A stretch of 46,523 nt of DNA from Chloroflexota bacterium. Lineage in GTDB: Bacteria > Chloroflexota > Anaerolineae > J102. This document shows positions 1 to 46,523 of the stretch, in pieces. The stretch is from contig JAADII010000063.1 of NCBI GenBank assembly GCA_013151415.1, forward strand, positions 1-46,523, in the 5' to 3' direction. A program made the translations under genes and the position numbers. Every line of letters starts with the position of its first letter. Within the stretch, counting starts at the first letter, position 1. The notes under the pieces were generated by a model, which had not been told where the DNA came from, searched no databases, and saw only the letters and a list, made by a program, of their open reading frames with translations.

Positions 1-38
1 CTTTATGCCACTTCCCGCCGGGTTACTCGCTCCCATCC

Positions 39-70
39 GACGATAGGACGATGGGACGATAGGACGAAAG
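39..70. repeat. Octamer tandem array GACGATRR
   Basis: Four 8-bp units (GACGATAG, GACGATGG, GACGATAG, GACGAAAG) in a row. The same family recurs at 3394-3425, 5090-5120, 21134-21149, 29992-30011, 37496-37520, 40030-40092 and 41218-41233, always outside or at the very edge of genes. Function unknown. Confidence 0.9.
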
Positions 71-74
71 CCTC

Positions 75-98
75 CCTCTCAACCTCAACCTCAACCTC
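75..98. repeat. Hexamer tandem array CTCAAC
   Basis: About four tandem copies of CTCAAC, directly followed by the heptamer array. The reverse-complement family (GGTTAA/GGTTGA) is seen at 37440-37490. Function unknown. Confidence 0.8.
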
Positions 99-147
99 CC
101 CAATACCCAGTATCCAATATCCAGTATCCAATACCCCAATACCCAGT
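99..147. repeat. Heptamer tandem array YCCARTA
   Basis: Seven units of CCCAATA/CCCAGTA/TCCAATA/TCCAGTA. The last unit runs into the ATG of the permease gene at 148, so no ordinary Shine-Dalgarno sequence lies in front of that start. Other arrays of this family are at 1428-1480, 8428-8540 and 24640-24752. Confidence 0.9.
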
Positions 148-1263
148 ATGCGCCAAATCCTCAACCTCACCTGGAAAGAACTGCTGCAATTGCGCCGCGA
201 TAGGTTTTTGCTGCTTTTTCTCATCATCGCGCCCACATTGCAGTTGGTCTTCCTGACCATGAACACCTCGCGCGGGATACGCGAGTTGCCCCTTGCGGTG
301 CTCGATCTCGATCAGAGCGCGGCCAGCCGCGAGCTCATCGCCAAGCTGGACGCCACCGACGAGATGCAGGCGCTCTATTTCCCTGCGGATCGCGAGACCC
401 TGCACGCGCTGTTGGATTCGGGTCAGGTCAAGGTGGGGGTGGTCATTCCGCCGGGGTTCGAGCGCGATTTCCTGGGCCAGACCCCGCGTCCCGCCCAAGT
501 GCAGGCCATCATCGACGGCACGAACATTATCGTGGGTGCGAACGGCGGGCCTATCATTCAGGGCGTGGTCAACGAGATGGTGAAACGTCATCTCGACCAG
601 GCCGCGGACGTGGACCCAGGCGGCGTGCGCGTGCTCACGGCCGCGCTCTTCAACCCGGCCTTCGATTACCGCTGGTTCTCCCTGCCCTCGATGGTCGCGT
701 TCATCACCTACCAGGTGGCCCTGGTCGTCGCGGCCACCGGTTTCGTGCGCGAAAAAGAGTTGGGCACATTGGAGCAATTGATGATCACGCCCATCCGACG
801 CACCGAGCTGATCGTGGGCAAGGCCCTGCCCGCGATCGTGGTGGGCGTGGGCAACTTCCTGCTCCTGCTGGCGGTGCAAACCTACGTGTTCGATGTGCCC
901 ATGCGCGGGGATTTGGGCTTGCTGTTGGGGCTGGCCGCGTTGTTCGTGGTGGCGGTCGTCGCCCAGGGGACCATCATCTCCGTGCTCACCCAGACCCAAC
1001 AACAGGCCGTGCTTTTGGTTTTTCTCGTGGCCATTCTCGAGGTCACCATCAGCGGCTATTTGTTGCCCATCGAGAACATGCCGCTGATCATGCGAGGGCT
1101 GGCCGAAATCTCCGCGCTCCAGCATTTCATGACCATCATGCGCGCGGTCACCCTGCGCGGCGCGGACCTGGCCATGATCGCGCCCCACGCGCTGGCCATC
1201 GCCGCGTTCGCGCTCGCGGCCAACGCCTTCGCCTGGCGAGCCTTCACCCGTACAGAGCAGTAA
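148..1263 (+). CDS. ABC-2 type multidrug exporter permease (YbhS/YbhR-like)
   Basis: This 371-residue protein is an ABC-2 permease, the membrane channel of an efflux pump. One hydrophobic helix lies near residues 18-38. A long extracytoplasmic loop (about 45-180) follows, and then five or six membrane segments. The conserved stretch FVREKELGTLEQL, just after the second helix, is typical of the family. The two ATPase genes and HlyD-type adaptors downstream complete a Ybh-like system. Such pumps usually need two permeases, and the partner is probably upstream of the window. The ATG is embedded in the end of a heptamer array, so the start rests on the conserved N-terminus rather than on a ribosome-binding site. 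Confidence 0.9.
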   Translation: MRQILNLTWKELLQLRRDRFLLLFLIIAPTLQLVFLTMNTSRGIRELPLAVLDLDQSAASRELIAKLDATDEMQALYFPADRETLHALLDSGQVKVGVVIPPGFERDFLGQTPRPAQVQAIIDGTNIIVGANGGPIIQGVVNEMVKRHLDQAADVDPGGVRVLTAALFNPAFDYRWFSLPSMVAFITYQVALVVAATGFVREKELGTLEQLMITPIRRTELIVGKALPAIVVGVGNFLLLLAVQTYVFDVPMRGDLGLLLGLAALFVVAVVAQGTIISVLTQTQQQAVLLVFLVAILEVTISGYLLPIENMPLIMRGLAEISALQHFMTIMRAVTLRGADLAMIAPHALAIAAFALAANAFAWRAFTRTEQ

Positions 1264-1286
1264 CGTAGTATCCAGTATTAGCTTCA

Positions 1287-1425
1287 CTGAAAAAAGGTTC
1301 ACTGCCGAGCACGCGGAGGACGCAGAGAGGAAAATGAAGTGAATTGAGCCATGTTTTTCTCTTAAAACTCCCACTTTTTCTCTGTGCTCTCAGCGAACTC
1401 AGCGGTGGAATAGCTTTTTTCAAGA
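1287..1425. repeat. MITE-like element with long imperfect inverted termini
   Basis: The left arm (about 1287-1334) and right arm (about 1375-1425) are imperfect reverse complements. The shared pattern is GAAAAAAG, TTC-AC-GC-GAG, CGC-GAG, CAGAGA. The inside is AT-rich and has no reading frame. It separates the permease from the first ATPase. It resembles the CGCGGAGACGCAGAG-type dispersed repeats known from many bacterial genomes (recalled, not searched). No transposase is present. Confidence 0.55.
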
Positions 1426-1427
1426 AA

Positions 1428-1480
1428 TCCAGTATTCAATACCCAATACCCAATATCCAGTATCCAATACCCAATATCCA
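1428..1480. repeat. Heptamer tandem array YCCARTA
   Basis: About seven units of the YCCARTA family, ending nine bases before the ATG of the first ATPase gene. A stray copy lies at 1268-1279, on the other side of the MITE-like element. Confidence 0.85.
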
Positions 1481-1488
1481 CCCCCCTC

Positions 1489-2415
1489 ATGTCCACCATC
1501 CACTGCCAGCAGCTCGTGCGTCGATTCAACCATGTCACCGCGGTCGCGGGCGTTGATCTCGATATCGCGTCCGGCGAGATCTACGGTCTCATCGGGCCGG
1601 ACGGCGCGGGCAAGACCACGACCCTGCGCATGTTGGCGGGCGTGCTGCGGCCCACGTCCGGTCGGGTGGAGGTGGCCGGGTTCGACGTGGCTCGGTCGCC
1701 CGAAAGCATTCGCCATCTCGTGGGCTACATGCCCCAACATTTCAGCCTCTACGGCGACCTTTCGGTGCGCGAGAATCTGGAATTCTACGCCGACATCTTC
1801 GGCGTGACCGGTCATGACCGGCGTGAGCGCATCGGGCGGCTGTTGCGCTTCGCGCGACTCGAACAGTTCCAGACCCGGGCCGCGGCCAAGCTCTCGGGCG
1901 GTATGAAGAAGAAGCTTGCGCTGGCCTGCGCGCTCATCCACCAGCCCCAGGTCCTGCTCCTCGACGAACCCACCAACGGCGTGGACCCGGTCAGCCGCCG
2001 CGAGTTTTGGGACATCCTCAGCGAGCTTCATGTCGAGGGGGTGACCATCCTCGTGACCACGCCCTACATGGACGAAGCCGAGCGTTGCCAGCGCGTGGGA
2101 CTCATGCATCGCGGAAAGATCATCCGCCAGGGCGAGCCGGAGGCTCTGCGCCGCCTGGTCCCGGGCGAAATGCTGGCCGTGTATGCGCCCGATCCCATGC
2201 AGGCCGAGGCCATCTTGCCCCGGTTCCCGGACTATCTCGGCCATCAGGTCTATGGCGACCGGCTGCATGTCTTCGTCGCGGACGCGGTCCGGACAAAGCC
2301 CCAGCTCGAACAGTTCCTCCAGGCTGAGGGCGTCCCCTTCACCCGAATCTATCCCGACGAACCCCGTCTCGAAGAAGCCTTCATCCACATCATCGAACAG
2401 GCGCGCAGCGAATGA
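1489..2415 (+). CDS. ABC transporter ATP-binding protein, first subunit
   Basis: This 308-residue protein is the first nucleotide-binding subunit of the efflux pump. Walker A is GPDGAGKTT (residues 36-44), the Q-loop is near 83, the signature is a normal LSGG (135-138), and Walker B is LLLDE (156-160). The switch-region histidine, normally in STHYMDEAE, is a proline here (P192 in TTPYMDEAE). This predicts weak hydrolysis at the site built on this Walker A. The C-terminal 90 residues form the usual CcmA/YbhF-like extension. The stop overlaps the next start (ATGA), so the two ATPases are probably translated together in equal amounts. In E. coli YbhF both units are one chain; here they are split. 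Confidence 0.93.
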   Translation: MSTIHCQQLVRRFNHVTAVAGVDLDIASGEIYGLIGPDGAGKTTTLRMLAGVLRPTSGRVEVAGFDVARSPESIRHLVGYMPQHFSLYGDLSVRENLEFYADIFGVTGHDRRERIGRLLRFARLEQFQTRAAAKLSGGMKKKLALACALIHQPQVLLLDEPTNGVDPVSRREFWDILSELHVEGVTILVTTPYMDEAERCQRVGLMHRGKIIRQGEPEALRRLVPGEMLAVYAPDPMQAEAILPRFPDYLGHQVYGDRLHVFVADAVRTKPQLEQFLQAEGVPFTRIYPDEPRLEEAFIHIIEQARSE

Positions 2416-3350
2416 GTTCATCGTCATCTATGTCCCCTCCCGCCGTCACCGTCCACAACCTGACCAAAAAATTCGGCGATTTCACAGCCGTCGATCATAT
2501 CAGCTTCGAGGTGCGCCGCGGCGAGATTTTCGGCTTCCTCGGGCCCAACGGCTCCGGCAAGACCACCACCATCCGCATGTTGTTGGGATTGTTGCCGGCC
2601 ACCGAGGGCGAGATGCGCGTGCTCGACATCGACGTGACGCGGCATCCCTCGGCCATCGCCCGCCGCGTGGGCTACATGAGCCAGAAATTCAGCCTCTACC
2701 CCGACCTGACCGTGGATGAAAATCTGCGCTTCTATGGCCGCACCTATGGCCTGTCCGGTCGGGCGCTGAAGCAGCGTCGGGCCGAGGTGCTGGCTCTCAT
2801 CGGCCTGGAGCGGCAACGAAACCAGATCACGGCCAGCCTGGCCGGGGGCTGGAAACAGCGTCTGGCCCTGGCCGCGGCCATCATCCACCAGCCCGAACTG
2901 CTCTTTCTGGACGAACCCACCGCGGGCGTGGACCCCGTTAGTCGGCGCAATTTTTGGCGCTTGCTCTACCAACTGGCCGCGGCCAACACGACCATCTTCG
3001 TGACCACGCATTACATGGACGAGGCCGAGCAATGCCATCGCCTGGCTTTCATCAACAACGGCAAGCTCATCGCCGACGGTTCGCCGGGTGAGATCAAGCG
3101 ATCCTACATGGCCGGACAGGTGGCCGAGATTACGTGCGAGCATCCGCAGCGGGCGTTGCGAGCCTTGCGCCGGATGGACCTGGGCGAGGTCGCGCTCTAC
3201 GGCGATCGCATCCACGTGGCCTGCCCCGACCTGAACCAACGCCGACCGGAAATCGAGGAGACGCTCAGGCGGGCGGATGTGGGTCGTTTCGAGATTAGAA
3301 TGATCCCGCCATCGCTGGAGGATGTGTTTATTGCTAAAGTCCGAGACTAA
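2412..3350 (+). CDS. ABC transporter ATP-binding protein, second subunit
   Basis: This 312-residue protein is the second nucleotide-binding subunit. Walker A is GPNGSGKTT (residues 44-52), Walker B is LLFLDE (163-168), and the switch histidine is present (H200 in TTHYMDEAE). The signature motif is LAGG (143-146) in place of LSGG. Paired with the first subunit, the altered signature faces the Walker site that lacks its switch histidine, giving one normal and one degenerate ATP site. The start overlaps the upstream stop by four bases. Confidence 0.93.
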   Translation: MSSSSSMSPPAVTVHNLTKKFGDFTAVDHISFEVRRGEIFGFLGPNGSGKTTTIRMLLGLLPATEGEMRVLDIDVTRHPSAIARRVGYMSQKFSLYPDLTVDENLRFYGRTYGLSGRALKQRRAEVLALIGLERQRNQITASLAGGWKQRLALAAAIIHQPELLFLDEPTAGVDPVSRRNFWRLLYQLAAANTTIFVTTHYMDEAEQCHRLAFINNGKLIADGSPGEIKRSYMAGQVAEITCEHPQRALRALRRMDLGEVALYGDRIHVACPDLNQRRPEIEETLRRADVGRFEIRMIPPSLEDVFIAKVRD

Positions 3351-3735
3351 ACCGAGGCTATTTGAGGCCAAAATGGCTGAGCCATGAAAGGATGACGATA
3401 GGACGATGAGACGATGGGACGATGAGCGCTTGTCTAGCAACGGCCCCTTTTCATCATTGCCGGAACAAGGCCGCGACGATCCCCAATGTCCATGAAATCG
3501 TCCGTCGAGAGACACATTACAGACAATAAAATGTTTCACGGCAAAAATCAATGTTTCACGATGTTTCACGCATGTTTCGCGACAATTAGAGTTATAAATA
3601 TGCGATAAAACTAAAATGCATAAATATTGCATGCAATCACACATAATTAGTGGTACTGCACAGCACTTAGCGATTTATCGACAATAAATCAGAAAATACT
3701 AAATTTTTCACGACACGCAAGCAAAGTGCCAACTT
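3351..3735. other. AT-rich intergenic region with direct repeats
   Basis: This 385-base gap is far richer in A and T than its surroundings. It starts with an octamer array (3394-3425). Four copies of ATGTTTCACG (the last ATGTTTCGCG) follow at 3531-3540, 3551-3560, 3561-3570 and 3572-3581. Then comes an AT-rich stretch likely to hold the promoter for the first HlyD gene. No credible reading frame was seen. Confidence 0.6.
3531..3581 (+). promoter_or_regulatory. Fourfold ATGTTTCACG direct repeat, candidate operator
   Basis: Four near-identical 10-base copies upstream of the HlyD gene. Each contains TGTTTCAC, which is half of the ParB site parS, but no complete palindrome is present. A repressor or activator site for the efflux adaptor is an equally good reading. 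Confidence 0.35.
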
Positions 3736-5049
3736 ATGCCTCTAAAACGACGAATCCCCATTCTCATTTTCCTTTTCCTCCTCACGGCCTGCGCCGCGCC
3801 CTGGCGTGAAAAGGAGACCGGCCCCGTGCGCTTAACCGGGTTCATCGAAGCGGCCTCTGTGGAGGTGGCTCCGGAAATCGCCGGGCGGCTGGTCGAGGTC
3901 GCGGTGGACGAGGGGGACCCCGTGGCCGCGGGCCAGGTGGTCGCGCGGCTCGATGACGAGCAACTGCGCCTGCAACTGGCTTTGGCCGAAGCCGAGGTGA
4001 ACGAGGCCGAAGCGCGACTGGCGCAATTGCAGCACGCGGTGCGCGAGGTGGACGTGGCCCTGGCCGAAGCGCAGGTGAAGCAGGCCGAAGTGGCTTTGGC
4101 CGCGGCCAATCAGGCCCTGGCCGACGCGGTCCGCCTGCGCGACAATCCGCAAATGCTGGATGTGCAGATCGCCCAGGCTCGCGCGGCGTTGGATGAAGCC
4201 AAAGCCCACGCGCGCGCGGCCGAGTATCAGGCTCAGGCTGCGGACCTGGAGGCCGAGATGTGGGGCGTCATCGTGCAGGATTTGCGCGACGGCGTGGATG
4301 TGAAGCTGCCCACGGGCGGCGTCATCACCGTGGACGCGCCGCCCGAAAAGCTGGACTACGCCAATCAGCAGTGGAATCTGGCCAGCCAGGCCGCGTGGGC
4401 CGCGTGGGAGGATGTGGACGCGGCCAAGGCCGCGGTGAAGCAGGCCCAAACCGCGCTTGATGATTTGCTTCGCATGAAAGAGAATCCGCAAGAGGCCGAG
4501 GCGCAGGTGGTGGCCGCGACCAACGCCCGCGACGAGGCCCGCTCCGCGCTGGAGCAGGCGCGCGCACAATTGGATGCAGTGTCCGCGGGGCCCTCTCAGG
4601 AGCAGATCGACGCGGCCGAGGCCGCGGTCGTGCAAGCGCGAGCGCAGCGCGATGCATTGGCCGCGCAAATAGAGAAAACCGCGCTCGTCGCGCCTGTGGA
4701 TGGCCTCGTCTCCGCGCGATATCGCTCGAGCGGCGAGGTCATCGGCCCCAGCCAATCCTTGCTCACCATCGCCCAACCAGACGCGCTGGAAATCACCATC
4801 TTCGCGCCCGCGCAGTTATTGGATTCGTTCGCGGTGGGCGACACGCTTCCTCTGGTGGTGGACGCCGCGGCCGGTCGCCGGTTCTCGGCCCGCGTGCTCG
4901 AAATCCGCGACGAGCCGGAATTCACCCTGCGCCGCTCACAAAACGTGGCCGAACGCGCGGATTCGGTCTACGCGGTGCGTCTGCTCATACTCGACTCCGA
5001 CCCCCTCCTCCGCCCCGGCTTGCCCGCCGATATTCTCATTGAACCATAA
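3736..5049 (+). CDS. HlyD-family membrane fusion lipoprotein (YbhG-like)
   Basis: This 437-residue protein is the periplasmic-adaptor type subunit of the ABC exporter. It begins with a lipoprotein signal peptide (hydrophobic 8-17, lipobox LTAC with Cys19). A biotinyl-lipoyl half-domain follows at about 40-75 (AGRLVEVAVDEGD). Next is a very long Ala/Glu/Gln-rich coiled-coil hairpin (about 75-310). The second lipoyl half (LVAPVDGLVSARY) and a beta-barrel domain complete it. In a cell without a classical outer membrane such adaptors act on the outer face of the membrane. It is probably transcribed from the AT-rich region upstream, separately from or in addition to the ATPase genes. Confidence 0.9.
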   Translation: MPLKRRIPILIFLFLLTACAAPWREKETGPVRLTGFIEAASVEVAPEIAGRLVEVAVDEGDPVAAGQVVARLDDEQLRLQLALAEAEVNEAEARLAQLQHAVREVDVALAEAQVKQAEVALAAANQALADAVRLRDNPQMLDVQIAQARAALDEAKAHARAAEYQAQAADLEAEMWGVIVQDLRDGVDVKLPTGGVITVDAPPEKLDYANQQWNLASQAAWAAWEDVDAAKAAVKQAQTALDDLLRMKENPQEAEAQVVAATNARDEARSALEQARAQLDAVSAGPSQEQIDAAEAAVVQARAQRDALAAQIEKTALVAPVDGLVSARYRSSGEVIGPSQSLLTIAQPDALEITIFAPAQLLDSFAVGDTLPLVVDAAAGRRFSARVLEIRDEPEFTLRRSQNVAERADSVYAVRLLILDSDPLLRPGLPADILIEP

Positions 5050-5089
5050 GACGTCCACAGACCCGCCCGCAGCGGATAGCGATGAAGAT

Positions 5090-5120
5090 GACGATGGGAC
5101 GATAAGACGATGGACGATAG
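5090..5120. repeat. Octamer tandem array GACGATRR
   Basis: About four units between the first HlyD gene and the end of the BrnA gene. Same family as 39-70. Confidence 0.85.
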
Positions 5121-5164
5121 AAACCGCCAACCCCCATCGACTCATCGTCTGTTATCGAACCAGC

Positions 5165-5383
5165 TCAACGCCGCGGCATGGTCTCGATCAAGGCTCGCAA
5201 CACGCGATTGACCTCCTCAGATGAAGAGAACACCTCGGCCACATCTGGATCTAAAACAACCATGAGCGTATCCGAAGACAAATCGCGAGCAAAGCGATTC
5301 GGCTTCGCCTTAGCGTAGTCGAAGTGATACTCTTCCTGCAATTCGTCCTCATCCACGGAAGATTCGATATCGATGGTCTTCAT
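5165..5383 (-). CDS. brnA: BrnA-like antitoxin
   Basis: This 72-residue protein is encoded just after, and overlapping, a BrnT-type toxin. The motif YAKAKPNRFA near the N-terminus is typical of BrnA/DUF4415-like antitoxins. The C-terminal half (VVLDPDVAEVFSSSEEVNRVLRAL, split by short loops) fits a ribbon-helix-helix DNA-binding fold. The ATG at 5383 is preferred over one at 5437 because it matches the family start and reduces the overlap with the toxin to 35 bases. It should bind and neutralise BrnT and repress the operon. Confidence 0.75.
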   Translation of the reverse strand: MKTIDIESSVDEDELQEEYHFDYAKAKPNRFARDLSSDTLMVVLDPDVAEVFSSSEEVNRVLRALIETMPRR

Positions 5384-5648
5384 AATCTTGTCGCTCCCGT
5401 TTGGTCGCCTTTCGTGCGCTGATAATTCGAATGGCATGTTCGCGCTCTACAAAACTGACGACAAGGACACGATTCTTGTCGGAATACCCAATGATCAGTT
5501 CCCGAAGCTCAAATAAAGAGTGAGCCTCATCATCAAAAATAAGCGCCAGAGGATCTCGAAACACGGAAGAAGCTTCTTCGAAAGTCACGTCATGTTTCTC
5601 TTTGTTTCTGGCGGCTTTGCGAGCGCTCCATTCGAAGTGATGTGTCAT
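5349..5648 (-). CDS. brnT: BrnT-family toxin (DUF497)
   Basis: This 99-residue protein has the hallmark start of BrnT toxins: FEWSARKAARNKEKHDVTF, followed by EEASSVFRDP, then RVLVVSFVERE and a final IRIISARKATKRERQDYE. BrnT is a small RelE-fold ribonuclease that inhibits translation until bound by BrnA. The pair lies on the opposite strand between two efflux-adaptor genes, as expected of a mobile module inserted into an operon. Confidence 0.88.
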   Translation of the reverse strand: MTHHFEWSARKAARNKEKHDVTFEEASSVFRDPLALIFDDEAHSLFELRELIIGYSDKNRVLVVSFVEREHAIRIISARKATKRERQDYEDHRYRIFRG

Positions 5649-5747
5649 AGCAGTTCTCTAACGGAGCCGTCTTATAGGGCGACTCAATTATATCAGACGA
5701 GCACTTTACAGCCAAACAAGCTGTAAACCCATCTAACCAGGTGCGTT

Positions 5748-7073
5748 ATGCAACGATTTCTTTCCTCCCTCCTGATTCTTCTCATTCTCTTCCTCATCCT
5801 GGCCGGAGCCGCGTTGTGGCTGATTCCCGACCAGGCGGAGCAAACCTGGCGCGCGGCCGGATTGTCCCCGGAGCCGCTGGACCAGGCCATGATCTGGCTG
5901 GGGAATGCGCCCGCGCGCGAGGATGAGGTCATCCGCTTGTGGGGCGTATTCGAGGTGCGCGAGCACTACGCCATGAGCGAGATCCCCGGCCGCGCAGCGC
6001 GAGTCCTGGCCGAGGAGGGGGATAGGGTTGAAAAGGGCCAACCGCTGGTCGAGCTGGAAACGCAGACCATCGAGGCCGACATCCACACAGCCGAAGAAGC
6101 GGTGCACGCGGCGCAGGCTGCACGCGAGGCCGCGGCCGCTCCGCCCGACGAGACGGTGATCGCCCTGGCCGAAAGCGCGGTGGCCGCGGCCGAAACCCGG
6201 CTGGAAAACGCCCAACGCAGCCTGGAACAGGCCCGATCTGAGCTGGAAAATCCGCTCGAACTGGACGCGCAAATCAACGAAATCGCGGCCAGCATCCCCG
6301 CAGCCGAGGCGGCCGTGGGTCGGGCCGAAGCCAATCTCAAGCAAGTCGAGGTGATGCTGGAAGAGGCGCGGCGCGATATGTCGCGCGAGGGGCAATATCA
6401 ACAACGCATCCTGGAAAAGCAAAAGGCCGCGGCCGAAGCTGAACTAGAGGCCGCGCGTGTTCGCGTCCAGGGCTTGCGAAGAACGCTGGCCCTGCTAAAA
6501 GCCGTGCGCGAGAACCCCATCGCCTTGCAGGCGAGCGTGAACGCGGCCGAGTATGAAGTGACCCTGGCCCAGGCCGCGCTGGATGTGGCCAAAGCGCAAC
6601 GCGCGGTCGCGACCGAACCGCCCTCGCGCCAAACCGTGGCCGTGGCCGATGCAGGCGTCAAGAAAGCCCAGGCCGCGCTGGCCCTCGCTCGCTGGCCCTT
6701 GAAGCGAGCGACCATCCTCGCGCCGGCCGATGGCCGCGTGCTCATGCGGGCCATCGAACCCGGCGAAACCGTGACGCCCGGCCAGGCCCTGATCACCATC
6801 GCTGACACCACCCAACTCGACCTGCGCGCCTACGTCGCTCAGCAAGACCTGCATCGCGTGCAGGTGGGAGACCGGCTGCGCATCGAGACCCCGGCCGCGA
6901 ACGAGCCTGTGTTCGGAACCGTTTATTTCATCGCCGACGAAGCTCAGTTCCGCCCCACCAATGTGCTCGATCCCCAGGAACGGGGCGAGATTGTGTTCCT
7001 GATCAAACTCCGCGCGCCCAACGAGGCCGGCATCCTTAAACCGGGCATGCCGGCCGAGGTTGTCTTGCCTTGA
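5748..7073 (+). CDS. HlyD-family efflux adaptor protein, second copy
   Basis: This 441-residue protein has an N-terminal membrane anchor (residues 5-25, no lipobox). A lipoyl half-motif follows at 75-105 (GRAARVLAEEGDRVEKGQPL), then a long Ala/Glu-rich coiled coil (about 110-320) and the second lipoyl half (ILAPADGRVLMRAIEPGE). It is related in design to the lipoprotein at 3736 but diverged. The two probably serve the same ABC-2 pump or its paralogue. It lies downstream of the BrnTA insertion and ends in a UGA stop, showing that UGA is a normal stop in this genome. Confidence 0.88.
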   Translation: MQRFLSSLLILLILFLILAGAALWLIPDQAEQTWRAAGLSPEPLDQAMIWLGNAPAREDEVIRLWGVFEVREHYAMSEIPGRAARVLAEEGDRVEKGQPLVELETQTIEADIHTAEEAVHAAQAAREAAAAPPDETVIALAESAVAAAETRLENAQRSLEQARSELENPLELDAQINEIAASIPAAEAAVGRAEANLKQVEVMLEEARRDMSREGQYQQRILEKQKAAAEAELEAARVRVQGLRRTLALLKAVRENPIALQASVNAAEYEVTLAQAALDVAKAQRAVATEPPSRQTVAVADAGVKKAQAALALARWPLKRATILAPADGRVLMRAIEPGETVTPGQALITIADTTQLDLRAYVAQQDLHRVQVGDRLRIETPAANEPVFGTVYFIADEAQFRPTNVLDPQERGEIVFLIKLRAPNEAGILKPGMPAEVVLP

Positions 7074-7162
7074 TGTTTTTTCCCTTTCAACAAATTGATG
7101 TATAATATTTGCACCATTTATTTACATCTAGAAAACGCATCATCTTTTTACCAGAGATTACC

Positions 7163-7450
7163 ATGGAAACCAAACGCATCAATGTCACATTCCCCACCAA
7201 TCTACTGGACGAACTGCGTTGGTTGTTGCCGCCCCGAGAACGCAACCGTTTCATCGTCGAAGCTACGGCCGAAGCGTTGCGCAGACGAAAGCTTGCCGAA
7301 GCGCTCAGGCAACTGCGAGAGGATGGCCCGGCCTGGTCAGAGGAAGATCATCCCGAACTAAGGACCGCAGCCGATGTCGAACGCTACACACGCGCCATGC
7401 GCGAGGGGTGGCGAGCAATAGGCTGGAATGCGGACATAGAAAATGATTAA
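7163..7450 (+). CDS. Antitoxin of a VapBC-type pair
   Basis: This 95-residue protein starts with METKRINVTFPTNLLDELR. That fits a ribbon-helix-helix N-terminus (beta strand INVTFP, then helices). The remaining two thirds are charged and probably bind the toxin. The ATG at 7163 is chosen over one at 7109 because the fold begins there. The PIN-domain toxin follows 21 bases later. Confidence 0.7.
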   Translation: METKRINVTFPTNLLDELRWLLPPRERNRFIVEATAEALRRRKLAEALRQLREDGPAWSEEDHPELRTAADVERYTRAMREGWRAIGWNADIEND

Positions 7451-7471
7451 GCGGGAAACGGGATACAAATC

Positions 7472-7867
7472 ATGAGCGCCTATCTTCTGGACACAAACAT
7501 TCTCATTCTCGCACTACGCCGACAGGAATCCGCGTTGAATCTTCTAGGGTCCTTTCATCAAGAAAACGCGCAACTATTCATCTCATCGATCACGCGTTCA
7601 GAAATCAGGGCCGGGATGCATCCTCATGAAGCAACGCGCACCGATTTGTTACTGGACTCCTTTATCACCTTATCAGTCGATGCAAGAATCGCTGATCTGG
7701 CCGGAACATGGGTATATGAATATGCTCGCCGCGGAATTCAACTGACCATTCCAGACGCGATCATTGCCGCCACCGCGCACCTTTACGATCTTACCCTGGT
7801 GACTACAAACCAAAAACACTTCCCCATGCCTGAAGTGCGCTGTCAACCATTTGCGCCCTTCAGCTAG
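7472..7867 (+). CDS. PIN-domain ribonuclease toxin (VapC family)
   Basis: This 131-residue protein shows the VapC layout. Acidic residues are D7 (YLLDTNILI), E44 (TRSEIRAG) and D95 (LTIPDAIIAATA), and the last motif is TTNQKHF. VapC toxins are magnesium-dependent RNases that cut tRNA or rRNA. It pairs with the antitoxin immediately upstream and ends eight bases into the convergent gene at 7860. Confidence 0.9.
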   Translation: MSAYLLDTNILILALRRQESALNLLGSFHQENAQLFISSITRSEIRAGMHPHEATRTDLLLDSFITLSVDARIADLAGTWVYEYARRGIQLTIPDAIIAATAHLYDLTLVTTNQKHFPMPEVRCQPFAPFS

Positions 7868-8312
7868 GGGTCGATTCATCATCACCCGCAGCGGGTTGCG
7901 CTTCTTCGCCTGACCCTGCTTTCTCCGCGCGGGCGATGACCTCGTCTAGCTCGCGGTTCAGCGTGCGCAGACCTTTTAACAGCCCTTCGCGAATCTCTTG
8001 CGTGACCTTGCTGCTGCGCACGGTTTCCACCACTTTGCCCGTCTGCTCGGTCAGTTCTTTGGTCACGTCCGAGGAACGGGCCTTGTTGATGGCCTCGTTC
8101 ACCTCGCTCACCGCGGTCTGGAATCCCTCGCGCAGCTCCTGCTCCAGTTCATAGCGTTGGGGACTTTCCAGCGTGGAGCGCACCAGTGCGGCCAGACGCT
8201 TGCCCAGCGCGCTGAATTCCGCCACCACATCGGCCTGCTTGCCCGCGTCGCGGGCCTCGGTTTCGGGGGTTTCGACGGTCGGTTCGGGTCGGGGGGTTTG
8301 GTTTTCGTTCAT
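7860..8312 (-). CDS. Hypothetical helical protein
   Basis: This 150-residue soluble protein is not recognised. A Pro/Glu-rich N-terminus (1-30) leads into long amphipathic helices (30-130) with repeated phrases, [20 protein letters not shown] and [12 protein letters not shown]. These recall apolipoprotein- or LEA-like repeats. The C-terminus is acidic and disordered. There are no membrane segments or cysteines. It could be a surface-binding or membrane-associated coiled-coil protein. Confidence 0.7.
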
Positions 8313-8321
8313 GGTTTCCTC

Positions 8322-8376
8322 CAGTTTGCAGTTCGCAGTTCACGGTTCATAATTGGCTGTTGATTGTTGGTCGTTC
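8322..8376. repeat. Dispersed repeat, copy 1
   Basis: The minus strand reads ACCAACAATCAACA, a GCCAA block, then TGAACCGTGAAC and a GCGAACTGC tail. A second copy in the opposite orientation lies at 10624-10670. This copy sits just upstream of the gene at 7860-8312. Confidence 0.7.
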
Positions 8377-8427
8377 TCTTTACGTAGCGAGGTGCGCCGA
8401 GGTTTCGGTTCTGCCACGTCCGTGCTA

Positions 8428-8540
8428 CAATATCCTATACTCAATATCCCAATACCCAGTACCCAATATCTTAATATCCAATATCCTAATACCCAATACC
8501 CAGTATCCAAATTATCCAACAACCCAACCTCAATACCCAA
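8428..8540. repeat. Heptamer tandem array YCCARTA
   Basis: About fifteen degenerate units, the longest uninterrupted run of the family in one orientation. It ends 14 bases before the tatA start. Confidence 0.9.
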
Positions 8541-8554
8541 ATCGGAGCAACCTC

Positions 8555-8740
8555 ATGCCAAATCTCGGCGCCCCTGAGTTGATTATCATTTTGGTCATCG
8601 TCCTGCTCATCTTCGGCGTTGGCCGTCTGCCCGAAGTCTTCCGCTCCCTGGGCGAAGGCATTCGCGAATTCCGCGACGCGGCCAAAGGCGAAGACGCGGC
8701 CAAGCCCGAAGAGGCAAGCGAGCAAAACAGCGTCAGTTAA
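8555..8740 (+). CDS. tatA: TatA/TatE twin-arginine translocase subunit
   Basis: This 61-residue protein is a TatA-type pore subunit. It has a short N-terminus, one membrane helix (residues 8-23, [14 protein letters not shown]), the hinge [20 protein letters not shown], which forms the amphipathic helix, and an acidic tail. The ATG at 8555 is preceded by GGAGCAAC and fits the family start. An upstream start would read through the repeat array. It lies four bases before aroD. No tatC is in the window. Confidence 0.93.
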
Positions 8741-8743
8741 CCC

Positions 8744-9742
8744 ATGCCCACCCATCTCGCGGTGGCCATCGCCGCGACGGATACGGAAGCGGCCCTGGAG
8801 CAAGCCCAGCAAGCATCAGCTTTCGCCACGCTGGTCGAATATCGTCTCGACTTGATGGATGATTTCGACCTGCACAAGCTCATACACAACAGCCCTTTGC
8901 CCGCGATCATTACCTGTCGATGGAGCGAGGAGGGAGGTCGGTTTCCCGGCTCGGAGCAGGAACGACGGGACATCTTGCGACAGGCGCTGGTCTTGGGCGC
9001 GGCGTTCGTGGATATCGAAGCCGAGGCGCTGGCCGAACTGGCGCCTCTGGCCGGGCCGCAAATGCGTATCATTGGTTCGCATCACGACTTTCAGGGCATG
9101 ATGGGCGATTGGGCCGCGACCGAGATCAAACTACGCGCTCGCGGCGCGCACATCGTCAAGTTGGTGGGCATGGCCGCCACGACCGACGACGCGCTGCCGC
9201 CGTTGGCCTGGCTGCATCGCCTGAAAGGGCCGGGCGTCGGCATTGCCATGGGAGAAGCGGGCGCGGCCACGCGCTTGCTGGCGGCCCGCTTCCCGCGAGC
9301 GTTCCTCACCTTCGCCGCGACCGAAACCCGGGGCACCGCGGCCGGGCAAATTTCGGCCAACGAGATGGTGGAGCGGTTTGGTTTTCGTCATCTGGCGCGG
9401 GCCGAACCCTGTTTTGTGTTGCTCGCTCCCCCACCCTTGCCCTGGCCCTTCATCGAGGACCTACGCTCAGCCCTGAAACAAGCCTTTCCGTCGCCCGCCC
9501 ATGCCTGGCTGCTACCCATCCCCGCGGATTCGCTGACCCCCGGCCTGCTTCTCGCCCTGGAACTGGCCCATGTGCGCGGCCTGATAGCGCTCCCCGAAGT
9601 CGTTCGCGATCCCGCGTTGCGAGAATACGGCCTCGACCCAGACCACCAAGTCTGGATACTGGGGTCATCTCCCCATCCCTCGTTGGCCAAAGCGGACGAC
9701 CCGGACGAAATCATCCATTTCTTTGCCACCGGAGGCCGATAG
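8744..9742 (+). CDS. aroD: Type I 3-dehydroquinate dehydratase with a degenerate C-terminal domain
   Basis: This enzyme dehydrates 3-dehydroquinate to 3-dehydroshikimate in the shikimate pathway, using a Schiff-base lysine. Residues 1-210 are the class I barrel: E32/R34 (VEYRLDLM), catalytic His114 (GSHHDF), Schiff-base Lys139 (HIVKLVGMA), and the GQISANE end motif. About 120 extra residues follow. They align loosely with the substrate-binding half of shikimate dehydrogenase (AroE), as in AroDE fusions. However, the AroE signatures (HSxSP, NVTxPxK) are replaced, and the NADP domain is missing. The stop TAG is supplied by a GATAGGACG repeat unit. Confidence 0.85.
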   Translation: MPTHLAVAIAATDTEAALEQAQQASAFATLVEYRLDLMDDFDLHKLIHNSPLPAIITCRWSEEGGRFPGSEQERRDILRQALVLGAAFVDIEAEALAELAPLAGPQMRIIGSHHDFQGMMGDWAATEIKLRARGAHIVKLVGMAATTDDALPPLAWLHRLKGPGVGIAMGEAGAATRLLAARFPRAFLTFAATETRGTAAGQISANEMVERFGFRHLARAEPCFVLLAPPPLPWPFIEDLRSALKQAFPSPAHAWLLPIPADSLTPGLLLALELAHVRGLIALPEVVRDPALREYGLDPDHQVWILGSSPHPSLAKADDPDEIIHFFATGGR

Positions 9743-9784
9743 GACGATTTCGCGTATTGTCCCATCGCCAAAAAATGCTGTCCT

Positions 9785-10615
9785 ATGAAACTCCTCACCT
9801 TCCGCTATCGCAACCAAACCCACGCCGGATTACTGGATCGCGACCAGATATTGCCTTTGCCCTGGTCCGAACTGTTGCCCGCTATCAAGGCCGGTCGCAA
9901 GGCCATTCGCGAGGCTGCATTGGGCGCGCAACCCATCCCATTGGACGAAGTGCGCATCGAAGCGCCCATCCGCCGGCCCGGTAAAATCGTGGCCATCGGA
10001 CTCAACTATCTCGACCACTGTCTCGAACAAAACCTCACCCCGCCCGAGCGCCCCACCATCTTCACCAAATTCTCCACCGCGGTCAATCGGCCCGGCGGCG
10101 AAATTCGTTGGGACCCGGCCCTGACCCAGCAGGTGGATTACGAAGCCGAACTCGCCGTGATCATCGGCCGCACAGCCCGCCGCGTGCCCGTCGAGGAGGC
10201 GTATGACTATGTGTTCGGCTACACCTGCCTCAACGACGTCACCGCCCGCGATTTGCAACGCGGTGACAAACAATGGGTGCGCGGCAAGAGCCTGGACACT
10301 TTTTGTCCACTCGGGCCGGTCGTGGTCACCACCGATGAAATCCCCGATCCGCATGGCCTAACCATCCGCGCCAGGGTCAACGGCGAGCTGCGCCAGGAAA
10401 GCAACACGAACCAACTCATCCACAACGTCCCTGCGCTCATCGCCTTCTGCTCGGCCGCGTTCACCCTCGAGCCGGGCGATATCATCACCACCGGCACGCC
10501 GGGCGGGGTGGGCGTGTTCCGCGACCCGCCCGTATTCCTGAAACCCGGCGACCATGTCGTGGTCGAGATCGAGGGCATCGGTCGGCTGGAGAACCCGGTG
10601 GGGCCGTATCTTTGA
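9785..10615 (+). CDS. Fumarylacetoacetate hydrolase (FAH) family protein
   Basis: This 276-residue protein has the full FAH fold. The catalytic section begins at KIVAIGLNYLDHCLEQ (about 68-83). The metal-binding acidic residues are in DYEAELAVIIG (about 120-130) and YTCLNDVTARDLQ. GKSLDTFCPLGP and TTGTPGGVG follow. Such enzymes act on 2-keto-diacids (oxaloacetate decarboxylase, acylpyruvase or 5-oxopent-3-ene-tricarboxylate types). The exact substrate cannot be read from the sequence. Confidence 0.9.
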   Translation: MKLLTFRYRNQTHAGLLDRDQILPLPWSELLPAIKAGRKAIREAALGAQPIPLDEVRIEAPIRRPGKIVAIGLNYLDHCLEQNLTPPERPTIFTKFSTAVNRPGGEIRWDPALTQQVDYEAELAVIIGRTARRVPVEEAYDYVFGYTCLNDVTARDLQRGDKQWVRGKSLDTFCPLGPVVVTTDEIPDPHGLTIRARVNGELRQESNTNQLIHNVPALIAFCSAAFTLEPGDIITTGTPGGVGVFRDPPVFLKPGDHVVVEIEGIGRLENPVGPYL

Positions 10616-10623
10616 GAAAACGA

Positions 10624-10670
10624 GCAACAATCAACAACCAACAACCAACGGCCAACTGTGAACCGTGAAC
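10624..10670. repeat. Dispersed repeat, copy 2
   Basis: Copy of the 8322-8376 element in opposite orientation: CAACAATCAACA, a GCCAACTG block, and GTGAACCGTGAAC. The GTG start codon of the following gene (10665) lies inside the repeat. Confidence 0.7.
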
Positions 10671-11051
10671 GACAAAACTCCTCGCATCTGGTTACTGGCG
10701 CTTGGCGACGCGATCGCCATCTTGCTTTTCGTCATCATTGGCCGCCGCAGCCATAGCCTGGCCACGGGCCTCGATGCGGCCATCGAAACGTTGAGAACGG
10801 TCGCGCCCTTTTGGGTGGGCTGGTTTCTCAGCGCAACCTGGCTGGCCGCGTATCGACGCTCGGCCTGGAGCAGCGCAGGCTCGGCCATCATGACCGTGCT
10901 CAAAGCCATCCTCCCGGCCCTGATCATCGCCATTCTTCTGCGCGCGCTCATCGAAGGCGGATTCAGCCCCATCTCCTTTTATTTGGTGGGCGGAACGGCC
11001 ATGCTCCTCCTGCTTATTCTTTGGCGATTGATCTACTGGAAAATAGCCTAA
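10665..11051 (+). CDS. DUF3054 family membrane protein
   Basis: This 128-residue protein has four predicted membrane helices (about 8-25, 45-62, 75-95, 103-125). The pattern of an early IGRRSH followed by VAPFWVGWF matches DUF3054, a family of unknown role. The GTG start is inside a dispersed repeat, so this repeat has either supplied or replaced the original start. Confidence 0.8.
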   Translation: MNDKTPRIWLLALGDAIAILLFVIIGRRSHSLATGLDAAIETLRTVAPFWVGWFLSATWLAAYRRSAWSSAGSAIMTVLKAILPALIIAILLRALIEGGFSPISFYLVGGTAMLLLLILWRLIYWKIA

Positions 11052-11229
11052 GCGCCTACTCATTTGAAACTTGAGCCATATCTTTGGCCTATGCCGACCA
11101 AGTTAGACGAAAGTAGACCAAAATAGATGGCGAGGCGCGGATGCTTTCGCTTCCTATCTCAAGCCGCTCAAGTTTCAACTCATAACTTACTTAATTCAAG
11201 AACCGCTTTGATCTTCGATCCACCCATCT

Positions 11230-12789
11230 GTGACCTCAAGCACTTCATCGAATCATGGCGCGGCCGCGGTGCAAACCGAAATCGGCCAGATCGCGCGCGG
11301 CGCGGGCCTGGGGTTAGGAGCGAACGCGGTCAATTATGCCGTCAGTTATCTTTTCGGCATTCTCGTCGCCCGCCAACTGGGCGCGGATGAATTCGGTCTT
11401 TATACACTGGGAGTGACGGCGGTCACGCTCATGAGTCGCTTCACCATTTTGGGCCTGGATCGGGGCCTGATGCGGTATGCAAGCATCAGTCGGGGCCAGA
11501 AAAAAGGTCGGGATCTGCGTCATTTGGTGGGGATCGCCCTTGTGGTGGGCGCGGCGGCCGGCGCTCTGGGCGGACTGCTTCTTTGGATTTTTCCCGAGGC
11601 CACGCTTGCGCTGCTACGCTGGAGTGACAAGAGCGGATTATTGCCCCTCTTGCCAATTTTGGCCATTGCCGCGCCGGCGATGACGCTGACCGGCATCGCC
11701 ATCGCCGGCACCCAGGCCTTCCGCACCATGCGGTATAGAGCCGTCATCGTCAACATCGTGCAACCGGTGGTGCGTCTTGTCGCCGCGCTCGCTCTCATCT
11801 TCATTATTGGCCCCACGGCAATGGCTCCGGTGCTGGCATTCGCGCTGGCCCAAGCTCTGGGAACCGTTCTCGCGCTTCTGGCGCTGGCAGGATTGGTGCG
11901 CCGCGTGCCCGCGACGCATGAACGCACTCCCGGAGCCGCGCAAAAGCTCTTCCGTTTCTCGGCGCCACTCATGTTTTCCAATGTCCTGGCCTATCTCAAC
12001 GGCCGCACCGAAATTTTGGTGCTGGGCATGTTTTTGGTGGCGGGAGCCAGCGGCATTTACAACGCGGCCGGTCGTTTGGCCGGGCTGGGCTTGCTGGTGC
12101 TCACCGCGTTCAACGCCATTTTCGCGCCCGTCATCTCAGATCTGCACCACCGCGGGCGCATGACCGAACTGGACACGCTTTTCAAATTGGTGACGCGCTG
12201 GACCATTGCTTTCGCCATGCCTCTCATCGTGGTTCAATTGATATTCGCGCCCCAACTGATGAGCCTTTTTGGGCCCGAATTCGTGGTGGGCGCGCCCGCA
12301 TTGCGCTTGCTCACGTTGGGTCAGACAGTGAACTTCGCCACCGGCGCGGTGGGCCTGATGTTGGTCATGTCCGGCCGATCCAACATTGTATTTTTCAATT
12401 CTCTATTCACCGTGATTTTGGCCCTGGCGCTTGATTTCCTACTCGTTCCTCGTTATGGGCTCATTGGCGCGGGCGTGGCGGGCGCTCTGATGCTGGCCAT
12501 TGTCAATATGGTGCGCGTGCTCGAAGTGTGGTGGCTTATGCGCATTCATCCCTTCGATTTGGGTTTTGTCAAACCTTTTCTTGCGGCCGCACCCGCGGCC
12601 CTGGCGGGCCTGGCCTGGCTTCACTGGCTGCCCGTGCATACTTTGTATTATTTGGCCGCGGCTTGCGTGGTCGTGGGGTTGGTCTACCTATTGGCCACCT
12701 GGCTACTCGGCCTGAACGAAGGCGACCGGATGTTGCTCGATGCGCTTCACACCCGCGCGCGTCGCCTTCTCCCCGCGGGAACGCCATGA
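11230..12789 (+). CDS. MOP-superfamily polysaccharide flippase (Wzx-like)
   Basis: This 519-residue protein has 12-14 hydrophobic segments. Its N-terminal pattern (GANAVNYAVSYLFGILVARQ, then GADEFGLYTLG) is typical of lipid-linked oligosaccharide flippases. It should move glycan-lipid intermediates across the membrane. A GTG at 11230 is used; no better start precedes the conserved region. It shares ATGA with the next gene, suggesting translational coupling and a common role in surface glycan assembly. Confidence 0.87.
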   Translation: MTSSTSSNHGAAAVQTEIGQIARGAGLGLGANAVNYAVSYLFGILVARQLGADEFGLYTLGVTAVTLMSRFTILGLDRGLMRYASISRGQKKGRDLRHLVGIALVVGAAAGALGGLLLWIFPEATLALLRWSDKSGLLPLLPILAIAAPAMTLTGIAIAGTQAFRTMRYRAVIVNIVQPVVRLVAALALIFIIGPTAMAPVLAFALAQALGTVLALLALAGLVRRVPATHERTPGAAQKLFRFSAPLMFSNVLAYLNGRTEILVLGMFLVAGASGIYNAAGRLAGLGLLVLTAFNAIFAPVISDLHHRGRMTELDTLFKLVTRWTIAFAMPLIVVQLIFAPQLMSLFGPEFVVGAPALRLLTLGQTVNFATGAVGLMLVMSGRSNIVFFNSLFTVILALALDFLLVPRYGLIGAGVAGALMLAIVNMVRVLEVWWLMRIHPFDLGFVKPFLAAAPAALAGLAWLHWLPVHTLYYLAAACVVVGLVYLLATWLLGLNEGDRMLLDALHTRARRLLPAGTP

Positions 12790-14387
12790 ACGTCGCGATC
12801 CTCGGTCTCGATGGCGCCACCTGGGACCTGCTCGACCCGATCATGGCCGCGGGTCATATGCCCCGTTTGGCCGCGCTGGTCGAACAAGGCGCGCGCGCGC
12901 GTCTGACATCCACCACGCCCCCCGTGACAGCCCTGGCCTGGCCCTCCTTTTACACCGGCCAAAACGCGGGCAAACACGGCGTCTTCTCCTTCGTGCGTCA
13001 GGACGAGCAAGGTCGGCCGCGGGTGGTGGATGCGTTGGCCGTACGCGCGCCGGCGCTGTGGGATTGGGTCTCGGCCGCGGGTCTGCGCGTGGGCGTGATG
13101 GGCGTTCCGGTCACCTATCCGGCGCGACCCGTCAACGGTTTTCTCATCTCCGGCTTTCTATCTCCTTCCCCGGCCAACGCCTCTCATCCCCCCGACCTGT
13201 TGGATGAACTCACGGCGCGCCACGGCGCCTGGACATTCCACATTCCGCCCATCGAACCGCGCGCTCCCCTCGAAGCGATCCGCGACTTCGCGTCCCGCCT
13301 GATGCACGACGCTGAGCGCCGCATGTTCGCGCTGGAAACCCTGTTGGATGAATTCGACCCTCATCTTCTTATCTCGGTCTGGATGCAGCCCGACACGATC
13401 CAGCATGCGTTTTGGGGATGTCTCCATCCTGCACACCCGCTCTATAGCAGCGAACGCGGCCGCGCGGTTCGCGACGCCCTTCATCCCGTCTATCGACAAC
13501 TGGATGAGATCATCGCCATGCTGGCCCGCCGCGTCCTGCCCCATGGCGCGCTCTTGCTGATGAGCGACCACGGTTTTGGCCCCCTGAATCGACGCATTGC
13601 GTTGAACAACATCCTGGCCGAACTGGGGCGTCTGCGCCTGCGCGGCCTGCCCCTTTTTCTCAGTCGAGTTCGGCGACGCGCCGGTCGTAAACTGAGCGGC
13701 CGGTTAGGCGAAAGCGATTGGACGCGCCACATCCAACGCAATCCCGACCTGACGAACATCATCGACTGGTCGCGCACGGTCGCGTTCGCGGGCGCCGCGC
13801 ACGAAATGTGCGTGCACATCAACCGCCGCGATCGTTTTGCCCACGGCATCGTCCCGCCCGAACAGGTGGAGCCGCTCTGCACAGCGATCGCCCAACAGCT
13901 CCTGGCCTTGCGCGATGACGAGGGCAACCCTCTCATCAAACGGGCGTCTCGCGCCGCCGAACTCTATCACGGCCCCCACGTTCATCTTGCGCCGGATCTG
14001 TTCCTCGAACCCGCCGATGACCGCGACATCTTCACCGATGGCCTGCTGCGCGGCCAACGACGCTGGCGCGAAGAAGGCTCTATCGGGCGAGGCTGGCATC
14101 GTCGCGATGGCGTGTTCCTGGCCATAGGTCAACGCATCCGACGTCCCTCCTCCTGGACGGCTCAGCCTTCACTTCTCGACCTGGCCCCCACCACGCTCCA
14201 CCTTTTGGGCTACGAGCCGCCGGCCGAAATGGACGGTCGAACGCTTACAGAGATGCTGACGCCGGACGACCGACCGCGTTCCGCGCCCCCCGCGCCATCC
14301 GGCTTCGACCCCGGCCCCACCGCGCTCAGCGATGAGGAGGACGCCCGCCTTGTCGAGCGTTTACGCGGGCTGGGATATCTCGATTGA
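12786..14387 (+). CDS. Alkaline-phosphatase-superfamily phosphodiesterase-like protein
   Basis: This 533-residue protein belongs to the type I phosphodiesterase/nucleotide pyrophosphatase group. VAILGLDGATWDLLDP at residue 3 carries the first metal-binding Asp. The nucleophile region follows (TTPPVTALAWPSFYTG, with Thr in the usual position), then LLMSDHGFGP with the Asp-His pair. Relatives cleave phosphodiesters or transfer phospho-groups to glycans. The overlap with the flippase gene points to extracellular polysaccharide or lipid-linked glycan processing. The ATG at 12786 is chosen for this overlap and the family N-terminus. Confidence 0.82.
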   Translation: MNVAILGLDGATWDLLDPIMAAGHMPRLAALVEQGARARLTSTTPPVTALAWPSFYTGQNAGKHGVFSFVRQDEQGRPRVVDALAVRAPALWDWVSAAGLRVGVMGVPVTYPARPVNGFLISGFLSPSPANASHPPDLLDELTARHGAWTFHIPPIEPRAPLEAIRDFASRLMHDAERRMFALETLLDEFDPHLLISVWMQPDTIQHAFWGCLHPAHPLYSSERGRAVRDALHPVYRQLDEIIAMLARRVLPHGALLLMSDHGFGPLNRRIALNNILAELGRLRLRGLPLFLSRVRRRAGRKLSGRLGESDWTRHIQRNPDLTNIIDWSRTVAFAGAAHEMCVHINRRDRFAHGIVPPEQVEPLCTAIAQQLLALRDDEGNPLIKRASRAAELYHGPHVHLAPDLFLEPADDRDIFTDGLLRGQRRWREEGSIGRGWHRRDGVFLAIGQRIRRPSSWTAQPSLLDLAPTTLHLLGYEPPAEMDGRTLTEMLTPDDRPRSAPPAPSGFDPGPTALSDEEDARLVERLRGLGYLD

Positions 14388-14409
14388 AACCATTTCCTCG
14401 AAAATCATC

Positions 14410-14646
14410 ATGACAGAACAAAACGACCTCACTTTTGAACAAGCTCTGAACGAATTGCAAACCATCGTCGCCCGACTGGAAAGCGGTGATGGAAGCCTGG
14501 AGGAGAACCTGGCGCTCTATGAACGAGGCATGAGCCTGGTGCGTTATTGCAACGACATGTTGGACGCCGCGCACCTTCGCGTGCGAGAGTTGCTCCCCGA
14601 TGGCTCGGAGGTGGATTTTCAAGGTCCGCTGGACACGCGCGCATGA
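14410..14646 (+). CDS. xseB: Exodeoxyribonuclease VII small subunit
   Basis: This 78-residue protein has the XseB signature FEQALNELQTIVARLESGD and LEENLALYERGMSLVRYCN. It forms the helical small subunit that binds XseA and trims single-stranded DNA. xseA is not in the window. The ATG at 14410 fits the usual length. Confidence 0.93.
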   Translation: MTEQNDLTFEQALNELQTIVARLESGDGSLEENLALYERGMSLVRYCNDMLDAAHLRVRELLPDGSEVDFQGPLDTRA

Positions 14647-14713
14647 AACCTGGGGCATCCACAGCGAACCTGAATTTTGCCTTCTGCCCACGGTCTCGTT
14701 AGAATGACGCCGT

Positions 14714-15220
14714 ATGACGCAACATCAACCTTTTATCGGAACCCAGCTCCAACCTCGACAAGGCGCACCCGCCGGCCTTTTTGCAGGCGCGGGGATGGCT
14801 GCTATGTTCATAACGCTATCCAAGATAATGGGAGGCGATGCTATGGCATGGCCCACGGCCATCGCCATGAGCCTCTTGGGCGAACCGGCAACGCGTTTGG
14901 ATTCCGCCTGGCTCATGGCCGTCGGCCTCATCATCCATTTAATCGTGGCCGCGCTGTTGGGCTTGCTGTTCGCCTCGTCGATGGACAGGCTGCCAAAACG
15001 AGAAACCCTGATCGTTTCCACCTTTTACGGTTTCACCATTTGGATCGTCGCCAGCTTCATTTTGGGTCATTGGATGAGCGAGTCCATTTTGAGATTCAAT
15101 CGCACCTGGTGGGGGTGCTTAGCCCATCTTGGATTCGGTTTTCTTTTGGGCGTTTATGCAGTGCGGTTTGGAGCCGGGGCCAAATCCATGCCATCCTATT
15201 CACATTCCATCACAACCTGA
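14714..15220 (+). CDS. Hypothetical membrane protein
   Basis: This 168-residue protein has four hydrophobic segments (about 22-42, 65-90, 98-118, 135-155). It has a polar N-terminus and glycine-rich helices. The layout, with a repeated LLGLLF/FLLGVY pattern at helix ends, is like small DUF1440- or DUF6789-type membrane proteins, but I cannot assign it firmly. It precedes the polyphosphate kinase by 12 bases and may be co-transcribed. Confidence 0.7.
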   Translation: MTQHQPFIGTQLQPRQGAPAGLFAGAGMAAMFITLSKIMGGDAMAWPTAIAMSLLGEPATRLDSAWLMAVGLIIHLIVAALLGLLFASSMDRLPKRETLIVSTFYGFTIWIVASFILGHWMSESILRFNRTWWGCLAHLGFGFLLGVYAVRFGAGAKSMPSYSHSITT

Positions 15221-15232
15221 CTTCATCAAGTA

Positions 15233-16069
15233 GTGACTCCTTTTCAACAGCTCCTCTCACAAAGCCATCTGGCTCAATATCGCGTCGAACCGGGAACGCG
15301 CGTCGACTTGAGCGCCCGCGATCCCGACGAGACAGGGCCATTTGAAAAGAAAAAGAAAGCGCGCAAAGAACTGGAGCGACTGCGAACGAAACTAATAGCG
15401 CTGCAAGATCGATTTTACGCCTGGAACGAACGTAGTTTGCTCATTGTGTTGCAAGCCATGGACACCGGCGGCAAGGACGGGACCATCAAACACGTCATGC
15501 GCGGGGTCAATCCGCAAGGCGTGCAGGTGACGTCGTTTAAGGCACCCACCCAGGAGGAATTGGCCCACGATTATCTATGGCGCGTGCACAAAGCCGCGCC
15601 GCGGCGAGGGCGCATCGGCATTTTCAACCGTTCCCACTACGAAGATGTGCTCGTCGTGCGCGTGCACAATCTTGTTTCGGAATCGGTCTGGAGCAAACGA
15701 TACGACCATATCAACGACTTCGAGCGTTTACTTGCAGATAGCGGGACCGTCATCCTCAAGTTTTACTTACATATTTCGCGCGAGGAGCAAGCCCGGCGCT
15801 TGCAGGCGCGGTTGGATAATCCCGACAAACGTTGGAAGTTTTCCAAAGGCGATTTGAAGGAGCGACGACTTTGGGATGATTATATGGCAGCGTATGAAGA
15901 TGCGCTGAGTCGGTGCAGCACGGAGCATGCTCCCTGGTATGTGATTCCATCCAACCGCAAATGGTATCGCAACCTGGCCATTATGAGCATTTTGGTCAAC
16001 GCGCTTGAAGATCTGAACCCTGTCTATCCGGAGCCGGAAGAGGGGCTGGACCATATCGTTATTGAGTGA
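15233..16069 (+). CDS. ppk2: Polyphosphate kinase 2 family protein
   Basis: This 278-residue PPK2 transfers phosphate between polyphosphate and nucleotides. Walker A-like AMDTGGKDGT lies near residue 80. FNRSHYEDVLVVRV carries the second acidic motif. The lid region (RRLQARLDNPDKRWKFSKGD) and WYVIPSNRKWYRNLAI are typical of the class that phosphorylates AMP/ADP-type nucleotides, though the class cannot be settled here. The GTG start directly follows the upstream gene with only a weak ribosome site. Confidence 0.92.
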   Translation: MTPFQQLLSQSHLAQYRVEPGTRVDLSARDPDETGPFEKKKKARKELERLRTKLIALQDRFYAWNERSLLIVLQAMDTGGKDGTIKHVMRGVNPQGVQVTSFKAPTQEELAHDYLWRVHKAAPRRGRIGIFNRSHYEDVLVVRVHNLVSESVWSKRYDHINDFERLLADSGTVILKFYLHISREEQARRLQARLDNPDKRWKFSKGDLKERRLWDDYMAAYEDALSRCSTEHAPWYVIPSNRKWYRNLAIMSILVNALEDLNPVYPEPEEGLDHIVIE

Positions 16070-16079
16070 GGTAAGAGCC

Positions 16080-16415
16080 ATGAGTGAACCGAAATCAGGG
16101 CGTCGTCGCCGTCCGCGGCGCGGGGGAAAGCGTTCGGGCTCGCGCTCGGGCGCATCAACGTCGAGCGCGAGATCGAGCGGCAATCGGTCGCGTCAACGAC
16201 GTCGGCCTTCGAAGGCGTCGTCCGCCAAAGCCAAAAACGAATCCCGTTCCAAGAAAGAGCCCGTGGTTGTTCCGCAAAATGGTTCCAAGCAAATGCGCAT
16301 TACGGGCTTAAACCGGGAAATTTTCATTTACACCTACACCCACTATCCTCGCGCTGGATCCGACAACTATCAGGCTGGACCCGGCGTGGCCGAGCGAATG
16401 GAATTTGAAGACTGA
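16080..16415 (+). CDS. Hypothetical protein with basic disordered N-terminus
   Basis: This 111-residue protein has an Arg/Ser/Lys-rich, surely unstructured first 70 residues. A compact 40-residue end follows (MRITGLNREIFIYTYTHYPR, then GPGVAERMEFED), which looks conserved in style. The basic part could bind nucleic acid or polyphosphate, and the gene follows a polyphosphate kinase by 10 bases. The ATG at 16080 is preferred over a TTG at 16062. Function unknown. Confidence 0.6.
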   Translation: MSEPKSGRRRRPRRGGKRSGSRSGASTSSARSSGNRSRQRRRPSKASSAKAKNESRSKKEPVVVPQNGSKQMRITGLNREIFIYTYTHYPRAGSDNYQAGPGVAERMEFED

Positions 16416-16644
16416 CCCGCCACCCAAGCCGCCCACCGATTATCGCGCTCGCCGCCACCGCGACGACCGCCAGCTGCTCGGCCTGGTGGTTGGCGCGCTG
16501 CTCTTGGTGGGCGGCGGGCTAATTTATCTCATCTACGGACGTTGGGCCTTGATGACAGGGTTGCTTTGTCTTCTGCCGGGAGTGGGGATCATTCTCTTCT
16601 TGTGGGGTTTTCTCTCATTGGTTGAACGATGGGTGAAGGATTGA
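16405..16644 (+). CDS. Small two-helix membrane protein
   Basis: This 79-residue protein has a proline/arginine-rich N-terminus and two membrane helices (about 25-43 and 48-72). It overlaps the upstream gene by 11 bases and seems to use a TTG start. It is not recognised. It ends two bases before the convergent protease gene. Confidence 0.6.
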   Translation: MKTDPPPKPPTDYRARRHRDDRQLLGLVVGALLLVGGGLIYLIYGRWALMTGLLCLLPGVGIILFLWGFLSLVERWVKD

Positions 16645-16646
16645 TA

Positions 16647-17564
16647 TCAACCAAACATCGGCAACGGATCGAGGGCGAAGAGAAGCGTCAGAAGAAAAAG
16701 GGCGAAGATCATGATCAAGATGCGCGGTGGGTCGAGAGAGGTGTCAGGATCGAGGGTGGGAGGATGACGGACGCCGGTGAAGGCGATGAATCCGGCCCAG
16801 ATAAGCCAATTTGTACGCGACCCGAGCAGCCCGATCAAAACCAGAACGGCGATGACGGCGAAGGTGAGAATGGCGCTGCGACGACCGACCAGCGCATAAG
16901 CCATATGACCTCCATCGAGCTGTCCGGCCGGCAACAAATTGAGCGCTGTAATAAAAAGGCCAATATAGGCCGCGAAACTAAGGGGATGAATCATCGCATG
17001 TTGCCCTGCGACCAACCCGCGTAGACGTTCGACAAGAAAAATAATCCCTTGGGGCAGAAGGCCGTCTCCATATAGTGAAGGATGCGTTTGCGCGGGGGCC
17101 AGCATCAAACCAACGACGAACAGGGGCAGAGCGACCACCAACCCGGCCAATGGCCCAGCCACCCCCACATCGAACAGGACTCGACGATTGGGGATGGGTG
17201 AACGCATACGAATGAACGCGCCCAATGTGCCCAAGCCAATGGGCATGGGGATGAAATAGGGAAGAGTGACCTCGACGCCATGCACATGCGCCACAAAATA
17301 ATGGCCCAACTCGTGCGCGCCCAATATGAGCAGCAGCGCGCCTGCAAACAACGCACCCGAAACCAGAGGAGGCAAGAAGGGACCAAACAAGCCAAAGCGG
17401 GTGAGTTGCACGCCCACGAAGAAAGTGCTGGCCAATGTGGCCACAAACAAAACCAAATTGAGCCAAGGGAATCGACGCGGCGAAGGGTTCATGGCGGCAG
17501 GGGGGTCCAACATCGACCCATCGGCCGCGGAAACATCGGAAGGGGGCGAGGGTGGGGATGACAT
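16647..17564 (-). CDS. Site-2 protease-like metalloprotease (M50 family)
   Basis: This 305-residue membrane protease homologue has seven or eight hydrophobic segments. The zinc site HELGH is at 84-88 inside a helix, and the third-ligand region is LNLLPAGQLDGGH. It lacks a PDZ domain and resembles the FtsH-independent, plant EGY-like or archaeal S2P groups. It would cut substrates within the membrane, typically in regulated intramembrane proteolysis. No anti-sigma partner lies next to it. Confidence 0.9.
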   Translation of the reverse strand: MSSPPSPPSDVSAADGSMLDPPAAMNPSPRRFPWLNLVLFVATLASTFFVGVQLTRFGLFGPFLPPLVSGALFAGALLLILGAHELGHYFVAHVHGVEVTLPYFIPMPIGLGTLGAFIRMRSPIPNRRVLFDVGVAGPLAGLVVALPLFVVGLMLAPAQTHPSLYGDGLLPQGIIFLVERLRGLVAGQHAMIHPLSFAAYIGLFITALNLLPAGQLDGGHMAYALVGRRSAILTFAVIAVLVLIGLLGSRTNWLIWAGFIAFTGVRHPPTLDPDTSLDPPRILIMIFALFLLTLLFALDPLPMFG

Positions 17565-17880
17565 AGAGCACTTAGTCCGTCATGTCTGCGCCATGTGCGC
17601 AAATTGCGTGGCGAAACGAGTCGGCCGACAATCATCGACCAACAGCCGCAGGGGAATCGAAGCAGCAAATCTGGGGTTCGTATTGTGCCATGAGAAGAGG
17701 CGGGGTGTCCAATACCGTCTCTGAGCCCCTGCCAGCGCCGCTTGCACACAATGCAGCATATGCATATAATGCATCTGTTGCACTATTTTCATCTTGATAT
17801 GATACAGATCATAGATCGGCGAGGGAAAATGTGTTATATTCTTCACAGAAACGTGAAGTCATGCACAAGGAAAACAGACC
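17565..17880. other. Divergent intergenic region with regulatory signals
   Basis: This 316-base gap separates the divergently transcribed protease gene and the sulfur cluster. It holds GCATAT-rich direct and inverted repeats (about 17755-17781), an FNR/CRP-like dyad (17799-17812) and a candidate -10 box (17834-17839). No credible coding frame. Confidence 0.6.
17799..17839 (+). promoter_or_regulatory. Candidate FNR/CRP-type activated promoter for the sulfur cluster
   Basis: A perfect dyad ATGAT-ACAG-ATCAT (17799-17812) has the TGAT-N4-ATCA half-sites known for FNR. A -10-like TTATAT lies at 17834-17839 and no good -35 box is seen. With a start near 17846 the dyad centres near -40, the classic activator position. 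Inference: oxygen- or redox-responsive activation of the operon. Confidence 0.45.
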
Positions 17881-18657
17881 ATGGCCGAATTGTTAACCAC
17901 CAAACAGCTTCAAGAGATCCTGCAAGTGGACCGAACCACCATTTATCGCATGGCCGATCGCGGGCAGCTGCCCGGTCTTAAGGTTGGCAATCAGTGGCGA
18001 TTCCCGAAAGCGCAGATTGAAGCCTGGCTGCAAAGCCAGAGCGCGGCGCCCATTCGACAGGAAAACGGTCTTGCAAGCCAGGAAGAAGCTGAACCCGCTG
18101 GAGCAAGCGCCAAACGCTTGTTTCCTTTGGAATGCGTGCAGCTTATTCAAGATAGCTTCGCCGACATTTTGGGCGTCATGATCTTGGTGATCGACATGGA
18201 GGGGAACTTGATCACGCGGCCTAGCAATCCATGTGGGCTTTTTGTGGCCACCGAACAATCCCCCTCTGCGCATCGGCGTTGCCTGGGATTATGGATCAAG
18301 TTGGCGCAGGACCCCAGCATGGCGCCGCGATTTTTGGAAAGCCATTTGGGCCTGCTTTGCGCTCGAGGTTTCATTCGGGTGGGTAGCGAGATCAAGGCGA
18401 TGTTGATCATGGGCGGCATTGCGCCCCAAGAATGGCCTCCTGATGAAGAAAGGCTGATTCGCATTGCTCAGGACCTGGAGTTGGATCCCGACATCATTCG
18501 CGGGCACATCTCCGAGGTGCACCGTCTGTCGCCCGAGGAGCAAGCCAAAGTCTTGCCCTATGTTCAACGCATTGCTGACATCTTTGCTCATATCGCCAAC
18601 GAGCGCAACGAGCTTTACGAGAAGCTGCAACGCATCGCCGAGATAACCAAAGTGTAA
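17881..18657 (+). CDS. Transcriptional regulator: excisionase-type HTH plus PocR sensor domain
   Basis: This 258-residue protein begins with a MerR/excisionase-like winged helix (residues 3-52, LTTKQLQEILQVDRTTIYRM). A linker leads to a PocR-type sensory domain (about 82-235) with cysteines in NPCGLF, HRRCLGLW and LLCARGF. These could bind a metal, a thiol or a sulfur compound (inference). The C-terminus is helical. It lies directly upstream of sulfide:quinone oxidoreductase and probably controls the cluster. Confidence 0.83.
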   Translation: MAELLTTKQLQEILQVDRTTIYRMADRGQLPGLKVGNQWRFPKAQIEAWLQSQSAAPIRQENGLASQEEAEPAGASAKRLFPLECVQLIQDSFADILGVMILVIDMEGNLITRPSNPCGLFVATEQSPSAHRRCLGLWIKLAQDPSMAPRFLESHLGLLCARGFIRVGSEIKAMLIMGGIAPQEWPPDEERLIRIAQDLELDPDIIRGHISEVHRLSPEEQAKVLPYVQRIADIFAHIANERNELYEKLQRIAEITKV

Positions 18658-18745
18658 AAACGATTGCATGGCCTATTTGGACCCTCGATCTTTAACCATT
18701 TCACCCTTCAAACACATCTCACCTTTATAGGAGAACTCACCGATC

Positions 18746-19978
18746 ATGAAACGAATTCTGATTTTGGGCGCCGGAACGGCCGGCACCATAGTCGCCAATA
18801 AACTTGCGCACGAACTGGACCTCAACGAGTGGAAAATCACCGTTGTCGACCAGTCGGAAATTCACTATTACCAGCCGGGATTCTTGTTCATCCCCTTTGG
18901 CATTTACAGCAAAAACGACGTCATGCGCCCGCGGCGAGACTACCTTCCCCGCCAGGTGGAGGTGATCATCTCGGAAATCGAGCTCATCGAACCGGACAAG
19001 AACCGCGTGCGCATCAAAAAGGACAATCGCACACTGCCCTATGACTTTCTGATCATCACCACCGGCTCGCGCATTGTTCCCGAAGAAACGCCGGGCCTGA
19101 AAGAGCACGAATGGCGCAAGACCATTTATGATTTCTACACGCCAGACGGCGCGACAGCGCTTGCGCGGCAGTTGCGCCGTTGGCAGGGCGGGCGCCTGGT
19201 GTTGAACATCGTGGAAATGCCCATCAAGTGTCCGGTGGCGCCGTTGGAGTTCATGTTCCTGGCCGATTGGTTCTTCCATGAGCAAGGCATCCGCGACCGG
19301 GTGGACCTCACCTTTGTCACGCCTTTGCCAGGCGCGTTCACCAAGCCGCGAGCGTCCGCGCTGTTGGGAGACATCTTGGAAGAAAAGAACATCAACGTGG
19401 AAACCGAATTCAATGTCATGGAGGTGGACCCCGACGCCAAGAAGATCATCTCTTATGACGAGCGCGAGATCGAGTATGACCTGCTGGTCACCATCCCCAC
19501 AAACATGGGGGATCCCGTCATCGAGCGTTCGGGCATGGGGGATGAACTAAACTTCGTGCCCACCGAGAAACGCACGCTAAAGGCCAAGGATTATGACAAT
19601 GTGTTCGTCTTGGGTGACGCCACAAATCTGCCCAGCTCTAAGGCCGGTTCGGTGGCGCATTTCCAAGGGGAAGTGTTCATCGACAACTTCCTGCGCTATA
19701 TCGATGGCCTGCCTTTGCGCGAGACCTTCGACGGCCACGCCAACTGCTATATTGAATCGGGCTTTGGCAAGGGCTTTCTTATCGATTTCAACTACGACGT
19801 GGAGCCGCTTCCGGGCAAATATCCGCTTCCGGGCATTGGTCCTTTCTCGCTCTTGCAGGAATCGCGGCTGAATCACTGGGGCAAGGTGCTTTTCCGCTGG
19901 ATGTACTGGAACATCTTGCTCAAGGGCAAGCCCATGCCCATCACCGCCGAAATGACCATGGCCGGCAAGTGGCTGTAA
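18746..19978 (+). CDS. sqr: Sulfide:quinone oxidoreductase-like flavoprotein
   Basis: This 410-residue protein oxidises sulfide (or a related sulfur species) and passes electrons to the quinone pool. FAD-binding GAGTAG is at 8-13, the second flavin motif NVFVLGDATNLP at 285-296. There are only two cysteines, C162 (PIKCPVAP) and C334 (HANCYIES), at the positions of the two essential redox cysteines of SQR. The third cysteine found in some types is absent. The C-terminal end has amphipathic helices for membrane binding. An AGGAG lies 11 bases before the ATG. It heads a cluster with DUF1641, a DsrC-like and a DsrE2-like protein. Confidence 0.88.
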   Translation: MKRILILGAGTAGTIVANKLAHELDLNEWKITVVDQSEIHYYQPGFLFIPFGIYSKNDVMRPRRDYLPRQVEVIISEIELIEPDKNRVRIKKDNRTLPYDFLIITTGSRIVPEETPGLKEHEWRKTIYDFYTPDGATALARQLRRWQGGRLVLNIVEMPIKCPVAPLEFMFLADWFFHEQGIRDRVDLTFVTPLPGAFTKPRASALLGDILEEKNINVETEFNVMEVDPDAKKIISYDEREIEYDLLVTIPTNMGDPVIERSGMGDELNFVPTEKRTLKAKDYDNVFVLGDATNLPSSKAGSVAHFQGEVFIDNFLRYIDGLPLRETFDGHANCYIESGFGKGFLIDFNYDVEPLPGKYPLPGIGPFSLLQESRLNHWGKVLFRWMYWNILLKGKPMPITAEMTMAGKWL

Positions 19979-19993
19979 GCGAGGATGAGAATC

Positions 19994-20701
19994 ATGGATA
20001 ACACGCAAGCCATCCAAGAGCTAACCCAAAAAGTGGACGCGCTGACCGCGCAAATGCAGGTCTTGACCGAATATGTGGAAGATCAGCGCCGTCGGCAACG
20101 CGAATGGGATGAGCTCAAAGATGATCTCATCCCCATCGCCAACGAAATGTACCTGGCCGCGGTGGAAGAGCTTTCGGAAATCGAGCCTTATGTGCAGTTG
20201 GAAGACATTTGGCATCTGCTCAAACGGTTGGCCCGCAACACCCACAACTTCGAGCGCATGCTCGATCAGCTTGAAAGCCTAAACGACTTGATGCAGGACC
20301 TGGCGCCAATTCTCAACGATGCGTTCTTGGTTGCTATAGAGCAATTGAACGTGATGGACCGCAAAGGTTACTTCGATGCAATGCGCGAAGGCGCGTATGT
20401 CATCGACAACATCGTAGAGGCGTTTGGCCCCGAGGATGTGCGTCAGTTGGGCGATAACATCGTCACCATCCTCACCACGGTGAAAGAGATGACCCAGCCT
20501 GAGATCATGCTCACCATGCAAAATCTCACGCATACCATGCGCGAGGTGGAGATGAAGCCTGAAGAAATCGACACCTCGTTCGTGGGGTTGATCCGCCAAC
20601 TGCGCGACCCGCAAACCCGCCGCGGACTGGCCCTCACTTTACAGATGCTCAAAGCCGTGGGCGAACAACAACCCGGCAACGGTTCAAAGGAGCCATCCTG
20701 A
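19994..20701 (+). CDS. DUF1641 family protein
   Basis: This 235-residue all-helical protein begins with a heptad coiled coil (QELTQKVDALTAQMQVL). It carries the DUF1641 core with repeated LEDIWHLLKRL and NHT-FERML type helices up to IRQLRDPQTRRGLALTLQML. The family often lies next to SQR or formate dehydrogenase genes, and its function is unsettled. A role as a scaffold for the oxidoreductase is inference. The ATG at 19994 has GAGGA eight bases upstream; the ATG at 19985 has no room for one. Confidence 0.85.
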   Translation: MDNTQAIQELTQKVDALTAQMQVLTEYVEDQRRRQREWDELKDDLIPIANEMYLAAVEELSEIEPYVQLEDIWHLLKRLARNTHNFERMLDQLESLNDLMQDLAPILNDAFLVAIEQLNVMDRKGYFDAMREGAYVIDNIVEAFGPEDVRQLGDNIVTILTTVKEMTQPEIMLTMQNLTHTMREVEMKPEEIDTSFVGLIRQLRDPQTRRGLALTLQMLKAVGEQQPGNGSKEPS

Positions 20702-20807
20702 TGGCTCGCCTTCACGCTAATCTCCTTTGATCCATCCTGTTTCACCTCTCCATATATTCTCTCCACACACTCACCTACTTCAAACCATCAAAAAGGAGTA
20801 AACGATC

Positions 20808-21119
20808 ATGGCAACAGCAACGCTTGATCTCCCCGTCGAACTGGACGCTGAAGGATTTCTGGTCAATCCCAACGACTGGACGCCCGAAATCGCCGAAAAA
20901 CTCGCGGCCGACGAAGGCATCGAACTCACCGACCGTCATTGGCAGGTCATCAACTTCGTGCGCGAAGACTTCGCCAAAACCGGCGAACCGCCCACGTTGC
21001 GCCGCATCACCAAGCAATCGGGCGTGAGCACAAAAGAGCTCTACCAGCTTTTCCCCAAAGGCCCGGCCAAGAAAGTCGCCCGCATCGCCGGCCTTGGCAA
21101 GCCCAAAGGCTGCATCTAG
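20808..21119 (+). CDS. DsrC/TusE-family sulfur carrier with a single cysteine
   Basis: This 103-residue protein has the DsrC/TusE fold, with DEEGF-like DAEGFLVNPNDWT and LTDRHWQVINFVREDF. The conserved end GKPKGCI carries the penultimate Cys102 on the mobile arm. The second cysteine of true DsrC, about 10 residues earlier, is absent: the KKVARIAGL stretch has no Cys. It should therefore carry persulfide but cannot form the DsrC trisulfide. It is preceded by AAAAAGGAG. With DsrE2 and SQR it forms a sulfur-relay set. Confidence 0.9.
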   Translation: MATATLDLPVELDAEGFLVNPNDWTPEIAEKLAADEGIELTDRHWQVINFVREDFAKTGEPPTLRRITKQSGVSTKELYQLFPKGPAKKVARIAGLGKPKGCI

Positions 21120-21133
21120 ACCATTGACCATGG

Positions 21134-21149
21134 GACGATAGGACGATGG
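21134..21149. repeat. Octamer array GACGATRR
   Basis: Two full units plus a partial one, between the DsrC-like and DsrE2 genes. It does not disturb the excellent TTAAGGAGG ribosome site at 21250-21258. Confidence 0.8.
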
Positions 21150-21263
21150 ACGGATCTCTCCACAATAAACGTGCGCTTCCGTTCCATCGTCCAACCCCAT
21201 GCCGATGCATGAAGTCGATAGCTTCGATGCATCTCTGACGCAACTCGCTTAAGGAGGCATAAC

Positions 21264-21734
21264 ATGTCTGAGAATGGCGAACGCACTCTGGCGATCATCT
21301 GCTCCAAAGGGACGCTGGATATGGCTTATCCGGGCCTGGTTTTGGCCAATGCAGCCCGCATGATGGGCATGGAGGCCAAGCTTTTCTTCACCTTTTGGGG
21401 CATGGACATCATCAACAAACACAAACAACCCCATCTCAAGTTCACCCCCATCGGCAATCCCAGCACGGGCATGCCCAACTTCGTGGCCGGCTTGCCCGGC
21501 GTGACCGATATGGCCACGAAGATGATGCACAAGCAACTCGAGGAGCTGGACATGCCGCCCGTGGGAGAGTTTTTGGAAATGGTTCACGACGCCGGCGCAG
21601 AGATCTACGCCTGCCGCATGTCGGTGGACATGTTCAAACTCACCGAAGAGGACTTCGTGGACGAAGTGGATGGAATCATTGGCGCCATGGAATTTCTGGA
21701 AATGACCGAAGGCGCCGAAGTGATTTTCATCTGA
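21264..21734 (+). CDS. DsrE2-like sulfurtransferase (DsrE/F/H superfamily)
   Basis: This 156-residue protein has the DsrE2 pattern: LAIICSKGTLDMAYPGLVLA with Cys13, FFTFWGMDII, and IYACRMSVDMF with the conserved Cys near 117. Two hydrophobic stretches suit membrane association. It probably receives sulfane sulfur formed by SQR and hands it to the DsrC-like carrier. A textbook ribosome-binding site precedes it. Confidence 0.9.
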   Translation: MSENGERTLAIICSKGTLDMAYPGLVLANAARMMGMEAKLFFTFWGMDIINKHKQPHLKFTPIGNPSTGMPNFVAGLPGVTDMATKMMHKQLEELDMPPVGEFLEMVHDAGAEIYACRMSVDMFKLTEEDFVDEVDGIIGAMEFLEMTEGAEVIFI

Positions 21735-21757
21735 AACCGTTGATTCTCCCTTGAAGA

Positions 21758-21795
21758 AAAAATGCGGCGACCAGTTTCATGGTCGCCGCATTTTT
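21758..21795. terminator. Strong bidirectional terminator
   Basis: A perfect hairpin has 16-base arms (21758-21773 with 21780-21795), a GC-rich core TGCGGCGACCA and a six-base loop. Runs of A and T at the two sides let it stop both the plus-strand sulfur cluster and the minus-strand redox genes. Confidence 0.93.
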
Positions 21796-21819
21796 GGCGA
21801 GGATCACTGAAACCCTCGA

Positions 21820-23247
21820 TCATTTCTCTGCCAGCAAGCGTTCAATCGTCTGCTGAAAAACAGAATAGGGCTGCGCGCCGCTGATGAATTCGCCGTTGAT
21901 GAAAAAGGCTGGGGTGCCCTGCACTCCGGCGGCCACGCCCTCGGCCAGATTCTGGTTCACTTGATCGACGATGGCGGGATCGGCAACGCAGGCGTTGAAT
22001 GCGTCCATATCGAGGCCAATGTCTTGGGCAAGTTCGGCGAAGATCTCGTCGGCATTGGGGTTGTTATTCCATCGCGATTGCTCCTCAAAAAGTTTATCGT
22101 GCATTTCCCAGTAGGCGTCTTGCTGACCCGCGCAACGGGCCGCGACCGCCGCGGGGATAGCCTGAGGATGAATCTGGGTGATGGGGAAATCCTTGAATAC
22201 GTAATACACCTTGCCGGTCTCCACATAATCCTTCAGCAATTGCGGCAATGTTTCCTGAAAATAGCGCAGGCAGAAGGGGCACTGATAGTCGGAAAACTCG
22301 ACCATGGTGATGGGCGCGTTTGGGTCGCCACGCGATTGCACTTCCTCCTTTTCGAAGTCGCGATCGGGCGTGGGAGTGGGCGTGGGTAGGATGACGCCTT
22401 CGGGCAATTCGCCACTTTCGGCCTGGGCCAACAAGGCATCGATGATCTGCACGAATTGTTGCGCCGGCAACAAGCCCTGCACCAAACGGCCGTTGATGAC
22501 GAAATTGGGCGTGCCGCGCACGCCGAACTTTTGTCCTTCCTCAAAATCGGCCACAACCGGTTCGATGGAAGCCTGGTCATTCATGCAAGCCTCAAATGCA
22601 TCGACGTCAAGGCCAACCTCCTCGGCGCCCGCCTTCAGGTTTTCCATGAGATCACCCGAGCGCAAAGCGCTTGCATTGGCAAAGATCCAATCGTGCATGG
22701 GCCAAAAGATCGCTTGCTCAGCAGCGCATTGGCTAGCGACGCTGAGCGCAACCGAAAGGTTGCCGCTGACCACCGGATATTCTTTGTAAACAAAGAGCAG
22801 CTTCCCGGTTTGAATGTACGCTTCATCCAGAAGCGGAAGCACTTCCCGCTGGAAGCGCTGACAGTAGGGTCAGGTGTAGTCCGACCACTCATACATAACC
22901 ACAGGGGCATTGGCGTCGCCTTTGGTTTTCACCGGATTGATGACCGCCTCGAAGTCTTTGACTTCGGGCGGCAAGACGATCGAGGCCGCCGAGGGGGGCG
23001 GAGCGGTCGTCGCGGTCGGTCGAACGGTTGGAGCGGTCGGGGTTTGGGAGTCCGCGGTCGGCGAAGGGGCGGCGTCGTTGGGCTGAGCCTGGGCCACGGC
23101 CGTCAGCGTAGCCTGAACCGCTGCATCAATCGCAGCCTGGTCGCGCGGTTCTGTTTCAGGAGGGGCGGCGGCTGGGGCGCATGCAGCCAAGAACATGGTC
23201 GCGGCCACCACCGCAGCCAAGGGAAAGAAAGATCTTATCATGGGCAT
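21820..23247 (-). CDS. Candidate selenoprotein: tandem DsbA-like thioredoxin lipoprotein (UGA-encoded Sec126)
   Basis: Read through one UGA, this is a 475-residue secreted disulfide oxidoreductase with two DsbA/DsbG-like domains. The N-terminus is a lipoprotein signal peptide (lipobox LAAC) followed by a Thr/Pro/Ala linker. Domain 1 reads VVMYEWSDYT-UGA-PYCQRFQ, with UGA (22870-22872) at the first cysteine of CPYC (position 126, partner Cys129). Domain 2 reads EFSDYQCPFCLRYF with Cys323/Cys326. Both domains have the cis-proline motif (RGTPNFVING, QGTPAFFING). The frame is kept on both sides of the UGA, and the downstream half has no good own start or signal peptide. A SECIS-like hairpin follows. 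The alternative is a simple Cys-to-stop mutation (TGC or TGT to TGA). It is probably co-transcribed with the upstream TlpA fusion gene 15 bases away. Confidence 0.75.
22838..22859 (-). promoter_or_regulatory. SECIS-like hairpin after the DsbA UGA
   Basis: In the mRNA, nucleotides 11-32 after the UGA form nine continuous pairs (one G-U) closing a loop AGCG. There is a G in the first two loop positions, and the loop starts 19 nucleotides after the UGA. This fits the published bacterial SECIS rules. The matching place after the Cys codon in domain 2 forms no such hairpin. Confidence 0.65.
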
Positions 23248-23262
23248 TCCTCAAAAGATGGG

Positions 23263-24288
23263 TTAGTCGGGTTCGGCCAAAATGCGGGGTAAAAACTCCT
23301 TCAGTTGCGCGTTGCGCAACTGGCCAAGAAAGAACGATTCTATCACACCTTCTCGATTGATGAAGAATGTGCTGGGCAGGCCGAACACGCGATACTGGCG
23401 GCTTACTTTCTGATCACGATCCAACCAAATAGGAAAAGTGACGCCTATATTATCCACAAATTCCTGCACTTGGGCTGGACTTTCGCCTACATTCACACCC
23501 ACGACCACCAGGCCCTTGTCCTTGTTGGCCTGATATTTCTTCTCGAGCAGGGGCATCTCTTCGCGACAGGGAAAGCACCAGGTGGCCCAGAAATTGAGGA
23601 TCACGGCCTGGCCGCGCAAATCACTCAAGCTCTTTTCACCGCCATCAAGTGTGGCAAGGGTGAAGTCGGGCACCAGGTTTCCTTCTCTCAAGCCCACAGT
23701 TACAGGGTGCTCCAACGCCAGGATGATCTGGTGCTTGTCTCGCAAGTCGTTCAACCAATCGGCGCGACGTTGGCCGCGTTCGGCGGGCGCGACATCGGCC
23801 AAAGCCACTTTTTCGATATAGTTTGCGGCAAGAACGCCGCGGGCCAACTCCTCGCGCCAGGCCTCGCGACTCAGCCCCACGCGCGCCAGCGCCTCCTCGA
23901 GCGCCCTCTCATCAACCCCGGCCACAGTAAGAATGCGGCGCTCCTCAGCCTCCACCTCCTCGTCAGAGACTGTAAACCCCTCCTCAGCGGCCTCCTGAAC
24001 GATGAGCAGGTCCTCAATGTAGGCATCGAAGACGCTGCGTTCGTCCATGACCGCGCCCGGTTCGGCCAACAATTCCATGGTCACTTGCGCATAAGCTTTG
24101 GCCTGCTCCCATTGGTCGACCGAAACAGGTTGTTCGTCGATATACGCGACCACTTCGGGTGGCGCGTCCACCGAAACGGGGGCGTTCAACATACCGGTCG
24201 ACGCGATGCATCCCACCAGAAAAAGCCCTGCTGCAAGCAACAGGGCGATGCGAACCGGGAAACCGAGCAAGAGAAAGTCGCGATTCAT
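23263..24288 (-). CDS. SurA-like chaperone domain fused to a TlpA-type thiol oxidoreductase, lipoprotein
   Basis: This 341-residue lipoprotein has a lipobox LVGC (Cys27). A SurA/PrsA N-terminal-like helical domain follows (about 45-180, from EVVAYIDEQPVSVDQWEQA). A TlpA/ResA thioredoxin domain completes it (about 205-341), with active site WCFPC (Cys238/Cys241), the cis-proline region GLPSTFFINREG and an EEMPLLEKKY helix. The SurA catalytic PPIase domain is absent. It should reduce or exchange disulfides outside the membrane while holding a client chain (inference). The ATG at 24288 is preferred over 24330 because it puts the signal peptide at the N-terminus. It is the first gene of a two-gene unit with the tandem DsbA protein. 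Confidence 0.85.
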   Translation of the reverse strand: MNRDFLLLGFPVRIALLLAAGLFLVGCIASTGMLNAPVSVDAPPEVVAYIDEQPVSVDQWEQAKAYAQVTMELLAEPGAVMDERSVFDAYIEDLLIVQEAAEEGFTVSDEEVEAEERRILTVAGVDERALEEALARVGLSREAWREELARGVLAANYIEKVALADVAPAERGQRRADWLNDLRDKHQIILALEHPVTVGLREGNLVPDFTLATLDGGEKSLSDLRGQAVILNFWATWCFPCREEMPLLEKKYQANKDKGLVVVGVNVGESPAQVQEFVDNIGVTFPIWLDRDQKVSRQYRVFGLPSTFFINREGVIESFFLGQLRNAQLKEFLPRILAEPD

Positions 24289-24435
24289 AGAGCGAAACAA
24301 AAAGGGAGCGGCCGCCTCAACAACGACCAAGGCGGCTGATCGGCCCGATCATAAACCATTCGCAACGATTATACAAGCGCGACGTCAACACCCAGCCCCG
24401 CTCAGGAATGGCAGGTCGCGAATAATGAAGAATAC

Positions 24436-24465
24436 TTGACAATCCATTCTTAGAAGTGTTAAACT
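24436..24465 (+). promoter_or_regulatory. Housekeeping promoter of the T-box leader
   Basis: A consensus -35 TTGACA (24436-24441) and a -10 TAAACT (24460-24465) are separated by 18 bases. Transcription would begin near 24472, just ahead of the T-box leader. Confidence 0.7.
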
Positions 24466-24639
24466 GTGTTTAATATCGTTCTGATAATCCAGAAAACCGA
24501 GCGCCCATGAAAGGCGTTGATGGAGACGAGTAGGCGGGCCGCCCTTGGCCCAGCGAGTCCGGGATGGTGGAAGCCGGACGCCGAGACCCCGCCGAAAATC
24601 CCTCCGGAGCCGCCGACCGAACGGGATGGGGGAGATCAG

Positions 24640-24752
24640 GTATTGGATATTAGGTATTAGATATTGGATAATGAGATGTCCAGCCCAATACCCAATATCC
24701 AGTATCCAATACCCAATACCCAATACCCAGTACCCAGTATCCAGTATCCAAC
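24640..24752. repeat. Inverted heptamer arrays inside the T-box leader
   Basis: Five units in reverse orientation (TATTGGA type, 24640-24672) face about eleven forward units (24683-24752), so the RNA can fold into a long hairpin. It lies between stem I and the CCGTTA/antiterminator part, probably in or next to the stem II/III linker. Confidence 0.85.
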
Positions 24753-24884
24753 ACCCTCCCAAGTAGACTCGGCCGGGTTCGTGGCCCGTTAGCAACCACG
24801 GGGAGATGATGGTCTCTCGCCAAGAGGACGAAATGCGCCGTAAGCCATTTCGTCAAGCAGGGTGGTGTCGCGGAAGCCGATTCA

Positions 24885-24919
24885 CGCTTTCGTCCCTGAA
24901 CGGGCGAAAGCGTTTTTTT
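24885..24919 (+). terminator. T-box controlled intrinsic terminator
   Basis: CGCTTTCG (24885-24892) pairs with CGAAAGCG (24905-24912), and the inner CCC/GGG adds three pairs. Seven T follow at 24913-24919. The alternative antiterminator uses the T-box sequence just upstream. It ends 12 bases before the alaX start. Confidence 0.9.
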
Positions 24920-24931
24920 ATGGACAGGATC

Positions 24932-25636
24932 ATGACCGAACTACTCTACCAAACTGATTCCTATCTACGCGAATTCGACGCGGTGGTCACCGCGGTCGAT
25001 GAAGAGCAAGGCCGCGTGGCGCTGGATCGCACCGCGTTCTATCCCGGAGGCGGCGGCCAACCGCACGACACAGGCCGTCTCGATGGCTGGCGCGTGCGCA
25101 AGGTGAAACGGGAGTCTGGCAAGGTGTGGCATTGGCTCGAAGGCGAAGGCTTGCCTTCGGTCGGCCAAACCGTGCACGCCGCACTGGACTGGGAGCGACG
25201 CTACGCGCTCATGCGCACTCACACCGCGTTGCATATCCTTTGCGGCGTGGTCTGGCGCGATTACGGCGCGCAAGTTACGGGCGGCAATATGGAGCCGGGC
25301 AAAGGACGCATGGATTTCGAATTCGCCAACCTGCGCAAAGACCTGGTGAGCGAGATCGAAGCCAAATGCAACGCGGAAGTGGCCGCGGCGCGCGAAGTGC
25401 GCGTGAAAATCTTGCCCCGAGAAGAGGCGTTCCAGATCCCCGACCTCATCCGCACCAAAATCAACCTCCTACCCCCGGCCATCCAACAAGTGCGCACCGT
25501 GGAAATCGTCGGTCTCGACCTGCAAGCCGACGGCGGAACCCACGTGGCCAACACATCCGAAGTGGGTCGAATCCGCGTGACGAACTACAAGTCTAAAGGA
25601 GCCATCAATAAGCGGATTTATATTCAGGTGGAATAA
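24932..25636 (+). CDS. alaX: AlaX-type alanyl-tRNA editing protein
   Basis: This 234-residue free-standing editing enzyme hydrolyses Ser- or Gly-tRNA(Ala). FYPGGGGQPHDTG lies near residue 40. The zinc-site HTALH follows, then ADGGTHVANTSEVG, whose His is the other ligand; an Asp stands where AlaRS has Cys, as in many AlaX proteins. The start at 24932 is preferred; a second ATG at 24920 overlaps the terminator tail. It is directly under T-box control. IleRS follows 0.8 kb later, beyond a minus-strand gene pair. Confidence 0.9.
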   Translation: MTELLYQTDSYLREFDAVVTAVDEEQGRVALDRTAFYPGGGGQPHDTGRLDGWRVRKVKRESGKVWHWLEGEGLPSVGQTVHAALDWERRYALMRTHTALHILCGVVWRDYGAQVTGGNMEPGKGRMDFEFANLRKDLVSEIEAKCNAEVAAAREVRVKILPREEAFQIPDLIRTKINLLPPAIQQVRTVEIVGLDLQADGGTHVANTSEVGRIRVTNYKSKGAINKRIYIQVE

Positions 25637-25652
25637 ATGCTAATTGTATCCA

Positions 25653-26039
25653 CTATTCCGCATCTTCAGATAAAAATGGCACAATAAGCGTTAAAACCTG
25701 GAAGATGTCAACGGCTGAAGAAGGATGCACTGACCCATCTGAATCATGACGATGGTCTGGAAAAGTGGAAATGTGCTGATGGTGCGGAGCGTTGTCCCAG
25801 CGCACGAGCATTCGCCCACCAGGCTGCTGAAGATGATATCGATACTTCAACCGTTTCGGAGTAGGGCTCGTGACAACATATTCAGCGATATGTAACTCAA
25901 GACCGTTAGAAAGCCCAATGCATCCCTTAATGTAACATTCGTCAATCGCTATCTCTTCAAAATGCAACGTTGTGTAGACGACAAACGCATGACGTCGAAT
26001 AGCAGCTTGAACCGCGTCGAAGTACCTGCGTGCATCCAT
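25653..26039 (-). CDS. DUF6516-like putative toxin
   Basis: This 128-residue protein begins MDARRYFDAVQ and has LHFEEIAIDECYIKG, LSNGLELHIAEYV, and KYRYHLQQPGGRMLVRWDNAPHH, split over two strands. This is the layout of DUF6516, a family found as the second gene of toxin-antitoxin-like pairs. Its start overlaps the upstream stop (TGATG). Biochemical activity is unknown. Confidence 0.75.
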   Translation of the reverse strand: MDARRYFDAVQAAIRRHAFVVYTTLHFEEIAIDECYIKGCIGLSNGLELHIAEYVVTSPTPKRLKYRYHLQQPGGRMLVRWDNAPHHQHISTFPDHRHDSDGSVHPSSAVDIFQVLTLIVPFLSEDAE

Positions 26040-26335
26040 CAGGCTGCCAACTCTTGGAGAATGCGATAACGACGCTCCCACAAATCGTATCCACGCTTAG
26101 CCGCGAACCAATCAAAGTAGGCGGCGTCATCTCCTAGTTCACCAGACTCGAATTTTTCCATAAATGCAGCCGAAGAAAAGCCATAAGTCTCCTCAAAAAC
26201 GCGGCATTGAGCTGCAAAGTAATCCCTGCGCACGCGCGCTTGTCTGGCCTCCCGACGCAGTGCATCCTCAACCGTATCATGGATTTCCGCTTGCGAGAAT
26301 CCTTTCAAATCGTTTTTCAGAACAAGGCTTGTCAT
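26039..26335 (-). CDS. Putative antitoxin partner of the DUF6516 protein
   Basis: This 98-residue helical, charged protein has a core QAEIHDTVEDALRREARQAR and repeated aromatic helices (YFAAQCRVFEETYGF, AAYFDWFAAKRGYDLWERR). It fits the small first gene usually preceding DUF6516. The ATG at 26335 is chosen; longer starts run into the gap before ileS. The pair lies between alaX and ileS on the opposite strand, as an insertion might. Confidence 0.65.
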   Translation of the reverse strand: MTSLVLKNDLKGFSQAEIHDTVEDALRREARQARVRRDYFAAQCRVFEETYGFSSAAFMEKFESGELGDDAAYFDWFAAKRGYDLWERRYRILQELAA

Positions 26336-26454
26336 AAGGCGCTCCCGAAAAGTCGCATACGTTCGACAGATTATGCTTGACATTATACTCCCAAGGCCGC
26401 CCGACGCCAAGTAGTTTCTCATTATCATTCTCTTTATCCAGGAGAGCTTACCCC

Positions 26455-29400
26455 ATGCCCTTCCGAGAAGTTCCTTCCAACGTTGATTTCATCCAGCAAG
26501 AATACGAGGTGCTCGAATTTTGGCGCGAAAGCGACGCGTTCGAGAAGCTGCGCGCTTTGCGCAAAGGCCGGCCCAAGTGGTCGTTCATCGACGGCCCCAT
26601 CACCGCCAACAACCCCATGGGCGTGCATCACGGTTGGGGTCGCACCTACAAGGACGTGACCAACCGCTACTGGTCCATGCGCGGCCGCGAACTGCGCTAC
26701 CAAAACGGGTTCGACTGCCAGGGACTGTGGGTGGAGGTCGAGGTCGAGAAGGAGCTCGGCTTCAAATCGAAGAAAGACATCGAAGCCTTTGGCCTGGAGC
26801 CGTTCGTGCGTAAGTGCAAGGCCCGCGTGCTCAATTATTCCGCGATCCAAACCGAGCAATCCATCCGGCTGGGCTACTGGATGGACTGGAACGATACGGA
26901 TCAACTGCGTTGGTTGGCCGACCGCCTACTCGAAGACCCCACTCAGGAGATCACCATCCAGGGTCCGCAAGGGCCGGTGACCGACACGGTCGAGCAGATC
27001 GTGGGGCGGCTGGGCCTGCCCGAATTGGGCGGGAGTTATTACACCTTCTCCAACGAAAACAACTACATGATCTGGACGTTCCTCAAGAAATGTTGGGAAA
27101 GGGGGTGGCTCTATCGCGGCGCGGATGTCATGCCCTGGTGCCCGCGCTGCGCCACGGCCATCAGCCAGCACGAGATCGTGACCGACGGTTATCGCGAGAT
27201 CACCCATCGCAGCGTGACCGTGCGCTTCCCTCTACGCGGTCGTGAAAACGAATCCCTGCTGGTGTGGACGACCACGCCCTGGACGCTGACCAGCAATGTC
27301 GCGGCCGCGGTCGGCCCCGATCTGGATTATGTCAAGGTGCGCAACGGCGATCATATCCTCTATCTTTCCAAGGGCACGCTACACATGCTGCGCGGCGAAT
27401 ACGAGGTGCTGGAAACGCTGAAAGGTCGCGATATGGAGGGCTGGACCTACGACGGCCCCTTCGATGATCTCCAGGCCGCGCAAACGCCCGGCGGTTGGCA
27501 CCCCCTCACCCACCTCGACCTGGGCGGCGACAAGACCGCGGTCGAGGCGCACCAGGTGATTTTGTGGGACGAAGTGGGCGAGACCGAGGGCACGGGCATC
27601 GTGCACATTGCGCCCGGCTGCGGCGCGGAGGACTTCGCGTTGGGCAAAGAGCACGGCTTCCCTGTGCTCGCGCCGCTGGACGATGAAAGTCATTTTGTGG
27701 AGGGTTACGGCTGGCTGACGGGCATGTCGGTGGCCGAAGTGGCTGAGCCCATCTTCGATGATCTGAAGCGCAAAGGCATCCTGTACCACGTCGAGCCCTA
27801 CACGCACCGTTACCCAACCTGCTGGCGCTGCGGCACCGAACTGGTTTTCCGTCTGGTGGATGAGTGGTTCATCAGCATGGGCGAACTTTATGACAAGCCG
27901 CGCTCCGAAGTCACGCCCGAGGAAAAGGCCCGCAGCCTGCGCTATCAGATCATGGACATCGTGGACCAGATCCGCTGGATCCCCGAATTCGGCCACAAAC
28001 GCGAGCTCGATTGGCTGCGCAACATGCACGATTGGATGATCTCCAAAAAGCGTTATTGGGGCCTGGCCCTGCCTTTCTGGGTGTGCGAAGAATGCGGCCA
28101 TTATCACGTGGTGGGCGATGAATACGAGCTGGAAGAGCGCGCGATCGAGGGATGGGACGAATTCGCAGGCCACACGCCCCACCGCCCCTACATCGACGCG
28201 GTCAAACTCAAATGCGACAAGTGCGGCGGCAAGATGAGCCGCATCCCCGACGTGGGCAACCCCTGGCTGGATGCAGGCATTGTGCCCTTCAGCACCTTGC
28301 AATATCGCAGCAATCCCGACTACTGGCGCAGATGGTATCCGGCCGACTGGATCAGCGAGTCTTTCCCCGGACAATTCCGCAACTGGTTCTACAGCCTGCT
28401 CGCCATGGCCACGGTGATGGACGGCACGCCGCCCTTCAAAGAAATCTTTGGCTACGCCTCGCTGCTGGCCGAGGATGGTCGCGAAATGCACAAGAGTTGG
28501 GGCAACGCCATCGAGTTCAATGAGGCCGCGGACAAAATGGGCGTAGATGTGATGCGCTGGATCTATTGCAATCACAAGCCCGAAAACAACCTGCTCTTCG
28601 GCTATCACCGCGCAGACGACGCCCGCCGCCAGGTGCTCATCCCCCTGTGGAATGTTTACAACTTCTTCGTCACCTACGCGCGGCTGGATGGATGGACGCC
28701 TGACCAGAATGGATTCGATCCTGCGTTTCCCGAGGGCCCTACCCCCCAAGCCAACAACCCCCTCGACCGCTGGATTCTGGCCCGACTGAACCAGGTGACG
28801 GCCAAAGTCACGGACGACCTGGAAAATTCGGACTACTTCGGCGCGACCCTGGCCATCGCAGACCTACTGGAAGACCTGACCAACTGGTATGTGCGTCGCA
28901 GCCGACGCCGCTTCTGGAAGAGCGAACACGACGCTGACAAGGACGCGGCTTACGCGACGCTCTACCATGTGTTGGTCAAATTCATGCGCATTCTGGCTCC
29001 CATCCTGCCTTTCGTCACCGAGGTCATGTATCAAAACCTGGTGCGCGCGGTGCAGCCAAACGCGCGTGAGAGCGTGCACCACACCGACTGGCCGTTGGCC
29101 GACCCCGACGCGGTGGACGAAACCCTGCTGGAGCAAATGGCCCTGGCCCGCCGCATCACCAGCCTGGGCCTGAGCGCGCGCAGCAGCGCCGGCATTCGCG
29201 TGCGCCAGCCCCTGGCGCGAGCTCTGGTGCACGTGCAGGAGGGCCGCCGCGAGCTCTCGCAGGAGTTGGCGGACATCGTGTCGGATGAACTCAACGTGAA
29301 GTCGTTGGAATTTGTGGCCGAACCGGGCGATCTGGTGACCTACCGAATCCTGCCCAACAACCGCTTGCTCGGCCCCAAGCTGGGCAAGGACTTCCCCAAA

Positions 29401-29877
29401 GTGCGGGCCGCGCTGGCCGAGATGGACGCGGACCAGGTCGCGCGCAGGGTGAGCGCGGGCCAATCGGTGGAAGCGCCTCTGGATGAGGGTGCGGTGACGC
29501 TCAGCCCGGACGAAGTGCTGGTGCAAACCCAACCTGCGGAGGGTCTGGCCGTGGCCGCGGATAAAGTGTTGACGGTGGCCATCGATTCGGTGATCACGCC
29601 GGAGCTACGCGAAGAGGGCCTGGCGCGCGAGATCGTGCGTCGCATTCAGGCCATGCGCAAAAACGCAGGCTTCGAAATCTCAGATCGCATCACCACCTGG
29701 CGCGCCACCGAAAGCGAGGAACTCGATCGCGTGTTCGAGATCTGGGCCGAGTATATTCAGGCCGAAACGCTGAGCGAAGCGCTGGTGGACGCGGAGCCGC
29801 CAGAAGACGCACACACCGAGACGCACAAGATCGATGGCCAAAGCATCACCTTGGGCGTGAAGAGAAAGGATGGTTAA
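26455..29877 (+). CDS. ileS: Isoleucyl-tRNA synthetase, atypical signature motifs
   Basis: This 1140-residue class I synthetase charges tRNA(Ile). The order is Rossmann fold (about 1-190), CP1 editing domain (190-430), catalytic continuation with WFISMGELYDK and zinc-type CxxC pairs (WRCGTE, CEECG, CDKCGGK), the KMSKS region near 678, an anticodon-binding helical domain, and a C-terminal domain. The HIGH motif is HHGW (58-61, GVHHGWGRT) and KMSKS is EMHKS (677-681), both unlike usual IleRS. The ATG at 26455 has GGAGAG nine bases upstream. I recall similar variants in Chloroflexota and Actinobacteria annotated as class I tRNA ligases. Confidence 0.9.
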   Translation: MPFREVPSNVDFIQQEYEVLEFWRESDAFEKLRALRKGRPKWSFIDGPITANNPMGVHHGWGRTYKDVTNRYWSMRGRELRYQNGFDCQGLWVEVEVEKELGFKSKKDIEAFGLEPFVRKCKARVLNYSAIQTEQSIRLGYWMDWNDTDQLRWLADRLLEDPTQEITIQGPQGPVTDTVEQIVGRLGLPELGGSYYTFSNENNYMIWTFLKKCWERGWLYRGADVMPWCPRCATAISQHEIVTDGYREITHRSVTVRFPLRGRENESLLVWTTTPWTLTSNVAAAVGPDLDYVKVRNGDHILYLSKGTLHMLRGEYEVLETLKGRDMEGWTYDGPFDDLQAAQTPGGWHPLTHLDLGGDKTAVEAHQVILWDEVGETEGTGIVHIAPGCGAEDFALGKEHGFPVLAPLDDESHFVEGYGWLTGMSVAEVAEPIFDDLKRKGILYHVEPYTHRYPTCWRCGTELVFRLVDEWFISMGELYDKPRSEVTPEEKARSLRYQIMDIVDQIRWIPEFGHKRELDWLRNMHDWMISKKRYWGLALPFWVCEECGHYHVVGDEYELEERAIEGWDEFAGHTPHRPYIDAVKLKCDKCGGKMSRIPDVGNPWLDAGIVPFSTLQYRSNPDYWRRWYPADWISESFPGQFRNWFYSLLAMATVMDGTPPFKEIFGYASLLAEDGREMHKSWGNAIEFNEAADKMGVDVMRWIYCNHKPENNLLFGYHRADDARRQVLIPLWNVYNFFVTYARLDGWTPDQNGFDPAFPEGPTPQANNPLDRWILARLNQVTAKVTDDLENSDYFGATLAIADLLEDLTNWYVRRSRRRFWKSEHDADKDAAYATLYHVLVKFMRILAPILPFVTEVMYQNLVRAVQPNARESVHHTDWPLADPDAVDETLLEQMALARRITSLGLSARSSAGIRVRQPLARALVHVQEGRRELSQELADIVSDELNVKSLEFVAEPGDLVTYRILPNNRLLGPKLGKDFPKVRAALAEMDADQVARRVSAGQSVEAPLDEGAVTLSPDEVLVQTQPAEGLAVAADKVLTVAIDSVITPELREEGLAREIVRRIQAMRKNAGFEISDRITTWRATESEELDRVFEIWAEYIQAETLSEALVDAEPPEDAHTETHKIDGQSITLGVKRKDG

Positions 29878-29991
29878 GTATTACGATTGCGTATTCACCC
29901 ACACATTGACAGACGGTGGGAGGATGAGACAGTTAAGCGACAAAAAACACCTCCTCCCAAAGAAGAAGGCTCACGCATCTTTGTCGTCCGC

Positions 29992-30011
29992 CGTCCTATC
30001 GTCCCATCGTC
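29992..30011. repeat. Octamer array, reverse orientation
   Basis: Two to three CCTATCGT/CCCATCGT units lie in the 207-base gap between ileS and the NYN gene. The rest of the gap shows nothing else recognisable. Confidence 0.8.
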
Positions 30012-30084
30012 TGTCACCTCTTTAGCCGGGGAGCAAATTCAACCATAGGATTACATAGCACATATTTTGCAGATAAACTCTAAC

Positions 30085-31656
30085 ATGGACGAACAATCAC
30101 ACATTTTACGAACGGCTCTTTTTGTCGATTTCGACAACATCTATTTGGGGCTGAAAAAGCTGGACGAAGCGGCCGCGGAGCGTTTCGCGACCGACCCCGC
30201 GCGATGGGTGGCCTGGATGGAGCAGGGCATGCCGCGCGCGAAGGGTGAAAATGGGGAGCCGCTTCAGCAGCGAAAGCTCCTGGTGCGGCGCTGTTATCTG
30301 AACCCTCGCGACTTTTATCGCTATCGCCCCAATTTCATCCGCTCGGCCTTCAATGTCATCGATTGCCCCTCGCTCACCGCGCAGGGCAAGAATAGCGCCG
30401 ACATCTACATGGTGATGGACATCGTAGACACGCTGGCGCATGAAACGCATTTCGACGAGTTCATCATTCTTTCCGGCGACGCGGATTTTACGCCGGTGCT
30501 CTTGCGGCTGCGCTCGCACGACCGCCGCACCGTGATCTTGGCGGCCGGCCCGGCGTCCGAAGCTTACAAAGCGGCCTGCAATCTGGTGATTCAGGAGGAT
30601 GTGTTCATCGAATACGCCTTGGGCATGACCGGCGAGGGCGAAGAGGGCGGGCTGCTTCACGGACCCACCGCGCCCGATGAGGTGCTCGACGCGATGGCGG
30701 CCAAGCTCTATGCCGAAGCCAGCGCGAACGGCGAGATCCTGGCCACCGACCTGCCCAAACTCTATCTCAACTTCCCAGAGTTTCGTCGCGACAGCAACTG
30801 GCTGGGTTTCTACTCGTTGCGGGCGCTCACGGCCGATCTGACGCGGCGGCATCCCGCGCTACACATCACCGAAGGCGATCCCTGGCGAGTGACGGTGCGA
30901 CTGCCCGCGCGCGCCGGCAAAGGCAAAAAGGCGGAAGCGGTCGCGGAAACGTCGGAAACAAAGACCGTGGAGAACGAATCGCTTCGCCGCCGCATTATGC
31001 ATTTGGTGAAGAAGATGCTCAAATCAGCGGACGAGCCGCTGCTCATGAGCAAAGTCGCGCATGAAATTATCAACAAGCTAGGCCCACAAATTGTAGAGTC
31101 GCGTTGGGCCGGGGCGGGCACCTTCAAAGAGCTTTTGCTGGGCGAAGACGACCCCGATCTGGCATTGGCCACCATCGGCTCAACGGTTTACATCTATGAT
31201 CCTGCGCGACATAAACCGCCCACAGGCGCTGTCAAGGAAGCCGCGGAAGAGGTGCTGCCGCCCGGGTTGGAAGAGCTTATCCAACGGGTGCACCAGGCGA
31301 CTGGCACGCCAGACCTCACGCCACAACAATATGCAGTGCTGTTCCGCGCCATTGTCGAAGACCTGAAGGAGCAGAATTACAATCTCACCCGCACCTCGAA
31401 ATCGGTGCGCGATCGATGCATCGAGCAGGGCGAATCCATTTCGCGCGCGGATGTCTCCTTTGTGCTCAAGGGCATTATTTATAAGGGGCATCGTTTTAGC
31501 AAGCGCGATACGCCGCGCGGTTTGGCAAAAATCTTCCGCGATAGCGTGCTCACCCGTTGTGAGGATGTGGAGCTCGACCTCAGTGACGAGGACAAGAAAT
31601 TGGTGGATTACTGGATCACGGGCGGGTTGAGCAACGGACGTAAACGCAAGAAGTAG
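30085..31656 (+). CDS. NYN-domain (LabA-like PIN-fold) ribonuclease with C-terminal LOTUS-type domains
   Basis: This 523-residue protein begins with a NYN nuclease domain (about 8-190): TALFVDFDNIYLGL and IILSGDADFTPVLLRLR carry the metal-binding Asp residues, and DIYMVMDIVDTL lies between. Two winged-helix regions of OST-HTH/LOTUS type follow (about 225-275 and 320-375), then a C-terminal helical part (410-515). NYN-LOTUS proteins are thought to act on RNA. The ATG at 30085 is the start that fits the domain. Confidence 0.85.
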   Translation: MDEQSHILRTALFVDFDNIYLGLKKLDEAAAERFATDPARWVAWMEQGMPRAKGENGEPLQQRKLLVRRCYLNPRDFYRYRPNFIRSAFNVIDCPSLTAQGKNSADIYMVMDIVDTLAHETHFDEFIILSGDADFTPVLLRLRSHDRRTVILAAGPASEAYKAACNLVIQEDVFIEYALGMTGEGEEGGLLHGPTAPDEVLDAMAAKLYAEASANGEILATDLPKLYLNFPEFRRDSNWLGFYSLRALTADLTRRHPALHITEGDPWRVTVRLPARAGKGKKAEAVAETSETKTVENESLRRRIMHLVKKMLKSADEPLLMSKVAHEIINKLGPQIVESRWAGAGTFKELLLGEDDPDLALATIGSTVYIYDPARHKPPTGAVKEAAEEVLPPGLEELIQRVHQATGTPDLTPQQYAVLFRAIVEDLKEQNYNLTRTSKSVRDRCIEQGESISRADVSFVLKGIIYKGHRFSKRDTPRGLAKIFRDSVLTRCEDVELDLSDEDKKLVDYWITGGLSNGRKRKK

Positions 31657-31684
31657 TCAGGACGCGAATAACGAGTTCTCCGAG

Positions 31685-32104
31685 ATGGTTGAAGATGCGC
31701 CGGCTGCCGGAGGGACTTATGTGTTGTTGTTTTATTTGCCTCGCGCGATGGAGATCGAGGCGGGGCGGCTGGGCCGGGTGACATTGCCCGCGGGCTGGCT
31801 GGCGTATGTGGGATCGGCTCATGGACCGGGCGGATTGCGAGCGCGGCTGGCGCGGCATTTTCGCCGCGAAAAGCGCATTCATTGGCACATCGACGCACTA
31901 ACCACGCGGGTTTCGCCGGTGGCCTGGCATGCGACCACGGGTGATGAACGGCTGGAATGCACCTGGGCTCAGACGTTGGCCGCGCAGCCCGACGCTCGAA
32001 TCCCCGCTCCCGGTTTTGGAAGCAGCGACTGCCGCGCCGGCTGTCCCGCGCATCTCATCGCTTTTCCCAAACGCCCCGATCTGGAACCTATCTACAGAAC
32101 TTAG
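31685..32104 (+). CDS. DUF123 (GIY-YIG-like) nuclease-family protein
   Basis: This 139-residue protein is a DUF123 domain. TYVLLFYLP corresponds to the GIY strand and WLAYVGSAHGPGGLRARLARH to the YIG part. WHIDAL follows, and the end has C-x3-C (SDCRAGCPAHLI). The family is sometimes fused to endonuclease III; the role is unproven. Its end overlaps the convergent zinc-finger gene by four bases. Confidence 0.85.
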   Translation: MVEDAPAAGGTYVLLFYLPRAMEIEAGRLGRVTLPAGWLAYVGSAHGPGGLRARLARHFRREKRIHWHIDALTTRVSPVAWHATTGDERLECTWAQTLAAQPDARIPAPGFGSSDCRAGCPAHLIAFPKRPDLEPIYRT

Positions 32105-32340
32105 GACAAAACCGGATCAGCGTACTCGAACACAGGCACTTTAACAACCTTAGTGGGTTTGAGTCTAGTCTTGGCCAAATGAATCAGGTGTTCGGTCACT
32201 TCTGGCGAGTAGAATTTCTCCCCGCACTGCGTACACACTTGAGCGGGCACGTTCTCAACAAAAAAGAATTCACTCTCATAATCATAGACAAATGTCACCT
32301 GTCGCGACTCAACTTTTCCTCCACAAAAGACGCATTGCAT
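32101..32340 (-). CDS. YgiT-type zinc-finger antitoxin-like protein
   Basis: This 79-residue protein has two CxxC pairs (MQCVFCGG and VCTQCGEKFY) that form the MqsA/YgiT-type zinc finger. A short helical C-terminus (EVTEHLIHLAK) follows. Such proteins accompany DUF4258 partners, and here the partner just upstream is frameshifted. The ATG at 32340 is used, since the zinc finger starts there. Confidence 0.85.
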   Translation of the reverse strand: MQCVFCGGKVESRQVTFVYDYESEFFFVENVPAQVCTQCGEKFYSPEVTEHLIHLAKTRLKPTKVVKVPVFEYADPVLS

Positions 32341-32342
32341 TT

Positions 32343-32636
32343 TTATTGCCTCCTGATCCGACAATCGATCCATTCTTCTGGATCCGGCTCATATACTGTA
32401 ATAATTACAACTCCTGCGGCAAAGAAACTTGAACATGGAGATCTCGACCTAATTTCGTCTTACCATACATGAGACAACTTGGTGAATACTTGTCCTGAGG
32501 ATATTCCTCGATCACTTCGCCATCCCATAACGCCTCGATTCTCGAATGGCTCGATTAAGCGCTGAATCATTCTTTTGATTGCGTGTTCGGAGAATCGAAA
32601 AGCGCCCTTCTGGATTTTGTTTTTGATCTCAGGCAT
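32343..32636 (-). pseudogene. DUF4258 protein broken by two frameshifts
   Basis: Family segments lie in three frames in the right order. They are FRFSEHAIKRMIQR in frame with the ATG at 32636, then ALWDGEVIEEYPQDKYSPS and GRDLHVQVS after a shift near GAGAATC, then VVIITVYEPDPEEW after a second shift near GTTTCTTTG. It ends two bases before the YgiT gene. Either a decayed toxin or sequencing indels could explain this. Confidence 0.75.
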
Positions 32637-32676
32637 TGATGTGATTCGGGCCACTTCAACAACTCAAGCAGATGGA

Positions 32677-33159
32677 TCAAACGATTTCCTCGAGCCTCAA
32701 TTCGGTCGTAATGGCCACGCTGCCGCCGATGCTGCGCGCGACGGGACAGAACCGAGCGTGGAAACCGTGCACGCGCTGCGCGGTGGCGCGATGCTCATCG
32801 GCCACGCGCAATGTGTAGGTCACGTGGATGCGCTTGAGAATCATGACATTGTCCTCTTTTTCCACTTCACCCACGGCTTCCGCGGTCAGGCGCCCCTCGC
32901 CGGCCGGAATTTGACGCGCTTCCAGCGCGCCGCCAAAGGTTCCGGTCAGTCAGCCCGCGGTCGCGGCCACCACATAATCGATGGTGGTGGCGTGGGCTTC
33001 GTGGACGCTCATATCCACGCCATAATGCTCGGCGATCTCGGAATGAACGCCAAACCAGATGGGCTGTCCTTCGGCCGGAAGATAAGCCCGGCGCAGAGAC
33101 CCTTTCACGCGCTCGACGCGCACATGGGATTGATAGACGGTAGATTCGCTCTTGGACAC
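32677..33159 (-). CDS. Candidate selenoprotein: OsmC-family peroxiredoxin (UGA-encoded Sec70)
   Basis: Read through one UGA, this is a 160-residue OsmC/Ohr-type thiol peroxidase. The start is GTG at 33159 with GGGAG eight bases upstream. HATTIDYVVAATAG is followed by UGA (32950-32952) and then by LTGTFGGALEARQI. In OsmC proteins a catalytic Cys always sits here. The second, resolving-type Cys138 is present (RFCPVARS). The frame is unbroken over the whole length, and neither half alone would make the fold. A SECIS-like hairpin follows the UGA. It would reduce organic or sulfur-based peroxides. The alternative is a Cys-to-stop mutation, made less likely by the second independent case at 22870. 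Confidence 0.78.
32913..32931 (-). promoter_or_regulatory. SECIS-like hairpin after the OsmC UGA
   Basis: Nucleotides 19-37 after the UGA form seven pairs (one G-U) with loop UGGAA. A G stands in the second loop position and the loop starts 25 nucleotides after the UGA. Size, position and loop match the bacterial SECIS consensus and the hairpin at 22838-22859. Confidence 0.65.
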
Positions 33160-33212
33160 GAAATAGCTCCCAAGGTGATGAGGAAATAGCTTTGCCGATA
33201 ACCTTTTTTTAC

Positions 33213-33635
33213 TTATGGATGAAGGATGAAACCCATTCCAACGTGGGTGAAATGGGCGTCCCCGGTTAATATATCTGAGATGCCGAGCTCTCGCATTACA
33301 ACTATCGTAGTCAAATCGGTAAAAGAAATATCCGGCTTATCCTGATACTTATAGCGCAATTCTCGCGCGGTTTCAAATCGGTCTGGCGTGATCCACACCA
33401 GATCAAGGTAACCGTCATCAATTGCATTCGCTATTATTTTCGTAGCATTGGAAGCCAGATCCGTGGGAAGTCGTTTGAAAAGCAAGGTGTAAACCTCATC
33501 CAGCACATAGTCGCTGGTGACAATTGTAGCTCCGCGATTTCGTAAATCTTGATAATAGCGGCTGACCTCACGATGTTGGCTTTCCCTGCGATTGAAGATA
33601 TTGATCCATCCCCAAGTATCGATGAATAGTATCAT
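33213..33635 (-). CDS. PIN-domain ribonuclease toxin (VapC-like)
   Basis: This 140-residue PIN protein has acidic residues D6 (LFIDTWGWI), E47 (VLDEVYTLL), and the pair in DISFTDLTT and LTGDAHF. It is translated in a four-base overlap with the antitoxin gene upstream. Expected to cut RNA when free. Confidence 0.88.
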   Translation of the reverse strand: MILFIDTWGWINIFNRRESQHREVSRYYQDLRNRGATIVTSDYVLDEVYTLLFKRLPTDLASNATKIIANAIDDGYLDLVWITPDRFETARELRYKYQDKPDISFTDLTTIVVMRELGISDILTGDAHFTHVGMGFILHP

Positions 33636-33877
33636 GTCGCTTCACCGTACAGAATATCGTCAATGACAGGGGAGAACGGCTCGACATCCGCCAGGCCTAT
33701 GGCCTGTAAAATCGGGTCCCGTTCGGGCCTCAATTCTTCTCGATAGCCGCGCGTCGCTTGTTCCTTCTGTTTGAACTTCAAATATCTTATGAAATCATGT
33801 AACTCCACCAAAGATGAAGGCGGAAGCTCCTCGATTTCTCGAAACAAATCCGTTTTTGAGGCTTTAACGATTGCCAT
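33632..33877 (-). CDS. Antitoxin of a VapBC-type pair
   Basis: This 81-residue protein is helical and charged (LFREIEELPPSSLVELHDFI, then RYLKFKQKEQ), with a C-terminal toxin-binding tail ending DDILYGEAT. The class resembles DUF2281-like antitoxins. An AGGAGG precedes the ATG, and a palindromic operator lies just upstream. Confidence 0.75.
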   Translation of the reverse strand: MAIVKASKTDLFREIEELPPSSLVELHDFIRYLKFKQKEQATRGYREELRPERDPILQAIGLADVEPFSPVIDDILYGEAT

Positions 33878-33890
33878 AATACAACCTCCT

Positions 33891-33912
33891 GTTCTCTCCT
33901 GCGGGAGAGAAC
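33891..33912 (-). promoter_or_regulatory. Palindromic operator of the toxin-antitoxin operon
   Basis: A perfect inverted repeat, GTTCTCTCC-TGCG-GGAGAGAAC, 14 bases upstream of the antitoxin start. Position and symmetry fit binding by the antitoxin to repress its own operon; an RNA hairpin is also possible. Confidence 0.6.
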
Positions 33913-34082
33913 ATCATATGATGAAAACCACCTCTTGAATTCCTATCACATTCCACGAGATATGTCAAATCGTTTCCAAATCTTCCCTCCTTGCCGGTCC
34001 ATTTGCCATCGGTTCACAGACCACATAGAATGAGTTCGATCCATTGTCCCTCTGTCCATCATCTCATCGTCAGGTGTCACCC

Positions 34083-35243
34083 ATGATCACCCGAAAAGAA
34101 CTGGAAGCGCGCGAACGGGCCCAGCTCATGCCGTGGGGCATGAAGAGCGCGGACACGCGCGGCCGCGTGCATACGGATAAAGAACCCGAATATCGCACGG
34201 TCTATCAGCGCGACCGCGACCGCATTGTGCACACCACCGCGTTCCGACGTCTGGCCTATAAAACGCAGGTTTTCGTCTATCACGAAGGCGACCACTACCG
34301 CACGCGACTGACCCACACCATGGAAGTGGCGCAATTGGGCCGCACCCTAGCCCGCGCGCTGGGCGCGAATGAAGACCTGACCGAGGCCATCTGCCTGGCC
34401 CACGACCTGGGACACCCGCCCTTTGGCCACACAGGCGAACATATTCTCAACGAACTCATGGCCGATCACGGCGGCTTCGACCACCAGCGCCAGACCATGC
34501 GCATCGTGGAGAAACTGGAGCGCCGCTATCCGCAATTCACCGGCCTCAACCTCACTTACGAAGTGCGCGAGGGGCTGGTCAAGCACGACACCGATTACGA
34601 TGAGATCAACGCCGAGGGCTACGAACCTCACCTCGCGGGCACGCTCGAATGCCAGCTTGCCAACATCGCCGACGAGTTGGCCTGGAACACCAGCGACCTG
34701 GACGACGGACTCTACGCCGGCATTCTCGATGTGGCCGATCTGGCCGAGCAACCTCTGTGGCGGCGGGTGATGGATTCATTGGGCGAACCCTATCTCCCGC
34801 GGCGACTCGATCCGCTGCTGCGCGCGCGTATCATTCGCCGATTGGTGGGCATCGAAGTAACGGACGCCATCCAGCACACCGAAGCGGAATTACGAAAACG
34901 CAATATTGAATCGGTGGATGATTTACGCGCGGTGGGTCATAACCTGGCCGGATTCAGTCCTGAGCTGGCCGAAGCCAATGCGGTGCAAAAGCGTTATCTT
35001 TATGACAACTTCTACCGCAGCTACCGCGTCATGCGCATGGCTGCAAAGGCCGAACGCATCCTCACCCATCTCTTCGAGGCCTACATTCGCGAACCGCGTC
35101 AACTCCCGCCCGACACCCTTCGCAAAGTCGAGAAATCGGATGAAGGCTTGCATCGCATCGTATGCGACTACCTGGCTGGCATGACCGATCGTTATGCAAT
35201 CCAGGAGTATCAACGATTGTTCGACCCAGAAAAGCGAGTGTAA
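34083..35243 (+). CDS. dgt: Deoxyguanosinetriphosphate triphosphohydrolase family protein
   Basis: This 386-residue HD-domain enzyme splits dNTPs into nucleoside and triphosphate. N-terminal RGRVHTDKEPEYRTVYQRDR and TTAFRRLAYKTQVF lead to the HD motifs RLTHTMEVAQLGR and AHDLGHPPFGHTGE. The last metal ligand is in NTSDLDDGLYAG. The length fits the short Dgt-like class. The ATG at 34083 directly follows a degenerate octamer stretch. Confidence 0.92.
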   Translation: MITRKELEARERAQLMPWGMKSADTRGRVHTDKEPEYRTVYQRDRDRIVHTTAFRRLAYKTQVFVYHEGDHYRTRLTHTMEVAQLGRTLARALGANEDLTEAICLAHDLGHPPFGHTGEHILNELMADHGGFDHQRQTMRIVEKLERRYPQFTGLNLTYEVREGLVKHDTDYDEINAEGYEPHLAGTLECQLANIADELAWNTSDLDDGLYAGILDVADLAEQPLWRRVMDSLGEPYLPRRLDPLLRARIIRRLVGIEVTDAIQHTEAELRKRNIESVDDLRAVGHNLAGFSPELAEANAVQKRYLYDNFYRSYRVMRMAAKAERILTHLFEAYIREPRQLPPDTLRKVEKSDEGLHRIVCDYLAGMTDRYAIQEYQRLFDPEKRV

Positions 35244-35269
35244 CCCTGATCTATGTCATGAACGTCGGT

Positions 35270-36505
35270 TTATCGCGGGCGGGCGCGCAAATGAATGGTC
35301 ACCGAGGCAATGGAAGGGCCATCATCGGTTTGGGGGCCTTCAATGACATTGACGATCCGTCCTTCCAACACCATAGATTGCGTCTCTAAACGCAGAGGCT
35401 TATCCGGTTCAAGAGGCATGGGGCGAGCATCCTTACCCTTCAGCTCTTCGCGCTGAATCTCATCGTTATACAGTTCTGGCAGCATCAGCGTCACTGCATC
35501 CGCGCGCAGGTCTCGCTTTTCGAACAACCACACCTCGAGTGTGAGTACGCGATGCGGCTCGCTCCGCGCAACTTCCCCCACCGAAAAACCAAAATCGCCT
35601 AAATACTGGTCGCGCTCCGAAATCTGCTCAGATTCGCTGTAATCGGGATCGCCATCAAACACCCACGTCACAGGTTGCAGGCCAAACCATGCTTCCGCTT
35701 CGGTGGGAGCGCCTTCCTCCTCCTCAGGAGCTTCGTAAATGGGTGCAGAGGGTTCTTGCCATTCCTCCTCGATCTCCTCGAACGCCTCATACTCTTCGCT
35801 CACAGGCGTGGGGGTGAGCACGGGAACCGCATCCGCGGACACGACCGCGGCCTGTGCTGGGTCGGTCACATCGACATCGCGAGGCGGCTTGGGCGAAAGA
35901 GAGGTTTGACGGGCGCGCCGCGGTTGTAGCGACGCTTTCAGACCGCGTAGCGCAGGGAAGAGCGCAACCAGAGCGAATAGGGCCAAAACAGCCAGACCCA
36001 CCCATAAAACGATGCGCACGGTCTCACGGCCGAACTCGAGACCCAGCGCACCTGACTGAGCCGCAACTCGTCCTCCAAGATCAGGCGGCAGTGCGGTGGA
36101 TAAATCTGAAGCCAAGGTGCGCACCCGTGCGGCGGCTTCGTGCTTATTGTTCGCTTCCAGACGCATGGCCTGTAAATTCAACAAACGATTCCATTGTTCT
36201 GGAGGCCACCATTGCATGCGTTCGGCCGCCTTCAACAAATCGCCCTCGATTGCATAGCTATCGGCCACCATAACCAAATAATCGTCACGCAACTCGGGGC
36301 GCAGATCGCGAGGGTATGTATTCGTCCAACGCACGGGAAACAGCACCCATCCCAGCAACACCAATCCAATGAGCATGCCGACGCCAAAGATAAGCGCATA
36401 ACGCACGCGCGGCGTGAATGTCTCCAGTCGCTGCTGTAAATTTCGCGCCCTGGAGGGAGACGAAGACGCAGATTGTGAACGATTGGTGGCGTTCGTTGCG
36501 TTCAT
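35270..36505 (-). CDS. Hypothetical membrane protein with long acidic linker
   Basis: This 411-residue protein is not recognised. It has two membrane helices (about 35-57 and 163-188) with a helical extracytoplasmic part between (DYLVMVADSYAIEGDLLKAA). An acidic Glu/Pro-rich linker (225-275) and a cytoplasmic beta-rich domain follow (VLTLEVWLFEKRDLRADAV near residue 320). The start overlaps the Xer stop by four bases (ATGA type), so it is translationally coupled to the recombinase. A role in cell division or envelope structure is possible but unproven. Confidence 0.7.
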   Translation of the reverse strand: MNATNATNRSQSASSSPSRARNLQQRLETFTPRVRYALIFGVGMLIGLVLLGWVLFPVRWTNTYPRDLRPELRDDYLVMVADSYAIEGDLLKAAERMQWWPPEQWNRLLNLQAMRLEANNKHEAAARVRTLASDLSTALPPDLGGRVAAQSGALGLEFGRETVRIVLWVGLAVLALFALVALFPALRGLKASLQPRRARQTSLSPKPPRDVDVTDPAQAAVVSADAVPVLTPTPVSEEYEAFEEIEEEWQEPSAPIYEAPEEEEGAPTEAEAWFGLQPVTWVFDGDPDYSESEQISERDQYLGDFGFSVGEVARSEPHRVLTLEVWLFEKRDLRADAVTLMLPELYNDEIQREELKGKDARPMPLEPDKPLRLETQSMVLEGRIVNVIEGPQTDDGPSIASVTIHLRARPR

Positions 36506-37440
36506 GATTCCCTGTCTTGGGGGGAGAGCGCCCTATTTTGGGCCGCAGGGTGAGATTGATTCACCACATCGCGCAAATGATGAAGCATGACATGCGTGTA
36601 CAGCGTCGTTGTTTGTAGCCTGGCATGACCCAACAACTCCTGAACCGTGCGTAGATCCGCGCCGCCCTCCAACATATGGGTGGCGAAAGAATGGCGGAGC
36701 ACATGAGGCGTGACCCCGCGCGGCAGATCGACCTCGCGCAGATATTTGTCCAAGATATTGTTGATGGTTTTGGCCGAGGCAATGGGACGACCGCGGTGGT
36801 TGAGAAAAAGCGCTTCGGGTTGAGTGGACGCGGAATTTTTGGCCAGGAGTTCGGGTCGGCCCGACTCGAGATAGCGGGACAACGCCAACACCGCAGGCCG
36901 ACCGATGAGCGCCATACGCATCTTACCGCCCTTTCCCCGCACACGCAACCGCGCCTCAGGCAGATTGACATCCTGAATGCGTAGGGCCAGCACCTCGCCG
37001 CGGCGCAGGCCGCCGCTGTAAAGGACTTCCAAAATGGCCGCGTCGCGCTGGCCCAACGGCGTGGAGATGTCGGGCGCGGCCAACAGATCGAACACCTGCT
37101 CCACGCTCAAGTAATGGGGAAGTCGCTGAGGAAGCTTCGGCGTCCGCACCAGCGCAGCCGGGTTATCGTCCACCCATTGTTCGCGCTGGAAGTAGCGAAA
37201 ACAGGAGCGCAGTTCATAAAGACGACGGGCGATGGACGCCGGGTGATAGCCCGCGTGGTGCAATTCGGCCAGCCAGCTTCGCACCAACCGCGCATCCACC
37301 TCCTCCCATGTGCGCACCCCGCGCGCCTGCGCGAAAGCCATGAATTCGCCTATCTCATGGCCATAATTGCGCAGCGTGTAAGGCGAGGCGCCGCGCTCAT
37401 AGGCCAGGTAGTCGAGAAAGCGCTGGAGATAGGGTTGCAT
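36502..37440 (-). CDS. Tyrosine recombinase of the XerC/XerD type
   Basis: This 312-residue protein has an N-terminal SAM-like core-binding domain (1-95). The catalytic domain contains R146 (GGLRRGEV), H246-x-x-R249 (HVLRHSFATH), H272 (LLGHARLQTT) and nucleophile Y281 (LYTHV). Size and signatures match the chromosome-dimer resolvase Xer rather than a phage integrase. No dif-like site was found close by. Confidence 0.92.
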   Translation of the reverse strand: MQPYLQRFLDYLAYERGASPYTLRNYGHEIGEFMAFAQARGVRTWEEVDARLVRSWLAELHHAGYHPASIARRLYELRSCFRYFQREQWVDDNPAALVRTPKLPQRLPHYLSVEQVFDLLAAPDISTPLGQRDAAILEVLYSGGLRRGEVLALRIQDVNLPEARLRVRGKGGKMRMALIGRPAVLALSRYLESGRPELLAKNSASTQPEALFLNHRGRPIASAKTINNILDKYLREVDLPRGVTPHVLRHSFATHMLEGGADLRTVQELLGHARLQTTTLYTHVMLHHLRDVVNQSHPAAQNRALSPQDRES

Positions 37441-37520
37441 GGGAGGGGAGGTTAAGGTTAAGGTTGAGGCTAAGGTTGAGGGGGAGGGGGCATTGTCCTA
37501 TCGTCCATCGTCTCATCGTC
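37440..37520. repeat. Hexamer and octamer arrays between xer and topA
   Basis: GGTTAA/GGTTGA/GGCTAA hexamers (37450-37490) are followed by octamers in reverse orientation (37496-37520). They fill the gap between the topA end and the xer start. Confidence 0.85.
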
Positions 37521-37537
37521 CGCCCTTGGCTTCAAAC

Positions 37538-39946
37538 TCAGGCTTCGGCCTTCACCGCCTTGGCGAGCTTTTCGGCCTCGGCCAGGGGCATGGAGAAACC
37601 GCATTCCGAGTCCGCGCATTTCGCGCGCTTGCCCACTTTGGTGAGAATGTTCTTCCGGCACTGAGGACAGATCACATTCAGCGGCGGGTTCCAGGTGACG
37701 AAGTCGCATTCGGGCCAGTTGTCGCAGCCGTAGAAGATGCGACCTTTGCGACTGCGCTTTTGGACGATGCGACCGCCATCCTTGGGGCACTTGACGCCCG
37801 TATCCACCACCAAAGGCCGCGTGTATTTGCATTCGGGATAGTTGGAGCAGCCGATGAAACGACCGTAACGACCATCTCGCAAGACCAGGTCTGCGCCGCA
37901 TTCGGGGCACGGTTCGCCGATTTTTTCCGGCTCCAGGCGCTGGCGCTGCATGTTTTCACCGGCCTCTTTCACCAATTGCGAGAAAGGCGCGTAGAACTCG
38001 CGCAGCACGTCCACCCATTCCTCTTCTCCGCGGGCGATGCGGTCCAATTCCTCTTCCATGCGCGCGGTGAAGCCCACTTCGAAGATGCTGTCGAAGTGTT
38101 GCACCAGCAAATCATTGACCACGAAACCCAGTTTGGTGGGGTGCAAGCGGCGTTTTTGGCGCTCGACATATCCCCGGTCGATGATGGTGGAGATGATAGT
38201 GGCGTAGGTGGAGGGTCGGCCAATGCCGTATTCCTCCAGCGCTTTGACCAGCATGGCCTCGCTGTAGCGCGGGGGCGGTTGAGTGAAATGCTGTTCGGGC
38301 AACAGTTGCAACAGGTCGAGCATCTCGCCCACGGTCAGGGGTGGAATGTCGATGCCCAGACCGTTTTCCTCGGCGTTTTCTTCGCTGCGCGCGACATCGT
38401 AGACCCTGAGGAAGCCTGGAAAACGCACAGAAGAGCCAGTGGCGCGGAACAGGTAGGGCTTGGGGCCGTCCTGGGGTCCGGCTTTGACCTCGACGGTGAG
38501 CGTGTCGTAAATAGCCGGGGTCATCTGACTGGCCACGAAACGCCGCCAGATCAGTTGATAGAGCTTGAACTGGTCGTCGTTGAGATAAGACTTGACGCTC
38601 TCGGGCGTGCGCATGACCGAGGTGGGGCGAATGGCCTCGTGCGCTTCCTGGGCCGAACGGGCTTTGGTGCGATAAAAAGGCGGCTTCGCGGGCGCGTAAG
38701 CTTCGCCAAACTGCTCGCGGATGTAATCCCTGGCCTGGGCCTGGGCTTCACGCGAGACGTTGACGCTGTCGGTGCGCATATAGGTGATGAGACCCACCCG
38801 GCCCTGCTCGCCCAGCCTTACGCCTTCGTACAACGACTGGGCCACGCGCATGGTGCGCCGGGCATTGAAGCCGAGACGCCGCGACGCGTCCTGTTGGAGC
38901 GTGCTGGTGGTGAACGGCGCGAAGGGGCGTCGTTTGCGCTCGCCCCGCTTCACCTTGGTCACCTCCCACGCGGCTTGCTCCAACTCGGCCACCAGCGCGT
39001 GCGCCTCTTCTCCGGTGGCGATTTTGAATTCCTTGCCGCGAATGCGGTGGAGCTTGGCTTTGAAACTGCGACGCTCCGGCTCTTGCTTGGCCAGCTCCGC
39101 GGTGATGGACCAGTACTCCTCGGGCACAAAGGCCTGAATCTCGCGCTCACGCTCGACGATGAGCCGCAAAGCCACCGATTGCACGCGACCGGCCGATAAA
39201 CCGCGCTTCACATTGCGCCACAAAAGCGGGCTGACCTGATAGCCCACCAACCGGTCGAGCACGCGCCGCGCCTGTTGTGCGTCCACCAGGTTCATGTCGA
39301 TATCGCGCGCCTGCTGAAAGGCCTCGGTCACCGCGCGCTTCGTGATCTCGTGAAAGACCACGCGGCGGGTGCGCTCAGGCTCCAGGCCCACGGCCTCGGC
39401 CACATGCCAGGCGATGGCTTCGCCCTCGCGGTCGGGGTCGGTGGCCAGATAGACCTCCTCCGCGCCCGCCACGGCCTCTTTGAGCTCGCGAACGATTTTC
39501 TTCTTGTCGCGAGGCACAATGTAGAGCGGCTTGAAATCGTGCTCCACATCCACCGAAAGCTTCGATTTATAGAGGTCGCGCACATGACCCACCGAGGCCT
39601 TGACGCTGTAGCCGCGGCCGAGAAACTTGCCCACGGTGCGCGCCTTGGCGGGCGACTCGACGATGACCAGCTTGCCTTTGCGCGCGCCATTCTTTCCGGA
39701 CGATTTGCGCTTGCTCGCGCCCCGTTTGCTGCGAGATGTCGTTTTTTTTGTGGTTTTCTTTTGGGTTTTGGGTTCGGGTTTTGGCTTCTCCAATCCCTCA
39801 TGCGCGGGCGTCGCGCCCATGCGGAAGAGGTTGGTTCCGCACACCGCGCACACCCCGCGCGTGCCCGGCGCGCCGGTCCTGGTGAACACGGGCGTCGGGT
39901 TGAGCATTTCTCGTTTTGTCTTACACTTTACGCAATAGGCTTCCAT
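37538..39946 (-). CDS. topA: DNA topoisomerase I with N-terminal zinc ribbon
   Basis: This 802-residue type IA topoisomerase relaxes negative supercoils. An extra N-terminal zinc ribbon (C5, C8, C33, C36) and a Lys-rich linker precede the Toprim domain (LVIVESPAKA at 93-102, DPDREGE at 170-176). The catalytic Tyr389 is in GLITYMRTDS. The C-terminus has three zinc fingers (CPECG, CPKDGG with CDNWPEC, and CPQC with CADSEC). The added N-terminal ribbon is a lineage trait. Confidence 0.95.
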   Translation of the reverse strand: MEAYCVKCKTKREMLNPTPVFTRTGAPGTRGVCAVCGTNLFRMGATPAHEGLEKPKPEPKTQKKTTKKTTSRSKRGASKRKSSGKNGARKGKLVIVESPAKARTVGKFLGRGYSVKASVGHVRDLYKSKLSVDVEHDFKPLYIVPRDKKKIVRELKEAVAGAEEVYLATDPDREGEAIAWHVAEAVGLEPERTRRVVFHEITKRAVTEAFQQARDIDMNLVDAQQARRVLDRLVGYQVSPLLWRNVKRGLSAGRVQSVALRLIVEREREIQAFVPEEYWSITAELAKQEPERRSFKAKLHRIRGKEFKIATGEEAHALVAELEQAAWEVTKVKRGERKRRPFAPFTTSTLQQDASRRLGFNARRTMRVAQSLYEGVRLGEQGRVGLITYMRTDSVNVSREAQAQARDYIREQFGEAYAPAKPPFYRTKARSAQEAHEAIRPTSVMRTPESVKSYLNDDQFKLYQLIWRRFVASQMTPAIYDTLTVEVKAGPQDGPKPYLFRATGSSVRFPGFLRVYDVARSEENAEENGLGIDIPPLTVGEMLDLLQLLPEQHFTQPPPRYSEAMLVKALEEYGIGRPSTYATIISTIIDRGYVERQKRRLHPTKLGFVVNDLLVQHFDSIFEVGFTARMEEELDRIARGEEEWVDVLREFYAPFSQLVKEAGENMQRQRLEPEKIGEPCPECGADLVLRDGRYGRFIGCSNYPECKYTRPLVVDTGVKCPKDGGRIVQKRSRKGRIFYGCDNWPECDFVTWNPPLNVICPQCRKNILTKVGKRAKCADSECGFSMPLAEAEKLAKAVKAEA

Positions 39947-40029
39947 GTGGTTGTCCGATGTTGTGAATCCAACTCTTCTTGGCTAGACCAGAGTTGTTTA
40001 GTAAACGATGGTTCTTCCTCAAATGGGCC

Positions 40030-40092
40030 GACGATGAGACGAAAAGACGATGAGACGATGCCGACCGTCGTCCTATCGTCTCATCGTCCATC
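40030..40092. repeat. Inverted octamer arrays between topA and dprA
   Basis: GACGATGA/GACGATGC units (40030-40062) face reverse units (40068-40092), so a long hairpin can form. The dprA stop codon (TGA at 40081-40083) and its last codons (DDGR) are written in repeat units. Confidence 0.85.
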
Positions 40093-41199
40093 GTCTGAAT
40101 TTACGTGATAGACCGGGGCTGGCTCGCGGGCGACGACGTAGTGCATGCCGCCCACCTGCCGCACCAGTCCCTTGAGCTCCATCAGGGTCAGAGCGCTGCT
40201 CACTTCCTGGATGGGCAAGTCGATGTCGCGACGAATTTCGTCGATATGCCGCGGTTCGCGGGAAAGCAGCGACATAAGCTCGGCCTCGACCGGATCATCG
40301 GGCAAGATCTGCCGCGCTTGCAGGTGTTGATCGATTTGGGTGAAGTTTAGGGCTTCGAGGATGTCGTTGGCCGAAAGCGCGGGGATCGCGCCCTCTTTGA
40401 GCAGGCGATTGGGGCCTTCGCTGGCCGGAGAGAGGATGCTGCCGGGAACGGCGAACACGTCGCGGCCCTGTTCCAACGCAAATTTGGCCGTGATGATCGC
40501 ACCCGAGCTCCATCGGCCTTCGACGACCAGAACGCCGCGGCTCAGGCCACTTATGATGCGGTTGCGCGCGGGAAAATTACGCGCTTCTGGTTTCGCGCCC
40601 AGCGGCTGCTCGCTGATCCACGCGCCCTGTTCCAATATTTGACGGGCCAGTTTGCGATGTTCGGGCGGGTAGACCATATCGAGTCCGCTGCCCATGACGG
40701 CCAGGGTGCGGCCTCCAACTTCCAGGGCCGTGCGATGGGCCACGCCGTCGATGCCGCGCGCGAGACCGCTGACAATGGTCACGCCGGCGCGGGCCAGGTC
40801 TTCCACCAGACGTCGCGCGGCCTCGCGACCATAGGTCGTGGCCCGTCGCGTGCCCACCACGGCCACGCCCCAGTCATCCTGGGGCGACAATTCGCCTCGC
40901 ACAAAGAGCACGGGCGGCGGCGCGGGAATTTCTAGCAGTCGTGCGGGATAGTCCGGGTCCTCCCATGTTAAGACTCGAACGCCGGACGCGTGCAACCGTT
41001 GCACTTCCGCGTCCAGGTCCAGCTTCTTGCGCGCGTCGACCAAATTGTTCAAAGAGCGACGGTCCAGCCCGGCCTGTTTCAATTGCTCGGCCGAAGCCCC
41101 CCACGCGGCCCGAACATCTCCGAAGATGTCGAGCAGCGCGCGCAACTTTTTCGGGCCAATGCCGGGAACGCGATTGAATCCGAGCCAGTATTTTAGCAT
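40081..41199 (-). CDS. dprA: DNA processing protein DprA (Smf)
   Basis: This 372-residue protein loads RecA on incoming single-stranded DNA during transformation. An N-terminal helix-hairpin-helix region (VPGIGPKKLRALLD) is followed by the Rossmann-like DprA core (VAVVGTRRATTYG, VSGLARGIDGVAHRTAL, GSGLDMVYPPEHRKLA, FPARNRIISGLSRGVLVVEG). A C-terminal winged helix ends the protein (300-360). The final residues come from octamer repeats. It points to natural competence, with other com genes outside the window. Confidence 0.95.
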   Translation of the reverse strand: MLKYWLGFNRVPGIGPKKLRALLDIFGDVRAAWGASAEQLKQAGLDRRSLNNLVDARKKLDLDAEVQRLHASGVRVLTWEDPDYPARLLEIPAPPPVLFVRGELSPQDDWGVAVVGTRRATTYGREAARRLVEDLARAGVTIVSGLARGIDGVAHRTALEVGGRTLAVMGSGLDMVYPPEHRKLARQILEQGAWISEQPLGAKPEARNFPARNRIISGLSRGVLVVEGRWSSGAIITAKFALEQGRDVFAVPGSILSPASEGPNRLLKEGAIPALSANDILEALNFTQIDQHLQARQILPDDPVEAELMSLLSREPRHIDEIRRDIDLPIQEVSSALTLMELKGLVRQVGGMHYVVAREPAPVYHVNSDDGR

Positions 41200-41217
41200 G
41201 GGGTAGGGGGATAGGGA

Positions 41218-41233
41218 GACGATAGGACGATGG
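41218..41233. repeat. Octamer array, two units
   Basis: GACGATAG and GACGATGG just upstream of the dprA start. Same family as 39-70. Confidence 0.8.
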
Positions 41234-41314
41234 ATTTACCGGATCAACAGGCTATGCATGCAATCTAACTCGAAAAGCGTTTTTGAGACGCTCTCAACTT
41301 GACCTGAACGCTTT

Positions 41315-41719
41315 TTAAGCCGGCGCTATCTGCTCTGGTGTAAGGACTACGAGTCCATCGATCCGCTTGAAGTGTTGACTATTCTTGGTGAGAAGAGGGA
41401 GACTATTGGCCAGACAGATTCCCGCGATAAGGGTGTCGGGCACTCCAATTTTGAGACCTTGCTGCTGTAATCGACGCCAGACAATCGCTGCTTCAATTGC
41501 GGCCTGGAAATCAAATGGATATATCGATAGAAGAGAGCCAAATTCGCCGAGCAAACGTTGCTGTCGTGGTGAATGGGTGGGGATTGCATTCAATTCATAC
41601 CATGTGATAGCGGTAATTCCACATTCATATTGACGAAGCGCTGACTCGAGAACGTGTGCACGACGTCGCAAGTAATCAATGATAATGTCTGTATCGATAA
41701 TCAGTTGTGAAACTGCCAT
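41315..41719 (-). CDS. PIN-domain ribonuclease toxin (VapC-like)
   Basis: This 134-residue PIN protein starts MAVSQLIIDTDIIIDYLRRR with the first acidic Asp. WYELNAIP and IGVPDTLIAG carry the others, followed by LLTKNSQHF. The ATG at 41719 lies inside the end of the antitoxin gene (19-base overlap), which implies coupled translation. Confidence 0.87.
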   Translation of the reverse strand: MAVSQLIIDTDIIIDYLRRRAHVLESALRQYECGITAITWYELNAIPTHSPRQQRLLGEFGSLLSIYPFDFQAAIEAAIVWRRLQQQGLKIGVPDTLIAGICLANSLPLLTKNSQHFKRIDGLVVLTPEQIAPA

Positions 41720-41967
41720 GTGCTCCACATCTCCTCGCGTTTGCGACGAAAGCGCTTTTCATCATCCTCACTCCACGCGCCCCAAAGTGCGCGCAAAACG
41801 GACTCGATTCGCTTCATCCGCTCAGAGGACGATATTTCTGTGGACAAGGCGAGAGGGGCCGGGGAGATAGTGATGTACTCTCCTGGCCGAATTCCCGATC
41901 GCCGAAGCTCTTCGCGGGAAATGACTACGTCTTTATCTTCAAACAAGACGCGAATAATGGTGTTCAT
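41701..41967 (-). CDS. AbrB-like antitoxin
   Basis: This 88-residue protein has a first half (DKDVVISREELRRSGIRPG, EYITI) matching the swapped-hairpin AbrB/MazE-like DNA-binding fold. A charged helical tail (EDDEKRFRRKREEMW) follows that should wrap the PIN toxin. Confidence 0.75.
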   Translation of the reverse strand: MNTIIRVLFEDKDVVISREELRRSGIRPGEYITISPAPLALSTEISSSERMKRIESVLRALWGAWSEDDEKRFRRKREEMWSTWQFHN

Positions 41968-42175
41968 GATCTGGAATCCGTGTGCTTACATGTAGACCTG
42001 ACTGGATATGATCAAGGAAACAAGGGAGCGCTCGACCTAAACGAGCAGCCGACCACGCGGACTACGCGCCACGCGTCCCAGGGCCAGCATAGCCATGAGC
42101 GGGGCGTTTGTCAAGCAGCCGATGGCGCGTGCTGCGCGCGCAACATCATGTGATGCGGTTTTCCCCTTCCCGCTT

Positions 42176-42346
42176 TCATCTCTTCAGCCGGCCCGCAGCC
42201 CAAGTGAGCCAGTCCGGTGAGGGGAGGCCGTAGGGGCGGAATTTTTCCAAACGGCTGTCATCTTCGCTATAGAAGTAAGCCCGATATAGCCCTAACTTGC
42301 TCGCGGCCGGCGTGTCGATAAGGTTGACCGAGTCTTCCACGCTCAT
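42176..42346 (-). CDS. 56-residue fragment gene, duplicate of part of the FtsK-kinase protein
   Basis: This short frame (ATG 42346, stop TGA 42176-42178) overlaps the stop of the giant gene by ATGA. It aligns without gaps to residues 927-982 of that protein, with 27 of 56 identical by my count (shared YRAY, LEKFRPY, PDWL/KPWL). It is either the remnant of a duplicated paralogue or a small coupled protein made of one sub-domain. It is too short for most gene finders. Confidence 0.7.
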   Translation of the reverse strand: MSVEDSVNLIDTPAASKLGLYRAYFYSEDDSRLEKFRPYGLPSPDWLTWAAGRLKR

Positions 42347-45300
42347 TTGCTAATATGACTCAATTCCGCCTTCCGTTCTAACGCCTCAGGATCTTCGGGG
42401 ATAAGTCTGAGCCACTGTTCTATAGCTAACTTGGCTACTTGCCAATCCCTTTCAGTGTATGCCTTTTCGGCCTTAGACCGCCATATTGCGGCCAGCTCGC
42501 GTCGTGCGCTCTGCTCCATACCAACAAGAACTTGTTTCTCTAATCCAACCACATCTCGATAACCGGGATCGATTGACTTGATCTCATCGATCAAGGTCAA
42601 GGCCTGCTTCCAATGCCCCGCACGCATCGCTTGGTGTAGAAGAGCATAGGGTGCTGCTAACCGGTCCTCTGGCAAAGAAGATACTGCCTTGGCCATTTCC
42701 CCAGGACTTCTAAAACGTAGTGCAGCGTTAATGGATAATGCCGTATTCAAAACGCCGGTCAAACGCGGCGGCACGCCTTTTGGCCAAACATTAGGAAATT
42801 CGCGGGGTTGGAAATGCGCCTGCATCACATCTGGTGTGGTTTTACCGGAAAAATACTTTTCTCCGATAACCATTTCATATAGAATGCATCCCAAGGCATA
42901 GGTGTCGGTTTGTGGCGCACTTTCCTTTCCCATCCATATTTCGGGTGCTATGTATGCAGCTGCACTCGTTATGTCACGCCTTATCGTCACGCCCAATGCG
43001 TGAGCGTCAATCATGGCGTCGAAACCAAAGTCGGTTACCAGAGCTACGCCATGAGAATCTAGAAGAATATTGCTGGGCTTCAGACCTTGATGATGCACCC
43101 CTCGTTGATGAGCATAGTCCAATGCAGAAGCAATCTCTTCCAGCAAGTTCACTACTGCATTCCAGGTGAGCGGTCCATCATGCTTCAGTCGGTCGGCTAA
43201 TGAACTCCCTTCAATAAAACGAGAAACCACATAAAGATGATCATCATGTTGACCGGCATGATAAACCGCAACAATGTGAGGATGCTCCAAACGCGAAACG
43301 GTCTGAACCCAGGCATAAAAGCGTTGGACCCATTTGGCATCACGCGTAAAGTAAGGGGCCAAGACTTTGAGGGCCACCACTCGATGAAGCGTTGGATCCT
43401 CAGCTCGATACACAGTAGCAACACGATTGCTTGCAACAGTGTCAAGAATAAGGTATTTGCCAATGGTGTTTGAAGACAGCTTTAATGTCATAGGGGAAAA
43501 ATCATCATCATATCTGACATCCTCTTGAACCGAGCTTTTCAGCATAGAAGGCATTTCAACCGAATCTTTGTCTCGAAGCTGCTTCCACGCCCGGTCGAGC
43601 CATGGCTTGGGAGGAGGTGCATAAGGACGAAATTTCTCCAAATAACCTTCCGCCTCGTTGTAGTAATAAGCGCGATATGCACCGAGCCTGTTCGCCACAG
43701 GCTCGCCAATAAACTTGATAGAATCTTCCTCCCTCATTTGCATTGCCACTTTCATCTCAAACTCTTCAAGGACGCGCGGCTCAAGCGTTCGAACAAGATT
43801 TGCGTATGTATCACACCAAGCCAGCGTGTGCACACCCACTTCGGGCCCTTCCTGAAGGATTCTAGCAAATTGTTTAGCCGGGTCGGAAGATTGTTCTTTA
43901 TCCACATCGCCCATAAACACGAAGTCTTCCGCCCTGCGCAGATCACGCGCCCGTTGGAGTCCAAAAATAATCAGGTGCATAGAAGGCTCTTTTAGAAGCT
44001 CGATCTCATCCAAACCCAAACGGCGGTCCACTTCTGCGGCGACGCGGGCAATAAGATCGGACAATTGGCGACGTCGTCCATATTGCACCGGATGAGGGAG
44101 TTCGTCGACTAAACGCGATAGCAGCTTGGCATAGGATGCATTCACGGACGCGAAGTCGAGGATGATGAATTGGACCTGGGGCAATTGGGCCGCAAAGCTA
44201 AGGATGGCGATCAGCATCATGCCCATGGCCGCTTCATCGTTTCGCCCCAAAATGATTAAATTGCTTCCGGTTTGGCGTCGAAAGTTAGCCGCAGTGGGTG
44301 ATTTGATGGCGATTGGCTCACCCAACCAGGCGGGTACAGAATCATGGGACGGAGACCAACCAGGAGCCGATAGCAGCTGGGAGAGGGCCATGTTATTCGC
44401 CACCAAAGCCGGAGCATTGCCCTCGAACACAATTTGGGAACGTGTTGAATGGTATCCCTGTTGTTTGCCTAGAAACTGGATTCGCTTCAAATAACGTTCT
44501 CGTTCGTCATCGGGCAACCAGGCAACTTGAAAAAAGTGATTGCCTTCCACCAAACCATTGGTGTCATTGTAGATGGCTTCACCGGGTCGCGTTAGGCGTC
44601 GCGCCGCGGGGTTATCGTCGGCCAAGATAAGGCGGGAATCCGCGTCGGTGCACTGAAGCGCGATGCGCACGGCCATCTGATCGATGGTGCTGCGGGCCAA
44701 GGTGTAGCCGCCGGCCAATGTCTGAGAGCCCAAGAGAACATGTACGCCAAAGGCCCGCCCTTGACGCACCAAACGGTCCAGAATCTGAGCGGCTTGACTC
44801 GCCACCCTGTCGTCCTCGGAAAAGAATTCCTGAAACTCATCCACAATGAGCAAAATCCGAGGCATACGCGCACCCGTTCTTTCGCGATAATCCGCAATAT
44901 GATCTACACCCGCTTCTCGGAAGAATTCGCCTCGACGTTTGAGTTCGGCGTCCAAGCCTCCTAAAACACTGAGGCCGAACTCTCGTTCGCTTTCGATAGC
45001 CACCACGCGAGCATGAGGAAGCGCATAAGTTGCATAACTCTTGAACTCTACACCTTTTTTGAAATCGACAAGGTAAAGTTGCACTTCATCAGGGCTGTAA
45101 ATGAGGGCTAAATTCGTGATGAGCACGTGAAGAAGCGTCGACTTGCCCGAACCGGTTCGTCCTACAACAAGCGCGTGTTGAGAAGTGTCTTGACCCAAAC
45201 ATAATTCCTGAAATTTTCCTGCTCCGGTGGGCCCCAAAGGCGTCTGAATGCCAAACCTACTGTCACTGGTCCACCATGCGTCAAAAGGAGGAGCGATCCT

Positions 45301-46515
45301 ATCGAAAGGAACTTCCACTTTGCCGGCTTCTAGAGCCGATCGACCTATGGAATTGAGGAGATGCTCGAAAAGCTGTTTGTCAGGCGGCGCGTCCAGCTCC
45401 AGCGTACAATTGACAACATTATCATCTTCCCAAATGAAATGATCATCCGCTCCCGAGATCACCGTACAATTCCGCTCCAGCATATTCAAATTCAGTCCGT
45501 GTAAACGGGCTGATTGCTCTCGCACCTCGATCTTTTCCATATCGGCGAGGATAATTGCAAACACGCCGCAACGAGGCCCATTTTCAATGACGCCTTGCAA
45601 CCGCCGCAAAGCATCTTCGGTAAAATTGGTGGGAAAGTCAAAAATCACAATGAAACGGTAAGCCTCAGGAACATCTGCTTGGGCATTGTAGTCCTCAATG
45701 GCCGGAAATCTGTTTTGTAAGTATTTCTGTATTACGTTCTCCATATGCTCGGTGAGTTCAGCCAAGCGTTGCTCGATCCGAGCAGGTTCGCTCCAGGCCT
45801 GATGCGTGATCATTTGCTTATCAAAACGCTCCAACGACATAAAGGGCGCCACATTTTGGCCCAAGCCTACCGGATCGATGAAAGTGAACCGAACCTGACC
45901 TGGGGGAAGATGGGTCAATAACTGCAGCAACCAAGATTGCACTCCCTGGACTGCCCGTTTTCTAGTCTCGGCGCGCGCTTTCAGTAAAATCGAACGCGGA
46001 CCGGGAAAATGCAAGAGTGCGGGCATCTCTAGGGCCGTATCTCCTAGATGAAGCGCGCCAATACGTTGGAGAGGAGCCATTTTGGATACAGGCGTCCAAT
46101 GTCGCCAAAACGAATTCTGCCACGAAGGGACTTCGGTTTCGACCTCCTGAACAAATATATTCAGTTGTTGCTTTAATTCATTAAGATCACGCGCATACTG
46201 TGCCTGAATCTCATCCCATCTTTGCTGAAATCGTGTTTGCACATCTTGCTCCATTTCCTCATGATAACGCTGCACAAAATCTTTTACCACCTCAAATTTC
46301 GACAAAACATCGCTAAGTTCATCCACCATTACTGGTAAATTTTTTCGCATAAATAAAATTTTGTCCAATATCCGACCAACAAATATTGAGACAATAATTG
46401 CGTTTACGCCATAAAATACGACTAAGCCCCTATCATAGCGATCTGCGAGCTGATAGTTAATAGCCACCAGTGCCAACACAAAAATGGACAAAAGTATTGT
46501 TGCAGCATAATCCAC
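42343..46515 (-). CDS. FtsK/EssC-like ATPase fused to a pseudokinase (possibly incomplete N-terminus)
   Basis: This protein of at least 1390 residues has two N-terminal membrane helices (5-22, 31-48) and a coiled coil (60-130). An FtsK/SpoIIIE-like ATPase domain follows, with Walker A GRTGSGKST (452-460) and Walker B LLIVDE (555-560). A second ATPase-like module (about 745-920) has a broken Walker A. A Ser/Thr kinase-like domain (about 1018-1280) and a helical TPR-like end complete it. The kinase keeps VALK (K1050), DFG (1162-1164) and APE, but HRD is HQG (1142-1144), so the catalytic Asp is missing, and the glycine loop is degenerate. The layout recalls EssC-type motors of type VII secretion. 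The start is GTG nine bases from the window edge, so the gene may begin further out. Confidence 0.85.
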   Translation of the reverse strand: MDYAATILLSIFVLALVAINYQLADRYDRGLVVFYGVNAIIVSIFVGRILDKILFMRKNLPVMVDELSDVLSKFEVVKDFVQRYHEEMEQDVQTRFQQRWDEIQAQYARDLNELKQQLNIFVQEVETEVPSWQNSFWRHWTPVSKMAPLQRIGALHLGDTALEMPALLHFPGPRSILLKARAETRKRAVQGVQSWLLQLLTHLPPGQVRFTFIDPVGLGQNVAPFMSLERFDKQMITHQAWSEPARIEQRLAELTEHMENVIQKYLQNRFPAIEDYNAQADVPEAYRFIVIFDFPTNFTEDALRRLQGVIENGPRCGVFAIILADMEKIEVREQSARLHGLNLNMLERNCTVISGADDHFIWEDDNVVNCTLELDAPPDKQLFEHLLNSIGRSALEAGKVEVPFDRIAPPFDAWWTSDSRFGIQTPLGPTGAGKFQELCLGQDTSQHALVVGRTGSGKSTLLHVLITNLALIYSPDEVQLYLVDFKKGVEFKSYATYALPHARVVAIESEREFGLSVLGGLDAELKRRGEFFREAGVDHIADYRERTGARMPRILLIVDEFQEFFSEDDRVASQAAQILDRLVRQGRAFGVHVLLGSQTLAGGYTLARSTIDQMAVRIALQCTDADSRLILADDNPAARRLTRPGEAIYNDTNGLVEGNHFFQVAWLPDDERERYLKRIQFLGKQQGYHSTRSQIVFEGNAPALVANNMALSQLLSAPGWSPSHDSVPAWLGEPIAIKSPTAANFRRQTGSNLIILGRNDEAAMGMMLIAILSFAAQLPQVQFIILDFASVNASYAKLLSRLVDELPHPVQYGRRRQLSDLIARVAAEVDRRLGLDEIELLKEPSMHLIIFGLQRARDLRRAEDFVFMGDVDKEQSSDPAKQFARILQEGPEVGVHTLAWCDTYANLVRTLEPRVLEEFEMKVAMQMREEDSIKFIGEPVANRLGAYRAYYYNEAEGYLEKFRPYAPPPKPWLDRAWKQLRDKDSVEMPSMLKSSVQEDVRYDDDFSPMTLKLSSNTIGKYLILDTVASNRVATVYRAEDPTLHRVVALKVLAPYFTRDAKWVQRFYAWVQTVSRLEHPHIVAVYHAGQHDDHLYVVSRFIEGSSLADRLKHDGPLTWNAVVNLLEEIASALDYAHQRGVHHQGLKPSNILLDSHGVALVTDFGFDAMIDAHALGVTIRRDITSAAAYIAPEIWMGKESAPQTDTYALGCILYEMVIGEKYFSGKTTPDVMQAHFQPREFPNVWPKGVPPRLTGVLNTALSINAALRFRSPGEMAKAVSSLPEDRLAAPYALLHQAMRAGHWKQALTLIDEIKSIDPGYRDVVGLEKQVLVGMEQSARRELAAIWRSKAEKAYTERDWQVAKLAIEQWLRLIPEDPEALERKAELSHISK

Positions 46516-46523
46516 CTTTGTTT

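What the first reader, a model, noticed from the sequence alone, without database searches (positions are those of the whole stretch)
32677..33159. UGA replaces the catalytic cysteine of an OsmC peroxiredoxin: second candidate selenoprotein
Seen: TIDYVVAATAG, in-frame UGA (32950-32952), LTGTFGGALEARQI; the second Cys is intact in RFCPVARS. A 7-bp hairpin with loop UGGAA starts 19 nt after the UGA (32913-32931). Known: OsmC/Ohr catalysis needs a Cys at this place, and OsmC-like selenoproteins have been reported. Two unrelated redox genes with UGA at precisely the catalytic Cys in one window is hard to explain by chance decay.
Basis: partly seen in the sequence, partly recalled or inferred. Interest (0 to 1): 0.92.

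Follow-up and report, generated by a model that had tools for sequence, protein, structure and literature searches.

The report
Selenocysteine-containing OsmC-like redox protein
A small OsmC-type protein in this Chloroflexota-related bacterium carries the rare amino acid selenocysteine, read from a UGA codon, at its catalytic position; the same codon and a frozen RNA hairpin recur in dozens of relatives in three phyla, making it a widespread OsmC selenoprotein subfamily that I did not find in the published lists.

Summary
The gene (32677-33159, minus strand, GTG start) has one in-frame UGA (32950-32952) exactly where OsmC/Ohr proteins carry their catalytic Cys. The genome holds tRNA-Sec, SelB and SelA. 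In 87 distinct homologues from Chloroflexota, Actinomycetota and Gemmatimonadota the aligned codon is TGA. In 33 it is Cys (TGC/TGT), and in two degraded or divergent copies it is something else. The hairpin is real and RNA-selected: 69 of 70 close homologues keep the 6-bp stem and all keep a UGG loop, against 2.8 expected from synonymous recoding and 0 of 33 Cys homologues. Four synonymous codons in it are frozen, while the same amino acids vary freely elsewhere in the gene. Fold: OsmC/Ohr. It is not the known OsmC-like selenoprotein: it scores 15 bits against a cut-off of 95 for NF041052, and its motif is ULTG rather than UxxT. Best reading: a Sec-first, two-residue (Sec70/Cys138) OsmC-type peroxide or thiol-redox enzyme. 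The Sec part is about 95% likely; the peroxidase activity is inferred only. OsmC selenoproteins as a kind are known; this subfamily appears unlisted. The window's other candidate (DsbA-like, UGA 22870-22872) also holds up.

The parts
32677..33159 (-). OsmC-like selenoprotein gene, 160 aa (GTG start 33159-33157, ordinary TGA stop 32679-32677)
   Evidence: Translation with TGA=Sec; Pfam OsmC PF02566 44.6 bits, cut-off 27.5; relatives 54-73% identical along the whole length, starting at the same place
32950..32952 (-). UGA codon for selenocysteine 70 (OsmC/Ohr catalytic-Cys position)
   Evidence: Aligned codon in homologues: TGA 87, TGC 31, TGT 2, TGG 1, GAC 1
32913..32931 (-). SECIS-like hairpin: conserved 6-bp stem 32930-32925/32919-32914, apical loop UGGAA 32924-32920
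   Evidence: Inner stem paired in 69/70 close Sec homologues, 0/33 Cys homologues; synonymous-recoding null 2.8 of 70; codons GGC/GCG/CTG/GCG frozen
32746..32748 (-). Codon of Cys138, second (resolving) Cys in the CPVAR motif
   Evidence: Invariant in alignment A1; aligned with the second Cys of T. thermophilus OsmC 1ukk
33167..33171 (-). GGGAG, likely Shine-Dalgarno sequence 7 nt before the GTG
   Evidence: Seen directly in the sequence; inference

Best explanation
The gene encodes an OsmC/Ohr-superfamily protein whose first catalytic residue is selenocysteine (Sec70), inserted at an in-frame UGA. Decoding follows the standard bacterial route: SelB with Sec-tRNA-Sec binds the hairpin whose conserved stem begins 22 nt downstream of the first base of the UGA and presents a UGG apical loop; SelA makes Sec-tRNA-Sec. 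[Sequence, machinery and conservation shown here; actual Sec insertion inferred.] The protein most likely works as a two-residue peroxide reductase: the Sec70 selenolate attacks an (organic) hydroperoxide, the selenenic acid is resolved by Cys138 as a selenenylsulfide, and a dithiol reductant regenerates it. [Fold, the two redox positions and the Sec/Cys swap shown; substrate and reductant inferred from characterised OsmC/Ohr enzymes.] It belongs to a distinct, widespread OsmC subfamily in which Sec is the rule. The confidence given is for the Sec-containing OsmC protein; the peroxide-reductase step alone is about 0.6.
For: tRNA-Sec, SelB and SelA are in the same 98%-complete genome. 87 distinct homologues have TGA at the aligned codon and 33 have Cys; nearly all full-length TGA copies have no other stop. 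Among 34 carrier genomes in a sample of 350 of the phylum, 33 have selA, against 248 of 316 non-carriers (Fisher p 0.006). In Thermoleophilia, 11 of 13 genomes with the Sec form have selA, against 8 of 28 with only the Cys form (p 0.002). The hairpin is conserved at the RNA level: Ala GCG 70/70, Leu CTG 70/70, Ala GCG 68/68, Gly GGC 65/66, whereas the same residues elsewhere use mixed codons; stem 69/70 versus a null of 2.8, and 0/33 in Cys homologues. Purifying selection is similar before and after the UGA (pN/pS about 0.22-0.48 upstream and 0.23-0.34 downstream). Predicted structure (pLDDT 83.8) matches OsmC/Ohr: Z 12.0 to 3cje, 10.7 to E. coli OsmC 1nye. The same gene ends with an ordinary TGA stop, so UGA is not globally reassigned.
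Against: Three carrier genomes lack a detected selA (G488, G944, G884); they are draft genomes, so gaps may explain it. No Rfam SECIS family matches. The stem is so conserved that classical covariation is scarce (3 one-sided changes to G-U inside the stem), so the RNA argument rests on synonymous freezing. No proteomic, ribosome-profiling or enzymatic data. The neighbourhood gives no functional clue.
Confidence: 0.93

Rival explanations
1. Decayed gene or sequencing error: the UGA is a nonsense mutation, or an assembly error in a Cys codon.
For: One base separates TGC/TGT from TGA; some relatives really are degraded (L081/L105 TGG and truncated, L090 split by a 2-kb insert, L104 C-terminal remnant, L021 extra TAA).
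Against: 87 distinct copies in many genera and three phyla have the UGA at the same codon; purifying selection downstream is like that upstream; the hairpin is selected; the degraded TGG copy shows what decay looks like here: loss of UGA together with the stem (group 'oth').
Confidence: 0.01
2. UGA is read by a standard tRNA (for example Trp, by readthrough or code change), not as Sec.
For: One homologue has TGG at this codon (L081); UGA-C is a leaky context and 69/70 close homologues have UGAC.
Against: Where UGA is replaced it is by Cys in 33 of 35, and the two others are a degraded and a divergent copy; the TGG copy is truncated and has lost the stem; the gene's own stop is TGA; Sec machinery is present; readthrough does not explain a position-specific hairpin absent from Cys homologues.
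Confidence: 0.02
3. A Sec-containing OsmC-fold protein that is not a hydroperoxidase but another selenol/thiol redox enzyme (for example acting on persulfides, a specific metabolite, or protein disulfides).
For: The subfamily is far from characterised OsmC/Ohr: 23 bits against a cut-off of 85.8 for TIGR03562, weak PDB sequence matches, about 10-20% identity in the fold alignments; most structural alignments leave the N-terminal ~45-55 residues out, which hold invariant H39, H45 and Y46; the neighbourhood is uninformative.
Against: Both redox positions of OsmC (first residue in the long helix, second Cys in CPVAR) are retained.
Confidence: 0.35

Closest known systems
OsmC-like selenoprotein of the Sargasso Sea/GOS surveys (UxxT motif; PMC1088965, PMC2398784, listed in PMC13188914)
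   Same: OsmC domain (PF02566); Sec in place of the catalytic Cys; hairpin just after the UGA
   Different: Motif ULTG/UMYG, not UxxT. Those surveys reported 3 and 5 unique sequences; here 87 distinct Sec sequences were found in Chloroflexota, Actinomycetota and Gemmatimonadota
NCBIfam NF041052 OsmC_like_Se, 'OsmC-related (seleno)protein'
   Same: Sec OsmC family, also present in Chloroflexota; some genomes (G467, G436, G509) carry both it and this subfamily
   Different: This protein scores 15 bits against a cut-off of 95; NF041052 members read AFULLTQL with a second Cys in an ERACHAAQ context, not UxxG...CPVAR
OsmC / Ohr peroxiredoxins (E. coli OsmC 1nye, T. thermophilus OsmC 1ukk, B. subtilis OhrB 2bjo)
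   Same: Fold and the two redox positions
   Different: Sec instead of the first Cys; only 9-22% identity in the fold alignments
Cys homologues in Thermoleophilia (motif AGCLIGT...CPNARS)
   Same: Nearest Cys version, whole-length relatives
   Different: Cys codon TGC/TGT and no hairpin (0/33); most of their genomes lack selA (20 of 28)

Membership tests
Bacterial selenoprotein | In-frame UGA conserved in homologues and exchanging with Cys | tested here: met
   TGA 87, Cys codon 33, other 2 among 122 distinct homologues
Bacterial selenoprotein | SECIS-type hairpin just downstream of the UGA with a small apical loop containing G (PMC1088965) | tested here: met
   6-7 bp stem, loop UGGAA, 22-38 nt after the first U; 69/70 versus null 2.8
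Bacterial selenoprotein | tRNA-Sec, SelB and SelA in the same genome | tested here: met
Bacterial selenoprotein | SelD (selenophosphate synthetase) in the same genome | tested here: inconclusive
   Only motif-searched in about 64 kb near selA, selB and tRNA-Sec; not searched genome-wide
Bacterial selenoprotein | Selenium physically incorporated | not testable with these tools
   Needs 75Se labelling or mass spectrometry
OsmC/Ohr superfamily (PF02566) | Match above the Pfam gathering score and OsmC fold | tested here: met
   44.6 bits against 27.5; fold matches to OsmC/Ohr chains, Z up to 12.0
OsmC/Ohr superfamily (PF02566) | Two redox residues, the first at the long central helix and the second in the C-terminal CP motif | tested here: met
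   Sec70 in helix 57-81 and Cys138 between helices 121-137 and 139-144; aligned with the Cys pair of 1ukk
OsmC/Ohr superfamily (PF02566) | Hydroperoxide reductase activity | not testable with these tools
   Needs an enzyme assay
NF041052 OsmC_like_Se | Score above the curated cut-off (95 bits) | tested here: not met
   15 bits
TIGR03562 OsmC subfamily | Score above the curated cut-off (85.8 bits) | tested here: not met
   23.2 bits
OsmC-like selenoprotein with UxxT motif (PMC1088965, PMC2398784) | UxxT | tested here: not met
   ULTG in the window; ULTG, ULAG or UMxG in the Sec homologues listed

The most novel reading that the evidence does not exclude
A large, unlisted OsmC subfamily for which selenocysteine is the default state: two Sec clades (ULTGT and UMYGT) with no intact Cys reversion found inside them, a separate Cys clade in Thermoleophilia, loss by decay rather than by conversion to Cys, and a SECIS whose primary sequence (GCGCGCUGGANGCGCG) stays nearly fixed across three phyla. 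This would suggest a Sec-dependent chemistry, or substrate, that Cys cannot easily replace.
Probability: 0.4. Interest if true: 0.62.

Novelty: new member of a known kind. Interest (0 to 1): 0.5.

Why it matters
Such genes are truncated or missed in automatic annotation because the UGA is called as a stop, so a common redox enzyme of Chloroflexota and Thermoleophilia is hidden. With 87 Sec and 33 Cys sequences the family is a ready-made natural experiment on what selenium adds to an OsmC-type enzyme. Its frozen hairpin is a clean substrate for testing SelB-SECIS recognition outside the classical model organisms.

Tried and rejected
Pseudogene or sequencing error: rejected by conservation and by purifying selection after the UGA. 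Code reassignment or Trp readthrough: rejected (own TGA stop, Cys exchange, hairpin). Membership in NF041052 or the UxxT family: tested, not met. Rfam SECIS models: no hit (only chance matches to unrelated families). Gene neighbourhood as a functional clue: no neighbour conserved across genera emerged (only genus-level synteny, such as a downstream gene that looks like argC in one genus, a name given from its sequence and not tested); in G068 the gene lies 1.7 kb from selA. Plasmid carriage: no plasmid match. A first short DNA alignment (A2) used wrong coordinates for two rows and was not used. A first Fisher test used miscounted Thermoleophilia numbers (10/13) and was redone (11/13).

Full report
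Observation. The minus-strand frame 33159-32677 reads through an in-frame UGA at 32950-32952 between ...TTIDYVVAATAG and LTGTFGGALEARQI..., keeps a second Cys in RFCPVARS, and has a 7-bp hairpin with loop UGGAA at 32931-32913. With the UGA read as a residue, the 160-aa product matches Pfam OsmC at 44.6 bits (cut-off 27.5). The gene ends with an ordinary TGA stop, so UGA is used both ways within one gene.

Machinery. The window belongs to a 4.5-Mb, 98%-complete genome. It holds one clear tRNA-Sec (77 bits, gathering score 47; ARAGORN: tRNA-SeC, anticodon tca), SelB (over the curated cut-off, 331 bits with its C-terminal part) and SelA (558 bits). SelB and SelC are the accepted signatures of Sec decoding (PMC1273633, abstract seen). 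SelD was only motif-searched near these genes and not located.

Conservation. A protein search found relatives with a TGA in the same frame in Chloroflexota, Actinomycetota (Solirubrobacterales, Thermoleophilaceae) and one Gemmatimonadetes MAG. Profile searches of 396 genomes of the class, 350 of the phylum and 299 of the class of Solirubrobacter pratensis gave, after removing duplicates, 122 distinct homologues with a residue at this column: TGA 87, TGC 31, TGT 2, TGG 1, GAC 1. The TGG copy is truncated and has lost the stem. Other exceptions are a copy split by about 2 kb of foreign sequence (L090), a C-terminal remnant (L104), and two copies with an additional TAA or TAG (L021, L094). A tree built without the Sec column puts Sec and Cys sequences in separate blocks, with a minimum of one Sec/Cys change. 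There are two Sec clades (U-L-T/A-G-T and U-M-x-G-T) and one Cys clade; the root is not inferred, so direction is not claimed. Genomes with the Sec form carry selA more often than genomes without it (33/34 against 248/316 in the phylum sample) or genomes with only the Cys form (11/13 against 8/28 in Thermoleophilia). These tests treat genomes as independent, which they are not, so the p-values (0.006, 0.002) are only indicative.

The hairpin. In 70 distinct homologues of the window's clade, the six inner base pairs are all formed in 69 and the loop begins UGG in all 70. In 33 Cys homologues the stem is formed in none. Recoding the same amino acids at random with the genes' own codon usage gives 2.8 stems per 70 (maximum 9 in 2000 trials). 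Codon choice shows the same: Gly GGC 65/66, Ala GCG 70/70, Leu CTG 70/70 and Ala GCG 68/68 within the hairpin, against mixed use (entropy about 0.9-2.0 bits) at other conserved Gly, Ala, Leu, Thr and Val positions of the same genes. The CTG third base lies in the loop, not the stem, so the loop G is selected independently of pairing. The second Sec clade has a different hairpin sequence at about the same place (sequences). A longer stretch of the window (32952-32904) folds into an extended rod (-21 kcal/mol, z -3.2); whether that extension is conserved was not tested.

The protein. AlphaFold2 on nine aligned homologues gave a confident model (pLDDT 83.8, pTM 0.80). Its best structural matches are OsmC/Ohr proteins (3cje Z 12.0; 2onf 10.9; E. 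coli OsmC 1nye 10.7; T. thermophilus OsmC 1ukk 10.2). Sec70 lies in the long helix 57-81, and Cys138 lies between helices 121-137 and 139-144. Both align with the Cys pair of 1ukk, and Cys138 is invariant. Selection on amino acids is about as strong after the UGA as before it.

Mechanism. Shown: machinery, conserved UGA, Sec/Cys exchange, RNA-selected hairpin, OsmC fold and two redox positions. Inferred: SelB-dependent insertion of Sec, nucleophilic attack of the selenolate on a hydroperoxide, resolution by Cys138, and regeneration by a dithiol, by analogy with characterised OsmC/Ohr enzymes (own knowledge). The substrate is open.

Comparison with the known. OsmC-like selenoproteins were reported from the Sargasso Sea (3 sequences, PMC1088965) and GOS (5 sequences, UxxT, PMC2398784), and remain one entry (UxxT) in the 2026 inventory (PMC13188914). 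NCBIfam has NF041052 (OsmC-related (seleno)protein). The window protein scores 15 bits against its cut-off of 95. NF041052 members from Chloroflexota read ...FULLTQL..., i.e. UxxT, with a different second-Cys context, and can co-occur in one genome with the present subfamily. deep-Sep (PMC12013277) does not mention OsmC. Haft and Tolstoy 2025 is not held. So this is a new member of a known kind: a separate OsmC selenoprotein subfamily not found in the lists I could read.

Caveats. Three carrier genomes lack a detected selA; genomes are mostly drafts; literature coverage is limited to open-licence papers; no wet-lab evidence exists here.

Noticed in passing
window 21820-23247 (-), UGA 22870-22872: Tandem DsbA-like (Thioredoxin_4) lipoprotein-like gene: the first domain reads WSDYT-UGA-PYC and the second has an intact CPFC. 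In same-family genomes ten relatives read YTUPYC and one reads YTCPYC, and a 9-bp hairpin (22859-22838) follows the UGA, so this is a second true selenoprotein.
   Followed up: partly
window 18746-21734 (+): Pyridine nucleotide-disulphide oxidoreductase, DUF1641, DsrC-like and DsrE-like genes in a row: looks like a sulfur-oxidation or sulfur-trafficking cluster.
   Followed up: no
window 33213-33877 (-) and 32101-32373 (-): PIN-domain gene with a small upstream gene (33632-33877), and a weak MqsA-antitoxin-like gene flanking the OsmC gene: probable toxin-antitoxin type neighbours.
   Followed up: no
L090 (G509:C29), L104 (G083), L105 (G669): Degraded copies of the Sec OsmC gene: one split by about 2 kb of foreign sequence just before the UGA, one C-terminal remnant, one truncated with TGG and a broken stem. 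The family seems to be lost by decay, not by conversion to Cys.
   Followed up: partly
L139, L141, L143, L149-L151, L083-L089, L100-L103: Second clade of Sec OsmC proteins (motif GUMxGT) with a different hairpin sequence; L102 seems to show a compensatory C-G to A-U change relative to its neighbours (seen by eye).
   Followed up: partly
G488, G944, G884: Draft genomes that carry the UGA form but show no selA; incomplete assembly or a real loss was not resolved.
   Followed up: no
L021 / G068:C84: The Sec OsmC gene lies 1.7 kb from selA and has an additional in-frame TAA.
   Followed up: no
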